Made by a program: the position numbers and the translations under genes. A stretch of 64,000 bases of DNA from an uncultured Spartobacteria bacterium. GTDB taxonomy: Bacteria > Verrucomicrobiota > Verrucomicrobiia > Chthoniobacterales > Chthoniobacteraceae. Where the stretch lies: positions 1 through 64,000 of the forward strand of contig CAIRYQ010000017.1 in assembly GCA_903882875.1 (NCBI GenBank), in the 5' to 3' direction. Of this stretch, positions 1 to 64,000 are shown piece after piece; within the stretch, counting starts at the first letter, position 1; the number at the start of each line of letters is the position of its first letter. The notes below the pieces were generated by a model. It was given only the letters and a program-made list of their open reading frames with translations. It was not told the origin of the DNA and did not search any database.

Positions 1-80
1 AATCCTCTGCTCGAACGCTACGCGATCTCACCCGTCGTTGAAGTTCCATGCGTTCGGTATCAGTAAGAATCAATGGTTGA

Positions 81-947
81 ATGGCCATTCGCCAATCTTA
101 TCTCATGTGTGGCCGAAGTCAATGTTACGTTGCACTAGGTGCGCAAATTGGAGGAGCTGTTTCTACGCAATTTGGCGGTTTGAAAATGCGCGCTTCGTAC
201 GGTGGATTGCGAACATTCGTCCAAACGCACTGCCAAGGCCAAGTGATTCGAGTAGGCGAGAAAAATGGCGACGACTTGTACCAGTTTGCTGGTTCAGAGC
301 CTGCTACGCCAACTTTACCCGGCGAACTTGCCAAATCAGCCTCTACTCACACGGCATGGGATGCGTTTCAAAGACCGAAAGTGGAAGCGAAACTGACCGT
401 CAATACCGAAACCGGCGAACTCCGTGTCACCGATCCGAGCGTCCCAGTTCAGGATAGTTGGCGAGAAGTCTCGCCTCTAACACTTCAGGAGCATCGGGAA
501 ATTGCCGCATTATTTCTCCCAAAAGTTCAAGAAGAGGATCGCGCCACATTTAGCGAAGCACTCGAAGGAGAAAATTATTGGGTACGTTGGGCAAACCAAC
601 TTCACACGATTGGAGGAGGAAAATACAAACTTGAATGGGGAGCGTACCGGTTTGCCGAGGTATGCCGTATTTTTAAGGATCGTCTCCGAACCCATGCCAT
701 GAGTGATGAATTGGCGGCAGCGGCCCTCGATCACCTGAAAGCCTCTCAGAAGCGAAAAATTGTGAAATTCGCATCAGCGGCTTTAGTGTCTTCGACTTCC
801 ATTCCCGCCAATCGCCCCTCGACAGGCAGCTTGCACTTAAAGGATCTGATAAAAACGGCGATTGATCTTATGGGGGAGAACGAACTGCGCCAAGTGTGGT
901 TACCTGTGGGAGAAGTTTTCGATGCCCTCCGGATCAAACGCCCATAA
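81..947 (+). CDS. OST-HTH/LOTUS-like domain protein of unknown function
   Basis: The 288-residue product is not a family I can name as a whole. Residues about 12-70 fit an OST-HTH/LOTUS fold, a small winged-helix RNA-binding module: a VALG turn (17-20), F31, a YGGLRTF helix (40-46) and a closing strand with D65-L66-Y67. The remaining 220 residues are unrecognised; their end (residues 266-285) is conspicuously hydrophobic and regular. The ATG at 81 follows an in-frame TGA at 78-80, so no longer N-terminus is possible. The stop lies 26 nt inside the next gene, indicating co-translation with the PRTase-like protein. Base composition is clearly more AT-rich than downstream housekeeping genes, suggesting transfer. 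The LOTUS call is by eye from the hydrophobic pattern and needs a profile search; the reading frame itself is well supported by the coupled partner. Confidence 0.6.
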   Translation: MAIRQSYLMCGRSQCYVALGAQIGGAVSTQFGGLKMRASYGGLRTFVQTHCQGQVIRVGEKNGDDLYQFAGSEPATPTLPGELAKSASTHTAWDAFQRPKVEAKLTVNTETGELRVTDPSVPVQDSWREVSPLTLQEHREIAALFLPKVQEEDRATFSEALEGENYWVRWANQLHTIGGGKYKLEWGAYRFAEVCRIFKDRLRTHAMSDELAAAALDHLKASQKRKIVKFASAALVSSTSIPANRPSTGSLHLKDLIKTAIDLMGENELRQVWLPVGEVFDALRIKRP

Positions 948-2295
948 CAGCGCGATCCCATCCGTCAAAGTTGTCGTTCTCTGCTTCAGAAGCCAAGAAG
1001 TTGCAATACGACGGATGATTGCTCGCCACGCCTCAGTTGATTGGGCGAACGATGATCGAATTCGGATTGTTGCCGTTCATGATCGCTGTAGGCGTTTCGG
1101 TCCTGAAAACATTGCCGATTTGAATCGCGTTGCGTCACCACAAAGTGCGGCGCGGGTGGTACGCCTTAATAAAATCGACCTCAGCCACCGTTTCGGAAAA
1201 GGGGGAGATCTACGAGTGCTGAACGATGTGGGATCTCTTAGCCGATTAGAAAAGAAACTTCCCCAGATTCTAGCTCAATGTTCGGTTGACTGGTTCTCGG
1301 AGCGATCAAGTCAACTTAGCAGTTGGCAACACGGCTCTATCGATGCCGCCCACCTCACTGCTTGGCTTGATCAATTTGAAAAAATCGGGGTGCTCTGGAT
1401 CGGAAAGCAGCTTTTGCGAAATTTGGACTGGTGGTCTCCAGAAAGACTGCGACGTGAGGCAGGATTAACGCCTCAACTGCTTAGTGGGGTTGATTGTATC
1501 TGCGTGAACCGGCATAGGGTAGGAAAGAGTGGGGACTACCTCGCAAACGTCGTTAGCAAGCACATCAGACCCTTCGCACCACGATTGCCGGTCACCGATT
1601 TTCGCGAGAGTCTCGATGAACCATCCATTTACTCGAAGGTTAAGCGCATTCTGTTTCTTGAAGATGGACTTTTTACAGGAACTGAGATGACGAATTACCT
1701 CTCTGCACTTGCCGGAGTTCCTCTGAAAACTGGAAGAAAACCTTCCACGCAACCTCTCTCGAACCCTTTGATTCTAAAAGAGAAAGACATTCACCTCCAT
1801 TTTCCACTTGCAACCTCTCTTGGAGTCCGAAGGCTGAAAGCATTTCTTAGTGAACAAGCATGGAATAATATCAAGATTTCCGACGCTGTCGGACATCGGG
1901 TTGAAGTCCTGACTAATGAAGGATATCTCGCATTGGACAATAACAGCTTCTATGATGCTACGTCAGGAAATTGCGTCGCTAATCCGCATTCATATATTTC
2001 TCCCGTCGCGTTTAACGGCGACTGGAAAACTGCGGGGCAACGGGAGCGCGCGATGGAATTTTGCCGGCTAGTTGGTGACCAACTCTTCCGTAATTATCTG
2101 ATCCGGAAAGGGTGGACCTGGCCTGAGAAAAAAATTGAACCCTGTTGTTTTGGAATGTACGGACTTGGGTTGACTGTTGCGTTTAGCCATTCGGTTCCGA
2201 AAGCGAGCTTGCCGATATATTGGATGGATGGACGGGTAAATTACAACGGTTACACGATCGAGTGGATGCCACTGTTTCAAAATTCCGCATTCTGA
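922..2295 (+). CDS. PRTase-CE-like phosphoribosyltransferase-fold protein
   Basis: The 457-residue product contains a PRPP-loop-like motif RILFLEDGLFTGTEM (242-256): hydrophobic strand, acidic pair E247-D248, then T252-G253-T254, as in type I phosphoribosyltransferases. A preceding GKSGDYLANVVSKHI stretch (201-215) and a C-terminal SVPKASLPIYWMDG segment (around 425-440, ending in WMPLF) resemble the PRTase-CE family that has been predicted in biological-conflict systems. The N-terminal 120 residues, beginning with the strand VKVVVLCF, are unrecognised. I place the start at ATG 922, preceded by GGGAGA at 909-914, rather than the in-frame TTG at 862; it overlaps the LOTUS-like gene by 26 nt. 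Function as an immune effector is inference from family and operon structure; substrate is unknown. Confidence 0.6.
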   Translation: MPSGSNAHNSAIPSVKVVVLCFRSQEVAIRRMIARHASVDWANDDRIRIVAVHDRCRRFGPENIADLNRVASPQSAARVVRLNKIDLSHRFGKGGDLRVLNDVGSLSRLEKKLPQILAQCSVDWFSERSSQLSSWQHGSIDAAHLTAWLDQFEKIGVLWIGKQLLRNLDWWSPERLRREAGLTPQLLSGVDCICVNRHRVGKSGDYLANVVSKHIRPFAPRLPVTDFRESLDEPSIYSKVKRILFLEDGLFTGTEMTNYLSALAGVPLKTGRKPSTQPLSNPLILKEKDIHLHFPLATSLGVRRLKAFLSEQAWNNIKISDAVGHRVEVLTNEGYLALDNNSFYDATSGNCVANPHSYISPVAFNGDWKTAGQRERAMEFCRLVGDQLFRNYLIRKGWTWPEKKIEPCCFGMYGLGLTVAFSHSVPKASLPIYWMDGRVNYNGYTIEWMPLFQNSAF

Positions 2296-2671
2296 GCGGA
2301 AGAAGCGTTTTGCGAATTGGCGACATGCACGCTTTTCGCGTTAAAGCTGAACACATGGCCCTACATGCAATCGCAGACGGCCTGAAGCCAGATTCGCAGT
2401 TGCGTCTTGCATTTGTAGTCGGGCAACCATGAGCTTCCCCCTTGTGATTAGGTCGGCTCCCCGAAGGCTTCTCGCAAGAACTTCAGCCTGACGCTGCCGC
2501 GTAGCCAGAGGTAAAATCGTATGGCTGGCGAGGCAGATGGCGGCGCGTCCGGCGGAGGACTGAGCGGGACCTTCGCCGGTGCGAATTAGTTTTCTTCCAA
2601 TGAAACCGATTCTCCTCGCCATGAGGCCCCGTTCGTCGGGAAACATCGCGCTCCGCAAATACTTTCCCTGA
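2296..2671. other. Intergenic stretch without a recognisable gene
   Basis: These 376 bases separate the AT-rich LOTUS/PRTase pair from the GC-rich topoisomerase gene. A minus-strand open frame spans 2341-2694 but has no recognisable domain and overlaps the topoisomerase start, so I do not call it. The only regulatory hint is TACTTT at 2660-2665, six nt before the topoisomerase ATG, matching the -10 geometry seen at other genes here, although its -35 is weak. Composition shifts from mixed to GC-rich across this stretch. Confidence 0.5.
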
Positions 2672-4777
2672 ATGCCCGAGAAGAAATCCACCAAGAAAAC
2701 AGACGACCAACCGCTGCTTCCGCTGTTGAGCGATGGCGCCGCGTCCGCAGCACCGGCATCTGCGAATGAACTTGCCCCCGCAGAGATTTTGCCGACACCT
2801 GAACGCAGGGCAGAGAAGATTCAGGACGAGCAGGCTCCACTGGCGCAGAGCTATCGGAATTGGTTCCTCGACTACGCGAGCTACGTCATCCTCGACCGCG
2901 CGGTGCCGCATATTGATGACGGGCTGAAGCCGGTGCAGCGGCGCGTGCTGCATACGCTTTGGGACATGGACGACGGGCGCTTTCACAAGGTCGCGAATGT
3001 CGTCGGCGCGACGATGAAGCTGCATCCGCATGGCGATGCTTCCATCGGCGCGGCGCTGGTGTCCATCGGGCAGCGGGGGTGGCTCATCGAGCCGCAGGGG
3101 AATTACGGCAACACGCTCACGGGCGACGATGCGGCGGCGCCGCGCTACATCGAGGCGCGGCTCACGGCGTTCGCGAAGGACGTGCTTTTCAACCCGAAGA
3201 CGACGACGTGGCAGCTCAGCTACGACGGGCGCAACAAGGAGCCCATCACGCTGCCGGCGAAGTTTCCCATCGTGCTGCTCGAAGGCGCGGACGGCATCGC
3301 GGTCGGGCTCTCGACGAAGATTCTGCCGCACAATTTCAACGACCTCTGCCGCGCGGCGATCAATCACCTGCAGGGGAAAAATTTCCGCATTCTCCCGGAC
3401 TTCCCGACCGGCGGGACGGCGGACTTTTCCGAATACAACGACGGCGAGCGCGGCGGAAAGGTGAAGGTGCGCGCGAGCATCGAGGTGCGCTCGAAGTATC
3501 TGCTCGCGGTGACGGAACTGCCTTATGGCGTGACGACCGAGTCGCTCATCGAGTCCGTGCTCGCGGCGAATGCGAAAGGCAAGATCAAGGTCAAGCATGT
3601 GGACGACAACACGGCGGACAAGGTGGAGATTCTCATCCATCTGCCGCAGGGCGCGGAGCCGGAGAAGGTCATCCAGCAGCTCTACGTCTTCACGAGCTGC
3701 CAGGTGCAGCTTAATCCCGCCGCGTGCGTTATCGTCCGCAATCCCGAGACCGGCGACGACAAGCCGCACTTCATGGGCGTGCGCGACATTTTGAAAGCGA
3801 GCGCGGAGGCGACGAAGGCGCTGCTAAAACTCGAACTCGAAATCAAACTCGGCGAACTCGAACAGCAGTGGCATTGGGATTCGCTGGAGCGCATTTTCAT
3901 CGAGGAGCGCATCTACCGGAACATCGAAAAGTCGAAGTCGTGGGAAAGCGTGCTCACGGAAATCCGCACGGGGCTGAAGCCATTCCTCAAGCAGCTCCGC
4001 CGCGAGGTGACCGAGGAGGACATCGTCCGCCTCACCGAGATCCGGATCAAACGCATCTCTGCCTACAACCGCTTCCAGGCCGACGAAGCCATGAAGAAAA
4101 TCGAGGAAGGCATGAAGGAGACCAAGGCCAACCTCAAAAACCTCACCGGTTACGCCGTCGCGTGGTTCGAGATGCTCCAGGAAAAATATGGCAAGGGCAT
4201 CAAGCGCCGCACGAGCTACGACGAGATTGCGCAGATTGACGCGAGCGCCGTCGTCTCAGCAAACCAGCGCCTCTACGTGAATCGCACGGACGGCTTCATC
4301 GGGCTGAACTGGCGGCAGCACGAGTTCGTCACCGAATGCACCATCCTCGACAGCGTGCTCACGATTATTAAGGACGGCTCATTGAAGGTCGCGAAGGTCG
4401 CCGACAAGGTTTTCATGGGCCGCGAAATTCTCCACATCGCGATCTGGCCGAAGGACGGCGACACGAACTTCTACACGATGGTCTATCAGGATGGCGAAAG
4501 CGGGAAGGCCTTCGCGAAGAAATTCCAAATCGGCGGCCTCTCTCGCGACAAGCTCTACCCGCTTGCGAAGAGCGAAAATTCCAAAGTGGTCTTTCTGCAC
4601 ATCGCGACCACGGAAAAGGAAATGCCGAAGTCGCTCCACGTCTCGCTCGACGGCCGCAGCGGTGCGCGCGTGCGCGAGCTGGATTTCGATCTGGCGTCGC
4701 TGCCCGTCAGCGCCCGCAGCGCGAAAGGACTCACCGTCACGAAATGGGCGGTGAAGGACGTGAAGGCAGCAAAGTAG
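2672..4777 (+). CDS. parC: Type IIA DNA topoisomerase subunit A (topoisomerase IV A-like)
   Basis: The 701-residue protein is the DNA breakage-reunion subunit of a type IIA topoisomerase (gyrase A / topoisomerase IV A), which passes one duplex through a transient double-strand break together with an ATPase subunit. The winged-helix core begins at about residue 60 (SYRNWFLDYASYVILDRAVP), contains LHPHGDASIG (117-126), and has the catalytic pair R158-Y159 in AAAPRYIEARLT. A low-complexity Ala/Pro tail of about 55 residues precedes the core. The C-terminal part after about residue 540 is short for a full six-bladed gyrase pinwheel, which favours topoisomerase IV over gyrase. No B subunit gene is adjacent; it must be elsewhere in the genome. 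The start ATG 2672 is supported by TACTTT six nt upstream. Confidence 0.9.
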   Translation: MPEKKSTKKTDDQPLLPLLSDGAASAAPASANELAPAEILPTPERRAEKIQDEQAPLAQSYRNWFLDYASYVILDRAVPHIDDGLKPVQRRVLHTLWDMDDGRFHKVANVVGATMKLHPHGDASIGAALVSIGQRGWLIEPQGNYGNTLTGDDAAAPRYIEARLTAFAKDVLFNPKTTTWQLSYDGRNKEPITLPAKFPIVLLEGADGIAVGLSTKILPHNFNDLCRAAINHLQGKNFRILPDFPTGGTADFSEYNDGERGGKVKVRASIEVRSKYLLAVTELPYGVTTESLIESVLAANAKGKIKVKHVDDNTADKVEILIHLPQGAEPEKVIQQLYVFTSCQVQLNPAACVIVRNPETGDDKPHFMGVRDILKASAEATKALLKLELEIKLGELEQQWHWDSLERIFIEERIYRNIEKSKSWESVLTEIRTGLKPFLKQLRREVTEEDIVRLTEIRIKRISAYNRFQADEAMKKIEEGMKETKANLKNLTGYAVAWFEMLQEKYGKGIKRRTSYDEIAQIDASAVVSANQRLYVNRTDGFIGLNWRQHEFVTECTILDSVLTIIKDGSLKVAKVADKVFMGREILHIAIWPKDGDTNFYTMVYQDGESGKAFAKKFQIGGLSRDKLYPLAKSENSKVVFLHIATTEKEMPKSLHVSLDGRSGARVRELDFDLASLPVSARSAKGLTVTKWAVKDVKAAK

Positions 4778-5033
4778 AATCCGGTCGCGACTGGCGGGAC
4801 GGTAAAAAAGATGAACGAATGGGACGGTGCATTTGGAGTGAGCCTGTCTTCCGGCGATCCACTGCGTCGGGCCAAGGCGGCAGAGGACAGCCGCAGTCCA
4901 AAGGCTCCGCCACAGTTTCGCCTGATCCCGATTCTCGAACACAAATTCCAACGAACCGGGCAGGCATGGCTCCATCTCCCATCAGCGCGATCTTCGCGAC
5001 ACCGGCGCGATTTGGTGTAATGCGGTTGCACGA

Positions 5034-6029
5034 ATGAAACCCGTCATCGCCATCACCATGGGAGATCCCGCAGGCGTCGGCCCGGAAGTCTGCTTGCGCG
5101 CGCTCGCGAGCGAGGAGGTCGCGCGCATCTGCACGCCGATCATTTTCGGCGGCGCGTCCGTGCTGCGCGCGTGTGCGGCGAAGACCGGGCTCCTTTTCGA
5201 TGCACCGGTGATTTTGGAAAAGGACATCGCTGGCGCAACGCGACCAGGCGTGTTCGACCTCGGGGTGATCGCGCCGGATGCATTCACACCGGGCACGATC
5301 AGCGTCGCGACCGGACGCGCCGCATTTACCTATGTGAACCGCGCGATTGACGCGGCGCTCGCGGGCAGCGTCGCGGCGATTTCCACCGGGCCGCTGAACA
5401 AGGAGGCGATGCACATGGCGGGTTTCCATTTTCCGGGGCACACGGAGATTTTCGTGTCGCGCACGAACGCCGCGCGCTCGTGCATGATGCAGTATTCCGA
5501 GGAGATCACCTGCACGTTCGTCACCGTGCACGTCGGCTACGCGCAGGTGCCCGCGCTGCTCACGAAGGAACGCATCCTCGACGTGATCGAACTCACCGCC
5601 GCCACGCTTGCACGCATCCGCGGACGCAAACCGAAGCTCGTCGTGTGCGGGCTGAATCCTCACGCGGGCGAGCACGGTCTTTTCGGCGATCGCGAGGAGG
5701 AACGCATCATCGCCCCGGCGATCGAGGAGGCACGCGCGCGCGGTCACGACATCGAGGGTCCGCTGCCACCCGACACCGCATTCCTGCCGTGGAAGCGCAG
5801 GGCGACCGACGCGTTCGTGTGCATGTATCACGATCAGGGCCACATTCCGGTGAAGGCGCTCGCCTTCGACTCCGCAGTGAACACGACACTCGGCCTGCCC
5901 ATCATCCGCACGAGCGTGGACCACGGCACCGCACTCGACATCGCGTGGCAGGGAAAGGCGAATGCCGGCAGCCTCTTCAGCGCGCTGCGTCTCGCGGCGA
6001 AACTCGCAGGCGTGGCCCCGTGCAGTTAG
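5034..6029 (+). CDS. pdxA: 4-hydroxythreonine-4-phosphate dehydrogenase
   Basis: PdxA oxidises 4-phosphohydroxy-L-threonine in the DXP-dependent pathway to pyridoxal 5'-phosphate, in the cytoplasm. The 331-residue length is normal for the family. It opens with the conserved AITMGDPAGVGPEV (6-19), has STGPLNKEA (117-125) and GHTE (135-138), and keeps the three metal-binding histidines H166 (VTVHVGY), H210 (GLNPHAGE) and H266 (MYHDQGH). The start ATG 5034 fits the usual N-terminus exactly. It stands alone between the topoisomerase gene and the ribosomal protein pair; no other vitamin B6 genes are in the window. Confidence 0.96.
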   Translation: MKPVIAITMGDPAGVGPEVCLRALASEEVARICTPIIFGGASVLRACAAKTGLLFDAPVILEKDIAGATRPGVFDLGVIAPDAFTPGTISVATGRAAFTYVNRAIDAALAGSVAAISTGPLNKEAMHMAGFHFPGHTEIFVSRTNAARSCMMQYSEEITCTFVTVHVGYAQVPALLTKERILDVIELTAATLARIRGRKPKLVVCGLNPHAGEHGLFGDREEERIIAPAIEEARARGHDIEGPLPPDTAFLPWKRRATDAFVCMYHDQGHIPVKALAFDSAVNTTLGLPIIRTSVDHGTALDIAWQGKANAGSLFSALRLAAKLAGVAPCS

Positions 6030-6096
6030 CGATGGAGCAACACGCAACACCAAATCATGCCCCGCGAGAATTCTCGCACTCGGCGAGAAATATCCG

Positions 6097-6125
6097 TTGA
6101 CACCCCCGGCCTGAGTTCCTAGCTT
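6097..6125 (+). promoter_or_regulatory. Sigma-70-type promoter for rplM-rpsI
   Basis: A perfect TTGACA at 6097-6102, a 17-nt spacer, and TAGCTT at 6120-6125. The predicted transcription start leaves a leader of roughly 12-14 nt before the rplM ATG at 6145. It belongs to the TTGnnn-TAnnnT promoter set found repeatedly in this window. Confidence 0.7.
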
Positions 6126-6144
6126 CCGACCCCTTTTTCACGCC

Positions 6145-6579
6145 ATGAGGACTATTTCCGCAAAAGCAAACGAAGTGCAACGCCGCTGGTGGCTCATTGA
6201 TGCCGCCGATCAGGTGCTCGGCCGTGTCGCCGCACGCGCCGCAAACATTCTCCGTGGCAAAGAAAAGGCCATCTTCACCCCGCACATGGATGCCGGCGAC
6301 TTCGTCATCGTCGTGAATGCGGACAAGGTGAAAGTCACCGGCAAGAAGGAGACCGCGAAGGAATACATGAGCTTCTCCGGCTACGTCGGCGGTCACAAGA
6401 GCGAGACGCTGGGCAACCGCCGCGCGCGCCGCCCCGAACTCCTCATCCAAAACGCCATCAAAGGCATGATCCCGCACACGCGCCTCGGCCGCGGCCAGAT
6501 CACGAAGCTCAAGGTGTATGCCGGCAGCGAGCATCCGCACATCGCGCAGCAGCCGGTGAATGTCGGCAAAGTTTCCTAA
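6145..6579 (+). CDS. rplM: 50S ribosomal protein L13
   Basis: L13 is an early-assembling large-subunit protein. The 144-residue product has the family's signatures: RRWWLIDAADQVLGRVA (13-29), the IFTPHMDAGDFVIVVNADKV segment (44-63), the YMSFSGYVGGHKSETL motif, and AIKGMIPHTRLGRGQI before the C-terminus. It is followed after 18 nt by rpsI, the near-universal L13-S9 pair, transcribed from the TTGACA promoter just upstream. Confidence 0.98.
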   Translation: MRTISAKANEVQRRWWLIDAADQVLGRVAARAANILRGKEKAIFTPHMDAGDFVIVVNADKVKVTGKKETAKEYMSFSGYVGGHKSETLGNRRARRPELLIQNAIKGMIPHTRLGRGQITKLKVYAGSEHPHIAQQPVNVGKVS

Positions 6580-6597
6580 GCAGAAGAAAATCACATC

Positions 6598-6993
6598 ATG
6601 TCCACCGAAGCCACCATTTCCGCCACCGGGCGCCGCAAGACCGCCACCGCCCGTGTGCGCCTCACTCCCGGTTCGGGAAAAATCCTCATCAACGGACGCT
6701 CCTACGAAGATTATTTCCCCGTGTCCTCCTTTCAGGGTCTCGTGCTGAAGCCGCTTGAGATCGCGAAGAGCCGCAACACCTACGACATCACCGCAAACGC
6801 CAGCGGCGGCGGCGTGGGCGGACAGGCCGGTGCGGTCAGCCTTGGCATCGCCCGTGCGCTGCTTCAGGTGAGCGCCGAACTCCGCGGCCCGCTGAAGGCC
6901 GAGGGCCTGCTCACGCGCGACCCGCGCATGAAGGAACGCAAGAAGCCCGGCCAGCCCGGTGCCCGCAAGCGCTTCCAATTCAGCAAACGCTAA
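6598..6993 (+). CDS. rpsI: 30S ribosomal protein S9
   Basis: S9 binds 16S rRNA in the head of the small subunit, and its C-terminal tail reaches the P-site tRNA. The 131-residue product starts with TEATISATGRRKTATARVRL and ends in the basic tail GARKRFQFSKR, matching the conserved QFSKR end of the family. It follows rplM by 18 nt and is followed by a strong intrinsic terminator, so the two genes probably form a bicistronic unit. Confidence 0.98.
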   Translation: MSTEATISATGRRKTATARVRLTPGSGKILINGRSYEDYFPVSSFQGLVLKPLEIAKSRNTYDITANASGGGVGGQAGAVSLGIARALLQVSAELRGPLKAEGLLTRDPRMKERKKPGQPGARKRFQFSKR

Positions 6994-7035
6994 ACGATTT
7001 CACCCAGGAATCTCCCCAAAAGATTCCCTCGAGAG

Positions 7036-7079
7036 ACCCGCGCTGTGCGACCCCCAAATGCGCGCACAGCGCGGGTTTT
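7036..7079 (+). terminator. Intrinsic terminator after rpsI
   Basis: A perfect 14-bp stem, arms 7036-7049 and 7063-7076, with a 13-nt loop, followed by TTTT at 7076-7079. It closes the rplM-rpsI unit and lies just ahead of the msrA promoter. Confidence 0.85.
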
Positions 7080-7112
7080 CCCTGTACTCCGTCACCTTTT
7101 TCAACGTCGGCT

Positions 7113-7140
7113 TTGCGTTGGAAAATTTTCCCGCTAGTCT
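7113..7140 (+). promoter_or_regulatory. Promoter of msrA, predicted leaderless start
   Basis: TTGCGT at 7113-7118, a 16-nt spacer, and TAGTCT at 7135-7140. Only six nt (ccatcc) separate the -10 from the msrA ATG at 7147, with no Shine-Dalgarno, so the transcript would begin at or next to the start codon. Confidence 0.6.
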
Positions 7141-7146
7141 CCATCC

Positions 7147-7767
7147 ATGATCCCTCGCATCCTTCTTGCCCTCGCTGCGATTTTTGCAGCACTTCCCAAC
7201 CTCAATTCCGCCGAAGCCGTGAGAACCGCCACCAAACCCGCAGCCGCCCAAAAAATCGTCGTCGGAGGAGGATGCTTCTGGTGCATCGAGGCCGTCTTCC
7301 AACGCGTGAATGGAGTGAAGAAAGTAGTGTCCGGCTACTCGGGCGGCCATGTGCCGAACCCGAGCTATGAGCAAGTCTGCACGAAGCAGACCGGCCACGC
7401 GGAAGTCGCGCAGGTGGAATTTGATTCCTCCGTGCTGAACCTCGACACGCTGCTCGATGTGTTCTTCGCGGCGCACGATCCGACGACGCCAAACCAGCAG
7501 GGCGCGGACAAAGGCCCGCAATACCGCTCGGTGATTTTCTACGCAAACGACGAGCAGAAAAAAGCCGCCGAGGCCGCGAAGGAGCGCGCCAAAAAGGAAT
7601 GGGGTGCGACCATCGTCACCGAGATTTCCCCGCTGAAGGAGTTCTACGCCGCGGAGGACTACCACCAGAATTATTTCAACCTGAACAAGAACCGGAATCC
7701 GTATTGCTCAGTCGTGATCGCGCCGAAGCTGCACAAGCTGATCGAGAAGGGCGTCATCAAGGAATAA
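7147..7767 (+). CDS. msrA: Peptide-methionine (S)-S-oxide reductase, exported
   Basis: MsrA reduces methionine-S-sulfoxide residues in oxidised proteins. The GGGCFWCIEAVF motif gives the catalytic C43, with C46 beside it. The GYSGGHVPNPSYEQVC segment, GHAEVAQVEFD, and EDYHQNYF follow in canonical order, so the enzyme is intact. Residues 1-22 form a signal peptide (charged start, long hydrophobic run, cleavage around NSA-EA), placing it in the periplasm or cell envelope, unlike cytoplasmic MsrA forms. No MsrB domain is fused, and no msrB gene is nearby. It is monocistronic with its own promoter. Confidence 0.95.
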   Translation: MIPRILLALAAIFAALPNLNSAEAVRTATKPAAAQKIVVGGGCFWCIEAVFQRVNGVKKVVSGYSGGHVPNPSYEQVCTKQTGHAEVAQVEFDSSVLNLDTLLDVFFAAHDPTTPNQQGADKGPQYRSVIFYANDEQKKAAEAAKERAKKEWGATIVTEISPLKEFYAAEDYHQNYFNLNKNRNPYCSVVIAPKLHKLIEKGVIKE

Positions 7768-8038
7768 TGCTGCTGAGGCAGCGACACTGCGGCTCTCGGT
7801 GAACGGGACATCCCGCGCTTCTTTGCAGCATGTCCGTAGAATGCTTGGAGAACGACGGATTGCCGTTCCATTCGCTCGGACCGATGGAGGCAACTTGATG
7901 ATTTTTCAGAATCGCAAGAAGCTTGCTCGCCGATTCGTCGTTTTCGATTCCGAAGAACTGCCCGATTAATAGATCGCAACAGGATCCGACTGGCGGTGCA
8001 GCCGCACATTTTTTTAAGGCACTCCGCGTCGTCCACCG

Positions 8039-8995
8039 TCACCTGCTCAATCGGCGGCGCTCCTCGAGGTAGGCGCGCACGAAGGACTCCAGCGCCTGAT
8101 CCGTGCGGACGAGGCGGTAGTCAATGTTCATGCCCGCACACGCCTTTTTGTATTGCTCCAAAAATGCGCCGAAGACCTTCCGGTATTCGTCGGCGAGGCC
8201 ACGCGGATTCACGGGGAGATGCTCGCCGGTTTCGAGGTCGTGCAGCTCGCACGGCTTTTTGAAAGTGAGATCAATCTCCGCCGGATCGAGCGTCTGAAAA
8301 ACGAGCACGTCGTGCCGCTGTTTGCGCAAGTGCGCGAGCGCCTTCACGACCGCCGCCTCGTCGCCGAGCAGATCGGAGATCACGACGACGAGCGCGCGCC
8401 GCCGGATGGAGGCGGCGATTTCGTGCAGCGTCTGTGAGATGCCCGTACCGCCGTTCGGATCGGGCGGATGCGACTGCACGTGCTTGAGCATGTTGTTGAG
8501 GTGTTGGAACGAGTTCGCTGCGTCCATCCTCACGTCCACTTTTTCCGCGTGGAGAAAAAGGCCGACGGAATCGCGCGCTTTCACGATCACGTAGCCGAGC
8601 GCCGCCATGAGATGACACGCGAACTGGAATTTCGTCGGCCCGTCGCCGGACGCGTAATTCATCGAGGCGCTGCGATCGAGCGCGAAGTAAACGCGCAGGT
8701 TCGTCTCGTCCTCGTAGCGTTTGATGAAATACTTGTCCGTCCGCGCGAAGACGCGCCAGTCAATGTGCTTCGTCTCATCGCCGATGCCGTAGCTTTTGTG
8801 GTCCGCAAATTCCGAACTCGGCCCGCGCAGCGGACTGCGGTGCGCGCCCGCGAGATTGCCCTCGACGGTGTAGCGCGAGAGCAGCACGAGCCGCCCGAGC
8901 TTGTGCATCTCCGCGGGATTCAGGAATGCGGAGATTCCTTCCTTTTCCGGCTCCTTCGAGCGCGCTTTCGCCTTTGGCTGCGGGTCGGTGGCCAT
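8039..8995 (-). CDS. DUF58 domain protein (vWA-like)
   Basis: DUF58 proteins are von Willebrand A-like partners of MoxR ATPases, thought to act in assembling or activating envelope or metal-loaded complexes; the precise substrate is unknown. This 318-residue protein has the signature block SEFADHKSYGIGDETKHID (61-79) leading into WRVFARTDKYFIKRYEDE, then a vWA strand with a MIDAS-like D107-R-S109-A-S111 in FALDRSASMNY. It has no transmembrane segment. It is the last gene of a leftward operon that includes DUF4159; its ATG (8995) directly abuts the stop of the upstream gene (8996-8998). The matching MoxR gene lies in the divergent arm, 7 kb away. Confidence 0.88.
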   Translation of the reverse strand: MATDPQPKAKARSKEPEKEGISAFLNPAEMHKLGRLVLLSRYTVEGNLAGAHRSPLRGPSSEFADHKSYGIGDETKHIDWRVFARTDKYFIKRYEDETNLRVYFALDRSASMNYASGDGPTKFQFACHLMAALGYVIVKARDSVGLFLHAEKVDVRMDAANSFQHLNNMLKHVQSHPPDPNGGTGISQTLHEIAASIRRRALVVVISDLLGDEAAVVKALAHLRKQRHDVLVFQTLDPAEIDLTFKKPCELHDLETGEHLPVNPRGLADEYRKVFGAFLEQYKKACAGMNIDYRLVRTDQALESFVRAYLEERRRLSR

Positions 8996-9805
8996 TTACG
9001 GACGCGGGAAAATTTTCCAGTGCGTGTAGTCGCAGACGACGATGATTTTTTCGCCGACGAATGCGAGGTAAAGATCGCCCGCGGCCGTCCCCGCGCCGAT
9101 GACGGACGTGATTTTTCCGAGATTAAATTTCACCGCGAGGAGGTTCCCCGGTGCGGGAATGACCTGCTGCGGCACCGCCGAGATGCGCTCAGCGTACGGC
9201 AGCTTCTCCGCAGACTTGAGGTCGGACAGATCGCCGAGCACCGCGCTGCGCAGCGAGTATTTCTGATCGGCAAAGCCCTTTAACTTCTCGAATCCCGTGA
9301 GTGCGTAATTCCACGGTTTGCCAAAGCGATCATTGAGCGGCGGCGGCGCCGACTTCAGTTTTGGATGTGCAGCGACCTGCTCCAACGTCTTCGGATAAGC
9401 GACCTCCTTGCGATAGTACACTTGCAGCGCCGCCGCGACTTTGTCGCGATCCTTGCGCGTCATCCACGCAAATGCGATTCGGCGCGCGCCATCGTTCACC
9501 GGCGACGGCGGCAATGCGAGATCCGCCTCAAACATCGCGAACGCCTCGTCCTGCTTCCCGGCGCGCAGCGTGTGCCACTCCTCGAACCCGCGCACGACCG
9601 GCAGCAGCGGATCGCCCGCGTGCGCCGCGGAAAAATCCCGGCATGCCTTGATCACCACGTCGTGATCGTCCGGCGTCGCCATGTGCTGCTTCCACAATTC
9701 CAGCAGCCCGTCCTCATCCGCCGCGTGCCCGGCGACGCTGCAAACCAGCACCGCCCAGACGACGAGCAGAAATCGGGTGCGCCACATTGGCCGCGCGCCG
9801 CTCAA
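8996..9805 (-). CDS. Exported protein of unknown function
   Basis: I do not recognise this 269-residue protein. It has a signal peptide (hydrophobic run around residues 10-25, cleavage near GHA-AD). The middle region, with KACRDFSAAHAGDPLL and helix-rich repeats, looks like a small TPR-type helical domain, and the C-terminal half is beta-rich (EKIIVVCDYTHWKIF). It overlaps the stop of the upstream gene by 4 nt (ATGA, 9802-9805) and abuts the DUF58 start, so it is translationally coupled on both sides. Context suggests a periplasmic component of the MoxR/DUF58 system. An alternative start is the methionine at residue 7. Confidence 0.75.
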   Translation of the reverse strand: MSGARPMWRTRFLLVVWAVLVCSVAGHAADEDGLLELWKQHMATPDDHDVVIKACRDFSAAHAGDPLLPVVRGFEEWHTLRAGKQDEAFAMFEADLALPPSPVNDGARRIAFAWMTRKDRDKVAAALQVYYRKEVAYPKTLEQVAAHPKLKSAPPPLNDRFGKPWNYALTGFEKLKGFADQKYSLRSAVLGDLSDLKSAEKLPYAERISAVPQQVIPAPGNLLAVKFNLGKITSVIGAGTAAGDLYLAFVGEKIIVVCDYTHWKIFPRP

Positions 9806-10464
9806 CGCTTATCGCCCTCCTTCGCTGCGGCGGCGCGCTGCTGCTTCCGCTTCGCGATCTCGGTCTCCAAAAATTCCACCCACGCCTTCGGGCCACCCTT
9901 CTTCATGATCTCGTCACGGTGTTGGAGCAGGTCACGGTCGCGGGCCTCGAGTTTGATCGGCCGTGGCCCCTCGGTGTAGCTGTAAAAGGTCGCGCCGGGA
10001 TTCACTTCGCTGAGCAGTTCCTTCCCGATCTTCGGGCTCAGCCGATCCTTGTGCCGCACGATCGTTTCGCCGAGCAGGATGCTATTCTTGGCCGGATCGA
10101 TTCCCGCGATTTTTCCAGTCACCGCGATGGCGTCGCCGATCTTCGTGGCGGGATCGGTTTTCAGGATCGAAAGCGACACCGGCATCGTGACCGTGAAGAT
10201 CACATCCGTGTAAGACGAAGGCTCGAATGCCGTGATTTTGAATCCCGCGCGTCCGTCCTCCGTCACCGGCTGCATCTCCATGATTTGCAGGTAGCGGAAA
10301 AAATGCGGCCTGCCCATCGCGTCATCGAGCACCGCCTTGCGCGCCGCGGGAGTTTTCGCCTCCGACATCGCGAGTGCAAATTCGTTCCCGTTCGAGGTCG
10401 CCGCTGGCAACGCGCATATGAGCGCCAGCAGCGCCACGGTGAAAAGAAATGCGTATCTGTTCAT
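9802..10464 (-). CDS. Exported protein of unknown function in DUF58 operon
   Basis: This 220-residue protein begins with a clear signal peptide (MNRYAFLFTVALLALICALP, cleavage near AAT). The rest has a beta-rich centre (residues 60-150, including GDAIAVTGKIAGID, resembling a small OB- or SH3-like barrel by pattern only) and a charged helical C-terminus rich in K, R and E. No family is recognised. It lies 6 nt after DUF4159 and overlaps the next gene by 4 nt, so it is part of the leftward DUF4159-to-DUF58 operon. Confidence 0.75.
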   Translation of the reverse strand: MNRYAFLFTVALLALICALPAATSNGNEFALAMSEAKTPAARKAVLDDAMGRPHFFRYLQIMEMQPVTEDGRAGFKITAFEPSSYTDVIFTVTMPVSLSILKTDPATKIGDAIAVTGKIAGIDPAKNSILLGETIVRHKDRLSPKIGKELLSEVNPGATFYSYTEGPRPIKLEARDRDLLQHRDEIMKKGGPKAWVEFLETEIAKRKQQRAAAAKEGDKR

Positions 10465-10470
10465 GCGAGT

Positions 10471-11874
10471 CTAGTGCGTGACCGAATACATCATCACATT
10501 TTGCCCGAGCTGGATCGCGCTCACGTCATTCACTCCGCGTGCGTAGGGCGACTGGCTCATCTCCCAGCCGCCCGAGAGCCCGAGCGGACTGTAGATCACG
10601 CCGTAGTTGCCATTGATCTGGATTCCAAACAGCACCGGCTCCGTGCGCGCCTGGCCGCTCTCCTGCATCAGCGTCGGCGTCACGCCGACTGCGGTGATGT
10701 TGTTTGGTTCCTTGAAAAGTGGCGCGGTCACCGGGATGCGCTCCATCGGCTTGTCCGGCAGGACCGCGCGGATCATTTCGCGGAAGGACTTGTCGAATCC
10801 TTTGCGTCCGCAGCACGCCTCGCCGAATAGAAAGCCGCCGTTTTCCAGATATTTTTTCAGCGCGGCTTTTTCCGCTGCGGACAGCTCGAACGACTCGTGC
10901 CCGGTCATGTAGATCACGGGCGCGTTGAAGATCGCAGGATCGGTCAGCCTCAGTTCCTTTAGCCCGAATTTTACCGGGATGCCGGTGCGCGCGTTGAAAG
11001 TTTGCAGCATCACGGACAGCCCCGCGTGCCGCGTCTTCCACACGCCGTCATAGACCACCTGCGCGACCGACACCGTGTCCGAATACGACTTCAGCTTGTC
11101 CACAAACTGCATCGCCTGCGCCGCATTTTTCGCCCACGCGCGCATCGCCGAGGCATACGAGAGAATGTTCACGCCGAGCTTGAATGCGGAGTCCGGCTTG
11201 TAGGCCTGCCATTCTTCCTTCACCTCTCCCTGCCAGCCCACCGCCATGCACCAGCGCGAGACCAGCGCGACCACGCGGCAATTCACCTCGATGCCGTCAA
11301 ACCACGGCTCATTTCCACGAAAGCCCGAAGCGCCGACGGCCTTCGTGTACTCCACGCGGTCGAGGTCATAGTGGGAGTGGAAAATGGGGTGATCCGGCGC
11401 GAGTCTTTGCAGCGGCTGCTCGGGGAATATCTGCTTCAACTCCTCCACGACCGAATCGTAAAACGGCTTCGACCCGAGCCCCGTGTTGTAGATGATCATG
11501 CCACCATTGAGCAGATACTTCCGCAGCTTCGCCCGCTCTTCCGGCGTGTAGGTGAAATGATAGTGCCCCGAGCGGAACAGCACCGGGTTTTGCTCGGGAT
11601 TGTCACTGATCTGCGCCAGCGTGCGGATGTCCATCTGGAAGTTCGCCTCCGTCTGCGCCTTCATGGTCTTCAGCAGATTGTTCACGTCATTCGGCGTGGC
11701 GTTCCAATAGACATCCGCGCCGTAGAGATACTTGCCGCTCTGCGCGTTCGCAGTCTGCGAAAATGACGCCGTCAAAAGTATCGCGGCCAGCGTCGCAAAA
11801 AGTGCCCGCAAGGAAGGGGCCGCAAGCGCCAAACCAGCGGTTCGGCTGGAAGGATCAATGTGGTTTTTTCGCAT
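10471..11874 (-). CDS. DUF4159 domain protein, exported
   Basis: DUF4159 proteins accompany MoxR, DUF58 and vWA genes in planctomycete and verrucomicrobial genomes; their molecular role is not established. Here two similar halves are visible: LRKYLLNGGMIIYNTG in the first and LKKYLENGGFLFGEACCG in the second, each followed by a Pro-rich IFPEQPLQRLAPDHPIF or VLPDKPMERIPVTAPLF block, so the protein carries a duplicated DUF4159 unit. I start at ATG 11874, giving a signal peptide with the hydrophobic run LFATLAAILLTASF and cleavage near ANA-QS; an in-frame TTG lies at 11952. The operon runs leftward to DUF58. Confidence 0.85.
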   Translation of the reverse strand: MRKNHIDPSSRTAGLALAAPSLRALFATLAAILLTASFSQTANAQSGKYLYGADVYWNATPNDVNNLLKTMKAQTEANFQMDIRTLAQISDNPEQNPVLFRSGHYHFTYTPEERAKLRKYLLNGGMIIYNTGLGSKPFYDSVVEELKQIFPEQPLQRLAPDHPIFHSHYDLDRVEYTKAVGASGFRGNEPWFDGIEVNCRVVALVSRWCMAVGWQGEVKEEWQAYKPDSAFKLGVNILSYASAMRAWAKNAAQAMQFVDKLKSYSDTVSVAQVVYDGVWKTRHAGLSVMLQTFNARTGIPVKFGLKELRLTDPAIFNAPVIYMTGHESFELSAAEKAALKKYLENGGFLFGEACCGRKGFDKSFREMIRAVLPDKPMERIPVTAPLFKEPNNITAVGVTPTLMQESGQARTEPVLFGIQINGNYGVIYSPLGLSGGWEMSQSPYARGVNDVSAIQLGQNVMMYSVTH

Positions 11875-11924
11875 GGAAAATGGTTTGCTTTGGGAGGCGT
11901 TTGACGGAAAGTATAGGGCATCAA

Positions 11925-11952
11925 AATCTAGCAGCGCACCCACGCAGAGCAA
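11925..11952 (-). promoter_or_regulatory. Promoter of the DUF4159-DUF58 operon
   Basis: Reading leftward, TTGCTC (11952-11947), a 16-nt spacer and TAGATT (11930-11925). The resulting leader would be about 40 nt. It lies in the divergent region facing the rightward arm of the MoxR cluster. Confidence 0.45.
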
Positions 11953-11982
11953 GACCTTCCCAAAACCCCAGCGACTCAGAAT

Positions 11983-12273
11983 ATGAAAAATTCCACCGCC
12001 AAGAAAGTGATGAGTTCGGCGCTCGCCGCCACTCTCTGCACCGGCACCCTGCTCTCAGGCGATGGCACCGGTGAGGCAGGCTTCGTGCCTCCGCCGCGCG
12101 AAATGAAAAAGCCGCCGGCCCCGCCGCGTGTCGCATCCTCGGCCGAGACGGTCCTCGCCTGCTGCTGCTGCCCGGTCACGCCGATGTCCCGCACTGAGGC
12201 CAAGAAGCCGCCGCAGCCGCCCATCTTGATCACGAAGATCAAGGAGGAAGACCCCGCGAAGGGCAAAAAGTAG
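11983..12273 (+). CDS. Small secreted Pro-rich protein with Cys4 run
   Basis: A 96-residue product: basic start and hydrophobic stretch (MKNSTAKKVMSSALAATLC) suggesting export, then a proline-rich body (FVPPPREMKKPPAPP) and four consecutive cysteines in ETVLACCCCPVTPM (residues 56-69), then another Pro/Lys tail. No family is recognised. It is the first gene of the rightward arm of the MoxR cluster, 108 nt from the divergent DUF4159 start. The cysteine run could be a metal site or a disulfide/lipidation point; this cannot be decided from sequence. Confidence 0.6.
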   Translation: MKNSTAKKVMSSALAATLCTGTLLSGDGTGEAGFVPPPREMKKPPAPPRVASSAETVLACCCCPVTPMSRTEAKKPPQPPILITKIKEEDPAKGKK

Positions 12274-12299
12274 AGGGCCGCTTGCATCGGCTCGTTCTC

Positions 12300-14579
12300 A
12301 TGGTCGGTTCCATCGTTGGAAAACCAGCCGCAATTCGCGCCGTCGTCTCTGTCGGCATTTTTCTTTCCGCCTTTCGTCTCGTCGCCGCCGACGCGTGGCA
12401 GGTCGCCGAAGCGCCCCTGCGCTACAAGCTGGATCTCGGTCGCAAGCCCACGCACGCGAGCGCCGGATACTTTGCCACGCTGCCGGATGGTGGCATCATC
12501 CGCGCCGCCACACCCGCGACGACCGTCGTGAGCGACGACGGCAAAGTGCTCCCGAGTTATCTGCTCTGGCATAATTCGGAGACCGGCTTCTCCATCGTCT
12601 TCGCCGATCCCGGCGCAGGCGCGAAATCCGTCAACGTCTATGTCCAGCCCGGCGCAGGCGCGCGGACTTGGAGGCCAAGCACTGGGCTGACGCCGAGCGC
12701 AATCCTGAGCGTGTTCCCCGGACGCGATACGCCCCCCGCCGCACAGACTCTCGCAAACCTCGGGCGTGTCGAGGCGGCGGTGCATTACGGCGAAAATTTC
12801 GGCTATGCGAAGGCACCCTTCAGCATCGGTGGAGATCTTACCGGAAGACCGAAGCCCGCCGCTTTCTATCTGCTCTCCCATGTGGAAGCCCCCGTCGCTG
12901 GCAATTACTGGATCGCACCCTTCATCCATGGCGGGCAGTGCGAAGTGTTGGTTGATGGAAATAAGATCACCCCCAAGGAAAAAAGCAAGCTATGGGGCGG
13001 CACCGGCGCATCGGTGGAACTAACTAAGGGGCTCCACCGCATCGAAGTTCTCCAGACCGCGCCGGGCACCGGGCCTTACTCGACAGACCCGAAGGGCGGC
13101 GGACTCATGTATCTCACATGGCATCCGCCCAAGGAGGAGATTAAAGGTGCCGAATCCCGGATCCTCAAACCCTCCGAGATAGCACGTTCAGGCTCCTGCA
13201 TCCTGACTGGGGTCGAGGCGCATGATGGATCACCCGTTGCGGCTGCCAAGGTCACGCCCGGCCTTACCTATTGGTTTGAAAACGAGGATCCGCTGCTCAT
13301 CTATGAATTCGGCGCGCTAACTTCAGGCCATCCTCCGGGTACGACCGTATCGTGGACTTTTTCCGAAGGCGGAGCCATAGAGGGTGCGAAAATTCGGTGG
13401 ATCGTCCCCGGATTTCGCGAGGGAAAGGCGCGCCTCACCGTGAAGTCCGGACAGAACGTCTCAACCTGCATCGTGCCATTTTTCGGCTTTAGCACCCAGA
13501 AGACCAGCCTGGAAAACAGCGGGCATCGCGAGGCATTCCGTGACGTTTTAGCTGACATGCTTGCGGCGTTTCCCCGCAATCCCGACCCGGTCGCGACCTG
13601 GGGCGACGCTTGGTGGAACAACCTCATCCGCACCGTCGAGGGAGGTGAGGGCGAAAAGCTGCTGGGTCGCCTGTTCACCGATCACTTTGAGGCTGCGCGA
13701 AAGAAGCTCGCACCCGCCCAGCTTTTCGTGCTCGAGGATGTTTTCCTCGACGTAATCCTGCGCGATCATCCGGATGAAAATTTCAAGTGGCTGCAAAGAT
13801 TTTTTGCCGGCACCACCGATGCCGCGCGACAAAACGATCTGCGGTTTCGCGAGGGCGAACTGCACATGTATTACCTGAATGACCGCAAGAAAGCGGAAGG
13901 CATCTTCACCGTGCTCGCATCCTTGCGCAGTGAACTTGGTGAGCGCGCCAAGATCCGCCTCGGCGATCTCGCCCTGCTTTCCGGTGATCTAAACAAGGCC
14001 ACCAGTTATTACGCCGACGTGCAAAATCGCGCCCGCACTGCACGTAATGCTGCACCTGCGCCAACCGGCTCGCTTATCACAAAGCAACTCCTTGATGGCA
14101 GCCCGGCCAAGCCGGTGCCAGTGACGCCTATGGCAACCGGCCAGCCTCCGCAGAAAACCGGTGCGGCGACAGATCAAAAGGGCGGCGCTTTGCAGGAAGT
14201 CTCGCTTTCGGAAAACGTCCGCACGCTGACCGGCAACGGCTTCCTCCTCGAAGCCCGCCAGGCCCTCCTCGCATGGGAAAACGAATTCCCGCTCAGCAAG
14301 ATTAGTGGCGACTACATTCTTCGCGAATCCGGCATCTACATCAAGATGGACGACTGGAAGCGCGCACAACCAATGCTCGAGGCTTATTGCCGGGAGATAG
14401 ACGCATCCAGCTATCTCCCTGAAGCAATCTCAATGCTTATCTATTGCGTCCAGGTATCCAAGGCGCAGCCTGCATCCATCCGCGACATTGTCGAAACGGT
14501 GAAGGGGCGGCTGAAGTATCATCCCGTCGCTGGCCAGCTTGATAAGTTCCTGTCCACCGCAGGCCCCGCATCCAAATAG
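12300..14579 (+). CDS. Large secreted protein, PA14-like and helical repeats
   Basis: This 759-residue protein has an N-terminal signal sequence (hydrophobic run AVVSVGIFLSAFRLVAA). Residues about 190-280 look like a PA14-type carbohydrate-binding fold (GNYWIAPFIHGGQCEVLVDG then ELTKGLHRIEVLQ). A beta-rich, Ig-like region follows (TVSWTFSEGG, KARLTVKSGQNVSTC). The C-terminal 350 residues are helical, with TPR-like pairs such as LSGDLNKATSYYADVQ and KMDDWKRAQPMLEAYC. I choose ATG 12300; an in-frame TTG at 12282 with GAGGG just ahead is possible. It lies 26 nt after the Cys4 protein and 6 nt before the next gene, in the FHA-MoxR operon. The function is unknown. Confidence 0.75.
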   Translation: MVGSIVGKPAAIRAVVSVGIFLSAFRLVAADAWQVAEAPLRYKLDLGRKPTHASAGYFATLPDGGIIRAATPATTVVSDDGKVLPSYLLWHNSETGFSIVFADPGAGAKSVNVYVQPGAGARTWRPSTGLTPSAILSVFPGRDTPPAAQTLANLGRVEAAVHYGENFGYAKAPFSIGGDLTGRPKPAAFYLLSHVEAPVAGNYWIAPFIHGGQCEVLVDGNKITPKEKSKLWGGTGASVELTKGLHRIEVLQTAPGTGPYSTDPKGGGLMYLTWHPPKEEIKGAESRILKPSEIARSGSCILTGVEAHDGSPVAAAKVTPGLTYWFENEDPLLIYEFGALTSGHPPGTTVSWTFSEGGAIEGAKIRWIVPGFREGKARLTVKSGQNVSTCIVPFFGFSTQKTSLENSGHREAFRDVLADMLAAFPRNPDPVATWGDAWWNNLIRTVEGGEGEKLLGRLFTDHFEAARKKLAPAQLFVLEDVFLDVILRDHPDENFKWLQRFFAGTTDAARQNDLRFREGELHMYYLNDRKKAEGIFTVLASLRSELGERAKIRLGDLALLSGDLNKATSYYADVQNRARTARNAAPAPTGSLITKQLLDGSPAKPVPVTPMATGQPPQKTGAATDQKGGALQEVSLSENVRTLTGNGFLLEARQALLAWENEFPLSKISGDYILRESGIYIKMDDWKRAQPMLEAYCREIDASSYLPEAISMLIYCVQVSKAQPASIRDIVETVKGRLKYHPVAGQLDKFLSTAGPASK

Positions 14580-14585
14580 CCTGAT

Positions 14586-15302
14586 ATGATCTTACGAATC
14601 CTGTTGCTGACTTTGCTCGCACTCGGCACGACCATTGCCCAGAATCCGCCCGAGCGCACCCGGCTTTACAAGAAGCCCGATCCCGCGAACACGGGTGGAC
14701 TTAAGGGAAGCATCGCCTATCCCACTCTTCCTATCGAGGCAATCCTGGCCGTCTCCGCAGAGGATGTGGAGGAAGTTTATGAAGGCGAGGTGACTGGTTC
14801 GCATCGCTCGGAGTTTCAATTCAAGGGGCTTCCAGTCGGCAAATACGATCTCGTTGTCGTCTTTGCTTCGGAGTTTTACGAAGGTTTGCGCCTGAACCGT
14901 GAAGCGATCTCGCTGACGCCCGAGGATCTTAAAAAGATAGACGCCACAGTCCAGAAGTCCGAGCCATTCTTCACTAAGAAATTCATCCACCGCGTAGAGG
15001 GCGAGACCGGCCGCGGCCGGGGGGCGCGGGCGATCTGCACCTATTTCCGCGACAAGGGCTCCGAACTGCTGCTGGAGCAGTTTGAGGGCAAGTCGAACCG
15101 CCCCGAATTCCGCCGCACGTTTAAGCTGGTGGTCCTGAAGGATGTCGGCCCCGGCTGGCAGATCGCGCGTGCGCGTGACCTTTACCCCGTGTGGATGAAC
15201 CCAAAAAGCACGCTGCCGGTGCATAAGTTCAGTCCCGCCATCAGCCAGTTGCGCGTCGCGGATCAAATGAAGGATCTCGGGGCGCTCTATCTTTCCCGCT
15301 AA
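14586..15302 (+). CDS. Secreted protein of unknown function (MoxR operon)
   Basis: A 238-residue protein with a signal peptide (MILRILLLTLLALGTTIAQ, cleavage near IAQ-NP). Residues 40-95 have the pattern of a carboxypeptidase-regulatory-like or SpaA-like beta sandwich (GGLKGSIAYP then FQFKGLPVGKYDLVVVF). The C-terminal half is mixed and ends near DLGALYLSR. It lies 6 nt after the large secreted protein and 32 nt before FHA-MoxR, so it is probably co-transcribed with both. No family is assigned beyond the beta-sandwich resemblance. Confidence 0.72.
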   Translation: MILRILLLTLLALGTTIAQNPPERTRLYKKPDPANTGGLKGSIAYPTLPIEAILAVSAEDVEEVYEGEVTGSHRSEFQFKGLPVGKYDLVVVFASEFYEGLRLNREAISLTPEDLKKIDATVQKSEPFFTKKFIHRVEGETGRGRGARAICTYFRDKGSELLLEQFEGKSNRPEFRRTFKLVVLKDVGPGWQIARARDLYPVWMNPKSTLPVHKFSPAISQLRVADQMKDLGALYLSR

Positions 15303-15334
15303 ATCGGCATTCTTATTTGTCCTCCAATTTTCCT

Positions 15335-16672
15335 ATGGCTGAAATTGAATTCAAAACGGGCCCCATGACAGGCCGCCGCCTCGCGCTTGCCGGTGAAAAT
15401 TACACCATGGGCCGAAAATCCGGCCTCGATCTTACCTTCGATGACAGTGCATGCTCCGGCGAACACGCCGCGCTGCGTTTGATCAATGGCGCATGGAACC
15501 TGGTGGATCTCGGCAGCTCGAATGGCACCTGGCTCAACGAAGAAAAAATCTCCTCCTCCGCTCTCTCGACTGGCGATTTGGTGCAGATCGGCGGCACGAG
15601 CTTTGTCTTTCACGCAGCCGGCGCCCCTGCGGGCAGCGAGCCGCCGCCACTCGCCAGTTCCGATGAACTTGCATTAGTCGAGAAGATGCGCGTGCATACG
15701 GAGCGCATCCGGCGTGAAGTCGGCAAGATCATCGTGGGCCAGTTAGACGTCTTGGAACAGATCCTGATGTGCATTTTGGCCAATGGACACGCGCTCCTTA
15801 TCGGACTGCCGGGCATGGCGAAGACGCTCACCGTCCGCACCATCGCGCAGGTGCTGAACCTGAAGTTCAAGCGCGTGCAGTTCACCCCGGATCTCATGCC
15901 CGGCGACATCATCGGCACCGATGTGCTGGAGACTAACCAGCGGACGGGCGAGAAGGAGTTTCGTTTCATCCGCGGCCCGATCTTCTGCAACCTGCTCCTC
16001 GCCGACGAAATTAACCGCACGCCGCCCAAGACACAGGCCGCGCTGCTCGAGGCCATGCAGGAGAAAATGGTCACTGCGGGCAATACGTCTTATAAGCTTG
16101 AGGAGCCGTTCTTCGTGCTCGCGACGCAGAATCCTATCGAGCAGGAGGGCACTTATCCTCTCCCTGAAGCGCAGCTCGACCGGTTCATGTTTAACATCTG
16201 GGTGGACTATCCGCTGCCGCACGAGGAGGAGGAAATTCTTCGGGCTACGACAGGCGGCGCCCGCCTCGAGCCGAAGCCGGTGCTCACCCAGGCGGACGTG
16301 CTCCAGCTTCAGGCCGTCGTGCGAAAAGTGCCGGTCTCGGACCATGTGATCAAATACGTGACGCGCCTCGTCGGAGCGACACGCCCGCAGAGCGAGGGCG
16401 CGCCGCAGGTCACGAAGACCTATGTGAGCACCGGGGCCGGCCCGCGCGCGGGGCAGTATCTCATCTTGGCTGCAAAGGCGATGGCGATCCTCGAAGGGCG
16501 AATCCATGTGAGCTGCGCGGACATCCGCCGTGCCGCGCCGCCCGTGCTGCGCCACCGCATCCTCACGAATTTCGCCGCGGACTCCGAGGGCCTCACGCCC
16601 CTTTCGATCGTGAAGAAGCTCCTCGAAGAAGTCCCTGAGCCCGGTGCCGAGGCATACGCGGCGGCGAAGTAG
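15335..16672 (+). CDS. FHA domain-MoxR AAA+ ATPase fusion
   Basis: MoxR ATPases are AAA+ chaperones that remodel protein complexes with vWA/DUF58 partners. This 445-residue form has an N-terminal FHA phosphothreonine-binding domain (about 5-95: GRKSGLDL at 26-33, SGEH at 41-44, GSSNGTWLN at 60-68) fused to a complete MoxR module: Walker A GLPGMAKT (157-164), Walker B LLLADEIN (220-227), sensor 1 FVLATQNPIEQEGTYPLPEA. MoxR alone is about 320 residues, so the FHA part is an added domain implying regulation by Ser/Thr phosphorylation. I use ATG 15335; the in-frame TTG at 15317 adds six residues. It is the last gene of the rightward operon, divergent from the DUF58 operon. Confidence 0.93.
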   Translation: MAEIEFKTGPMTGRRLALAGENYTMGRKSGLDLTFDDSACSGEHAALRLINGAWNLVDLGSSNGTWLNEEKISSSALSTGDLVQIGGTSFVFHAAGAPAGSEPPPLASSDELALVEKMRVHTERIRREVGKIIVGQLDVLEQILMCILANGHALLIGLPGMAKTLTVRTIAQVLNLKFKRVQFTPDLMPGDIIGTDVLETNQRTGEKEFRFIRGPIFCNLLLADEINRTPPKTQAALLEAMQEKMVTAGNTSYKLEEPFFVLATQNPIEQEGTYPLPEAQLDRFMFNIWVDYPLPHEEEEILRATTGGARLEPKPVLTQADVLQLQAVVRKVPVSDHVIKYVTRLVGATRPQSEGAPQVTKTYVSTGAGPRAGQYLILAAKAMAILEGRIHVSCADIRRAAPPVLRHRILTNFAADSEGLTPLSIVKKLLEEVPEPGAEAYAAAK

Positions 16673-16781
16673 GCGGGGACTGCAACCTGCGCCTCATTTT
16701 CCACCGCGCCTTGGATCGCCGGATTTTCGTATTTCAGAAAAATGACCGCGGTCGGATTTGTGACGCTCCATCAGCACCGCC

Positions 16782-18053
16782 TCAGCCGATTTTTTCCGCG
16801 CCGAAATACGGGCGAAGCGGCTCGGGGATGGCGATGGTGCCATCGGGCTGCTGGTGGTTTTCGAGGAGCGCGACGTAGAGGCGCGCGAGGGCGGTGCCGG
16901 AGCCGTTGAGCGTGTGGCAGAATTGGTTCTTGCCGTTCTCGTCCTTGTAGCGCAGCGCCATGCGGCGGGCCTGATAGTCCGCGAAATTCGAGCAACTCGA
17001 CACTTCGAGGTAAGAGCCCTGGCCGGGTGCCCAGACTTCGATGTCGTAGGTTTTTGCAGAGCCGAAACCGAGGTCGCCGGTGCAGAGTTCGATGACTCGG
17101 TAGTGGAGGCCGAGCGTCTGCAAAATTTTCTCGGCGTCGGCGGTGAGCAGCTCCAGCTCGGCCATGCTCTGCGAGGGATGGCAGATTTTCACGAGCTCGA
17201 CTTTGTCGAACTGGTGCATGCGGATGAGCCCGCGCGTGCCGAGGCCTGCGGCTCCGGCTTCACGGCGGAAGCACGGAGTGTAGGCGGCGTATTTGATCGG
17301 AAGCTGATCGAGTTTCAGGATTTCCTCGCGGTGCAGATTCGTCACGGGCACCTCGGCGGTCGGCACGAGGTAGAGGTCGTCTTCGGGACAGTGGTAGAGT
17401 TGGTCGGCGAATTTCGGGAGCTGCGTGGTGCCGATGAGCGCGTCGGCGTTCACGAGGAGCGGCGGGGCGATTTCGGTGTAGCCGCCGGTGCGCGTGTGCG
17501 TATCGAGCAGGAAATTGATGAGCGCCCGTTCCAGCCGTGCGCCGGGGCCGGTGTAGCAGGTGAATGCGGGCGCGGAGATTTTCGTGGCGCGATTGAAGTC
17601 AAAGAGGCCGAGCTTTTCGCCGAGTTCGACGTGGGACTTCGGCTGGAATGTGAACACGGGCTTTGCGCCCCACGCGCGGATTTCAGGATTCGCGGCTGCA
17701 TCCGCGCCGGCGGGGCAGGCTTCGTGCGGTGTGTTCGGGATGCCGAGAAGGAGGTCGCGCTGCTCGGTGTCGAGTGCGGTGGTCTCTTCGTTGAGGCGCT
17801 TCATGTCCTCGCCGAAACCGCGCACCTGCGCTTCGATCTCGCTCGTGTCTTCGCCGGCTTTTTTCTTCGCGCCGATTTCCTTGCTGATGCGGTTGCGGTC
17901 GGCCTGGAGCTGCTGGAGCTTGGTCTCGGCCTGGCGGCGCTGGGTGTCGCAGCGGAGGACGGCGTCAATCTGCGAAGACAGTTCGCCGCTGCGTGCGGCG
18001 AGGCGGGCTTTGATTTCGTCGGGCGTTTTGCGGATGAGCGCGATGTCGAGCAT
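16782..18053 (-). CDS. serS: Seryl-tRNA synthetase
   Basis: Class II aminoacyl-tRNA synthetase that charges tRNA(Ser), and tRNA(Sec) where present. The 423-residue product has the N-terminal coiled-coil arm (residues about 30-105, with QQLQADRNRISKEIGAKKK-like heptads), motif 2 (TPCFRREAGAAGLGTRGLIR then MHQFDKVELVKI), and motif 3 near the C-terminus (LNGSGTALARLYVALLENHQ). Length and order are typical. The start ATG 18053 gives the expected MLDIALIRKTPDEI. Its promoter is recognisable only 9 nt upstream. Confidence 0.97.
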   Translation of the reverse strand: MLDIALIRKTPDEIKARLAARSGELSSQIDAVLRCDTQRRQAETKLQQLQADRNRISKEIGAKKKAGEDTSEIEAQVRGFGEDMKRLNEETTALDTEQRDLLLGIPNTPHEACPAGADAAANPEIRAWGAKPVFTFQPKSHVELGEKLGLFDFNRATKISAPAFTCYTGPGARLERALINFLLDTHTRTGGYTEIAPPLLVNADALIGTTQLPKFADQLYHCPEDDLYLVPTAEVPVTNLHREEILKLDQLPIKYAAYTPCFRREAGAAGLGTRGLIRMHQFDKVELVKICHPSQSMAELELLTADAEKILQTLGLHYRVIELCTGDLGFGSAKTYDIEVWAPGQGSYLEVSSCSNFADYQARRMALRYKDENGKNQFCHTLNGSGTALARLYVALLENHQQPDGTIAIPEPLRPYFGAEKIG

Positions 18054-18062
18054 GGGGTGCGG

Positions 18063-18090
18063 AGGCTATGTGCGGCGGATGCAAACGCAA
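18063..18090 (-). promoter_or_regulatory. Promoter of serS, near-leaderless
   Basis: Leftward TTGCGT (18090-18085), 16-nt spacer, TAGCCT (18068-18063), then 9 nt to the serS ATG at 18053. There is no Shine-Dalgarno in those 9 nt. Confidence 0.6.
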
Positions 18091-18145
18091 GGCGGGCCGA
18101 ATGGAACCGACGCCAAATTCAGCCCCAGCGTGATTTTTCCCGCGC

Positions 18146-19642
18146 TCAGAAAAGCTCCGTGATCGGCGAGCCATCCGTCAGCGGGACGGGGCGGCCGTCG
18201 GTGGATTCGTAGCTGATGCTGCGCACGTCGTAGCCGAGCGCGGCGAACATCGTGGCGTGGATTTCCGCGGGCGTGACGGGGCGGTCCTTCGGGTATGCGC
18301 CGGTGCTGTCGGATTCGCCTAGCACTTGGCCACCACGAATCCCGCCGCCGGCGAGGAGCACACTGTAGCAACCGGGCCAGTGGTCGCGTCCGGCGTCGGC
18401 GTTGATCTTCGGCGTGCGGCCGAATTCGCCCATCCATACGACGAGCGTGGTATCGAGCAGGCCGCGCTCTTCGAGGTCGTCGAGCAGCGCGGCGTAGGCC
18501 TGCTCCATCGGCGGGACGAGACGGTTGCGCAGCGTGGTGAAGTTGTCCTTGTGCGTGTCCCACGTGATGCTCGGGCCGTTCACGGTGGTGACGAAGCGCG
18601 TGCCCGCCTCGACGAGCCGTCGCGCGAGCAGGTGCGACTGGCCCCACGAATGCCGCCCGTAGCGTTCGCGCACGGAATCGGGCTCGCGCGAAAGGTCGAA
18701 AGCCTGCGCGGCTTTTCCCGACTGGAGGATGGACACGGCCTTGTCGCTGAAGATGTCCATTTCCGCCGCCTGCGGCGAGACGATGCGCTGCGACTGCGGG
18801 GGCCCGCCGAGATTTTTCAAAAGGCCGACGCGTTGCGTGAGGCGCTCGGGCGTGAGGCTCGCGTCGAGCGAGAGGTTGCGCACCTTGAAGCCGGGCGCGT
18901 TCGGGTCGTCGTCGAGCACGAAGGGATCGAACTGCGCGCCGAGGCAGCCGCCGTATTGGCCGGGCGTGATGTAGGCCTTGCTGTCGCAATGCGGGAACGG
19001 CGTGATGACATACGGCGGCACGCCCGCGCTGAAGCCGTCGCGTTGCGCGAGCCATCCGCAGAGCGTGCCGACGCACGGGATGTCCGAGCGGCTGGGATTG
19101 ATGAGCGTGCTGTCCACGCGATACGGACGGCCGACGGTGGCCCAGTGCATGCCGCCGTTGTGGCTGCTGTGCTCGTGGTGCACGGAGCGGATGAGCGCGA
19201 GCTTGTCCATGCGCTTCGCCATGCGCGGGAGTAGTTCGGAAATGTGGGTGCCGGTGACGTTCGTGCGGATCGGCGAGAAAATGCCGCGCACTTCGGAGCC
19301 GGCATCGGGCTTCGGATCCCACAGATCAATGTGGCTCGGCGCGCCGCCATTGAAGATGAGGATGATGGACTTCGCCTTGCCCGGCCCCGGCCCCGAGCGC
19401 GGTGCCGGCGATGCGAGCGAAGTGAGCGATCCGAACCGCGCGAGCCCCGCGCCGAGCAGCCCCAACGCGCCCGTGCGCAGGACGCTTCTGCGCGTGGCGA
19501 GAAGATCGGATTGGAACGTGGAGGAGTTCAATTGCTCGGGGAAGTTTTCACCGGTGCGACGGGTGTCAGTTTCAATCTGGCGCAGGCGTGGGTCTGAGGG
19601 AAATTCACGGCGTCGCCATGCGGACAGGAGTGTCCGTATCAC
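18146..19642 (-). CDS. DUF1501 family protein, Tat-exported
   Basis: DUF1501 proteins are sulfatase/alkaline-phosphatase-fold proteins abundant in planctomycetes and verrucomicrobia; their substrates are not established. The protein has a twin-arginine signal (ATRRSVLRTGALGLLGAG), then the metal-site strand IILIFNGGAPSHIDLWDPKP, the RYGRHSWGQSHLLARRLVE block, GEFGRTPKIN and GRDHWPG. All family landmarks are present. The only ATG (19702) would overlap the upstream gene by 46 nt; GTG 19642 gives a 498-residue protein starting 14 nt after that gene's stop, and I prefer it. It follows the SGNH-like gene on the same strand. Confidence 0.85.
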   Translation of the reverse strand: MIRTLLSAWRRREFPSDPRLRQIETDTRRTGENFPEQLNSSTFQSDLLATRRSVLRTGALGLLGAGLARFGSLTSLASPAPRSGPGPGKAKSIILIFNGGAPSHIDLWDPKPDAGSEVRGIFSPIRTNVTGTHISELLPRMAKRMDKLALIRSVHHEHSSHNGGMHWATVGRPYRVDSTLINPSRSDIPCVGTLCGWLAQRDGFSAGVPPYVITPFPHCDSKAYITPGQYGGCLGAQFDPFVLDDDPNAPGFKVRNLSLDASLTPERLTQRVGLLKNLGGPPQSQRIVSPQAAEMDIFSDKAVSILQSGKAAQAFDLSREPDSVRERYGRHSWGQSHLLARRLVEAGTRFVTTVNGPSITWDTHKDNFTTLRNRLVPPMEQAYAALLDDLEERGLLDTTLVVWMGEFGRTPKINADAGRDHWPGCYSVLLAGGGIRGGQVLGESDSTGAYPKDRPVTPAEIHATMFAALGYDVRSISYESTDGRPVPLTDGSPITELF

Positions 19643-19656
19643 AGGCTGCACCGCGC

Positions 19657-20556
19657 CTATTTTTTCACCCCGCTGAGCGGATGCGATGTCACCGCATCCC
19701 ACGCCAGTTCCTGCAGCAGGCGGTTCAGCTTTTCCGCCTCGGGTTGCTTGGTGAGGAACGACAGCACGGGCAGGCCGACGGGATTCGTGCGGTAGATCAC
19801 GGCGAAGTGGCAGTAGTCGGCCAGCGCCTTGATGTGATTCTGCGGATGGCCGACCGGGTCGGTGAAAAGTTCGCTCTGTTTTTTCACGCCGGGCACTTCG
19901 CCCTTGATGACCTTTTCGCGCAGCGCGAGTACGGCCTGGCCCACGGGCACCACGCTGATCACGGTCTTCCCAAATTGCTTGTTCAGCGCGGCGACGTGCT
20001 CGTCCATGCTCTTGAAATAATCCGCGTGCGCCTTGCGCAATTCCTCGATCGTCTTGCTGTCACGGTCCACTTCCTTTGGTCGCGTCTTCCACGAGGCCAC
20101 GTCGTCATACGGCAGCCAGAATTCCTGCACCGTCACGCGGATTTCCGGGTTGTGCTCCAGCCCGAGCTTCGTGAGTTTTTCGATGCCTTCGTCCGGCAGA
20201 TAGATCGGCGAAAGCGTGAGCACCTGCACTTTTCCGGTGATGAGCGCGGGCTTCACGGTGTTCTTTTCGTCGGGCAGATTCCAATGCTGGATCACCTGCG
20301 AGCCGCCGATGCCCTGCACGCCGAGCGGCTCGTGCCCGGCGATCTTTGCATTCCTAGCGATCTCCGTCAGCCCGCCCTGCATCCACACGTGAAAGCTGTG
20401 CCCCGCGCTGAACACGCGCAGCCCCGCGACCGGTGTGTGGGGCGTCTCGTCCGCATGGATGGAGATGATTGGGATGAAAAGGCACGCGGCGACGATGGTC
20501 GCGATGCGACGGAGAAAGACGGGCGTGGAAGGATAACGGATGCTCGGGGTGTTCAT
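19657..20556 (-). CDS. Exported SGNH-hydrolase-like protein
   Basis: A 299-residue exported protein (signal: RRIATIVAACLFIPIISIHA). After cleavage the first strand is LRVFSAGHSFHVWMQGGLTEIA, which has the layout of the SGNH/GDSL block I, but with GHSF where the nucleophile motif is expected. GIGGSQVIQHW resembles block II, and GHPQNHIKALADYC could hold the C-terminal histidine. The catalytic assignment is therefore uncertain. I start at ATG 20556 (residue 11 of the longest frame). It is followed on the same strand by the DUF1501 gene. Confidence 0.6.
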   Translation of the reverse strand: MNTPSIRYPSTPVFLRRIATIVAACLFIPIISIHADETPHTPVAGLRVFSAGHSFHVWMQGGLTEIARNAKIAGHEPLGVQGIGGSQVIQHWNLPDEKNTVKPALITGKVQVLTLSPIYLPDEGIEKLTKLGLEHNPEIRVTVQEFWLPYDDVASWKTRPKEVDRDSKTIEELRKAHADYFKSMDEHVAALNKQFGKTVISVVPVGQAVLALREKVIKGEVPGVKKQSELFTDPVGHPQNHIKALADYCHFAVIYRTNPVGLPVLSFLTKQPEAEKLNRLLQELAWDAVTSHPLSGVKK

Positions 20557-20590
20557 ACGCAGAAGGAGCTGCGCGGGTGCGTGCATCTTA

Positions 20591-20650
20591 GAAAGTGTAC
20601 CGAAAACCCTCCTCGCTTGCCTCGCTCGTTGAGACTCCCGTTACACTTTC
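20591..20650. repeat. Short inverted repeat between leftward genes
   Basis: Arms gaaagtgta (20591-20599) and tacactttc (20642-20650), extendable to ttagaaagtgtacc against ttaggaaagtgtaac with one indel, separated by 42 nt. It lies upstream of the SGNH-like gene and downstream of the lipoprotein gene. It could be a terminator stem or a small mobile-element remnant; no T-run follows closely. Confidence 0.4.
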
Positions 20651-20756
20651 CTAAATAGCACCTCGAATGCTCCAAGGCTCGCTCGCGAGGACGGGAATGC
20701 GCTGGCCGGCCGGGCTTCCTTTCCCCATTGGACGAAACGGTCCCGCATGTGCGGAG

Positions 20757-21518
20757 CTAGCGGGAAAGCTTCTTGAACAGTTTTTCCAAGGCAGTCGGTG
20801 GCTCGACGTCGGTGCCTTCGCGCCGGTAGCCGGGGATGATGCGGGGCAGCTTGAAATCATTGGCCACCCGGACACTGACGCCCTCGATTACGATTGGTGG
20901 CTGCTTGTCACTCCCCGGGAAACCGACTCCGGTCCGGTATTCATAAGTAAACCAATCCTTCGTGGCCTGCAGGAGCCGCTGCTCGTCGTCGCGCGGTTTC
21001 TCGGAATCATCCGCGGGTGCGGGTGCGACGGCCGGGGCAGCGGCAGGCGCCGGTGCGATGGCGGACGGCGTTGTCGCAGCGGGGGTCGGTGCGGGTGGTG
21101 TGCCGGTGACAGCGCCCGGCTTTCCTTCAAAATGGAACACGATCGTGTCGCCCCGCAGTTCCCACCGGCCGCGGTCGGTGTCATGTATCGCGATGCGATC
21201 CTTGTGATCGAGGGTCCAGTATTCGTTGCGCGCCGTCCCATCCGCAAACAGCGACACGGTGGCAAGCGAACTCGAGGAGCCGTCGCGCATGTGATCGACC
21301 TGATACCATGTGCCGGCGAGGGCTTCGCGCACACGGGCGGTTTCTCGCAGGAGATCAAATTGAACTTCCGCGGGCCTGTCTGTCGGAGCGGGCTGGCTGG
21401 CCGGGGGCTTGGCGTCCGCCTTGGGAGCGGTATTTTCGTTCCGCTGGTTTTCCGCGGCGGGCGGCTTATTGCATCCGGCAATCACCACGCAGGACAGAAA
21501 AAGGAGCCGCGCTTTCAT
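20757..21518 (-). CDS. Lipoprotein of unknown function
   Basis: A 253-residue lipoprotein: signal MKARLLFLSCVVIAGC with lipidation C16. A low-complexity Pro/Ala/Lys linker follows to about residue 50, then a small beta domain (residues 55-130: GTWYQVDHMRDG, ATVSLFADGTARNEYW, GRWELRGDTIVFHFEG) of the lipocalin-like stress-response type by pattern only. A second Ala/Pro linker (about 135-170) leads to an unrecognised C-terminal part. Monocistronic, with its own near-leaderless promoter. Confidence 0.78.
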   Translation of the reverse strand: MKARLLFLSCVVIAGCNKPPAAENQRNENTAPKADAKPPASQPAPTDRPAEVQFDLLRETARVREALAGTWYQVDHMRDGSSSSLATVSLFADGTARNEYWTLDHKDRIAIHDTDRGRWELRGDTIVFHFEGKPGAVTGTPPAPTPAATTPSAIAPAPAAAPAVAPAPADDSEKPRDDEQRLLQATKDWFTYEYRTGVGFPGSDKQPPIVIEGVSVRVANDFKLPRIIPGYRREGTDVEPPTALEKLFKKLSR

Positions 21519-21524
21519 TTTTCA

Positions 21525-21554
21525 AGCGTAGAGTCCGCACCGGAGGCCACGCAA
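21525..21554 (-). promoter_or_regulatory. Promoter of the 20757-21518 lipoprotein gene
   Basis: Leftward TTGCGT (21554-21549), 18-nt spacer, TACGCT (21530-21525), then six nt (tgaaaa) to the ATG at 21518. Same geometry as the msrA promoter. Confidence 0.55.
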
Positions 21555-21662
21555 GCAATTCACCGGGTGACAGGATTGCCGGATGATCTCGCCGTTTTGG
21601 TGAGAGGCGGGATGAGGGACTCTGCAAAAAAGGAACTGTGAAAGCGGATGCCTGTTCCCGAT

Positions 21663-22010
21663 CTAGTGGCGCTTGCGGGTGAGCATGATTTCGTTCCCTT
21701 CCGGATCCACGCACATCGCGAGATGAGGCGGCTCGCCGTCTTCGGGTTGCGGTTCACGGGTGAGCTGGCCGCCTGCCGCGACGATCTCCGCTGCGCCCGC
21801 GATGACATCGGGCACTTGGAAGCTCAGGCCGGTCCATGTGCGTTTGCCCTCGCCGCCGCCGTGAATGCCGATGACGCCGCCACAGATGGAGACCTCGCTG
21901 ATGATCTCATTCTGCTTCAGCACCGTGCCGCCGAAGACCTTCGTGTAAAAGTCCACCGAACGTTTCATATCCGCAGCCCAGATCACGTATTTGAGTCGTT
22001 CGACGTTCAT
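21663..22010 (-). CDS. VOC (glyoxalase-like) family protein
   Basis: A 115-residue single-domain vicinal-oxygen-chelate protein made of two beta-alpha-beta-beta-beta units: MNVERLKYVIWAADMKRSVDFYTKVFGG for the first, and GLSFQVPDVIAGAAEIVAAGG then CVDPEGNEIMLTRKR for the second. These small proteins range from glyoxalases to dioxygenases and antibiotic-binding proteins, so the reaction is not assignable. I start at ATG 22010 rather than 22052, which would add an unrelated 14-residue tail. Probably cytoplasmic; no signal peptide. Confidence 0.85.
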   Translation of the reverse strand: MNVERLKYVIWAADMKRSVDFYTKVFGGTVLKQNEIISEVSICGGVIGIHGGGEGKRTWTGLSFQVPDVIAGAAEIVAAGGQLTREPQPEDGEPPHLAMCVDPEGNEIMLTRKRH

Positions 22011-22083
22011 CCGCCGCGTGTGACACAGGACGGCTGCCGGCGCCAGACCCATTCACTGCCCGACGCCGATGAAGACGTGGAAA

Positions 22084-23505
22084 TCAGGATGCGGTCCGCA
22101 GTTTCGACTCGCCTTTCGGCAAGGCGACGCACGCGATGCTGTATTCGCCGTCAGCGCACCATGTGCCGGGTGCGAGCTTGAGCGGCGCATTCACCTGCTT
22201 GAGTTCTGTGTGCGAATCACCGGCGATGAGCGTCGGCGCCTGCGATGGCGCGCCCTTCCAGCGCAGGGTGAAATCGCCGCACGCAAACGGCGCTCGGAAT
22301 GCGAGTCCGTCGGCGACGAGATCAATGTGCGTGAGTTCCCTCGCGGCCCAGTAGCGCGCGATTTCGCTCAGCTTCATCCACACGAGGTTGTCGAAGCGTT
22401 TGCGCAGGCGCTGCACGACCTCGTCGAAAATTTTGAAACCGAGTTCATAGCCGTTGAAATAAATGCCCGTCCAGTGGCCGAACATGAGCGCGGGTTCGCC
22501 GCTCGCGATCACGTCCACCATACGTCCGTGCTGCCCGTCGGCGGTGATGAATTTGTCCGCGCCCGCGGGCGTGATGCAATCCCATCCGCCGGTCCAGTCG
22601 CCCGTGCAGCCGGGGATGTACACGGTGCAGCGCGGGTTCGGGCCGTCGAGTCCCGCGACGCCCTGCACGACGGGCGCGACGCTCTTGCCGGGCTCGGTCC
22701 AGAGGTCGGTGAAGTAGTTCGGAATCTCCGTGCCGAAGACTTCATGCACGGCCTGGTACACCGCCTCGATCATCTGCGGGCGCGCCTTTTTCCCGAACCC
22801 GCCGGGCGTGGTGATGCCCTCGCACGGCAGGCCCACATTTTTCAAAATGCGCAGCGCATACGCCATGTACTCGGCGATCTCGTCGGCGCTGCGGCCCGTC
22901 GTCCATTCCCAGTTCTCCATGAATTTCGGCGAGACTTCGGGAAATGGATGGCCGGTCTTCGTGTCAATGATCCGCGTGTGCGTGAGCATCTCGGGATGGA
23001 TGTCCCAGTTCGGCAGCATCGCCTCGCGCACGAGCTTGATGCTGTCGCTCAGATCCTGCTGCGACCAGCCGGGCAACATGCGATCGAGCCGCCCGACGCA
23101 CGCGGGGAATGGCACCACGCTGTATTTACCCTTCACGCCGTTCTCGGCGCTCCATTCGGCGAATCTGCGCACGAAGCTGTCCGGGATTTCCGCGGGCCAC
23201 TCGCGCCAGTTGCGCTGGTAGATCGGGTTTGCACCGCGATGCACCGCGTCGAACTGCGGCATGGCGAAGCGGTTCAGATTCACGAGCACCGTCGAGTCAT
23301 CAATGATGAGGCTCACGGGCACGCGACCGCGCGGATTCAGCACGGTCACGTCGGGATTTTTCGGACGTTCGTCCGCCGTCTGTGCAATGCCGCTGCCCGC
23401 CACACATGCGCCAGCGGCGAGCGCCGAGCGGCGGAGAAAATCGCGGCGATCGATCCGCACGAGGGAAAAAAAACGTGAGGCCGCGGAGAAGGAAGATCGG
23501 TTCAT
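22084..23505 (-). CDS. Tat-exported polysaccharide-deacetylase-like protein
   Basis: A 473-residue protein with a twin-arginine signal (DRRDFLRRSALAAGACVAGS). The first strand after it, VPVSLIIDDSTVLVNLNRF, has the paired acidic residues typical of NodB-type polysaccharide deacetylases, and segments such as GVKGKYSVVPFPACVGRLD and NWDIHPEMLTHTRII fit a beta/alpha-barrel with catalytic-type His residues. A C-terminal beta-sandwich-like part (from about residue 400) follows. The substrate is unknown. It is divergent from the 23799 cytochrome gene. Confidence 0.6.
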   Translation of the reverse strand: MNRSSFSAASRFFSLVRIDRRDFLRRSALAAGACVAGSGIAQTADERPKNPDVTVLNPRGRVPVSLIIDDSTVLVNLNRFAMPQFDAVHRGANPIYQRNWREWPAEIPDSFVRRFAEWSAENGVKGKYSVVPFPACVGRLDRMLPGWSQQDLSDSIKLVREAMLPNWDIHPEMLTHTRIIDTKTGHPFPEVSPKFMENWEWTTGRSADEIAEYMAYALRILKNVGLPCEGITTPGGFGKKARPQMIEAVYQAVHEVFGTEIPNYFTDLWTEPGKSVAPVVQGVAGLDGPNPRCTVYIPGCTGDWTGGWDCITPAGADKFITADGQHGRMVDVIASGEPALMFGHWTGIYFNGYELGFKIFDEVVQRLRKRFDNLVWMKLSEIARYWAARELTHIDLVADGLAFRAPFACGDFTLRWKGAPSQAPTLIAGDSHTELKQVNAPLKLAPGTWCADGEYSIACVALPKGESKLRTAS

Positions 23506-23798
23506 GGGTCGGGGTCAGAACTCGTAATGTAAGCTAGCTGTGCGTGACGGCGATCTGCGAGCGCGAAGTCCGATGCGTGGATCGTGAGATGCGGTGCAGG
23601 GATCCGAAGATCACGCACCGAGAAAGAGAATGGCGGGATGGATTCCCGCCTGCCGCAAAGAATGCGACCTATGCTCCGCATTGAACGCCCAGCCCCCGTA
23701 GTTCTTTGCACGATCATCGTTGCTGTGCGGCATTCCATTGCAGAAAAGGCAGGACTCACGCCCCAGACGGCACAGTCCTTTTCTTCAAACACAACCCT

Positions 23799-26414
23799 AT
23801 GCGCACATCCCCGTTCGCCACGCTTTTCACAAGTCTCATCGCGGTCTCATTGCTCCATGCCGCGGATGTCACGCCGAAATCGAAAGACAAACCGAAGCGC
23901 CCCGCCGCAGTCGGCCCGGCGATTGGCGAGAACAAGGCCACGCCGATTTCGCGCATCAAGGTCGCGAAGGATTTCAAAGTGGAGCTGCTCTACTCGGTGC
24001 CGGGCGAGACGCAGGGGTCGTGGGTGAACCTCTGCGCGGACGACAAGGGCCGCATCCTCGCCAGCGATCAATACGGCGGGCTCTACCGCTTCACGCCGCC
24101 CGCGCCGGGGCAGCCGCTCGATCCGAAAAATGTCGAGGCGCTTGCGACGGACATCCGCGCGGTGAACGGGATGGTGTTCGCATTTGGTGCGCTCTACGTC
24201 GGCGTGAACGACTACGAGAACAAAATCCCCTCGGGCCTTTACCGCATTTCATCCAGCAAGGGCGACGACACGCTCGACAAGGTGGAACTCCTGCGCGCGA
24301 TGGATGCGAAGGGCGACCACGGCGTCCACGCGGTCGTGCCGACGCCGGACGGCAAGGCGCTCTACCTCATCTGCGGCAACGGCACGAAGGCCACCGAGAC
24401 CGTGGCGACTTCGCAGGTGCCCGCCGTGTGGGGCGAGGATCATCTGCTGCCGCGGATGCCCGATGGCCGCGGCTTCATGCGCGACGTGATGGGCCCCGGA
24501 GGGAAAGTGTATCGCGTCTCGCCGGACGGGAAAAATTTCGAGCTGTTCGCGACGGGCTTCCGCAACATCTTCGACGCGGCGGTGAACCGCGACGGCGAGC
24601 TTTTCACCTACGACGCGGACATGGAGTATGACTTCAACACGTCGTGGTATCGTCCCACGCGCATCTGCCACGTCGTGAGCGGCGCGGAGTTCGGCTGGCG
24701 CAACGGCGCGGGCAAGCGGCCCGAATTTTACGCGGACAATCTGCCGCCGATCCTCAACATCGGCCCCGGCTCGCCGACGGGAATGACGTTTGGCTACGGC
24801 GCGAAATTCCCCGCGAAATATCAGGAGGCGCTCTACGGGCTCGATTGGAGCTGGGGCAAACTCTACGCGATCCACCTCACGCCAGACGGCGCGACTTACA
24901 AGGCGACGAAGGAGGAATTCCTAAGCGGAATGCCGCTGCCGCTCACGGATGCGATCATCAACCAAAAGGACGGCGCGATGTATTTCACCATCGGCGGACG
25001 CCGCGTACAGTCGGGATTGTATCGCGTGACTTACACGGGGAAGGAGTCCACCGCGCCCCTTCCGCCGATCTCCAAGGCAACGAAAGGCGCTGGAATAAGT
25101 GAGCTGCGACACGCGCTCGAAAACTTCCACGGCAAGCAGAACCCGGAGGCTGTCAAAACTGCGTGGCCGTATCTCGGCCACATGGATCGCTTCATTCGCT
25201 GGGCCGCGCGCACGGCCATCGAGCATCAGCCCTTCGCCTCGTGGGAGGACAAGGCTTTGAAAGAAACCGATCCCGCGAAGCAAGTCGAAGCCCTCATGGC
25301 GCTCGCGCGCTGCGCAGGCGTGTGCCCGCAGCATCGCACCGCCACCACGAAGCCCGCGGATACCTCGCTGCGCGCGGAAATGCTCGGCGCTCTGCTCAAG
25401 CTCGACATCGCCTCGCTGCCGCACGAGCAGCAGCTCACCGCGATCCGCACGATTGAAATTGTGCTGAACCGCTTCGACGGCTGCGACGACGCCACGCGCC
25501 AGCAACTCATCGCGAAACTCGATCCGCTTTTCCCCGCGAAGAGCTTCGACGCAAACTGGCTGCTCTGCGAGACGCTCGCGTATCTGCAAAGCCCGACGCT
25601 CGCAGCGAAAGGCATGAAGCTCATCGCCGACGCCGCCACGCAGGAGGAGCAGATCGAATACGCGCGCAGCCTGCGCGTGCTCAAAGCCGGCTGGACGAAC
25701 GAGATTCGCACCGCGCAGCTCGAATGGTTCCTCAAGGCCGCAAACTTCCGCGGCGGCGCGAGCTTCGACAAGTTCATCGAGTTCATCCGCACCGACGCGC
25801 TCGCGACTTTCTCCGACGCGGAGAAGACGCAGTTCGCCGAACTCATCGCGAAAGCGCCCGAGCGCAAGTCCGCCATCGAAGCCCTCGGCGCGATGTTCGC
25901 CGGACGCACGCCGACGAACTGGACGCTCGAAGAACTCAGTGCCGCGACGAAGACCGGAATGAAAAACCGCAGCTTCGACAATGGCCGCAAGATGTTCGGT
26001 GCCGCTGCGTGTTTCACCTGCCACCGCTTCGGCAACGAGGGCGGCATGACCGGCCCCGACCTCACCCAGGCCGGCGGACGCTACAGCGCGCACGACCTTC
26101 TCGACAACATCATCAACCCCAGCAAGGTCATCAACGAGCAGTTCGTCCCGAGCGTCGTGACGAAGAACGACGGCGAGCAAATCATCGGCACCATCGTGAA
26201 TCTCAATGGCGACAACGTGATGATCTGCACCGACCCCTCGCAGCCGAACCAGCAGACCGCCGTGGACCGCAAGCTCGTGAAAAGCATCGAGCCGAGCAAA
26301 ATCTCGCCCATGCCGCCGATGCTGCTGAACATGCTCACGAAGGAGGAAATCATGGATCTCGTCGCCTACGTGTTGAGCGGCGGCGACCGGACGAACGGGA
26401 TGTTCAAACGTTGA
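23799..26414 (+). CDS. Secreted propeller-HEAT-cytochrome c fusion (PVC type)
   Basis: An 871-residue exported protein with three parts. After the signal (MRTSPFATLFTSLIAVSLLHA), residues about 45-410 form an NHL/sorbosone-dehydrogenase-like beta-propeller (VNLCADDKGRILASDQYGGL; TYDADMEYDFNTSWYRPTRI). Residues about 420-720 are helical HEAT-like repeats. The C-terminus is a PVC-type cytochrome c domain with one heme motif CFTCH (codons 26010-26024) and a conserved GPDLTQAGGRYSAHDLLDNI tail. This architecture is characteristic of planctomycetes and verrucomicrobia and is presumed to oxidise a sugar-like substrate in the periplasm. I start at ATG 23799, since the longer frame only adds unrelated residues. 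Confidence 0.88.
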   Translation: MRTSPFATLFTSLIAVSLLHAADVTPKSKDKPKRPAAVGPAIGENKATPISRIKVAKDFKVELLYSVPGETQGSWVNLCADDKGRILASDQYGGLYRFTPPAPGQPLDPKNVEALATDIRAVNGMVFAFGALYVGVNDYENKIPSGLYRISSSKGDDTLDKVELLRAMDAKGDHGVHAVVPTPDGKALYLICGNGTKATETVATSQVPAVWGEDHLLPRMPDGRGFMRDVMGPGGKVYRVSPDGKNFELFATGFRNIFDAAVNRDGELFTYDADMEYDFNTSWYRPTRICHVVSGAEFGWRNGAGKRPEFYADNLPPILNIGPGSPTGMTFGYGAKFPAKYQEALYGLDWSWGKLYAIHLTPDGATYKATKEEFLSGMPLPLTDAIINQKDGAMYFTIGGRRVQSGLYRVTYTGKESTAPLPPISKATKGAGISELRHALENFHGKQNPEAVKTAWPYLGHMDRFIRWAARTAIEHQPFASWEDKALKETDPAKQVEALMALARCAGVCPQHRTATTKPADTSLRAEMLGALLKLDIASLPHEQQLTAIRTIEIVLNRFDGCDDATRQQLIAKLDPLFPAKSFDANWLLCETLAYLQSPTLAAKGMKLIADAATQEEQIEYARSLRVLKAGWTNEIRTAQLEWFLKAANFRGGASFDKFIEFIRTDALATFSDAEKTQFAELIAKAPERKSAIEALGAMFAGRTPTNWTLEELSAATKTGMKNRSFDNGRKMFGAAACFTCHRFGNEGGMTGPDLTQAGGRYSAHDLLDNIINPSKVINEQFVPSVVTKNDGEQIIGTIVNLNGDNVMICTDPSQPNQQTAVDRKLVKSIEPSKISPMPPMLLNMLTKEEIMDLVAYVLSGGDRTNGMFKR

Positions 26415-26541
26415 AGCGGCAAAGCAATGCAGGCGAGCGCAGCGAGATGAAGGGGGACATGCACGGTCTGCGGACTCATCGTGCGAATCCGCACCATCCC
26501 GTCCATGCTCCAATCCTCCCGCACTAGGTCGCAAACCTTGC

Positions 26542-27582
26542 CTACTTTTTTTCCCGCTCGACTACCAGCTTCGCCCAATCCGGCGACTCGGTAATTTCGG
26601 CTTTTCCTTCCGGTGCGCGCTGGATGCGGATTGCTGCGTTCCACTCGGCGGCGAGCTTCAGTGATTCCTTCGGGCCGATGACACTGCACGCCGTCGAGAT
26701 GCCCGCAGTGAGCCCGTCCTGTGCGACGACGCTCACAAGTGCGTGATCGGTGAGCGGCTGGCCGGTGCGCGGGTCGAGGATGTGTGAGAGGCGCTTGCCG
26801 TTTGCGTCGAGGCGCTGGTTGCGATCGCCGCTCGTGGCGATGGCCGCATTCGCGATTTCGATCACGACCGGCGGAGGCGGAGCGTCGTCGAGATCGAGGC
26901 CGACCACTTCGATGCGCCAGCCCGTGCGCCCCGGCGGCGGATCGCCCACCGAGATGTCCCCGCTGCCGGCGACGATCGCGCGCGGACAGCCTTCCTTGCG
27001 CAGAACTTTCAGCGCCTCGTCGCAAGCGTAGCCCTTCGCAATCGAGCCGACATCGAGCCGCATGTCCGGCGCGGTCAGCTCGACGGTGTGCGCGGCTTCA
27101 TCAAGGCGCATTTTTTTCCAGCCCACGCGCGCGGTCATCGCCGCGATGCGTTCTGGCGATGGCAGCTCCTGTTTGCGCCGTGCATTGCGCCACATGCTCG
27201 TGAGCGGCCCACAGGTCACGTCGAACGCCCCGTCCGTCCGTTCAGCGAGCACCTGCGCGCGCGCAAGCACCGTCCACAGTTCGTCGCTCACCTTCACCGC
27301 GCGGCCCGAGCCCGAAGTGTGCGAGAGCCGCACCAGTTCCGTGTCGTCCTCGTAGTCGCTGAAAATGTGATTCAGCGCCTCGACACGTGCGAAACCATCC
27401 TCTGCCATGCGCTTCGCCGTCTCCTCATTTTGCGCATACAGCGTGATGCGGAACGGCACGCCCATCTCGGCTTTTTCAAAAACGAATTTCTGCAGTTCTT
27501 CCGCCCGCGCGGACACAGTTGCGGAAAATAGGAAAACAAGTGCGAAAAAAAATCGGGGGATGATCACGTGCATGTCGGGCAT
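26542..27582 (-). CDS. apbE: FAD:protein FMN transferase
   Basis: ApbE covalently attaches FMN to threonine or serine residues of target flavoproteins such as NqrB/NqrC or RnfG/RnfD subunits, acting outside the cytoplasmic membrane. The 346-residue product has a signal peptide (FFFALVFLFSATVSARA), LDVGSIAKGYACDEAL, VAGSGDISVGDPPPGRTGW and the metal-binding HILDPRTGQPL. Length is normal. It lies 55 nt downstream of mutS on the same strand; the link is probably only positional. No Nqr/Rnf genes are in the window. ATG 27573 is an alternative start three codons in. Confidence 0.94.
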   Translation of the reverse strand: MPDMHVIIPRFFFALVFLFSATVSARAEELQKFVFEKAEMGVPFRITLYAQNEETAKRMAEDGFARVEALNHIFSDYEDDTELVRLSHTSGSGRAVKVSDELWTVLARAQVLAERTDGAFDVTCGPLTSMWRNARRKQELPSPERIAAMTARVGWKKMRLDEAAHTVELTAPDMRLDVGSIAKGYACDEALKVLRKEGCPRAIVAGSGDISVGDPPPGRTGWRIEVVGLDLDDAPPPPVVIEIANAAIATSGDRNQRLDANGKRLSHILDPRTGQPLTDHALVSVVAQDGLTAGISTACSVIGPKESLKLAAEWNAAIRIQRAPEGKAEITESPDWAKLVVEREKK

Positions 27583-27637
27583 TTCAAAAGTGGCGGGTCG
27601 GCAACGAACGCGGGATCGTCGCAGGAGCTTTGCAATG

Positions 27638-30214
27638 TCACAGCAGCGACATCTGCGGCGGCATTTCGTCCAGCGCCTTCTTCGCCGCTTTCTTGCCGCG
27701 CGGCTTGCCGTGTTTCGGCGGCGCGGGAGCTTCGGCGAGTGTCGGGTTGCCTTCGGCGTTCAGCTCGTGGTGTTCGAGGTTGCTCAGGACTTCCTTTGCG
27801 CGCGCGATCACTTTTGGCGGCAGCCCGGCGAGGCGCGCGACTTGGATGCCGTAGCTCTTGTCTGCGCCGCCCTTAATGATTTTCCGCAGGAAGATGATCT
27901 GATCGTTCCACTCGCGCACGGCGACGTTGAAGTTCTTCACGCCACCGCGCGTGATTTCGAGTTCGGTCAGCTCGTGATAGTGCGTGGCGAAAAGCGTGCG
28001 GCATTTCACGGAGTCGTGCAGGTATTCCGCGACGCTCCACGCGATGCTCAGCCCGTCGAACGTCGAGGTGCCGCGTCCGATTTCGTCGAGGATCACGAGC
28101 GAGCGGGCGGTGGCGTTGTTGCAGATGTTCGCAGTCTCGTTCATCTCGACCATGAAGGTGGACTGCCCGCGAGAGAGATCATCATTCGCACCGACGCGCG
28201 TGAAGATGCGATCCGCGAGGCCGATTTCCGCGCTCTTCGCCGGAATCCACGAGCCGATCTGCGCCATGAGCACGAGCAGCGCGACTTGCCGGATGTAGGT
28301 GCTTTTGCCCGCCATGTTCGGGCCGGTCAAAATGAGCAGCCGGTTTGCGGTGTCGTCGAGCGCGACGTCGTTCGGCACGAACTTCTCCTCGACGAGCGAC
28401 TGGTCGAGCACGGGATGCCGCCCGTCCTCGATGCGGATGCGCAGGTCGTCGGAAAGCTGCGGGCGGCAGTAGCCGAAAAGGCGCGACGTTTCCGCCAGCG
28501 CGCAGAGCACGTCGAGCGTCGCGACGGCGGCGGCGGTCTGCTGGAGCGGTGCAAGTTCGCGCAGAACCTCGTCGCGGAGCTGGACGAACAGTTCGTATTC
28601 GAGCGCCTTCCCGCGCTCGTCCGCGCCGAGGATTTTGCTTTCGACCTCCTTCAGCTCCGGCGTGATGAACCGCTCGCCGTTCGCCACGGTCTGCTTGCGG
28701 TGCCACGTCGGCGGCACGAGCGAGAGGTTCGATTTCGTGACTTCGATGAAGTAGCCGAAGACGCCCGTGTAGCGGATCTTCAGTGACTTGATTCCCGTCT
28801 CGTCAATGACCCGCTGCTGAAGCTGTGCGATCCAGTCCTTGCCCGTGCGCGAGGCGTTGCGCAGCTCGTCGAGCGGAGCGTGCCAGCCGTCGCGGAAGAT
28901 GCCGCCTTCCTTCGAGAGCGCGGGCGGCTCGTCCACGATGGCCTTCGTGAGCAGCTCGACGATGTGCGGCAACTCGTGGAGCTGCGTGAGCAGGATCGCG
29001 GCGAGGGAGCGCGAGGTGATTGATGACTGGTGACTGGTGACTGGTGTGTCCGCACCGAGCAATGGCGTCGCGCCTTCCTTGCGCACGAGCGCTTCGAGGT
29101 CGGCGCGGAGCTGCGGGATTTGTTCGAGCGAAGTGCGCAGCACCATGAGGTCGCGCGCGTTGCCGCCGGTCTGCGTGAGGCGGCCGATGGTGCGCTCGAG
29201 ATCGCGGATGCCCTTCAGTGTTTCGCGCAGATTTCCGAGGATGAACGGCTCGGCGAGCAGGTCGCCGATGAGATTCTGCCGCTCGCGCAGCACGGCGAGA
29301 TCGCAGAGCGGATGCAAAATCCAGTCGCGTAATTTCCGCGCACCCATCGGCGTGTGAGTGCGGTCGAGGCAGCCGAGCACGCTCGTGTCGCGCGCACCGC
29401 CGCGGCTCTGCGTGAGTTCGAGGTTCGCCTGCGTCGCGGCGTCCACGATCATGAACTGCGAATTGCGATACACCGTGAGCCGCGCGACGTGGTTCAGCGA
29501 GCGGCGCAGCTCCTTGAGGTATTGCAAAATCGCGCCCGCTGCACTCTGCGCGGCGTGCATTTCGGAGCAGCCGAATCCGTCGAGCGACTGCACGCGAAAA
29601 TGTTCGCGCAGCGCGTAGTAGGCCTGCTCGGCGAGGAACGTGTAGCCCTCGCGCGGCTGGATGCGGCCGGCGTCGCGGTAAAGCGCGGCGTTCTCCTCGG
29701 CCACGAGCACCTCGGCGGGCTGCACGCGCGCGAGTTCGTCGGCGAGTTCCTTTTCGTCCGCCAGCTCGGTGAGGCGGAAATCTCCCGTCATCAAATCAAT
29801 GAACGCAAAGCCGTGACCGCCATTTTTCCCCGGATGGATCGCCGCGAGGAAATTGTTCCGCTTCGCATCGAGCATCTGCAAATCTGCGATCGTGCCCGGC
29901 GAAACGATGTGCGTGACTTCGCGCTGCACGATCTGCCCCGGCTTCGGCTCGCTCACCTGATCGCAGATCGCCACGCGCTTCCCCGCCTTGATCAGCCGCC
30001 GGATGTAGCCCTCCTGCGCGTGGTGCGGGATGCCGCACATCGGCGTGCCGTTGCGTTGCGTGAGCGCGATGTTCAGGAGGCCCGCGGCCACCTTCGCATC
30101 GTCGAAGAACATCTCGTAAAAATCGCCGAGCCGGAACAGCAGCAGCGTATCCGGCGGCAGGGTGCGCCGGATGCCGTGGTATTGCTGCATCATCGGTGTG
30201 AGCGTCTCGGACAT
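27638..30214 (-). CDS. mutS: DNA mismatch repair protein MutS
   Basis: MutS recognises mismatches and small loops and, in its ATP-bound form, recruits MutL. The 858-residue product has the mismatch-binding N-terminal domain with LLFRLGDFYEMF (residues about 26-37), the connector, core and clamp domains, and a complete ATPase: Walker A GPNMAGKSTYIRQ, LVILDEIGRGTSTFDG, and ATHYHELTE. It is a canonical MutS1. I start at ATG 30214 (MSETLTPMMQQYHGIR) rather than 30250, because a promoter -10 lies 8 nt upstream of it and the longer version has an atypical tail. Confidence 0.97.
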   Translation of the reverse strand: MSETLTPMMQQYHGIRRTLPPDTLLLFRLGDFYEMFFDDAKVAAGLLNIALTQRNGTPMCGIPHHAQEGYIRRLIKAGKRVAICDQVSEPKPGQIVQREVTHIVSPGTIADLQMLDAKRNNFLAAIHPGKNGGHGFAFIDLMTGDFRLTELADEKELADELARVQPAEVLVAEENAALYRDAGRIQPREGYTFLAEQAYYALREHFRVQSLDGFGCSEMHAAQSAAGAILQYLKELRRSLNHVARLTVYRNSQFMIVDAATQANLELTQSRGGARDTSVLGCLDRTHTPMGARKLRDWILHPLCDLAVLRERQNLIGDLLAEPFILGNLRETLKGIRDLERTIGRLTQTGGNARDLMVLRTSLEQIPQLRADLEALVRKEGATPLLGADTPVTSHQSSITSRSLAAILLTQLHELPHIVELLTKAIVDEPPALSKEGGIFRDGWHAPLDELRNASRTGKDWIAQLQQRVIDETGIKSLKIRYTGVFGYFIEVTKSNLSLVPPTWHRKQTVANGERFITPELKEVESKILGADERGKALEYELFVQLRDEVLRELAPLQQTAAAVATLDVLCALAETSRLFGYCRPQLSDDLRIRIEDGRHPVLDQSLVEEKFVPNDVALDDTANRLLILTGPNMAGKSTYIRQVALLVLMAQIGSWIPAKSAEIGLADRIFTRVGANDDLSRGQSTFMVEMNETANICNNATARSLVILDEIGRGTSTFDGLSIAWSVAEYLHDSVKCRTLFATHYHELTELEITRGGVKNFNVAVREWNDQIIFLRKIIKGGADKSYGIQVARLAGLPPKVIARAKEVLSNLEHHELNAEGNPTLAEAPAPPKHGKPRGKKAAKKALDEMPPQMSLL

Positions 30215-30222
30215 TGAACGCG

Positions 30223-30250
30223 AGCGTAGCGGCGAGGAGTGTGGCGGCAA
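30223..30250 (-). promoter_or_regulatory. Promoter of mutS, near-leaderless
   Basis: Leftward TTGCCG (30250-30245), 16-nt spacer, TACGCT (30228-30223), then 8 nt to the mutS ATG at 30214. It decides against the longer start at 30250, which would lie upstream of the predicted transcription start. Confidence 0.55.
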
Positions 30251-30345
30251 GCCGCGCGGTGGCTCGTCGTTGGTTCTGGGACGATTGGCCAGCCGCAGAG
30301 GATCAATCTGGAACGGTTCTCTCGCTCGTGCGGCGGCGTTTGCGC

Positions 30346-30374
30346 TTGAGGGCCACCGCGGTGAAACCTAGCGT
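30346..30374 (+). promoter_or_regulatory. Promoter of the TolB-like gene, leaderless
   Basis: TTGAGG (30346-30351), 17-nt spacer, TAGCGT (30369-30374), then 7 nt to ATG 30382. It is divergent from the mutS promoter in the same intergenic region. Confidence 0.55.
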
Positions 30375-30381
30375 GCACGCC

Positions 30382-31488
30382 ATGTTGAAACGGATCCCCC
30401 CGTGTCATTCGCACATGAGCCGTCGCAGGCTGCGGTTTCTCGCTGCGCTGCCATTTCTCGTAGCGGCGATTTTTTCCTCAGCGCACGCCCAGATTCCGCT
30501 GAAGGAGCGGCTGCGCGGCTCGCCGTTCAAAATCGCATTCGAGCGCTATGTGGACGACAACTCGGAAATCTTCGTGATGAACGCCGACGGCTCGGGCCTC
30601 AAAAATCTCACGAACACGCCGAAGGTGCACGAGCACTACCCGCAGGTCTCGCCCGACGGGACGAAGATTTGTTTTTCCGTGGACGAAGGCGAGGGGCGCG
30701 AGGCCGTGCGCAGCCTCTGCGTGATGGACGCCGACGGCGGCAACCGCCGCAAGCTCGCCGACCACGCGCGCGAGCCGTTCTGGAGTCCCGACAGCCGCAC
30801 GATCGGATTTTTGCCGCAGGAATTTCCGAAGTTCAACGTGGTGGACTACTACACGAAGGGCATGAGCTTCTGCGATGTCGCGACGGGGAAAATCACGGAG
30901 CATCCGAACAGCGCTGCCCTTCATCACCTCTACAACCCGAGCTTTTCCAAAAATGGAAAATGGATCGTGTCCACGGTCCACGCTGGCATGGGATTCAGCC
31001 ACGCGATCCTTGCGATCGAGGCGAAGGGCGACAGGATCGTGAACTTGAACATCCCCGGCTGCCGCCCGTGCCTGAGCCCCGACGGGAAGCAAATTGCGTG
31101 GGGCTCCGGCGATCACGAGATCGTGCTCGCGCCGATCAATCTCGAGTCCGACACGCCGAGCGTCGGCACGTGGCGCGTGCGCATCCAGGACAAGGTGAAC
31201 GAGACTTACCATGTGGACTGGTCGCCCGACAGCCGTCTGGTGAGCCTCAGCCGCGGCCCCGCGAGCAAGGGCGACCCGAGCAAGCCGGGCACTTTTCAGG
31301 CCGCCTGTGAAATGGTCGGCTCGTATGCCGCAGGCTGGAATATCTGCGCGGTGTCCGCCGATCGCGATGGCGTTGTGGATCTGAATGCCGCGGGCGACGT
31401 GGATTTCCAGATGCTCACGACGGACGGCTTTAGCAACAAGGAGCCGGCGTGGTTCCTGCCCGTCGGAAAAACGGAAGCCGCGAAGTGA
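30382..31488 (+). CDS. Exported TolB-like beta-propeller protein
   Basis: A 368-residue exported protein with repeated WD40-like/TolB blades: EIFVMNADGSGLKNLTN, YPQVSPDGTKICFSVDE, LCVMDADGGNRRKLAD and WSPDSRTIGFL. Such propellers bind partner proteins or polymers; without a Pal/Tol operon nearby I do not call it tolB. The ATG at 30382 is supported by a promoter 7 nt upstream; ATG 30415 (MSRRRLRFLAALPFLVAA) would give a tidier signal peptide and is the alternative. Its stop overlaps the next start as TGATG at 31486-31490, coupling it to the FGE-like lipoprotein. Confidence 0.82.
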   Translation: MLKRIPPCHSHMSRRRLRFLAALPFLVAAIFSSAHAQIPLKERLRGSPFKIAFERYVDDNSEIFVMNADGSGLKNLTNTPKVHEHYPQVSPDGTKICFSVDEGEGREAVRSLCVMDADGGNRRKLADHAREPFWSPDSRTIGFLPQEFPKFNVVDYYTKGMSFCDVATGKITEHPNSAALHHLYNPSFSKNGKWIVSTVHAGMGFSHAILAIEAKGDRIVNLNIPGCRPCLSPDGKQIAWGSGDHEIVLAPINLESDTPSVGTWRVRIQDKVNETYHVDWSPDSRLVSLSRGPASKGDPSKPGTFQAACEMVGSYAAGWNICAVSADRDGVVDLNAAGDVDFQMLTTDGFSNKEPAWFLPVGKTEAAK

Positions 31489-32381
31489 TGCGTGGAGCGT
31501 TCCGCCTCGCAACGCTTGCGGTCGTCACGCTGCTCGCCTCGTGCGAGAAGCCGGGTGCGGATTCCGGTGGTGCAAGATCGGACGCGGTGATCGAGGTCGT
31601 CACATCCTCGGGAGTCGAGATGGTCGCATTGCCCGCCGGCGAATTTTTGATGGGCAGCGACAAGGGCAACGCTGACGAGGCGCCCGCGCACAAGGTGAAG
31701 GTGAGCGCGTTCCTCATGGACAAGTTCGAGGTCACGCACGCGATGTTCACGAAGGCGCAGTTGCCAAACCCGTCGCACTGGCAGGACAGCCCGAACAAAC
31801 CCGTCGAGCGCGTGCGCTGGCGCGACGCGAAACTCTACTGCAACGAGCGCTCGCTGCTCGAAAAACTGAGGCCGTGCTACGACGAGAAGACCGCGGACTT
31901 CGACTGCGACCTCACCGCGAACGGCTACCGCCTGCCGACCGAGGCCGAATGGGAATACGCCGCCCGCGCGGGCACGGACGGCCCGTTCGATTTCGGACAG
32001 GCGGACAAGCTGCGGCAGTTTGCATGGTTCGCCGATAACGCGGGCGCGCGAACGCACAACGTCGGCGAAAAAAAGCCGAACCGCTGGGGCATCTTCGACC
32101 TCTACGGCAACGTCTCCGAATGGTGCGAGGACGTGTACAGCGCCGATTTCTACAAGCAGAGCCCGTCCGCCGATCCAAGCGGCCCGCGGAGCCCCGGCAA
32201 GGACGTGAAGCGCGTGATGCGCGGCGGCTCATGGAAATCGAGCGCCGACATGTGCCGCGCCACGCTGCGCCAGGCCGAGCGCACCGGCGACAGCGACGCG
32301 TGTTTTTTCACGGACTACTGCGGATTCCGCTGCGTGCGCCGCGCGACGCCGGAGGAAATCCAGCGATTGAAGAAAAAGTAG
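31488..32381 (+). CDS. FGE-like (SUMF1 family) lipoprotein
   Basis: A 297-residue lipoprotein (VTLLASC, lipidation C19) with a formylglycine-generating-enzyme/SUMF1 domain: MVALPAGEFLMGS, DKFEVTHAMF, NGYRLPTEAEWEYAARAG, DLYGNVSEWCEDVY and RGGSWKSSADMCR. True FGEs carry two active-site cysteines in GGSWLCxxSYC; here the first is serine and only the second remains, so formylglycine formation is unlikely, and a binding or structural role is more probable. It overlaps the TolB-like gene by one nt (TGATG) and precedes the HNH gene by 6 nt. A paralogue lies at 35591-36514. Confidence 0.88.
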   Translation: MRGAFRLATLAVVTLLASCEKPGADSGGARSDAVIEVVTSSGVEMVALPAGEFLMGSDKGNADEAPAHKVKVSAFLMDKFEVTHAMFTKAQLPNPSHWQDSPNKPVERVRWRDAKLYCNERSLLEKLRPCYDEKTADFDCDLTANGYRLPTEAEWEYAARAGTDGPFDFGQADKLRQFAWFADNAGARTHNVGEKKPNRWGIFDLYGNVSEWCEDVYSADFYKQSPSADPSGPRSPGKDVKRVMRGGSWKSSADMCRATLRQAERTGDSDACFFTDYCGFRCVRRATPEEIQRLKKK

Positions 32382-32387
32382 CATCCG

Positions 32388-32783
32388 ATGAAGCGCGTTA
32401 ATTATCGCAAACTTGCATTTGAGCACTACCGCGAACGGCTGTTCTGCGCACACTGCGGATTCGGAATACCCGAGGTTTTGGAAGTCGCTCACCTCGATTG
32501 CCAGCGTCACAACAACGACGTTGGAAACCTTGTTCTCCTCTGTCCGACTTGCCACAAAATGCACGACCTCGATCTGATTTCGACGAGCACGATCATTGAG
32601 ATGCGCGACCGGCCGAGAGTCATCCGTTGGGTCAAGCGCATGAAGGACGCTGGCAAGAAGGCTGCGAAGAGTCGAAAAGATCGCGCAGCGACTGCGAAAC
32701 GGAAAAGACGTTTGGCGGCATTGAAAGCCGTTGCAACCCGGGTGCGCAACCGAGCGGCGAATGCCCTGACTAACGGAGCATAG
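32388..32783 (+). CDS. HNH endonuclease-fold protein
   Basis: A 131-residue protein with an HNH/zinc-binding nuclease core: FCAHCGF (first Cys pair, 19-22), then LEVAHLDCQRHNNDVGNLVLLCPTCHKMHD, which supplies the H, N and H residues and the second Cys pair. A long Lys/Arg-rich tail (from residue 80) resembles a nucleic-acid-binding extension. HNH proteins of this kind are found in homing, restriction and phage contexts, but nothing mobile is adjacent. It lies between an FGE-like lipoprotein and an MBOAT acyltransferase, 6 nt after the former. Confidence 0.8.
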   Translation: MKRVNYRKLAFEHYRERLFCAHCGFGIPEVLEVAHLDCQRHNNDVGNLVLLCPTCHKMHDLDLISTSTIIEMRDRPRVIRWVKRMKDAGKKAAKSRKDRAATAKRKRRLAALKAVATRVRNRAANALTNGA

Positions 32784-32811
32784 AAGGATCAAGATAGATG
32801 CGCCGATCGCC

Positions 32812-34413
32812 GTGCTCTTCCACACCTGGACATTCCTGCTCTTCCTCGCCGTCGTGCTCCCGGTGCTCTTCGCGCTGCGGAACACGCGCCTGTGGATCCC
32901 GTGGTTGCTCATCGCGTCGTACACATTTTACGGCTGGTGGAATCCGTACTACCTCATCCTCGTCTTCTACTCGACGCTGCTCGACTTCATCCTCGTCGCA
33001 TTCATGGACCACTGTCCGCGGGAGAGAAAAATATTCGACTGGCGAGCGCGCCTCGCACGGCTGCACTTCGACGACGGCACGATGAAAGTCGCCTTCCTCG
33101 CCACGGTGGCTGGCACATTGGTTTCGTTCGGCATGGCATTCGCCGGTCCGCCCACGCTGCGCCCCACGATGGCGCTGGCGACGCTGCTCCTCGCGCTGAT
33201 GGCACTCGGCGCATTCGCGTGCAGCCGGCGAACGTGGCTCGTGGTCAGCATCGTCAATAACTTCGCGATCCTCGTCTTTTTCAAATACGCGCGCTTCTTC
33301 ATCGAGAACATCAACGCGCTCCTCTCGTCGTGCCACGTCGCCGCGCGCCTGCCGGATCCGTCCACGCTCATGCCGTTTGGCGCGGCGTATCTGCTGCCGG
33401 TCGGCATCTCGTTTTTCACGTTCCAGTCGCTCAGCTACACGATTGATTTCTACCGTGGGATCATCCCGCGCGAACGCGATTTTCTCCGCTTCGCCACGTT
33501 CGTGTCGTTCTTCCCGCAACTCATGGCCGGACCGATCGAACGCGCGGCGCACATGCTGCCGCAATTCTTCCGCTTCCTGAAAATCCGCCTGCAAAATTTC
33601 ACCGACGGTCTGTCGCTTTTCCTCGTCGGGCTTTTCAAAAAGCTGGCACTCGCAAACTACCTCTCGCTCTACGTCGAGCGCGTGTACGACAGCCCGCGGC
33701 AGTTCGAGGCGCCCGAGCTGCTCGCCGCGACATTCGCATTTGCGTGGCAGATTTTCTTCGACTTCAGCGGCTACACCGACATGGCGCGCGGCATCGCGAA
33801 GGTGATGGGCTTCGAGCTGATGCTCAATTTCAACAACCCGTACATGGCCACCGGCCTCGGCGAATTTTGGGGCCGCTGGCACATCAGCCTTTCGACGTGG
33901 TTTCGCGACTACGTGTACATCCCGCTCGGCGGAAACCGCCGCGGCGCGCTGCTCACGTACCGCAATCTGTTCATCACGTTTTTCATCTCCGGCATCTGGC
34001 ACGGCGCGGCGTGGACGTTTGTGATCTGGGGCGTGCTGCACGCCGCGGGAATCCTCATCACGCGCGAACTCGAGCGCTCGGCATTTTACCGGAACCACGT
34101 GCCGCGTCTAGTGAAGCAGGTCGCGGTGTTCGTATTCGTCTGCTTCGCGTGGATATTCTTCCGCGCCGGATCGCTTGCCGACGCCACGCTGATCATCTCG
34201 CGCATCTTCACCGGCACATGGCACACGCCGCAGGTGCCAGCATTCATGCTGCTACTGGTCGCGGCGATCTGGCTGTATCAGTTCGCGTTCGAATCGCGCT
34301 GCCAAAAATTCCTGGCCACCGGCCCCGTGCGCATCGGCCTCGCAGCGCTGATGATCATCTATCTCTGCATCTTCGCGACTGACGGCGGCGCGTTCATCTA
34401 TTTCCAATTCTGA
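32812..34413 (+). CDS. MBOAT family O-acyltransferase (AlgI-like)
   Basis: A 533-residue polytopic membrane protein that transfers acyl groups, usually acetyl, across the membrane to a surface polysaccharide. It shows the AlgI-family landmarks: FGAAYLLPVGISFFTFQSLS, a GLGEFWGRWHISLSTWFRDY block, YIPLGGNRRG and the catalytic histidine in FISGIWHGAAWTFVIWG. The start is GTG 32812 (LFHTWTFLLFLAVVLPVLF); no in-frame ATG lies closer. One nt separates it from the SGNH gene, the standard MBOAT-SGNH pairing of O-acetylation systems. The presumed target glycan is not identifiable here. Confidence 0.92.
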   Translation: MLFHTWTFLLFLAVVLPVLFALRNTRLWIPWLLIASYTFYGWWNPYYLILVFYSTLLDFILVAFMDHCPRERKIFDWRARLARLHFDDGTMKVAFLATVAGTLVSFGMAFAGPPTLRPTMALATLLLALMALGAFACSRRTWLVVSIVNNFAILVFFKYARFFIENINALLSSCHVAARLPDPSTLMPFGAAYLLPVGISFFTFQSLSYTIDFYRGIIPRERDFLRFATFVSFFPQLMAGPIERAAHMLPQFFRFLKIRLQNFTDGLSLFLVGLFKKLALANYLSLYVERVYDSPRQFEAPELLAATFAFAWQIFFDFSGYTDMARGIAKVMGFELMLNFNNPYMATGLGEFWGRWHISLSTWFRDYVYIPLGGNRRGALLTYRNLFITFFISGIWHGAAWTFVIWGVLHAAGILITRELERSAFYRNHVPRLVKQVAVFVFVCFAWIFFRAGSLADATLIISRIFTGTWHTPQVPAFMLLLVAAIWLYQFAFESRCQKFLATGPVRIGLAALMIIYLCIFATDGGAFIYFQF

Positions 34414-34414
34414 A

Positions 34415-35578
34415 ATGGCGGACGAAATCACCACTCCTGCGCCTGCTGCGGAAATGCGTTTCGTGAACGCGATGCGGCTCACTGCGCGTCAGTGGATCGC
34501 CGTCGCGGTGATCGTCACGCTCGTGCTCACGCTCACGCCGTGGCTGTGGAAAAAGTGCGAGCGTTTCGACACCGGCCCCGACTACCGGATTCCTTACGCA
34601 CTCAGCAAAGACTACTGGCTCTACGAACGCCGCATCGAACGGCTCGCACCGGCGGATATCGTGATGCTCGGCGATTCCGTGATCTGGGGCGAATACGTCC
34701 GGCCCGAAGCCACGCTCGCGCATTTCCTGAGCGTGCAATCCGGGCAGCCGGGAAGATTCGTGAACGGCGGAGTGAACGGCCTGTTCCCGCTCGCATTCGA
34801 GGGTCTCGTGCGCGACTACGCCGCAGCCGTGCGGGGCCGCAAAGTGATCGTGCATTTGAACCTGCTCTGGATGAGCAGCCCGAAAGCGGATCTGAGCACG
34901 CCAAAGGAGGAACGCTTCAACCACGCCGATCTCGTGCCGCAATTTTCGCCGCGCATCCCGTGCTATAAGGCCGACCTGAACCGCCGGCTCTCCGCGAGTT
35001 TCGAGAGGCATTTTCCGTTCGTGCAGTGGGCGAATCACCTGCAAGTCGCGTACTTCGGCCAGATGAACATCCTCGCATGGACGCTCGACGACGAAGGCGC
35101 GACGACGCCGGAACTCTCGAACGCGTATAAAAATCCGATCAAGCAAATCACGTTCACCGTACCGCCCGAGCCCGACGATGATCCCGAACGCGGCCCCGCG
35201 AGCCCGCGCCACAAGCCGTGGTCCGCGAGCGGTGAAGGCACAACGCGCTTCGAGTGGGTCGCACCCGATCAATCGCTCCAGTGGGCCGCCTTTCAGCGCC
35301 TCGTGAAGCTGCTGCAATCGCGCGGCAACGACGTCCTCGTGATCGTCGGCCCGTTCAACGAGCACATCATATCCTCGGAAAACCGCCTCGCGTTTCTCCG
35401 TCTGCGCGGTGTCGCGGATGAATGGCTCGCGCAGAATCAAATCGCCCATGTGATCCTCGAACCGCTGCCCAGCATGCTCTACGCAGACGCCAGCCATCCG
35501 CTCACGGCGGGCTACGAGATGCTAGCGGAACGCCTCCTCCGCGACGCTGCATTTCAAAAATGGATGAATGCGCGGTGA
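34415..35578 (+). CDS. Membrane-anchored SGNH hydrolase/acyltransferase partner
   Basis: A 387-residue protein with one N-terminal membrane anchor (AVAVIVTLVLTLTPWLW, around residue 30) and an SGNH-type domain facing outside. Block I is IVMLGDSVIWGEYV, block II-like FVNGGVNG, block V DASHPLTAGYE. The catalytic Ser, Asp and His are therefore all present. It starts one nt after the MBOAT gene. In AlgI/AlgJ-type pairs such proteins complete the acetyl transfer onto sugar, so it is likely an O-acetyltransferase component rather than a free esterase. Confidence 0.87.
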   Translation: MADEITTPAPAAEMRFVNAMRLTARQWIAVAVIVTLVLTLTPWLWKKCERFDTGPDYRIPYALSKDYWLYERRIERLAPADIVMLGDSVIWGEYVRPEATLAHFLSVQSGQPGRFVNGGVNGLFPLAFEGLVRDYAAAVRGRKVIVHLNLLWMSSPKADLSTPKEERFNHADLVPQFSPRIPCYKADLNRRLSASFERHFPFVQWANHLQVAYFGQMNILAWTLDDEGATTPELSNAYKNPIKQITFTVPPEPDDDPERGPASPRHKPWSASGEGTTRFEWVAPDQSLQWAAFQRLVKLLQSRGNDVLVIVGPFNEHIISSENRLAFLRLRGVADEWLAQNQIAHVILEPLPSMLYADASHPLTAGYEMLAERLLRDAAFQKWMNAR

Positions 35579-35590
35579 ACCGCGGGGCGG

Positions 35591-36514
35591 CTACTTCGCA
35601 GCAGTGTCAGGCGCTTTCCGCACGCAGCGGAAGCCGTATATGTCGTAACCGAAACACACGTCGGCGGAGCCGGGGCTTTCGTTGTATCGGAAGCCCGAGC
35701 GGCAGTTGTCGTCGCTCGATTTCCACGCACCGCCGCGGAGCACCATGTTCTGTCCCGCGTCCGGCCCACGGGGATTTTCGCGCGGTGAATTCTTGTAATA
35801 GTCCACCGCATAAAAGTCGTTGCACCACTGCCACACGTTGCCCGTCATGTCATAGAGGTCCAACGGATTCGGCTGCTTCTGCCCGACAGGTCGCGGACGC
35901 CCGCCGGAGTTTTTCTTGAACCACGCGAACTCGCCGAGCTTCGCCGGAGTGTCGCCGAAAAAGTACGCCGTCGTTGTGCCCGCGCGGCACGCGTATTCCC
36001 ATTCGGCCTCGGTCGGCAGCCGGTATCCGTTCGCGTCGAAATTGCACTTCTGCGTCTGCAAGTCGTAGCACGGCATCAGGCCCTCGGCCTCGGATCGCTT
36101 GTTGCAAAATCTCACCGCTTCGCCCCAGCGCAACTGCTCGACGGGATTCCTGTCGCCCTTCCAGCGCGACGGATTCGTTCCCATGACTTTTTGGAAATGC
36201 TCCTGCGTCACGAGATTCACATCCATGAGGAACGCGCTGATCACGACCTCGTGCGGTGGCGCATCCGACTCGTCCTTCTCGCCCATGATGAATTTCCCCG
36301 CGGGAATGAGCACCATATCCCGCGCTTTCGCCGCCGGGGAATGTGCGCCCGCATTTTCCTTCGGTGGCGTCGAAGGCGACTTCGGATCGTCCGTCGCAGT
36401 CTTCCGCTCGCATCCCGACAGGATTGCGAGAGCCGCGGCCACTGCGATTGAGACGACGGATTTTTTACGCACCGCGCCAGCCTCCACCCTCGCTGCTGAA
36501 TTCGGCATGCTCAT
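35591..36514 (-). CDS. FGE-like (SUMF1 family) lipoprotein, paralogue
   Basis: A 307-residue lipoprotein (ILSGC, lipidation C35) with the same SUMF1 layout as the 31488 gene: MVLIPAGKFIMGE, NGYRLPTEAEWEYACRAG, DMTGNVWQWCNDFYAVDYY and LRGGAWKSSDDNCR. As in its paralogue, the first FGE active-site cysteine is serine and the second is kept. I start at ATG 36514, one nt after the stop of the upstream gene (36516-36518); the ATG at 36544 would overlap it. It faces the SGNH gene convergently, 12 nt away. Confidence 0.87.
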   Translation of the reverse strand: MSMPNSAARVEAGAVRKKSVVSIAVAAALAILSGCERKTATDDPKSPSTPPKENAGAHSPAAKARDMVLIPAGKFIMGEKDESDAPPHEVVISAFLMDVNLVTQEHFQKVMGTNPSRWKGDRNPVEQLRWGEAVRFCNKRSEAEGLMPCYDLQTQKCNFDANGYRLPTEAEWEYACRAGTTTAYFFGDTPAKLGEFAWFKKNSGGRPRPVGQKQPNPLDLYDMTGNVWQWCNDFYAVDYYKNSPRENPRGPDAGQNMVLRGGAWKSSDDNCRSGFRYNESPGSADVCFGYDIYGFRCVRKAPDTAAK

Positions 36515-36515
36515 G

Positions 36516-38351
36516 TCAGTAGTTCGGCCAGATTTCATAGCCATCGGGATTGCGCAGCACCTGCCTGCACCGCGCGCGCACTTCGAGCGCGAACGCGAGC
36601 ACTTTCGGCTCGGTCACGCTCGCCAGTCCCGCCTCCTGGAAAAGGCTCCGAGCGATCGTGTGGCACTGCGCGATCATCGAGTCCTGCGCGCCGCCCATCG
36701 CACGCCACGCCTTCAGCAGATCCTTGTATGCCGCGAGATTCTTCGGGCTGCTGCTCCCGGTCAGCGCCATCGTCTGGCGCGTGAGTTCGGCGGCGTGTTC
36801 GAGCGACTTCATGTTCTCCTTCTGCACCTCGTAGCCCTGCGGGATCTGCTGTACAATCTGCTCCATTGCTTCGGCAAAAGATTTTATTTCCGCCGCTCCG
36901 GATTCCTTCGATTTCAGGAACGCGATCATCGCGTCGGCAAAGCGCCGGTATTCGTCAATCCGCGCGAGGTGCCGTTCGACGAAGTAGTTCATGTCCGTGA
37001 GCGCCTCGCTCACATAGTCCTTCTTCGTCACCTCCTCGGCCGCCTCGAAGATCGCCTGAATCGCCTCCGTGCATCCGCATGTGCATGAACGATGCACGCC
37101 CTCGGTGCCGCGCCTGTGATGCGTGCGCAGCCTCCGCCCTTCGATGTCGAGGATTCCATCGCACACCGTTCTGCCGAGTGTCGCCTTCATCACATCCACC
37201 GGCGTCAGCACATCGGGCGGCGTATCGCGGCCCTCGAGAAAATAAACGAGCGCCTCGCCGCGCGGCGGAACTTTCTTGCCGAGGGTGAACATCGCCCTCT
37301 CCCCGTCGAACCATGCCGGGTAGAGATACGAGCCCGCGACGCCGCGCCACACGGTTCCCCTTGCCTCGCGGAATGCGTAGCTCGTCCTGTTCTCGCCTTC
37401 GGAGAGCTGCGTTTTCCAGCGTGCGGGAAAAGGCCGCCTCCACTGAAGCTCCACGTCCTTTTCGAGGAAGGACGACTTCAATTCCTCGCGGTGCCAGATG
37501 CCGGGCGCGCTCAACGCAGCGAGGTACAAGCTCTGGCCGTCGTTGTCGAATTCGATCGAATCAAAGCTCCCGGCGGCGGCGTGGAGTTTCATCTGCTGCC
37601 TGCCCGGCGGCCAAGTCATCACGAGTTCATCGCGACCACCGCCGAGCAGTCCCACGAACACATTTTCCACCGGAACCGTAAGCGACTCCGAGGACGCAAA
37701 CGCCGCGGGCGACAGGATCAAATCATCACCCACAAATCCCGGCACCACGCCGTGTGAAATTTGCCCGAGCAGCGCGACACCGTTCATTTTCGCCGAAGGC
37801 TTGATCCCGACGATCTCGTCCTTCCCAAACGAAAACACCGCGGACAAATCCGCAACGGCATCGGATGAAAAGTGCGCCTCCACGACAACCTCGTCACCCG
37901 CGTGATGCAGGATCTCGCACCGGCTGATTTTCGCCGCCTGCGTCTTCGTCGCAAGCGGAGCAAACTCCAGCACCCTGCTGGCGGCACCGCCCTCCGCATT
38001 TGTCTTCGAGAAAAAAATCACGCGCCCCGCGGACGACGAAAACACCGCGACGAGCCGCCGGTTTTCCACCACCGCATCGCCCTTGAACGCATATTCCAGC
38101 CCGTAGTAGCCGGGGTCGGACGCGGCCTTCAGCGGCTCGGCCTCGAGGGCAAAAAGATCGCGCGGCAAGGCTTTCCACGCGGCCCTGTTCGAGACATCCG
38201 CGGCGCCCGCGGAATGCGAGCCCGTGTCCCATACGGCGAGATTGCCCGCGGCTCCGGCGTGCCGCAGCGCGCCGAAAACGGCAACGAATGCGAGCACGAC
38301 ATGTTTGAAAGGCGTGGCGAAACGACAGTGCGACAAGGCGGGGTAATTCAT
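36516..38351 (-). CDS. Exported protein of unknown function
   Basis: I do not recognise this 611-residue protein. It has a signal peptide (FKHVVLAFVAVFGALRHAGA). The first 380 residues are beta-rich, with strands such as LVAVFSSSAGRVIFFSK and DELVMTWPPGRQQMKLHA; the last 200 are predominantly helical (IQAIFEAAEEVTKKDYVSEA; MEQIVQQIPQGYEVQKENM). A CTCGC cysteine cluster sits at the junction. It precedes the FGE-like lipoprotein by one nt and probably forms an operon with it, suggesting they act together at the envelope. It has its own promoter 15 nt upstream. Confidence 0.72.
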   Translation of the reverse strand: MNYPALSHCRFATPFKHVVLAFVAVFGALRHAGAAGNLAVWDTGSHSAGAADVSNRAAWKALPRDLFALEAEPLKAASDPGYYGLEYAFKGDAVVENRRLVAVFSSSAGRVIFFSKTNAEGGAASRVLEFAPLATKTQAAKISRCEILHHAGDEVVVEAHFSSDAVADLSAVFSFGKDEIVGIKPSAKMNGVALLGQISHGVVPGFVGDDLILSPAAFASSESLTVPVENVFVGLLGGGRDELVMTWPPGRQQMKLHAAAGSFDSIEFDNDGQSLYLAALSAPGIWHREELKSSFLEKDVELQWRRPFPARWKTQLSEGENRTSYAFREARGTVWRGVAGSYLYPAWFDGERAMFTLGKKVPPRGEALVYFLEGRDTPPDVLTPVDVMKATLGRTVCDGILDIEGRRLRTHHRRGTEGVHRSCTCGCTEAIQAIFEAAEEVTKKDYVSEALTDMNYFVERHLARIDEYRRFADAMIAFLKSKESGAAEIKSFAEAMEQIVQQIPQGYEVQKENMKSLEHAAELTRQTMALTGSSSPKNLAAYKDLLKAWRAMGGAQDSMIAQCHTIARSLFQEAGLASVTEPKVLAFALEVRARCRQVLRNPDGYEIWPNY

Positions 38352-38366
38352 AGTTGGGGGCGCGGA

Positions 38367-38396
38367 AATCTAATCAACGATTCCTACGGTGTGCAA
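38367..38396 (-). promoter_or_regulatory. Promoter of the 36516-38351 operon
   Basis: Leftward TTGCAC (38396-38391), 18-nt spacer, TAGATT (38372-38367), then 15 nt to the ATG at 38351. Confidence 0.5.
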
Positions 38397-38528
38397 ACCC
38401 GCACGCGGATGCCGCGGATGCGAGATGAGCGATGAAGTGCGCGCCATCTCCCCGCTGCACGAAAGGCTCGGGTCGCGTGACTCGGCTGATGCCGCGCGAT
38501 TGCGCCCGCGCTGCGTTTCGTCTTTGCT

Positions 38529-39566
38529 GTGCGCGTGCTTGATGTGCTCTACCGGCGTTTGCTCCGGCCGATCCTTTTCCGTTTCGATGCCGAGCGGGTT
38601 CACCACCTTGCGATGGCGTTCCTCCACGGCCTCGGGCCGCTCATGCAAGCGTGGGCGCGTGAAAAAAATGCCCGCCTCGTGCCGTCGGCAGCCACGAAAG
38701 AGCGCGAAGTTTTCGGACTGAAATTTCCAAACCCCGTCGGCCTCGCCGCAGGCTTCGACAAGAATGCGCTCGTGCTCCCGGCGTGGGAGGGGCTCGGCTT
38801 CGGCTTTGCGGAAATCGGCACCATCACGGCGAGGGCGCAGCCGGGAAATCCGAAGCCGCGACTTTTCCGCGTCCCGGAAATCTCCGGCGTGATCAACCGC
38901 ATGGGCTTCAACAACGACGGCGCGGATGCCGTCGCCGCGCGGCTGAAAAAACTGCGCGCGACGGATCGCTGGCCGCGTTTCCCCGTCGGCATCAATCTCG
39001 GCAAATCCAAAGTCACGCCGCTCGACGAGGCCGCAGCCGACTACCTCCACTCGTTCACGCGCATGCGCGATCTCGGCGACTACTTCGTGCTCAATGTCTC
39101 GTCGCCGAACACACCCGGCCTCCGCTCCTTGCAGGATCGCCCCGCGCTCGACGCGCTCTTCGCCACCGTGCAGGCCGTGAACATTTCGCAAAAGCCGATG
39201 CTCGTGAAAATCGCGCCCGACCTCACTTGGGAGGCGATTGACGACGTGCTCGCGCTCGTCGAATCGCACCGCCTCGCGGGCATCATCGCGACGAACACGA
39301 CGATCGATCACAGCGCCGTCCCCGAACACCGCCGCCAGACCGGCGGACTCAGCGGTGCGCCTGTGCGCACGCGCTCGACCGAAGTGATCAGACACATCAC
39401 CTCACGGACAAAAGTGCCGGTCATCGGAGTCGGCGGCATCTTCAGCGCGGATGATGCGCGGGAAAAATTCGACGCCGGAGCCGCGCTCATCCAGCTCTAC
39501 ACAGGCTACATTTACCGCGGCCCCGCGCTAATCATGGAAATCTTGCGCGCGTTGAACCCCGCCTGA
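38529..39566 (+). CDS. pyrD: Dihydroorotate dehydrogenase (quinone)
   Basis: Class 2 DHODH oxidises dihydroorotate to orotate in pyrimidine synthesis and passes electrons to the quinone pool. The 345-residue product has the N-terminal hydrophobic quinone-tunnel helices (RVHHLAMAFLHGLGPLM), NPVGLAAGFDKN, INRMGFNNDG, NVSSPNTPGLRSLQ with the catalytic base Ser192, and IATNTTI. Serine rather than cysteine as base, plus the N-terminal helices, marks class 2. The start is GTG 38529. It is convergent with glgB, 9 nt away. Confidence 0.96.
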   Translation: MRVLDVLYRRLLRPILFRFDAERVHHLAMAFLHGLGPLMQAWAREKNARLVPSAATKEREVFGLKFPNPVGLAAGFDKNALVLPAWEGLGFGFAEIGTITARAQPGNPKPRLFRVPEISGVINRMGFNNDGADAVAARLKKLRATDRWPRFPVGINLGKSKVTPLDEAAADYLHSFTRMRDLGDYFVLNVSSPNTPGLRSLQDRPALDALFATVQAVNISQKPMLVKIAPDLTWEAIDDVLALVESHRLAGIIATNTTIDHSAVPEHRRQTGGLSGAPVRTRSTEVIRHITSRTKVPVIGVGGIFSADDAREKFDAGAALIQLYTGYIYRGPALIMEILRALNPA

Positions 39567-39575
39567 GCAGTGCAG

Positions 39576-41756
<2,181 letters not shown>

Positions 41757-41807
41757 CCGGCCTTCGTATTCCTGCGGCTGCGTGCGTGCAAGCGTTGTGC
41801 GGCGCGG

Positions 41808-43070
41808 CTAAACTTTCAGCAGCACCTTCGCGGACACGCCGCCCTCGCTGCGGTTCGATATATCGAGCGTGCCGCCGTGCAGCTCGACGACCTTGCGGCT
41901 CACGGTGAGACCGAGGCCGGTGCCGTGGCCCGTCGCCTTTGTCGTGAAAAAGGGATCGAAGATGCTGTCGAGCTGTGCCGGCGGGATTCCGGTGCCGGAG
42001 TCGTTGATCTCCACGATCACGCCGACGCGCCGCACGCCCGAGTGGACAAGCGACCGGTTTCCGCGCTCAGGCATCGTGCCGGGCGCGGCGATGTGCGTGA
42101 GACCGAGGCGGATCGCGAGCGTCCCGCCCTCCGGCATCGCGTCGAGCGCGTTCTCGATGAGGCAGGAAAAGACGCGCTGGATTTTCACCTGATCGATCCG
42201 TGCGGAAGGCATCCCGGTCGCGTAACGCTTTTCCACGCTGATCTTCGCTGCGGCGAGCGCGGGCTCGAACGGCTTGAGCGCCTCATCAATCACCGAGCCG
42301 ACCTGCACCGGCGCGAGCTTCAGATCGCCCGATTCGGAAAAGATCATCATCTCATTGATGATGTTGTCCGCACGCCGCATCGCGTCGCACATTTCCTTCA
42401 GCACCAGCTTGCCGGTCTCGTCCGTCGTGGGCTGGCTTGCGAAAAAATCCACCCCCATGCGCAGGATCGCGAGCGGGTTCTTCACCTCGTGCGCGACGCC
42501 GATCGCGAGCCGCGCGACGGACTGCGCCTTTTCCGCATCAATGAGCGCCTTCTGCGCAGCCTTCAGCTCGGCGTACGTCTTCTCGAGTTCGGCGAGCTTG
42601 CGCTCCAGCAGCGCCTGGCTGCGGGAGAGATCGGAATTCGCCTCGTTCAGCCGGTTGCGCTCCTGCTCGAGCGAAGTCTCCGCGACCTTCAGTGCCGTGA
42701 TGTCGCGCGACATGCCGCAGGTGCCGATGACCTCGCCGTCCGGTCCGCGAAGCGGCAGCTTTGTCGTGAGCGTCCAGCCCGTGTTGCCGTCGGGGAGGAT
42801 TTTTTTCTCCACCTTGCCGTAAATCGCCTCACCGGTCTTCACCACGCGCTGCTCGTCGTCGTACATCCGCTGTGCATCGGCTTGCGGAAAAAAATCGCGG
42901 TCGCTCTTTCCCACGGCCTCGTCCGTGCTTCTGAGGTGGAAGAGGCGCGCCATCGCGGCGTTCACGGAAATGAAGCGGCTCTCGCGATCCTTGAAATAGA
43001 TCCGATCCGGGATGTTCTCCATGAGGAACCGGAAAAGGTTCCGCTCCTGATCGGTGTCGTCTGGTTTCAT
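41808..43070 (-). CDS. PAS domain sensor histidine kinase
   Basis: A 420-residue cytoplasmic kinase without transmembrane segments. PAS/PAC domain at about 10-127 (MENIPDRIYFKDRESRFISV; GTCGMSRDITALKVAE), coiled-coil signalling helix (128-185), HisKA with the phosphoacceptor H194 in AIGVAHEVKNPLAIL, and HATPase_c with N box ENALDAMPEGG, G1 NDSGTGIP and GHGTGLGL. No response regulator is encoded nearby, so it is an orphan kinase. It precedes glgB by 51 nt. I start at ATG 43070. Confidence 0.92.
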   Translation of the reverse strand: MKPDDTDQERNLFRFLMENIPDRIYFKDRESRFISVNAAMARLFHLRSTDEAVGKSDRDFFPQADAQRMYDDEQRVVKTGEAIYGKVEKKILPDGNTGWTLTTKLPLRGPDGEVIGTCGMSRDITALKVAETSLEQERNRLNEANSDLSRSQALLERKLAELEKTYAELKAAQKALIDAEKAQSVARLAIGVAHEVKNPLAILRMGVDFFASQPTTDETGKLVLKEMCDAMRRADNIINEMMIFSESGDLKLAPVQVGSVIDEALKPFEPALAAAKISVEKRYATGMPSARIDQVKIQRVFSCLIENALDAMPEGGTLAIRLGLTHIAAPGTMPERGNRSLVHSGVRRVGVIVEINDSGTGIPPAQLDSIFDPFFTTKATGHGTGLGLTVSRKVVELHGGTLDISNRSEGGVSAKVLLKV

Positions 43071-43163
43071 GGGGTGATGGAATCTTCCCACGCGTGTGTG
43101 CTCTCATCAAGAGAAGGTTCCCGCCGGTGTTGTGCCGCTGCACGGGACATCAACGTCCAACGT

Positions 43164-44252
43164 TCAGCGCAGCAGCGCAACCAGGTGCCGCCGGTAGATC
43201 GCCTCCCAGCCGTACTCGCGCAGCACGCGCCTGCGCTCACGAAATGCGGATGACTCCGCGAGCGTCTCCTCGATCAGGGTGGCGACTCGCGCAGGCTCCG
43301 CATCCGGCGAAAAACAGACGGCGCCCTCGCGAAGCAGATCGCGCAGCGGCTCAATGTCGCTGCAAAAAACCGGCAGCCGGTGAAGTGCAGCCTCCAGCAG
43401 CGGCAGGCCGAAGCCCTCGCTGCGGCTCGGAAAAAACAGCGCATCCGCAAGGCGGTAAAACCCCGCAAGTTCCGTGTCGCCGACGGCAAAATGATCGCCG
43501 GCGAAGATCACGGCATCGTGTGCACCACACCCGCCGCGCAGTGTTTCCCCGAGCGTCCGCGAGGCTGCGTTGTGCGGATCGTCCGCCGCCGTCACGAGCA
43601 CTGTCGCGGGCGTGCCGCGCTGCACAAGTTCGCGCCCGACCGCGATGCTCAGCTCGACATTTTTCCTGCGCACGAGCCGCGTCGGATGCAGCAGCACGAT
43701 TCGTCCGTCGAGCAGATTACGCTGCTTTGCGAATGAGGCCACATTTTCCGGCAGCCCGAGCACACGCGGGGGATCGATCCCGTTCGGAATCACGGCAGCC
43801 TGCGCACCCGTGACCTCGGCGAACTGCCGCGCGCGCAAAGGCGACACGGCGATGGTTTCACAGTGAGGATGCGCCTTTGAAAAAATCGGCGCGACCGGTG
43901 CGTAGTCGGGATTGCACGCCGCGACATCATGCACCCACGCGACGAAGCGCACGCGCGGCAGCTCATCCACCGCACGCCACAGCGCCTCGGTAAGCGCCGG
44001 GTGGAACGGCATCGTGAGCACATTGTGAAGGAACACGATGTCCTGCATCGCGAGTATGGGGCGCAGCGCCGCAGCCTGCGCGTCGGCTGAATTTTCCTCC
44101 GGCAGCCGCACCGCATCCGGTCCGCCGCCGCGGTGGCAGAGCACCGTCACGCGATGCCCGTGCGCGGTGAAAAGCCGCGCGTGCTCCTCCATCACGCGCT
44201 CGACACCGCCGACGATCGGCGCCGCCGTGTAATGCACGAGCGCGACGTTCAT
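43164..44252 (-). CDS. GT4-family glycosyltransferase
   Basis: A 362-residue GT-B-fold glycosyltransferase: N-terminal MNVALVHYTAAPIVGGVERV with the glycine loop for acceptor binding, then VIPNGIDPPRV, LHPTRLVRRKNVELSIAVGR, and the donor-binding FFPSRSEGFGLPLLEAALH with the E-x7-E-type residues. The substrate is not identifiable; nearby capsule-type genes are absent. The open frame extends 312 nt upstream, but the glycine loop directly follows ATG 44252, so I start there. The start faces the small membrane protein gene divergently. Confidence 0.92.
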   Translation of the reverse strand: MNVALVHYTAAPIVGGVERVMEEHARLFTAHGHRVTVLCHRGGGPDAVRLPEENSADAQAAALRPILAMQDIVFLHNVLTMPFHPALTEALWRAVDELPRVRFVAWVHDVAACNPDYAPVAPIFSKAHPHCETIAVSPLRARQFAEVTGAQAAVIPNGIDPPRVLGLPENVASFAKQRNLLDGRIVLLHPTRLVRRKNVELSIAVGRELVQRGTPATVLVTAADDPHNAASRTLGETLRGGCGAHDAVIFAGDHFAVGDTELAGFYRLADALFFPSRSEGFGLPLLEAALHRLPVFCSDIEPLRDLLREGAVCFSPDAEPARVATLIEETLAESSAFRERRRVLREYGWEAIYRRHLVALLR

Positions 44253-44279
44253 GGCGCGGGCGATGCTTTGGAAGGGGGC

Positions 44280-44510
44280 ATGAGAATCGTCGGAATCATC
44301 GTCGTCCTCGCCATCGTCTATCTCGTGTATGGACGGCATGGCGACAAACAAAGCCCGCAGTCCCGGATCGCCGATGCGCAGCGCGAGGCCGCCGCCGTGC
44401 AGCCGCAAAGCGCGCCGGAGCCCGCGCCGCAGCCGGTCTCGGCGGTACGCGCCCCGATCGAACGCACGCGGCAGGTGCTCGAACTCGTGAGGCAGCGCAA
44501 TACGGAATAG
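44280..44510 (+). CDS. Small single-pass membrane protein
   Basis: A 76-residue protein with one N-terminal membrane helix (MRIVGIIVVLAIVYLVYG), then a Lys/Arg/Gln- and Pro/Ala-rich soluble tail ending RQVLELVRQRNTE. ATG 44280 has a purine-rich GGAAGGGGG just upstream (44270-44278), one of the few Shine-Dalgarno-like sites here. Divergent from the glycosyltransferase. Function unknown; the frame is short but the helix is convincing. Confidence 0.5.
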   Translation: MRIVGIIVVLAIVYLVYGRHGDKQSPQSRIADAQREAAAVQPQSAPEPAPQPVSAVRAPIERTRQVLELVRQRNTE

Positions 44511-44538
44511 CCCGCGCTTTGCAAGCGACGAGGGCACG

Positions 44539-44568
44539 AAAAAAGGCGGTGCCTGTGCAGACACCGCC
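44539..44568 (-). terminator. Intrinsic terminator of rpsT
   Basis: Leftward stem GGCGGTG/CACCGCC (arms 44568-44562 and 44551-44545) with a 10-nt loop, followed by six T (44544-44539) on the minus strand, 20 nt beyond the rpsT stop. Confidence 0.8.
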
Positions 44569-44588
44569 CTTCGTGAAAATTGCGGGCG

Positions 44589-44852
44589 TTACTTGATCGC
44601 CGCGAGCGTGCGTGCGAGGTCGCCCTTGTGGCGGTTCGCCTTGTTCTGGTGGATGCGGCCCGTCTTCGCGGCCTTGTCGAGCGCGGAGGAGACCTTTGGC
44701 AGCAGGGCGATCGCCTCGGCCTTCTTGCCGGCGGCGACCGCGGCGCGGATGTCGCGAAGCTGGGTCTTGACGGAGGTGGAGACGCGCTTGTTGGCGGCGG
44801 TGCGGCGCGTCGTCTGGCGCGCGCGTTTGGCTGCGGATTTGGTATTGGCCAT
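44589..44852 (-). CDS. rpsT: 30S ribosomal protein S20
   Basis: S20 binds 16S rRNA early in small-subunit assembly. The 87-residue product has the signature MANTKSAAKRARQTTRRTAANK start, then helices through RDIRAAVAAGKKAEAIALL, and the RIHQNKANRHKGDLARTL end. The ATG at 44852 fits all S20 proteins; the longer frame to 44909 begins at the -35 element. Monocistronic with TTGACA promoter and intrinsic terminator. Confidence 0.97.
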   Translation of the reverse strand: MANTKSAAKRARQTTRRTAANKRVSTSVKTQLRDIRAAVAAGKKAEAIALLPKVSSALDKAAKTGRIHQNKANRHKGDLARTLAAIK

Positions 44853-44881
44853 GGTGTGCTTTCTTTGGAAAAGGAGCGCGG

Positions 44882-44909
44882 AGCCTAGCGGCGGGGCACG
44901 GCTTGTCAA
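44882..44909 (-). promoter_or_regulatory. Promoter of rpsT
   Basis: Leftward consensus TTGACA (44909-44904), 16-nt spacer, TAGGCT (44887-44882), then 29 nt to ATG 44852. A normal-length leader, unlike the near-leaderless set. Confidence 0.7.
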
Positions 44910-44945
44910 GCGGCCCGTCGTGGCGGAGGCACCCCCCGTCGTCGG

Positions 44946-47900
44946 CTACTTCGTCAGCTTTTTTCCGAGCAGAAATGCGAGCAGGTCGTTCATTTCCGCA
45001 GGCGGGATGACTTCGCCGAAGGTCGGCGGCATGAGCGAGGTCTCGGTCTCCTTGCGCTCGGCGATGTCGGCGATGTTCACGCGCGTCTCCTGCGCGGCGG
45101 CGTCGGCGAGCACGAGCTGTGCGCCCTCTTCGCGGCGCGGGAGACCGGCGACGACGTTGCCATTTTTCAAAGTGATCACGTTCATGCGGAATGCGCGGTC
45201 CACATTGCGGCTCGGGTCGAGGATGTCCTCGAACAGGCGGTCGGGGCCTCGTCCGCCGATGCCGTCGAGCTGCGGGCCGAGTGCGCCGCCTTTGCCCTCG
45301 ATGGCGTGGCAGACTGCGCAGTTGCGCGCGAAGACATCGGCCCCGCGTGATGCGCTGGCCTTTGCGGGATCGAATGCCTTGCTGCGCGCGGCGATCAGCT
45401 TGTCGATCTCGGCGTTTGCTGGCGGGAGATTTGCGGTGAGCGCGGCGATGCGTGCGTCGAGATCGAGAATCTTCGTGGCCTTGAGGCGGTCGCCGATCGC
45501 TTTATTGCGCAGGAGAACCGCGGGTGTCTTGCCGTCCTTGCACGCGGTGAGCAACGCCTCCGCGCCTTCGCGTGATCCGGCGAGCGCGGTCGCGAAGGAC
45601 TGCTGGAGGCGGTGCGGTGCGTCGCGCATCGCCGCGCTGATCGCGGCGATGGCCGCGGGTGAATTAGTCTCGGCGAGCGCAGCCGCGAATTTTTCGCGCA
45701 GCGGTGCGGACGCGGCGGTGTCGGCGACGATGGCCGCGAGCTGCGGGATGGTCTTGGCCGCATCGCTGCCGAGCAGCGCGCGCGCGGCGGCGGCGCGCGT
45801 GTCGCCATCCGCAGCGGATGAAAACGCCACTTTCGAGAGATCCGTGTCGAAGCCGGGCAGCTTCAGCGTGCGGATGAGATTCGCGGCGGTCAGAATCCGG
45901 CGCGAACCGTTCGGCGGCTCGGTGAGCTTCAGCTCCGGAAGCTCCGGCTCGAAGCGCGCGACCGCGAGCCACGCGTAGGCGGTGCCGGTGTTGCCGTCGG
46001 TGATTTCGATGACGCCGCGCTTGCCTGCGCAGTCGGCGAGATCCCACGTGATCTGTTTTGCAACGTCGCTGCGAGGCGGCGCGGCTTCGCGGAGCACGGC
46101 GTTGGTCTGCGCATCGCGCAGGCGGACGAAGTTGTTTCTTCCTGCTGGTTTGCCGGGTGAGCCGTCGTGGCCGCAGAGGAAAAAGGCGAGCTTTGCGGGC
46201 AGCGCGAACGCTGGCGACCGCAGCGTGCCGGTGAGCTTTTCGCCGTGCGGGAAGCTGGACATGAACGCGACGGTTTTTCCGTCGGCGCACTTGCGCTGCT
46301 CGAAGGCCCATGGATTTGCGGATGGCGGTGCGCCGTCCACGGGCGCGTTTGTCCACACGGCCGCGGGCTCGGTCGCGGTGAGCAGCGCGGTGACGACCTG
46401 CGGGCCCCACGCACGGAGCGTCGCTCCGGGTGCGATGCCGCGCTGTTCGAGTGCGGAGAGCAGCGCGTCGAGGCCGGAGGCGATTTCATCGGGACTTTTG
46501 CCGAGCTTCCGCTGCGTGAGCGCGATGAGGGATCCGAGTTTTTCCGTGGAGATGTTGCGAGCGAGCGTTGGCAGGTGAGTCGTGAAAAGCGTGGCGGGGA
46601 GATCCTCGTGGCTCTCGAAGAACTTCATGCGGAATTCCGCGGACGATTCGCCCGACGCGGCGAGGAGCAGATCGAGCACGAGCGTGCGTTCCTCGGTGCT
46701 CTGCTTGTCGAGCGAGAGACCTGCGAGCACGGCGGGATCGCGGAGCTGATTGCGCAGCGCGATGCGTGTGGCGTGGATGAGGTGATCGTCGTCGGCCAGC
46801 GTGGTGCGCAGCAGCGTGAGGAGTGGTGCGAGGTTTTCCTCGGCAGGATGCACGGCGATGGATTCGGCGGCGTTGAGGCGGACGAATGGATCGGTGTCCT
46901 TCGTCGCGGCCCGAACGGCATCGGCGAATGGGGCGGACCACTGCGCGACTTCTCTCGTGGCTTTCACCGCGTGCGTGCGCACGAGTGCTTCGGCGTCGCG
47001 CGTGGCGGCGATGAATGTTGCGTCGTCGAGCGCGCCGAGACGGTGGAGCGCCCAGACTGCGTTCAGCTTTTGAAACGCATTTGTCGGCGATGCGAACGCG
47101 GCTTTGATCGCGGGCAGCGCTTCCGCGCCATACGCGTCGCAAAGTTCATTCAGCGCGAGCGTGCGGCGCGTGATGTTCGTCGAGCCGAGTTCGCGCACCC
47201 ATCCGCCGATGTCGGTCGGGAGTGGGCCGTAGCTCACTGGTGCCGCTCCATTTTCTCCGCGATAGACGATGCGCCACAGCCGCCCGCGCTCGCGGTCGCG
47301 GCCGGGGTGGGTGAGCGGGACTTCGTAGTGGCCGATGATGCGGTTGTAGAAATCGGCGACGTAGAGCGCGCCGTCGGGGCCCCAGCTCAGATCCACGGGG
47401 CGGAACCACGGGTCATCCGTGCTCATGAAGTCGGGCATCTCTTTTCCCTTCGACGACGAGCCGTGCCAGGTGATCGCGTCGTGATTGATGCGGCTCGTCA
47501 TCACGTTGCAGACGAACATGTGGTCCTGCAATTCCGCGGGCCACGCGGGATCGCAGATGTAAATCGGCGCGCAGATCGCGGTGCTGCCGTGCGAGTGCGT
47601 GATCGTGTTCGGGCCAAAGCCGAGGCCGTCGTGCGGCTTGCCGAAGCTCGGGTAATACGCGCCGCGCAGGAGCTGGTAGATCGGCGAACTGTGGCAGTCG
47701 GCGCTGAAGAGATTTCCGCGATTGTCCCAGCACAGGCCGAACGGATTCACCTGGCCCCACGTGTTGCCCTCGACGCGCGAACCGTCGAGCCGGATGCGCC
47801 ACGTGTTGCCGCTCTGGATTTTCAGTTCGCTGCCGTCGCGTCCGCGCAGCGTGCTCTCGTTGTTGAAGCCGTGCGTGCCGTAGAGCCAGCCGTCCGCACC

Positions 47901-48458
47901 GCGGCGGAAAGAGGAGAGATTCCCGTGCGTGTCGCGCTCCCAGCCGAGCGGGCCGAAGATCACTTCGCGCTTGTCCGCCTTGCCGTCGCCATCCGTGTCC
48001 TCGAAGCGCCAGATGTTAGGGATGCTCCACGCGACGCATTTCCACGTGAGTCTGCCGTCCGCATTTTTCGAGCGGAACGGATACTGCCCGCTCGGGATGT
48101 TCAGCCTGGCGGCGAAAATCTCCACCTTCCGCGCGTGGCCATCCAGCGCGAAGTCGGAGAAAATGCGGATCGTGTCGCGCCCCGGCGAGCCGTCGCGAAT
48201 CGCAAACGGATACTCGCGCGTCTCGGTGAGCCACAGCCGGCCAAGCGCGTCCCACTGCATGTTCATCGGCTTGCGCAGATCGGGCTCGCTCGCGACGAGC
48301 TGGATTTCAAATCCCGGCGGCAGGTGAAAAGATGCGTGCTCCTGTTCCGGCGTGAGCGGCTCGGTGGGGCGGATGATTTCGTCGAAGGGATCCTTTTTCT
48401 CCGCGGCAAGACTGCGGATGGCGAAAATGGCGAGCAGGGGAAGAGTGCGGAATTTCAT
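44946..48458 (-). CDS. PVC-type membrane-bound dehydrogenase-HEAT-cytochrome c
   Basis: A 1170-residue exported protein. After the signal (FRTLPLLAIFAIRSLAA), residues about 40-420 are a PVC-type dehydrogenase propeller (GFEIQLVASEPDLRKPMNMQ; DGKADKREVIF; VDLSWGPDGALYVADFYNRI). HEAT-like helical repeats occupy about 430-690, a beta-rich insert about 700-850, further helices to about 1010, and the C-terminus is a PVC-type cytochrome c domain with one CAVCH heme motif (codons 45320-45306). Such proteins are thought to oxidise periplasmic sugars or polyols. ATG 48458 is preferred over 48485 for its signal peptide. Confidence 0.9.
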   Translation of the reverse strand: MKFRTLPLLAIFAIRSLAAEKKDPFDEIIRPTEPLTPEQEHASFHLPPGFEIQLVASEPDLRKPMNMQWDALGRLWLTETREYPFAIRDGSPGRDTIRIFSDFALDGHARKVEIFAARLNIPSGQYPFRSKNADGRLTWKCVAWSIPNIWRFEDTDGDGKADKREVIFGPLGWERDTHGNLSSFRRGADGWLYGTHGFNNESTLRGRDGSELKIQSGNTWRIRLDGSRVEGNTWGQVNPFGLCWDNRGNLFSADCHSSPIYQLLRGAYYPSFGKPHDGLGFGPNTITHSHGSTAICAPIYICDPAWPAELQDHMFVCNVMTSRINHDAITWHGSSSKGKEMPDFMSTDDPWFRPVDLSWGPDGALYVADFYNRIIGHYEVPLTHPGRDRERGRLWRIVYRGENGAAPVSYGPLPTDIGGWVRELGSTNITRRTLALNELCDAYGAEALPAIKAAFASPTNAFQKLNAVWALHRLGALDDATFIAATRDAEALVRTHAVKATREVAQWSAPFADAVRAATKDTDPFVRLNAAESIAVHPAEENLAPLLTLLRTTLADDDHLIHATRIALRNQLRDPAVLAGLSLDKQSTEERTLVLDLLLAASGESSAEFRMKFFESHEDLPATLFTTHLPTLARNISTEKLGSLIALTQRKLGKSPDEIASGLDALLSALEQRGIAPGATLRAWGPQVVTALLTATEPAAVWTNAPVDGAPPSANPWAFEQRKCADGKTVAFMSSFPHGEKLTGTLRSPAFALPAKLAFFLCGHDGSPGKPAGRNNFVRLRDAQTNAVLREAAPPRSDVAKQITWDLADCAGKRGVIEITDGNTGTAYAWLAVARFEPELPELKLTEPPNGSRRILTAANLIRTLKLPGFDTDLSKVAFSSAADGDTRAAAARALLGSDAAKTIPQLAAIVADTAASAPLREKFAAALAETNSPAAIAAISAAMRDAPHRLQQSFATALAGSREGAEALLTACKDGKTPAVLLRNKAIGDRLKATKILDLDARIAALTANLPPANAEIDKLIAARSKAFDPAKASASRGADVFARNCAVCHAIEGKGGALGPQLDGIGGRGPDRLFEDILDPSRNVDRAFRMNVITLKNGNVVAGLPRREEGAQLVLADAAAQETRVNIADIAERKETETSLMPPTFGEVIPPAEMNDLLAFLLGKKLTK

Positions 48459-48491
48459 GCAGGCGATGTCAGCCCATTCAATCACCCACCT

Positions 48492-48516
48492 CGCACGATC
48501 TCAGTATAATCGTGCG
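48492..48516. repeat. Inverted repeat cgcacgat-9-atcgtgcg
   Basis: Perfect 8-bp arms at 48492-48499 and 48509-48516 with loop ctcagtata, 34 nt upstream of the PVC cytochrome start. Read leftward the repeat contains TATACT, so it could be an operator over a promoter -10. Confidence 0.45.
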
Positions 48517-48804
48517 CGCTCCGCTCGCGTATCCGCCATCCTGGATGATTTTCATCACGACGGGATCGAGCGTCGCCAAGCCGGAGTTCCTCCGGTGCCG
48601 TGGCTTTGTGCTCGCCTTCGCGTCTGCGAAATCGTAGCGGTGCGCGATGCCATTGTTTCTTTTCGAGCCGGATCGCAGGGTTTCGCTGCGCGCGTTTGGC
48701 GCGCTCGCGCTGACGGTGATTTTTTACCTCGCGCGCTGATTCGGGGCGGGCGCGGGATCGGAAATGTGCCGCTGGACGAAGCGGCGCGGCTGTTGCAGCT
48801 TCCC

Positions 48805-48850
48805 GGCCCGCTGACAAATGTTTTACCGATTTCGCATGGCCCGCTGACAA
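48805..48850. repeat. 13-bp direct repeat upstream of the DUF1080 gene
   Basis: The sequence ggcccgctgacaa occurs at 48805-48817 and again at 48838-48850, offset by 33 bp, about three helical turns, ending 32 nt before the DUF1080 ATG. It may be a tandem activator site. Confidence 0.4.
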
Positions 48851-48881
48851 CCTCCGCCGCCGCCCGGTGTAGGCATCGAGC

Positions 48882-49916
48882 ATGAAAATTGCACGTCTTC
48901 GCCGCGCCGTCTCGCCAGCCCGCACACCTCTGAAATTTTTCCAAATGAACATCCCACGCCTCGTGCCTCTTGCGGTCGCGCTCGCCGCGTTCACCACGAT
49001 CATCGCACCGTTCGCACATGCCCAGTTGCCGCCGAACATCCTTCAGCCCGGCAGGCCGGGCGTACCCGTCAAGCCCGGCGTGCCGCTGGTACCGGCGGCA
49101 CCCGCAGCATCCGTGGCCCCGGCTCCCGAGCCGGTGCCGGGCAACGGCGAGCCGAACACGCTGACCCGCGAGGAAATCGCGCAGGGCTGGAAGCTGCTCT
49201 TCGACGGCAAGCGGCTCATCGGGATGCGCGGCCTGCAAAAGGCGGATCCGCTCGCGGCGGGCTGGAAAATTCAGAACGGCGAGCTGAACCTGCCGAAGGA
49301 AGTGAAGGACACGGACCGCATGACGGGCGGCGATCTCGTGACGATGGATTTTTTCTGGGATTTCGATTTCCGCTTCGAGTTCAAAATGACCGCCGCTGCG
49401 CACAGCGGCGTGCGCTACATGCTCACGGAAATTTTCGGCCAGGTGCCAGTCGGGCTCAAGTATCAGATCATTGACGACGTCCACAACAGCATCGGGCTGA
49501 AGGGTGGCAACCTGCGGCGCACCGGCGCGCTGGACAACATTTTCCCGCGCGGTGAAAATGCGAAACTGCGCGAGGGCGATCCGCTGAACAAAATCGGCGA
49601 CCCGTGGAACGAGGGCCGCATCGTCGTGCAAGGCACGCACGTCGAGCACTGGCTGAACGGCGAGAAAGTGCTGGAATTCGAGCTGGGCGCGAAGGTTCGG
49701 CAGTTTGCCGTGGCGAACAAGATGCAGGTCCCCGCGAGCTTCGGGATGAAGAGCCGCACCCGACTTTCGATCGCGGATCTGGGCACCGAGGTTGCATTCC
49801 GCAATCTCAAGGTGCTGGCACTCGCCCCGCAGGCGGTGGTCGTCCCGAGTGGCGGCAATGTGCGACCCGTCGGCAGCAACGTGCCGAATCCGCTGCTGCT
49901 CCCTCGCGGAAAGTAG
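48882..49916 (+). CDS. DUF1080 (3-keto-disaccharide hydrolase-like) protein, exported
   Basis: DUF1080 is a concanavalin-like beta-sandwich; some members hydrolyse 3-keto-glycosides. This 344-residue protein has a signal peptide at about 22-47 (MNIPRLVPLAVALAAFTTII), a Pro/Val linker (PGRPGVPVKPGVPLVP), then the domain: GWKLLFDGKRLIGMRG, GDLVTMDFFWDFDFRFEFKM, HSGVRYML, and WNEGRIVVQGTHVEHWLNG. ATG 48882 or 48945 is possible; both keep the signal. It is convergent with the PQQ-like gene, 4 nt apart. Confidence 0.9.
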   Translation: MKIARLRRAVSPARTPLKFFQMNIPRLVPLAVALAAFTTIIAPFAHAQLPPNILQPGRPGVPVKPGVPLVPAAPAASVAPAPEPVPGNGEPNTLTREEIAQGWKLLFDGKRLIGMRGLQKADPLAAGWKIQNGELNLPKEVKDTDRMTGGDLVTMDFFWDFDFRFEFKMTAAAHSGVRYMLTEIFGQVPVGLKYQIIDDVHNSIGLKGGNLRRTGALDNIFPRGENAKLREGDPLNKIGDPWNEGRIVVQGTHVEHWLNGEKVLEFELGAKVRQFAVANKMQVPASFGMKSRTRLSIADLGTEVAFRNLKVLALAPQAVVVPSGGNVRPVGSNVPNPLLLPRGK

Positions 49917-49920
49917 CGCG

Positions 49921-51186
49921 CTATTTTCCGATCGAGATCAGCTGCGAATACGTGCGCACGTAGAGCCGCCCGCCGCTCACGGCGGGCGTCGCGTAGCTGT
50001 TTTTCTCCCCGAGCGGAAAACGCTGGATGAGCTTGAACTTGTCCGCCGCCGCGAGGACGACGATGTCGCCGCCGCGCGTGATATTGTAGAGCCGTCCGCC
50101 TTTTCCACCGACGCAGATCGGGCTCGAATAGTACGGCCCTTCGGCGCGCTCGCTCCAGATCTGCTCGCCATCCGATGAGCGCGTGCAGGTCACGATGCCG
50201 TTTTCCTTCCATAGAAAAAGGAGATCGCCCACGGCGATCGGCACCGGCACGTAGCCGCCGATGCGCACGATGTCGTACGCCTTCGCGGGCTTGCCCGCCG
50301 CGGCGTCGCGGATGACGGCGATCTCGCTGGCAGCCTGGCCCTGGCCCGTCTGCACGACGATCATGCCACCTTCCATCACCACTGGCGACGCGACACAGCG
50401 GTAGCTGGATGCGGTAAATTTCGCGATGTCCCACGCTTTCGAGCCGCTCCTCGCATCGAAACCCGCCAAGCCGCCGTCGCCGAGGCTGAGCACCTGCGCG
50501 TTGCCGTCGGCGCCCTTGAAAAAACACGGTGTCGCGATGGAGTGCTGCCCGCTCTTGATTTCGTTTTTCCAAAGCTGCTTCCCCGTCGCGGGATCGAACG
50601 CTGCAATGAACGACCCTGGCTCGTCCTGGCTGCTTTGCAGGAAGACGGTCCCTTTTTCCACGATCGGCGACGCACCCGCGCCGTGCTGCGAGACGAACGG
50701 CCCGAGGTCCACGGCCCACACCTGCTTGCCCTCCGCCTGCGTGAGCGCGATGAGCTGGCTCTTGTCCGGCCCCGCGATCCACACGTACACGCGCTCCGCG
50801 TCCACCGTGCAGGACGGGCTCGCGAAGCTGTTGTCCGCGTGCTTGCGGTAAATGCCCGTCGCGTATTCGCGCTGCCACTGGATTTTTCCGTCCTTCGCAC
50901 CGACGCACACCACCGCGCGCTTCGCTTCCGAATCCGCCCTGCCATCCGGCGTGACGGTGACAAAAATGCGGTCGCCCCACACGACGGGCGACGAGTGCCC
51001 GGTGCCTGGCAGTTTGCAACGCCAGTTGATGTCCTTCTCGGTGATCTGCTCGGGCAGTTTCGCATTCGCAAGCCCCGAGCCATTCGGCCCGCGGAAGCGC
51101 GTCCACTCCTGCGCGTGTGCGGAAAAAGTGAGCGTGGCGAGCGCGGCGTGAACGGCGGTGCGGAGAAGAGGAATGCGCGTGTGCAT
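49921..51186 (-). CDS. Exported PQQ-like beta-propeller protein
   Basis: A 421-residue exported protein (signal: RTAVHAALATLTFSAHA) starting its mature part with EWTRFRGPNGSG and continuing in PQQ-type blades: GDRIFVTVTPDG, VVCVGAKDGKIQWQREY, AFDPATGKQLWKNEI, CTRSSDGEQIW and GGRLYVRTYSQLISI. No catalytic PQQ dehydrogenase motif or heme is present, so it is probably a binding scaffold. Its promoter -10 lies six nt before the ATG. Confidence 0.88.
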   Translation of the reverse strand: MHTRIPLLRTAVHAALATLTFSAHAQEWTRFRGPNGSGLANAKLPEQITEKDINWRCKLPGTGHSSPVVWGDRIFVTVTPDGRADSEAKRAVVCVGAKDGKIQWQREYATGIYRKHADNSFASPSCTVDAERVYVWIAGPDKSQLIALTQAEGKQVWAVDLGPFVSQHGAGASPIVEKGTVFLQSSQDEPGSFIAAFDPATGKQLWKNEIKSGQHSIATPCFFKGADGNAQVLSLGDGGLAGFDARSGSKAWDIAKFTASSYRCVASPVVMEGGMIVVQTGQGQAASEIAVIRDAAAGKPAKAYDIVRIGGYVPVPIAVGDLLFLWKENGIVTCTRSSDGEQIWSERAEGPYYSSPICVGGKGGRLYNITRGGDIVVLAAADKFKLIQRFPLGEKNSYATPAVSGGRLYVRTYSQLISIGK

Positions 51187-51192
51187 CGTGCG

Positions 51193-51221
51193 CCGTTAGG
51201 CGCGCGTGAGCGGAGAGTCAA
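51193..51221 (-). promoter_or_regulatory. Promoter of the PQQ-like gene, leaderless
   Basis: Leftward TTGACT (51221-51216), 17-nt spacer, TAACGG (51198-51193), then six nt to ATG 51186. Confidence 0.55.
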
Positions 51222-51367
51222 GCGCGGTGCTCACAGGCAAGGAAGGCATCGCAGTTTCCAGAGCCTGTTCATCGCTTGGACCGGCGTTGTGCATCCGAGA
51301 AAAAGCCGCGAGACGCCGCTCTCTTGGAACGGGCGCATCCACGGAATCATGTGCCGTAATGTCCTGG

Positions 51368-52369
51368 CTATTTGACCGGATCGGATTTCGGGGCACCGCT
51401 TGGCGCGGCTTCGGCGTCGAGATCGCCCAGCGCGTATTGGAGGCCGGCGAGGTATTCCTGCAGCATGGGTTTTTCAGAATAGACACGCTCGGAATGGCCG
51501 TGCGCGCAGTAGAAAACGCGGCCTTTGCCATACTCATGAATCCAACTAATGCCATAGTCGTGGTCGTAGGGACGGTTTTCTTTCTTAACATCTTCGGGAC
51601 TGAACTTGCTCACATCGAGGCTCGTTAGAACGTGCAGTTTGTCACGCGACCAGGGATCTTTCTTAAAGGTGTAGGTCTCGTCGTCTATTGGATACTCCTT
51701 GCCGCCAAATCCCGCGGTGATGGGACTCTTGGGATCATCAATTTTGACCGTCACCTTGTGATAGGGATGACCGTTGAAATATCCGCCGATCACGACGCCC
51801 CATTCAGGCCAGTCATAGTAGGCATCGGAGGAGGCGTGGATGCCCGCCAGACCTTTGCCTGACTTGACGAAGGCGAGCAAGTTATCAAACCGCTGCTTTT
51901 CCTTCTCCTTATAAGAAGCGACAGATGCCTCGGCGTCTTTCTTCTTTGCTTCGTAGGCCTTCTTATCTTCGTCGGAGGCTGTCTTGTCCGGAGCCTTGCC
52001 GATGTCCACCTTTGGGAGCAGAAAATGGCCTGTGCAGCTCACGAGCATCACGGCGTCATAACCGCTCAGATCGTCGAATGCAGAGGGGTCGTCGCTGATA
52101 GTCGAAGCATACGCCCCCGTTTTTTCGCCCAGCTTGGCGATAGTCTGCTCGCCCAGCGCAATCGAACTGTGGACGAAGCCGTTTGCATTGCCATAAACGA
52201 GAACTTTGCGCGCTTTCTTCGGAGCGGCAGGAGCCTTTTCGGGCAGCGCGGCTTCCATCTTGGAAATATCTTCCGGCTTCGCGGGTTTGTTCGCCGCCAT
52301 TGCAGCCTCGGTAAGCGTGATCGTGCCGAAACACACGGCGGCCAGCCTTTGAACAAGACTGCCGTGCAT
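51368..52369 (-). CDS. ThuA-like domain protein, exported
   Basis: ThuA-like (class I glutamine amidotransferase-fold) proteins are linked to 3-keto-sugar and trehalose utilisation. The 333-residue product has a signal (LVQRLAAVCFGTITLTEAAMA), then RKVLVYGNANGFVHSSIALG, YDAVMLVSCTGHFLL, a Lys/Glu-rich insert (165-200) and GLAGIHASSDAYYDWPEWG. The C-terminal WIHEYGKGRVFYCAHGHSERV matches the family ending. I start at ATG 52369, with GAAGG 4 nt upstream; the frame stays open 636 nt further, but without domain content. GC content is lower than in neighbours. The gene lies upstream of the PQQ-like gene. Confidence 0.88.
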   Translation of the reverse strand: MHGSLVQRLAAVCFGTITLTEAAMAANKPAKPEDISKMEAALPEKAPAAPKKARKVLVYGNANGFVHSSIALGEQTIAKLGEKTGAYASTISDDPSAFDDLSGYDAVMLVSCTGHFLLPKVDIGKAPDKTASDEDKKAYEAKKKDAEASVASYKEKEKQRFDNLLAFVKSGKGLAGIHASSDAYYDWPEWGVVIGGYFNGHPYHKVTVKIDDPKSPITAGFGGKEYPIDDETYTFKKDPWSRDKLHVLTSLDVSKFSPEDVKKENRPYDHDYGISWIHEYGKGRVFYCAHGHSERVYSEKPMLQEYLAGLQYALGDLDAEAAPSGAPKSDPVK

Positions 52370-52751
52370 GACCTTCACGAGTGGTGCCACTGATTTGGCA
52401 ATAACCACAGCCGTGCTGGACCGTTTCCCAAAAATATCCGCGATAGGTTCAGCGATCGTGGTGCCATGCTTTAGTTGGTCGAGGGTGAGTTTGATCATGC
52501 TGGAGAGCATCACCATTTTGCCGACTGCCACGCCATTTCTTTTTCGCGCGTTCAGACGGATTGCTGCGAACCGGGAAATATTTTTGTCGTGGCCAAAGCA
52601 CGTGCTGCCTGCTTTGCCGCCGGGCCTTTTCGTGAAACAACTATTGTGCAGGCGCTTGATTTCATCCGCCCTCGGTTTGCCTGTCTCGCGGTCGCGCTGC
52701 CGATCTGCCGTGGGATTGACCTTCCCCGCGTGCGTGCTAGATCCCCGACCC
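52370..52751. other. Divergent region between ThuA-like and kinase genes
   Basis: These 382 bases hold the kinase promoter at the right end. Open frames cross it on both strands (extensions of the two flanking genes), but neither shows a domain. Composition is mixed and less GC-rich than the kinase gene. No repeat or terminator is evident. Confidence 0.45.
52716..52743 (+). promoter_or_regulatory. Promoter of the kinase gene, near-leaderless
   Basis: TTGACC (52716-52721), 16-nt spacer, TAGATC (52738-52743), then 8 nt to the kinase ATG at 52752. Confidence 0.6.
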
Positions 52752-54194
52752 ATGTTCGGGTTCGGAAAGAAACGAATTGACGAAAGGGAAGGCATCGGGG
52801 AGCGGCTGCCCGAAGAGTGGCAGGTGGTGGAGCTTGAGCTGCTTGGCTCCGGCGGCATGGCGCAGGTGTACCGGATGCGCGACGAGTTGCTCGACCGCGA
52901 AGTGGCCCTCAAGGCATTGCGCCCCGAGCTGATGAGGGAAAAGAGCGCGCTGGCGAACTTCGTCAACGAGGCGCGCATCACCGCGCAGCTCGACCATCCG
53001 AACATTCCCGCAGTCTATGCGCTGGCGTCCGACAGCAAGCGATCCAGCGTCTTCACCATGAAGGTGCTCGAGGGGCGGACGCTGAAACAGTTGCTCGACG
53101 ACAACGCGCGCGAAGGCGTGGACGGGACGCTGGCGGCCATTGACGTGCTTCTGCGCATTTGCGACGCCGTGGCCTTTGCGCACTCGAAGGGAGTGCTGCA
53201 CCTCGACATCAAGCCCGCCAACATCATCGTCGCTGACTACGGCCAGATCTATCTCGTTGATTGGGGCATCGCGCGACGCAAGGCCGACCTGCCGCAGGGG
53301 CCGGGCAAGAAGCTCGGGGAGGAGGGCACGCCGGCTTATATGGCGCCCGAGCAGGCGAACGGCGAGCACTGGAGGCTCGACGAGCGCACAGACATCTTCG
53401 CGCTGGGTGGCGTGCTGTACCGCATTCTCAGCGGCAGGGCGCCACACGCGGCTCCGACATCCGATGAGGCGGTGGAGCAGGCGGCAAAAGGGACGGTCAC
53501 GCCGCCTGATGAGGTGGCCGCGCGCAAGGGACGGACGGTGCCGCGGCGGCTCGCATTCATCTGTATGAAGGCGCTCGCTGCGGACCCGGCGCATCGGTAC
53601 GCGAACGTCCAGGAATTTCAGCGTGACCTCGATCGATACATGCGGGGGCTCGCGCAGTTGCCGCAGCGCACATTCAAGGCGGGCGAGGCCATCGTCACCG
53701 AGGGCGAGCATGGTGACGCGGCCTACGTCATCATCGAGGGCGAATGCGCAGTGACCCGGCTCGTGGGCAGTCAGCAGCAGGAAGTGCGGCGCCTGAAGAC
53801 GGGCGAGATGTTTGGTGAAATCGCGGTCTTTACCGGGAAACCGCGCCTCGCGACGGTGCGCGCGGTCTGTGACACGGTGGTGGGCTTTGTAGATCGGGCG
53901 GCCCTGCGCGAGGAGATGGAGCGCACATCGTTCATGTCGCTGGCGATTCGCACCCTGGGCTCGACGTTTCTCGAACTGGATCACCAGATGGCGCAACAGC
54001 GTCGGCAGAGCCGGGCGGTCGAACTCGCGTTGCGTCACATCGCGCTCCACGGCGAGCGCGGTCGCACGCCGTGGAAGCCGCTCCTTGCGACGCTGACGCA
54101 AAACACCGGGGCGAGCGAAACCGAAGTTTCGTCATGGGTGCTCGGCACCGCGGGGATCTCGCTTGATGGCGAATCGCTCGTGCTTCACGGCTGA
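52752..54194 (+). CDS. Ser/Thr protein kinase-cyclic nucleotide-binding domain fusion
   Basis: A 480-residue cytoplasmic protein. Residues about 25-300 are a Hanks-type kinase: G-loop GSGGMAQVY (32-40), K54 in VALK, catalytic loop HLDIKPANI (150-158), DWG (170-172) where DFG is usual, and APE (198-200). Residues about 307-395 are a cyclic-nucleotide-binding fold (FKAGEAIVTEGEHGDAAYVI; phosphate-binding cassette FGEIAVFTGKPRLATVRA with R365). The last 85 residues are unrecognised. No membrane anchor or PASTA domain. ATG 52752 is supported by a promoter 8 nt upstream. The FHA-MoxR protein could be a phospho-dependent partner, but this is speculation. Confidence 0.92.
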   Translation: MFGFGKKRIDEREGIGERLPEEWQVVELELLGSGGMAQVYRMRDELLDREVALKALRPELMREKSALANFVNEARITAQLDHPNIPAVYALASDSKRSSVFTMKVLEGRTLKQLLDDNAREGVDGTLAAIDVLLRICDAVAFAHSKGVLHLDIKPANIIVADYGQIYLVDWGIARRKADLPQGPGKKLGEEGTPAYMAPEQANGEHWRLDERTDIFALGGVLYRILSGRAPHAAPTSDEAVEQAAKGTVTPPDEVAARKGRTVPRRLAFICMKALAADPAHRYANVQEFQRDLDRYMRGLAQLPQRTFKAGEAIVTEGEHGDAAYVIIEGECAVTRLVGSQQQEVRRLKTGEMFGEIAVFTGKPRLATVRAVCDTVVGFVDRAALREEMERTSFMSLAIRTLGSTFLELDHQMAQQRRQSRAVELALRHIALHGERGRTPWKPLLATLTQNTGASETEVSSWVLGTAGISLDGESLVLHG

Positions 54195-54234
54195 ACAACT
54201 CGCGGGTGTAGCATTCCGCCTGCGCGATGCCGGG

Positions 54235-55605
54235 CTATTTCCCGGCGATCGTAGCGGGTTGCACTGGCACGGGAATGAGAGCCTTGATCAGCTTGCCCGA
54301 GGCCGTGTCCCAAATCTGCACCTCGCCCGTCTTGCTGCCGAGCGCGAGGCGGGTGCCGTCGCGGTTCAGTGCGATAGCGAGGACGGGGGACGGGACTTTC
54401 GGGATCGTGGTTTTCCGGGTACGCTTTTCGGTCTCGTAGATGCGGACTTCGCTGGCGCGCGTGGCGACCGCGAGGAGCTTGCGGTCTCCGCTGGTTGCGA
54501 GGCCCATCACGGCGTCGGCCTGCGCCTCGAATGCGCGCACGTATTGGGCACGGTTGTTGACCGGGCGCGCGCCGTTGCCGGAGCCGGTGACTTCCACGCC
54601 GCTGAGCGCGAGCTTGAAATCGTAGCCGGTGAGCGTGCGCGCGTTGCCGCCGGAAATCGCAGTGAGCGTGTCCGCTGCGACGGCGTTGATCGGGTCGGGC
54701 GATTCGTCCACGGAGCGCAGCAGTGTGCGTCCCTCGACGCTGCTGATTTTCGTCGTCTTGTCGCGGCTGCCGCTCACGAGCTGCTTGCCATCCGCGGTGA
54801 ATGCGACCGCAGTCACCCAGTCGCTGTGCAGCTCGATCATCGCGGGCTGCGCGGCTGGATCCACGGGCACGAGGTGGATCGCGCCGTTCGCACCGCCGAG
54901 CGCGATGGTCTGGCCGTCGGGTGCGAAGTTGCCCTTGAAAAATGTGTCGGTGCCGATGCGTCGCATGCCCTGCTGTTTTCCGTCGGCGGGATCGAAAAAA
55001 ATCACGCCGCCAAACTGCTGCGGCGATCCGCCCGCGGCGGCGAGGCGCTTTCCATCGGGGCTGAACTCGACATGGTTGATGATGTCGAAATCCGTCGGCA
55101 GGCGGCGAGGCGCGGAGTCGTCGTCCACGTTGAAAACCATGACTTCGCTCCGGCACGCGGCGGCGACTTGCTTTCCATCCGGGCTGATCGTGACGCTCGA
55201 TACCGCAGGCGCGCTCGCGTACGTCGCCGGGATCACGACGGGCGGCACTTCGGATTTCGGCGCCGCGTCAATCTTCGCGCCCTGCGCGATCCAGTCGTGC
55301 AGGAGCTTCACCTTCGCGGCGGAGAGCGGCGCTTCGTTCTCGGGCATCTCGGGCTTTTCACCGCTCACTTGCGTGATGAGCAGGCTGTCGTCCGGCTTGC
55401 CTGCGGCAAAAAGCGGGCCGGTCTTTCCGCCTTTCATCAGCGCGGCGACGTCGTCGAGCCGGAGCCTGCCCTTCGTCTTCTGCTCGCTGTGGCAGCCGAC
55501 GCAGTGGCGCTTGAAAATCGGCCACACGTCGCGTTGGAAACTCACGTCCTCCGCGCCCGCGGTCGCGGCGAGGAGCAGGGAAAATATCGTGGCGGTGCGG
55601 TGCAT
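54235..55605 (-). CDS. Exported cytochrome c-WD40 propeller protein
   Basis: A 456-residue exported protein (signal: ATIFSLLLAATAGA). Residues about 20-110 are a planctomycete-type cytochrome c domain with FQRDVWPIFKRHCVGCHSE (heme CVGCH, codons 55503-55489) and the GKPDDSLLITQVSG and LLHDWIAQGA tail. The rest is a WD40 propeller: VSSVTISPDGKQVAAA, HVEFSPDGKRLAAAGG, VTAVAFTADGKQLVSG. Last gene of the five-gene leftward operon, 3 nt after the DUF1549/1553 gene. Confidence 0.9.
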   Translation of the reverse strand: MHRTATIFSLLLAATAGAEDVSFQRDVWPIFKRHCVGCHSEQKTKGRLRLDDVAALMKGGKTGPLFAAGKPDDSLLITQVSGEKPEMPENEAPLSAAKVKLLHDWIAQGAKIDAAPKSEVPPVVIPATYASAPAVSSVTISPDGKQVAAACRSEVMVFNVDDDSAPRRLPTDFDIINHVEFSPDGKRLAAAGGSPQQFGGVIFFDPADGKQQGMRRIGTDTFFKGNFAPDGQTIALGGANGAIHLVPVDPAAQPAMIELHSDWVTAVAFTADGKQLVSGSRDKTTKISSVEGRTLLRSVDESPDPINAVAADTLTAISGGNARTLTGYDFKLALSGVEVTGSGNGARPVNNRAQYVRAFEAQADAVMGLATSGDRKLLAVATRASEVRIYETEKRTRKTTIPKVPSPVLAIALNRDGTRLALGSKTGEVQIWDTASGKLIKALIPVPVQPATIAGK

Positions 55606-55608
55606 GGA

Positions 55609-58047
55609 TCAGCGGAGCATCGTGAAGTCGCGGCTGTTCAGCAGCGCCCACATGAAATCCTGCACGGCGTCCGCGCGCTTGTCGGCGTAGGACTCGATGA
55701 ATTTCTTCGCCAGCGCGCGCTCGGCCTCTACGGGCCTGCGCGCGAGCGACCACAGGTAGAGCTGCTCGACGAGCTTGTCGTCGTCCAGCTTCTGCGCGAG
55801 CAGCAGCGCGGGCCGGCCGACGGGATTCGTGAGGCGGCTGAGGATGGACTGCCCGTTGATGAAGTGGAGCGCCTGGAGCATGTTCGTGCTGAGGTCGCGC
55901 TCGCACTCGCACGCCTCGGTGCGCGACGCTTTTCCGAAGAGCGCGAGGAAGCTGCTCGTCACATTGCCATCGGGCAGTTGCGCGGCTGTGAAGCCCGCGG
56001 GCGCGCCGCCGAAATTTTCCTTCACGCCGGTCGCCTGCACGAGCGAATCGAGCAGCGCCTCGGCGGGCAGGCGGCGCGGGATCGCGCGGGAGAAATTCAG
56101 ATCGTCGTGGCCGTTGGTTTCGTTCGGCACCGAACTGCGCTGGTAGGTCTGCGACGCAAGGATGGTGCGCATGAGGTGGCGCATGTCGAATTTGTGCTCC
56201 ACGAAATCCTTCGTCAGCGCGTCGAGCAGCGGGCCATTGATCGGCGGGCTGGTCGAGCGCAGATCGTCCACGGGATCAATGATGCCGCGGTGGAAAAAGT
56301 AACTCCACACGCGGTTCACGAGGCTGCGCGCGAAGTGCGGATTCTCCGGCGCGGTGAGCCAGCGCGCGTAGTCGGCGCGGCGATCAATTCCGGCATCGAG
56401 CTTCGGCTCGCTGCCGCCGAGGTAGCGCGGCGGCTGCGGCTTCGCGGTGCGCGGATTCGTCGAGGAGCCGGTGGCGAGATTGACGAGCACGGTCTTTGCG
56501 TTCGTCACACCGGAGAGCCGCGGATCGGGCTTCGTGGCGACTTGGTTGAAGAAGCTGTGGACGCCGTAGTAGTCCGCCTGCGTCCAGTTTTCGAACGGAT
56601 GCGGATGGCACCGCGCGCAAAGCATCCGCACGCCGCAAAAGACCTGCGTCGCGCGCTGGAGCGTGTCGTCGGTGTCCTTGCTCACGGAAAAATACGCGGC
56701 GGCGGGATTGTCCATGAAGCTGCCGCGCGCCGTGAGGATCTGCCGCGCGAATTCGTCCAGCGGCATGTTGCCCGCGACCGCGGCGCGGATCCATTCGCGG
56801 AAGGCAAACACCGCGGGATCACTCGACGTGTTGCGCGAATTTTGCAACAGGTCGCCCCACTTCAGCGACCACCAGTCCACGAATTCGCCGCGCTGCATCA
56901 GTGCATCAATCATCTTCGTGCGCTTCGCCGGGTCGTTGTCCGCGACAAATGCGAGCACCTGCTCGGGCGTCGGCTGGAGGCCGGTGAGATCCACCGATGC
57001 GCGGCGCAGGAAAGTCTCATCGTCCGTGACTTCGGACGGCTTGATGCGCAGGTCGTTCAGCTTCGCGACGACGTGTCTGTCCACGACGTTGGCCGCGGGC
57101 ACCGGCGTCGCGACGAAGCCCGTGTCCGGCGGCAGCACGATCAGATTTGCGACTGTGAAAATCCCCTCGTAGCGCGCGACGATTGCCGTCTCGCCGAGGT
57201 CGGTCACCGAGACGAGGCCGACGTCGTCCACCTTCGCCACGCGCTCGATGTTCACGCTGAAAATCCCCGAGCGCGACACGTCGCGCACCGATCCGTCGCT
57301 GTATTTTGCGAGGAGCTGGAACTGCATCTGTGACTTCGGCTGCACCGCGACTTTTTCCGGATGGATGCTCACCGAGACGAGCTTCGGCAGCGTCGGCGCG
57401 TCGTCCTTTGCGCCCTCGGCGATCCAGCGGCGCAGCGTCTCGTGCATCTCGCTGCCGTGGTCAATGCGCACGCCGCCCTCGTGCGGCAGATCGCCGAGCG
57501 GCTTGAGCAGCAGCAGGCTCGCGGGCGGGTTGTGGCGGTTGATGCGGCGTTCGGCGAATTCGTCGGTGAGAGAAAGGAAGTCCTTCTCCGCGTCCGCGCC
57601 GCGCAGCGAGAGCTTGAAGCCGTTTTTTCCGAGCGAATACCCGTGGCACGCGCCCGCGTTGCAACTGCCCTTCGAGAGCACGGGCATCACGTCCTGCCGA
57701 AAGCTCGTGCCCGCGTGCGCGGCGGGGAGCTGCACGTTCACGTTCACTTTCGCCGTGCGTCCACCTGCTTGCACGGTGATGACCGCGTCGCCGTTCGCGA
57801 CCGGCTGCACCCAGCCGAGGACATCCACGCGCGCGATCTTTTCGTCGCTGCTGGTGAAAGTGGCGCTGCCGGTAAAATCCACGTCGTAACCGTCCTTCGT
57901 GCGCGCCTGCACGAGCAGCGAATGCGGGCGCAGCGGATGCGTGAGCTTCACGGTCGCGGGAGTGAGTTGCAGATCGCCGACGATGTCCGCAGCACCGCAG
58001 CGGAGGCATGTGACGAGGGCGATGAAAAATGTGGCGAGGAGTTTCAT
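55609..58047 (-). CDS. DUF1549/DUF1553 cytochrome protein (PSD1 type)
   Basis: An 812-residue exported protein (signal: MKLLATFFIALVTCLRCGA) of a family found mainly in planctomycetes and verrucomicrobia. Order: Ig-like BIG2 domain (GSATFTSSDEKIARVDVLGW), a heme-type site in VLSKGSCNAGACHGYSLG with an unusual CX4CH spacing (codons 57663-57643), a second Ig-like region, DUF1549 (FLRRASVDLTGLQPTPEQVL) with LCARCHPHPFENW (CX2CH, codons 56619-56605), and DUF1553 (FARSLVNRVWSYFFHRGI). The start is ATG 58047, which overlaps the stop of the PPC-like gene (ATGA). The DUF1501 protein of the same operon is its usual partner; function unproven. Confidence 0.9.
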   Translation of the reverse strand: MKLLATFFIALVTCLRCGAADIVGDLQLTPATVKLTHPLRPHSLLVQARTKDGYDVDFTGSATFTSSDEKIARVDVLGWVQPVANGDAVITVQAGGRTAKVNVNVQLPAAHAGTSFRQDVMPVLSKGSCNAGACHGYSLGKNGFKLSLRGADAEKDFLSLTDEFAERRINRHNPPASLLLLKPLGDLPHEGGVRIDHGSEMHETLRRWIAEGAKDDAPTLPKLVSVSIHPEKVAVQPKSQMQFQLLAKYSDGSVRDVSRSGIFSVNIERVAKVDDVGLVSVTDLGETAIVARYEGIFTVANLIVLPPDTGFVATPVPAANVVDRHVVAKLNDLRIKPSEVTDDETFLRRASVDLTGLQPTPEQVLAFVADNDPAKRTKMIDALMQRGEFVDWWSLKWGDLLQNSRNTSSDPAVFAFREWIRAAVAGNMPLDEFARQILTARGSFMDNPAAAYFSVSKDTDDTLQRATQVFCGVRMLCARCHPHPFENWTQADYYGVHSFFNQVATKPDPRLSGVTNAKTVLVNLATGSSTNPRTAKPQPPRYLGGSEPKLDAGIDRRADYARWLTAPENPHFARSLVNRVWSYFFHRGIIDPVDDLRSTSPPINGPLLDALTKDFVEHKFDMRHLMRTILASQTYQRSSVPNETNGHDDLNFSRAIPRRLPAEALLDSLVQATGVKENFGGAPAGFTAAQLPDGNVTSSFLALFGKASRTEACECERDLSTNMLQALHFINGQSILSRLTNPVGRPALLLAQKLDDDKLVEQLYLWSLARRPVEAERALAKKFIESYADKRADAVQDFMWALLNSRDFTMLR

Positions 58048-60956
58048 GTCACTGTTGAGATTCTGTTCGGCACTTCGGGCGACGGCGGTTCCGCGGGCCA
58101 AAGGCCCGAAGCAAGCCAGCCCAGGGCAACGCCCTGGGGAAATCGTAGAAATGAGACAAAGCCCTGAAAGGGCGTGACAACGTGTGTCGCCCTTTCAGGG
58201 CTTTGTCCGTTTTGAATGCAAGACCCAGGGCGGCGCTCGTGCCTCGCTTGCCCTGGGCTGGCTTGTGCAGGGCCTTTGGCCCAAAATCCCAGCTCAGTCG
58301 AAAGCGCGGAACAGGCTTTGGGATTGGGCTTCGGATCAGCCTTCGCGTCGGGCTTCGCATCAGGCTTGGCGGCGGGCTTTGCATCCGGTGCGACGGCGGG
58401 CGCGGCGGCTGGTTTTGCAGCGGGCTTGGGCTCCGCGGGCGGATCGGGCGGGAGGACTTTCATCGTCACTTCCATGTCGCGCGTGCGGACATTGAGGTTG
58501 CCGCCGAACGGTCTCCCGGTGCCGGAAATTTTCAGGCCGGGGAAATCGCCGGGTTTGAAATTCGCGGGCACCTTCAGCGCGAATTTGAACTGCTTCTCGC
58601 TGGCCTTCACGACCACGGAGGCGGGAGTCGCGGTGACTCCGGAGGGCAGGCCCGCGAGCGTGAGCGTGACGTCGCCCGTCGCGCCTTCGATGCGCTCGAC
58701 AGTCCCGGTGAGTTCGAGCGACGCGCCGGCTCTTGCGTCGAGCTTTGCGGGCGCGGGCGGATTCAGTTTCAGCACGAGCGGATTCACCACGGGCACCTCG
58801 CGGACGGGCGTGTAGGCGACGGCCTCGACGGTGCGGCGGTCGCGCTTAAGCAGCTCGGCCTTGAACGCGATCTGATGCGGAATTTCCGGCAGTTCGGCGG
58901 GGACGAGCAGGACAAACTCGACGTCGTTCTTCATCTCTTTCGCCGCGGCGGTGAGCGCCTGCTGTGTCTTTTCGAGCGTCGTCTGCGCCGCTTCTTTTTT
59001 CTTTTCTGCCGCGTCTTTCGCCGCGTCGTCCTTCGCGGCCGTGATCGCTTTTTCCGCGGCGGCGAGCGCGGTCTCGGCGGCGGTGACGGCGTCGAATGCC
59101 TGCTGCGTTTTCTTGTCCTCCTCGATCAGCATGGCTTTTTCCTCGCGGAGCATTTTTGTCGCGTCCACGGCGTTGTTGGTGAATTGCCGCGCCTGGCTCG
59201 TGAGCAGTGTGAGGCGCACGGGGCCGTCGTGGCCGGGCGTACGCCCACAGGTCACAGGGAGCGTGAGCTTGCCGGCAAGCGGGATTTTTTTGACGTCCGC
59301 GGCCTTGCCCCACGCGGCGTCGAACTGCACTTCCGGCTTCGCCGCGCTCGCGAGCGCGAGATCGTTTTCGAGCCACGGCTGGAATTTTCCGAGCTGCGCG
59401 CTCTCGAATGCGGCGGGCACTTCGCGATCTTTGCCGCGGCCTTTCAGTGCGGCGATGACCGCGGTCACCGGTTTGTCGCTTGAGAGCGTGACGAGTGTGG
59501 CGGTGGCCTGTGCGGGGATTTTCTGGCCGGAGACTTTCACGCCGTCTGGCAGGTGCTCGAATTGCAAATCAATCGGCCCGTCGTAGCCGTCGCGTTTCGC
59601 CTCGACTTTGATGACACCGGCGCGGCCGGGCTGGAGCGTGTGGCTGTCCTCGATCATCGCGAGCGAAAAATCGGCGGGCTTCGTTCCGGCACGGACAGTC
59701 GCTTGCAGCCGGTAGATGCAGTGCGGGCCACCGTTGCCGTTCACGTCATGCACGACGGCGGTGAGCTTCGTCACCTCCTTCGGTACTTTGTAAATGAGGC
59801 GCGGGTCGGGGCTCTTTCCGTCGTCGTCATTGATCGCGAGGCGCGCGCCTTTCGCATCGAGCAGCTCGAGTTCCGCATCAATCGGAGAGCCGAGCGAATC
59901 GGCGAAAACCTGGAGTTCCACTTCGGTCTCGGGCTGCACGGTGATGTCGTAAGCGTCGCTCTCGCCGGGCGCGCTGATGCGCCCGTTCACAGCGACCGGC
60001 AGCGCGGGCAGCGCCTGCGGTGCGGAGCCGGTGCGCTGCTCGACGAGTTCCGGCAAATCGCTCAGCCACACCGCGGGCTGCGGGCCGCTGGAGGTCGCGG
60101 CGTCGGCCCACGGCGCGGGCACGGCGCGGCCTTCGGCGTTCGACGGCAGACGCACCGTGCGCGTTTCGCCGTCGCGTCCCACGAGCTGAACTTCGGCGGA
60201 TGTGCCGCGCTGGACGGTCGAGGGAAAAGCAAGATCCGCGTACGACCACTTGCCGATCTTCAGCCGGAAATGCGCGGGCGCGGCGGCGGTGAACTGGAGA
60301 TCATTTACCGTCACGCGGTAGTCACCGTCGGCGGGCAGCTTCACCTCAAAGCGCGTGTCTCCACGCAGCGCGGTCTGCGGGAGGCTCCACTTCAGCAGCG
60401 TGTTGCCGGGGCCGTAAAGTTTCAGCACGGGGCGCAGCTTGCTCTCGATGCGCTGCGCTTCGATCTCGCAGATGATCTCCTGCCCGGCCTTGCCGGGGAA
60501 AGTGACTTCGCGCACCTGGCTTGCGGTGAGCGTGCCGTGCAGCGCAGCCGGAAGTGACGCGATTTTTTCCGCGAACACCGTCTGCAGCATCGCGTCCGTG
60601 GCTAAGACGCTGCGTGCGGAGACGCCGTTGTCCGTCACGAGCCACCAGTTTTCCAGGCCCGGCTGCGAGCCCGGTGCGAGTTCGATTTCGAGCGCGATGC
60701 GATCGGGTTTTGCGCCGTCCTTGAGCGTCTGCTTCGCGATGCGCGCGGTGGTGAGGATGCGCGGATTCGGCAGCAAGTCCGTGCCGGTGATCACGAGCGT
60801 CGTCGGCTTGCCAATTTGCAATCCGCGCAAATCCACGCCGCTCACGACCGGCGGTGCGGCGTGCAGCGATGCCGCGCATGCGATCAGCGCCGAGCCACGC
60901 AGGACGGAGTGAAACGATGACGGAAAACTTTTCACCCGGCCTTGATCGATCGTCAC
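58044..60956 (-). CDS. Large exported PPC-like repeat protein
   Basis: A 970-residue exported protein starting at GTG 60956, overlapping the DUF1501 stop as GTGA. It is made of beta-sandwich modules: bacterial pre-peptidase-like (PPC) repeats around 320-420 (RISAPGESDAYDITVQPETE, VELQVFADSLGSPIDAELEL), Ig-like units later (LELTGTVERIEGATGDVTLT), and a coiled coil at about 605-685 (MLREEKAMLIEEDKKTQQAF). A Lys/Pro/Ala linker precedes a C-terminal tail encoded by an inverted-repeat element (58095-58282), so the last about 70 residues are foreign-looking. Likely a cell-surface or periplasmic adhesive or scaffold protein of the cytochrome operon. Confidence 0.85.
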   Translation of the reverse strand: MTIDQGRVKSFPSSFHSVLRGSALIACAASLHAAPPVVSGVDLRGLQIGKPTTLVITGTDLLPNPRILTTARIAKQTLKDGAKPDRIALEIELAPGSQPGLENWWLVTDNGVSARSVLATDAMLQTVFAEKIASLPAALHGTLTASQVREVTFPGKAGQEIICEIEAQRIESKLRPVLKLYGPGNTLLKWSLPQTALRGDTRFEVKLPADGDYRVTVNDLQFTAAAPAHFRLKIGKWSYADLAFPSTVQRGTSAEVQLVGRDGETRTVRLPSNAEGRAVPAPWADAATSSGPQPAVWLSDLPELVEQRTGSAPQALPALPVAVNGRISAPGESDAYDITVQPETEVELQVFADSLGSPIDAELELLDAKGARLAINDDDGKSPDPRLIYKVPKEVTKLTAVVHDVNGNGGPHCIYRLQATVRAGTKPADFSLAMIEDSHTLQPGRAGVIKVEAKRDGYDGPIDLQFEHLPDGVKVSGQKIPAQATATLVTLSSDKPVTAVIAALKGRGKDREVPAAFESAQLGKFQPWLENDLALASAAKPEVQFDAAWGKAADVKKIPLAGKLTLPVTCGRTPGHDGPVRLTLLTSQARQFTNNAVDATKMLREEKAMLIEEDKKTQQAFDAVTAAETALAAAEKAITAAKDDAAKDAAEKKKEAAQTTLEKTQQALTAAAKEMKNDVEFVLLVPAELPEIPHQIAFKAELLKRDRRTVEAVAYTPVREVPVVNPLVLKLNPPAPAKLDARAGASLELTGTVERIEGATGDVTLTLAGLPSGVTATPASVVVKASEKQFKFALKVPANFKPGDFPGLKISGTGRPFGGNLNVRTRDMEVTMKVLPPDPPAEPKPAAKPAAAPAVAPDAKPAAKPDAKPDAKADPKPNPKACSALSTELGFWAKGPAQASPGQARHERRPGSCIQNGQSPERATHVVTPFQGFVSFLRFPQGVALGWLASGLWPAEPPSPEVPNRISTVT
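58095..58282. repeat. 188-bp compound inverted-repeat element in coding frame
   Basis: Outer arms gggccaaaggccc (from 58095) and its complement ending at 58282, continuing as imperfect pairing through the caagccagcccagggca motifs; inner perfect 20-bp stem 58155-58174 / 58188-58207 with a 13-nt loop. This looks like a REP/MITE-type repeat. It lies within the last part of the PPC-like gene and adds an open tail before the ATGA overlap with the next gene. Confidence 0.85.
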
Positions 60957-62332
60957 GAGAATAGCTCGCGAATCGGCTCCGCCTCGATGAACCGCACGGG
61001 GCGTCCGCCGGGACCGGGCAGCATCGTCGTTTCGAGATCAATGCCCATCGCCTGATAGATGGACGCGACGACCTGCGGCGGCGACACGGGACGGTCGTGC
61101 GGCGCTGCGCCGATCTTGTCCGTCGAGCCGATCACGCGTCCGCCGTGGATCGGGCCGCCTGCGAGGAAATTCGTCCACGCCGACGGATAGTGGTCGCGTC
61201 CGCCGCGCGCGTTGATTTTCGGAGTGCGGCCAAATTCACTGATGACGGCGATGACCGTCTCCTCGAGCATTCCGCGCTGCTGGAGGTCTTCGAGCAAGGC
61301 GGTGAATGCGAGGTCGAACTGCGGGCAGAGCACGTGCTCGTAGTCGGCATAGGTGTTGTTGAGGCTGTTGCCGTCCGCGTGCATGTCCCAGCACGAGATG
61401 CCGAAGACCGTGTCGAACTGGTTCACGGTGACGAAGCGCGAGCCGCGCTCGATGAGCCTGCGCGCCATGAGGCAGCTCTGGCCGAATGTGTTCCGCCCGT
61501 AGCGGTCGCGCAGCTTCGCGGGCTCGTCGTTGAGATCGAACGCCTTCTTAGTCGTCGGATTCGTGAGAAGATTGAACGCGCGCGCATACGCCGTGTCGCG
61601 CTCGACGGTGCTGCTCGTCTCGACGTGCCGCTGCAGTTCATCAATCTCGTGCAGCAGCTTGCGCCGCGCATCCACGCGCAGCTCGCTTTGGCCTTTCGGC
61701 GACTCGAGATCCGCCACTTTGAAATCCGCCCGAGCCGGATCGCTGCCGAGGAAAAACGGCTGATGCGCGCTGCCGAGGTACGCACTTTCCTGCCCGTGTG
61801 GCGTCGAGGTGCCGGTGTTGCCGATGCCCGCCGGCAGCACGATGGACGCAGGCAGATCGCCCTTCGGCCCGAACACGCGCGAAATCACCGAGCCCATGTG
61901 CGGCTGCTTGTTCGCCGCGCTGAAATCGTGCCCCGTCATCATCCATCGCTGGCCGTTTTCGTGCGACGCGCCGGAGTTGTACGAGAGGCTGCGGATGAGC
62001 GCGACCTTGTCCATCATCTTCGCCATGCGCGGGAAATGCTCGCAGATCTGCACGCCGGGCACGTTCGTCGAGATCGGCCTGAACTTGCCGCGGATGTCGT
62101 CCGGCGCGTCCGGCTTCATGTCCCACGTGTCGAGATGCCCCGGCGAGCCGACGAGGAAAAGCGTGATGCAATTCCGAATCTTCGCCTTCTTCTCATTCAC
62201 CGCGCCCGCGGCCTGGAGCCTCAGGAGATTTGGCAGCGTGAGCCCGGCCATCGCCGCGGCGCCGGCCTGGAGGAAGCTGCGGCGGCTCACGCCGTCGCAG
62301 AGGGGGAGATTTACGTTTCCGATGTGGAGCAT
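60953..62332 (-). CDS. DUF1501 family protein, Tat-exported
   Basis: A 459-residue DUF1501 protein with a twin-arginine signal (DGVSRRSFLQAGAAAMAGLT), then ITLFLVGSPGHLDTWDMKPD, DMHADGNSLNNTYADYEHVL, SEFGRTPKINARGGRDHYPS and DRPVSPPQVVASIYQAMGI. Start ATG 62332 (MLHIGNVNLPLCDG). It lies 28 nt after the small beta protein gene and overlaps the PPC-like gene by 4 nt. Pairing of DUF1501 with DUF1549/1553 is standard in this group; the reaction is unknown. Confidence 0.92.
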   Translation of the reverse strand: MLHIGNVNLPLCDGVSRRSFLQAGAAAMAGLTLPNLLRLQAAGAVNEKKAKIRNCITLFLVGSPGHLDTWDMKPDAPDDIRGKFRPISTNVPGVQICEHFPRMAKMMDKVALIRSLSYNSGASHENGQRWMMTGHDFSAANKQPHMGSVISRVFGPKGDLPASIVLPAGIGNTGTSTPHGQESAYLGSAHQPFFLGSDPARADFKVADLESPKGQSELRVDARRKLLHEIDELQRHVETSSTVERDTAYARAFNLLTNPTTKKAFDLNDEPAKLRDRYGRNTFGQSCLMARRLIERGSRFVTVNQFDTVFGISCWDMHADGNSLNNTYADYEHVLCPQFDLAFTALLEDLQQRGMLEETVIAVISEFGRTPKINARGGRDHYPSAWTNFLAGGPIHGGRVIGSTDKIGAAPHDRPVSPPQVVASIYQAMGIDLETTMLPGPGGRPVRFIEAEPIRELFS

Positions 62333-62360
62333 AAAAGTGGGATCGGTTTGGGTTCGTGGG

Positions 62361-62666
62361 TCAGACCGTGTAGGACACCGGCTCGGAGATGTTGATGTAC
62401 TTACTCTCCACAAATTTGCCGTCCTTGTCCTTCTTGTAGTTCACATATTGGAACTGCTGGAGCACGACCTCGTATTTCCCCGGCGCCGTGTCCGGATGCT
62501 CAAAAGTGAGATCTGTCGTGGCACCGACCGTCGCGATCTCCTTGCCGTCGCGGCTGACTTTCCACTGCAAGCGCGTGCCCCAGTGGTTCGTGATTTCACT
62601 GCTGGTCACTTTGCGCCCTGCAAGTTGCAGGATCGCCTTCGGTGTTCCTTCCAATTTTTGGTCCAT
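62361..62666 (-). CDS. Small all-beta protein of unknown function
   Basis: A 101-residue protein without signal peptide whose pattern suggests an Ig-like beta sandwich: RLQWKVSRDGKEIATVGATT, DLTFEHPDTAPGKYEVVLQQ and SKYINISEPVSYTV. First gene of the leftward five-gene operon, 28 nt before the DUF1501 gene. Not recognised as a family. Confidence 0.65.
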   Translation of the reverse strand: MDQKLEGTPKAILQLAGRKVTSSEITNHWGTRLQWKVSRDGKEIATVGATTDLTFEHPDTAPGKYEVVLQQFQYVNYKKDKDGKFVESKYINISEPVSYTV

Positions 62667-62827
62667 GATGGAAACGGGGTTTTGGTTCGGGTGGAGGTCG
62701 GCAGGTTATTCCCTGCGCGGAGGATTCGTTAGAAACAAGGCGCGGATCGATGCGACGTTTGGAGCCTCCAATCAGCGCCAACACCGCTGGAAGGGCGCAA
62801 GTGCCCGACTTTGCACACGCCACGGGT

Positions 62828-63199
62828 CTATCCCAGCACCAGCCCGTGAGGCACGAATGGCTGGAAGTCATCGCGATTCCTCGTCGCGACGCGGGCATCG
62901 AGTCGCAGCGCCACCGCAGCGATGAGGCAGTCCGCCAGCGAGCGCGAACGTCGGCCGGTGGCGTTGAAAAGTTCCGCGCCCTTCGCCGCGTCTGCCGGAA
63001 TCAAAGGCTCGACGACCGGAAACAATGCCTCGGCGATGTCCTTGTCGCCGGCATTGAGCGGCCCGCACAAAAACTCCGCCCAAGTCATCGCAGAGATGCC
63101 GACGGATTCCTCCTCTTCGAGCCACGCCCGCAACTTGGTGTCCTCATCAGTGCCCGGCTGGAGCGCGTGGATGAGAAAATTCGTGTCAAGGTGAATCAT
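62828..63199 (-). CDS. vapC: VapC-like PIN domain ribonuclease toxin
   Basis: A 123-residue PIN nuclease. The acidic active-site residues are in place: D5 (IHLDTNFLIH), E42 (MTWAEFL), D90 (LADCLIA) and D110 (RNRDDF). VapC toxins cleave specific tRNAs or rRNA and are neutralised by a cognate antitoxin. It begins 6 nt after the stop of the upstream small gene, the classic antitoxin-toxin order. Integrity of the active site suggests a working toxin. Confidence 0.85.
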   Translation of the reverse strand: MIHLDTNFLIHALQPGTDEDTKLRAWLEEEESVGISAMTWAEFLCGPLNAGDKDIAEALFPVVEPLIPADAAKGAELFNATGRRSRSLADCLIAAVALRLDARVATRNRDDFQPFVPHGLVLG

Positions 63200-63205
63200 G
63201 TGCCG

Positions 63206-63430
63206 TCACCGTCTCGCCTCACGCACCGCCGCCGCCCACGCATCAGCCTTGTGCGCGTCGAGTCCCAGCCGTGACTGGAGGGCATCGAGGGCCTGCAGGC
63301 GCGGGTTGCCTTTCGCTGCCTGCGTATCCGTCTTCTCCCGCTGGATGCGATGCAGCATCGCCTCCACACGAAGCAACTCTTCGCCCGTCAGCTTCGGCAG
63401 GGCTTCTTCGATCTCGGCGAGCGTGCTCAT
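63206..63430 (-). CDS. vapB: VapB-like antitoxin
   Basis: A 74-residue, mostly helical, highly charged protein: MSTLAEIEEALPKLTGEELL, then RVEAMLHRIQREK and an Arg-rich end AAAVREARR. It immediately precedes the PIN toxin gene with a 6-nt gap, so it is most likely the antitoxin and autorepressor. ATG 63430 is chosen because a TTGACG lies 30 nt upstream and the longer frame (to 63688) has no helical pattern. The precise antitoxin family is uncertain. Confidence 0.7.
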   Translation of the reverse strand: MSTLAEIEEALPKLTGEELLRVEAMLHRIQREKTDTQAAKGNPRLQALDALQSRLGLDAHKADAWAAAVREARR

Positions 63431-63436
63431 GCCCGC

Positions 63437-63465
63437 ACTTTGCCGCGCCTGCGGTGCATCGTCAA
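63437..63465 (-). promoter_or_regulatory. Possible promoter of the vapBC-like pair
   Basis: Leftward TTGACG (63465-63460), 17-nt spacer, CAAAGT (63442-63437), then six nt to the antitoxin ATG. The -10 is a poor match, but the geometry equals that of other genes here. Confidence 0.35.
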
Positions 63466-63584
63466 CGTTGGGGACGGGCGCAGGCGTGGCGGCGGCTTGA
63501 AAACATATGGTTCCTGCTCCTTCACATCCACACCCGAATTGTAGTGCGGCGCATGACGATGCCAAAGCCGGGAGCACGGCCAAG

Positions 63585-63722
63585 GTGCGGCACTCGCTGG
63601 AGCAGGCGGGCAACGGAATCGGGCCTTTCGACGTGCTCATCGCGGGCCACGCGCTCCACGCGGAGTTGATTCCCGCCACGAACAACACGCGTGAATTCTC
63701 CCGCGTAGATCGGCTTCGAGGA
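63585..63722 (+). pseudogene. C-terminal remnant of a VapC-type toxin gene
   Basis: Frame starting at 63585 encodes VRHSLEQAGNGIGPFDVLIA, then GHALHAELIPATNNTREFSR, matching the end of PIN/VapC toxins (IGPYDxLIAGHAL...VTNNTREFxRV). The N-terminal half with the first acidic residues is missing and the frame loses similarity after 63722. It is the opposite strand to the vapBC-like pair and not derived from it. Confidence 0.65.
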
Positions 63723-63879
63723 GGGAGAAGGAATGGCCATCAAACCCAAGGTGAGCGAACTGGGAAATTAACCGTCGCAGGCCCCGAACAAAATATCGTA
63801 AATCATCCTTAATTTCGCGCCATTCGGAACTGATGCGGGTCTAACACCATCGGTTATCTTTAGCATAAGGCCGCAGAAG

Positions 63880-64000
63880 TTACTTCTTATCCGGTATGAG
63901 TTCACAGTTTTTGGTGATCCCCTGAAGGAAGCTCCAAGAGAAAATAGCCCCCGGCCCGCCAATCACGCCGAAGGTAGCGTACAGCCATTTGGGGACGATG
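63880..64000 (-). CDS. C-terminal end of a gene running off the window
   Basis: Minus-strand frame open from the window edge to TAA at 63880-63882, encoding 39 residues IVPKWLYATFGVIGGPGAIF..., then a hydrophilic end ...ITKNCELIPDKK. It looks like the tail of a membrane protein: a hydrophobic Gly-rich segment followed by a charged C-terminus. The start is outside the window, so the product cannot be named. Confidence 0.4.
   Translation of the reverse strand, partial: IVPKWLYATFGVIGGPGAIFSWSFLQGITKNCELIPDKK

Follow-up and report, generated by a model that had tools for sequence, protein, structure and literature searches.

In a 64,000-nucleotide stretch of DNA from an uncultured Spartobacteria bacterium (the window), a minus-strand reading frame of 970 codons stays open across the whole of a palindromic repeat element, which supplies about 89 residues at its end, about residues 879–967 of the predicted protein. 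Very probably the element is a copy of a RAYT-linked repeat of the REPIN/TIRtron kind whose insertion point was the native stop codon of the upstream gene or a site adjacent to it, and the protein tail is an incidental by-product. The insertion, in an operon pair and at or beside that stop, would most likely have displaced the stop from the reading frame. The frame that leads into the element would by chance have been open, as two of the six are, and would have run to a TGA that shares bases with the next ATG. The tail would then have arisen incidentally when a selfish element inserted, and would be tolerated at a C terminus that is variable in length among relatives. The features are listed in the table below.

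Table. Features of the element and of the gene junction, in window coordinates.
Feature	Coordinates	Strand	Basis and remarks
Inner palindrome (the element as first annotated)	58095..58282		Inverted arms, RNA fold, alignment of copies
Whole REPIN-like element including diverged outer arms	58056..58321	-	266 bp; outer arms of same-genome copies and anchored alignment; ends uncertain by 1–2 nt
Central hairpin AAAGCCCTGAAAGGGCG...CGCCCTTTCAGGGCTTT	58158..58204		17-mer on both strands
Arm matching Rfam RF01687 Acido-Lenti-1	58094..58138	-	30.4 bits, under the gathering score of 37
Upstream gene, no family assigned (earlier label PPC-like)	58044..60956	-	970 aa with element-encoded tail; orthologues 48–67% identical
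Lineage-specific Ala/Lys/Pro-rich extension	58322..58406	-	Follows the point where the orthologues end and precedes the element; codon score +0.15
Downstream gene with PSCyt2 (DUF1549), PSD1 (DUF1553) and Big_2 domains	55609..58047	-	Pfam; ATG overlaps the new stop

The palindrome itself was correctly recognized by the first-pass annotation. Its inverted arms (58095–58129 and 58248–58282) are 35 nt long, are 89% complementary and enclose a second stem; the predicted RNA fold of the strand has an energy of −135.4 kcal/mol against a mean of −81.75 for shuffled sequences (z −12.2, with none of 200 shuffles as good), and the inner 17-mer AAAGCCCTGAAAGGGCG is perfect on both strands, with two matches in the window where 0.10 are expected. 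The length of 188 bp given to the element, however, is too short, and we reject the inner palindrome as the entire element. In many same-genome copies additional inverted arms, each about 43 nt long, lie outside the palindrome, and because the window flanks align with the consensus of these outer arms at the expected place, we take the element to be about 266 bp long. In the anchored alignment only 2 of 19,694 random 60-mers score as well as the flank on the side of the downstream gene; 492 of 19,694 do so for the other (right) flank, which is weak support by itself, and the summed score of both alignments is reached by 1 of 19,694 random pairs. A by-eye look at the window flanks established no target-site duplication.

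The nested fold, with its long invariant arms, is common to 12 aligned copies of the element. Of the 71 pairs in the consensus fold of the entire element, nine show a double-sided change in at least one of the 12 copies, and the covariation term is slightly unfavourable (+1.79 kcal/mol), so that most of the fold signal is conservation. Two miRNA-type Rfam families, RF03360 and RF03975, match the central stem at scores far under their cut-offs; we put these matches down to the response of such models to any near-perfect hairpin.

The element is one member of a repeat family. When its own genome (5.78 Mb in 129 contigs) was searched at the DNA level, 77 matches were obtained over the two strands, which reduce to 32 places, some of them partial or at contig ends. 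The central 17-mer with no more than two mismatches occurs 41 times in this genome, as compared with 2 occurrences of the reversed control pattern, and a 15-base arm core with no more than one mismatch occurs 45 times, as compared with none for its control; the window copy is 78–79% identical to the best near-full-length copies. Relatives of the element are found in 32 of the 57 genomes searched, including all nine of the same genus. The original description of a REP- or MITE-like element is borne out by these copies, as well as by a pair of copies around a RAYT gene. The family is dispersed, multi-copy and mostly intergenic, as are REPINs: when the context of 20 of the 32 places was examined, only the window copy proved to be spanned by a called ORF, and two of the other 19 are overlapped by one, by 41 and 2 nt respectively. 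We also note that copies lie at or near the ends of contigs C20, C27, C44, C58, C64, C80, C94, C108 and C126 of this genome; the repeat has probably broken the assembly there, and the true copy number is uncertain. A genome of the same family (G029) has 122 arm-core matches and 80 matches to RF01687 in about 3.6 Mb, far above its relatives, and this excess is perhaps a recent burst of the repeat.

The 970-residue protein has no match to any Pfam family, leaving the label PPC-like without support. Comparison with its orthologues shows what the junction looks like when the element is absent. There are 11 distinct orthologues at 14 loci besides the window's own (L131, L132 and L133 apparently duplicate L127, L063 and L064), and in ten of these the gene stops near the position of window residue 850, no more than about 12 codons past the last conserved residues, with endings such as ...PPAEAKPSG, ...PKPAGQS and ...QAEAKK, and with no element present. 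The operon order is retained in the relatives that lack the element. The eleventh orthologue, in a genome of another genus (G024, locus L066), also has no element and has no stop between the two genes, which form one open frame; this could be a second lost stop at the junction or a sequencing or draft-assembly error. An Ala/Lys/Pro-rich extension followed by the element is found in the window protein alone among the orthologues compared, and none of the 11 has the same tail without the repeat. The in-frame read-through originally proposed is thus confirmed, and the tail is a lineage-specific gain, since ten of the 11 orthologues stop near residue 850 and do so without an element. Just after the stop of the orthologue, by eye, loci L128 and L134 have other sequence with open frames, and loci L129 and L130 have other inverted repeats; because these four carry other insertions there, the junction looks permissive, or tolerant of insertion.

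In the window the TGA of the upstream gene (58046–58044) and the ATG of the downstream gene share bases, as ATGA, from which the first-pass annotation had concluded that the insertion left translational coupling unbroken. We do not accept this conclusion. In the same-genus genome G004 the native stop at the junction reads TGA-T-ATG, and at the place of that stop, where the native stop of the window gene presumably also lay, the window keeps the sequence TGA-C-ATG, but out of frame. Excision of 265 bp from the window would restore a stop separated from the ATG by a single base, the arrangement of G004, excision of 266 bp would give an in-frame gene fusion, and excision of 267 bp would give the present ATGA. 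The ends of the element are uncertain by 1–2 nt, which is too imprecise to choose among these outcomes, and preserved coupling can therefore not be claimed; from the bases at the junction, the ATGA may have arisen through the frame shift and need not be a conserved feature.

The position of the element also raises the question of a role in expression, in which the hairpin would be a terminator, an attenuator or an mRNA-stability element and the open frame would be incidental. Such a role is compatible with the insertion of a mobile copy, and the strength of the predicted hairpin and its location at the junction of a gene pair are in keeping with it, as are passages of PMC3733652 which report that most REPs are found 3' of coding regions and that transcription is presumed for many of them. 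However, no such element is present at the junction in the other orthologues, and ribosomes reading through would melt the hairpin, and we consider it unlikely that expression accounts for the element.

Whether the tail is coding in more than a formal sense can be judged from its codons. The first-pass annotation held that the element had become coding and that it added about 63 residues; the frame is indeed open throughout, although in a draft assembly of 129 contigs a single-base error could make or break such a frame, but the number of residues is closer to 89 and the codon usage of the element is not coding-like. A codon model, whose scores are relative because its training set of 30 window ORFs was picked iteratively from two seed genes, gives, in the frame of the gene, +0.333 for the gene body, +0.149 for the Ala/Lys/Pro-rich extension and −0.211 for the element. 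The same model chose the opposite strand over a 1056-aa plus-strand ORF (54163–57333) antisense to the PSCyt2/PSD1 gene, and this ORF is probably spurious, being the antisense frame of a GC-rich gene.

Nor are open frames enriched in the element family. Although two of the six frames are open throughout in the window copy, the mean for 63 paired elements is 2.24 of six, as compared with 2.44 in controls that are first-order resamplings rather than exact dinucleotide shuffles. A coding-like frame enters at 5 of 116 eligible edges in 62 elements, and among these 62 the entering frame of the window copy is the only one that is both strong (0.26) and open throughout. These sets were drawn from 73 loci, of which 53 were chosen among the matches listed in relatives and the other 20 are own-genome places (out of 32), and only elements with both arm cores were counted; the set of 62 is the set of 63 minus a false pair in L003. 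A second candidate, a frame ending inside an element of G004 (L203), looked spurious on reading and was not counted. We read the tail as incidental because its codons are not coding-like, open frames are not in excess, there is a single strong read-through among 62 elements, and the element-encoded tail has no Pfam match; it is presumably translated, and presumably neutral.

The same observations bear on the suggestion that this is a coding palindrome like the Rickettsia palindromic elements (RPEs), shaped for tolerance inside proteins and supplying a functional peptide module. RPEs are the classical coding palindromes, and there is an evident likeness in that a palindrome of about 150 bp lies in frame inside a protein gene (passages of PMC10969869); a long frame is likewise open through the element in the window gene, and two of its six frames are open. 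But RPEs are described in the same passages as recurring in ORFs with a conserved peptide, and neither holds for the family of the window element: in-frame insertion is not recurrent, no conserved open frame or peptide is apparent, no called ORF spans the element in the other 19 own-genome copies tested, and the tail has neither coding-like codons nor a Pfam match. An RPE-like origin is thus highly improbable. An assembly artefact, in which a mis-assembly inserted the repeat or opened the frame, is slightly less probable still, for although several copies lie at contig ends and repeats do disturb this assembly, both flanks are those of one conserved operon, and the window copy is not a collapsed repeat because it differs from the other copies and has its own diverged outer arms.

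The insertion of a mobile repeat is further supported by the association of the family with RAYT genes. There are three Y1_Tnp genes in the own genome, and the RAYT of contig C120 (Y1_Tnp, E 3.1e-23) lies between an element (117882–118104) and a half element (118640–118760), so that the same or a related repeat flanks a RAYT gene, as is the case for REPINs. We scanned 32 RAYT loci, consisting of 30 loci from the family among the RAYT matches listed together with L111 and L113. The 12-mer core of the element lies no more than 300 bp from the RAYT in nine of these; the corresponding figure for control tiles, each 1060 bp long, is 5 of 175. Either this core or a match to RF01687 lies within 300 bp in 23 of the 32, the nine loci with the core and the 14 with RF01687 being without overlap. 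Arm-core counts of at least 10 are found in 6 of the 28 genomes of the family that have a RAYT match and in none of the 12 that lack one, a difference that is not significant (Fisher p 0.15). By-eye inspection of the same-genome copies revealed no conserved GTAG tag at the element ends, and several outer ends read CTAG. By analogy with published work on REPINs (passages of PMC3116915 and PMC8266576), and because copies flank RAYT genes, we infer that the element is moved by a RAYT via single-stranded DNA.

The likeness to REPINs as described in passages of PMC3116915 is substantial: REPINs consist of two inverted palindromic units and a spacer that form one hairpin, a predicted arrangement that the window element shares, and they are multi-copy, mostly intergenic and flank RAYT genes. 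Elements of the window type are longer, however, at about 190–300 bp, with nested stems and outer arms, and by eye no conserved GTAG tag is seen at their ends. TIRtrons and TIRYT-associated repeats are similar in that long self-complementary inverted repeats flank RAYT-like genes and also form a dispersed family, and the REPs of the same report can lie in ORFs, give their neighbours stop codons and sit at gene ends, with intragenic GTAG REPs notable in the verrucomicrobium O. terrae (passages of PMC3733652); the likeness is to these repeats as they are described. Gene-end read-through of a repeat is thus a known kind of accident. The published intragenic dimers and groups mostly account for 20–30 residues, and clusters for 43–82, whereas the single element of the window would account for about 89.

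The element also shows a relationship to the Rfam family RF01687 (Acido-Lenti-1), which is listed as a small-RNA gene of Acidobacteria and Lentisphaerae (passages of PMC2864571). One window arm fits all 46 positions of the RF01687 model, although at a score under the curated cut-off; the best score in the own genome among the matches listed is 36.1 bits, also under it, and 12 element-bearing loci compared with Rfam at gathering scores gave no match. RF01687 is multi-copy in the family, with matches in 28 of 40 genomes, over the cut-off in 17 of the 40. Like the element, RF01687 flanks RAYT genes: a match lies within 300 bp of the RAYT in 14 of the 32 loci (L111 of the own genome, L170, L172, L173, L175, L176, L178, L179, L181–L183, L185, L190 and L193), on both sides in seven, and mostly at 45–70 bp from the stretch of the gene that was matched, where the matches often form divergent pairs, one on either side. 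There is none in 14 control loci (67,099 bases; Fisher p 0.004). At least 10 RF01687 matches are present in 16 of the 28 family genomes with a RAYT match and in one of the 12 without (Fisher p 0.005), the exception being G030, with 21 RF01687 matches and no RAYT match. Outside the family, RF01687 occurs in 6 of 20 Y1_Tnp loci from the phylum, not all of them within 300 bp. We therefore think it likely that RF01687 does not represent an RNA gene family: it would instead be the unit repeated in a RAYT-driven mobile element, with the window element as a divergent member. In passages of a 2026 paper (PMC13298647) the function of RF01687 is said to be little known, and copies downstream of proteases are suggested as possible regulators of these genes; the passages on Acido-Lenti-1 that we examined contain no link to RAYTs, and such a link may have been recognized elsewhere.

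The read-through at this junction is a clear case in which a mobile hairpin lengthens a protein to no apparent advantage, and cautions against inferring a function from such tails. If RF01687 is indeed a RAYT repeat, then its small-RNA and regulatory annotations should be revised, a reclassification that is testable, and its spread, including the copies near other genes, would reflect hairpin transposition, with an occasional protein extended as a result.
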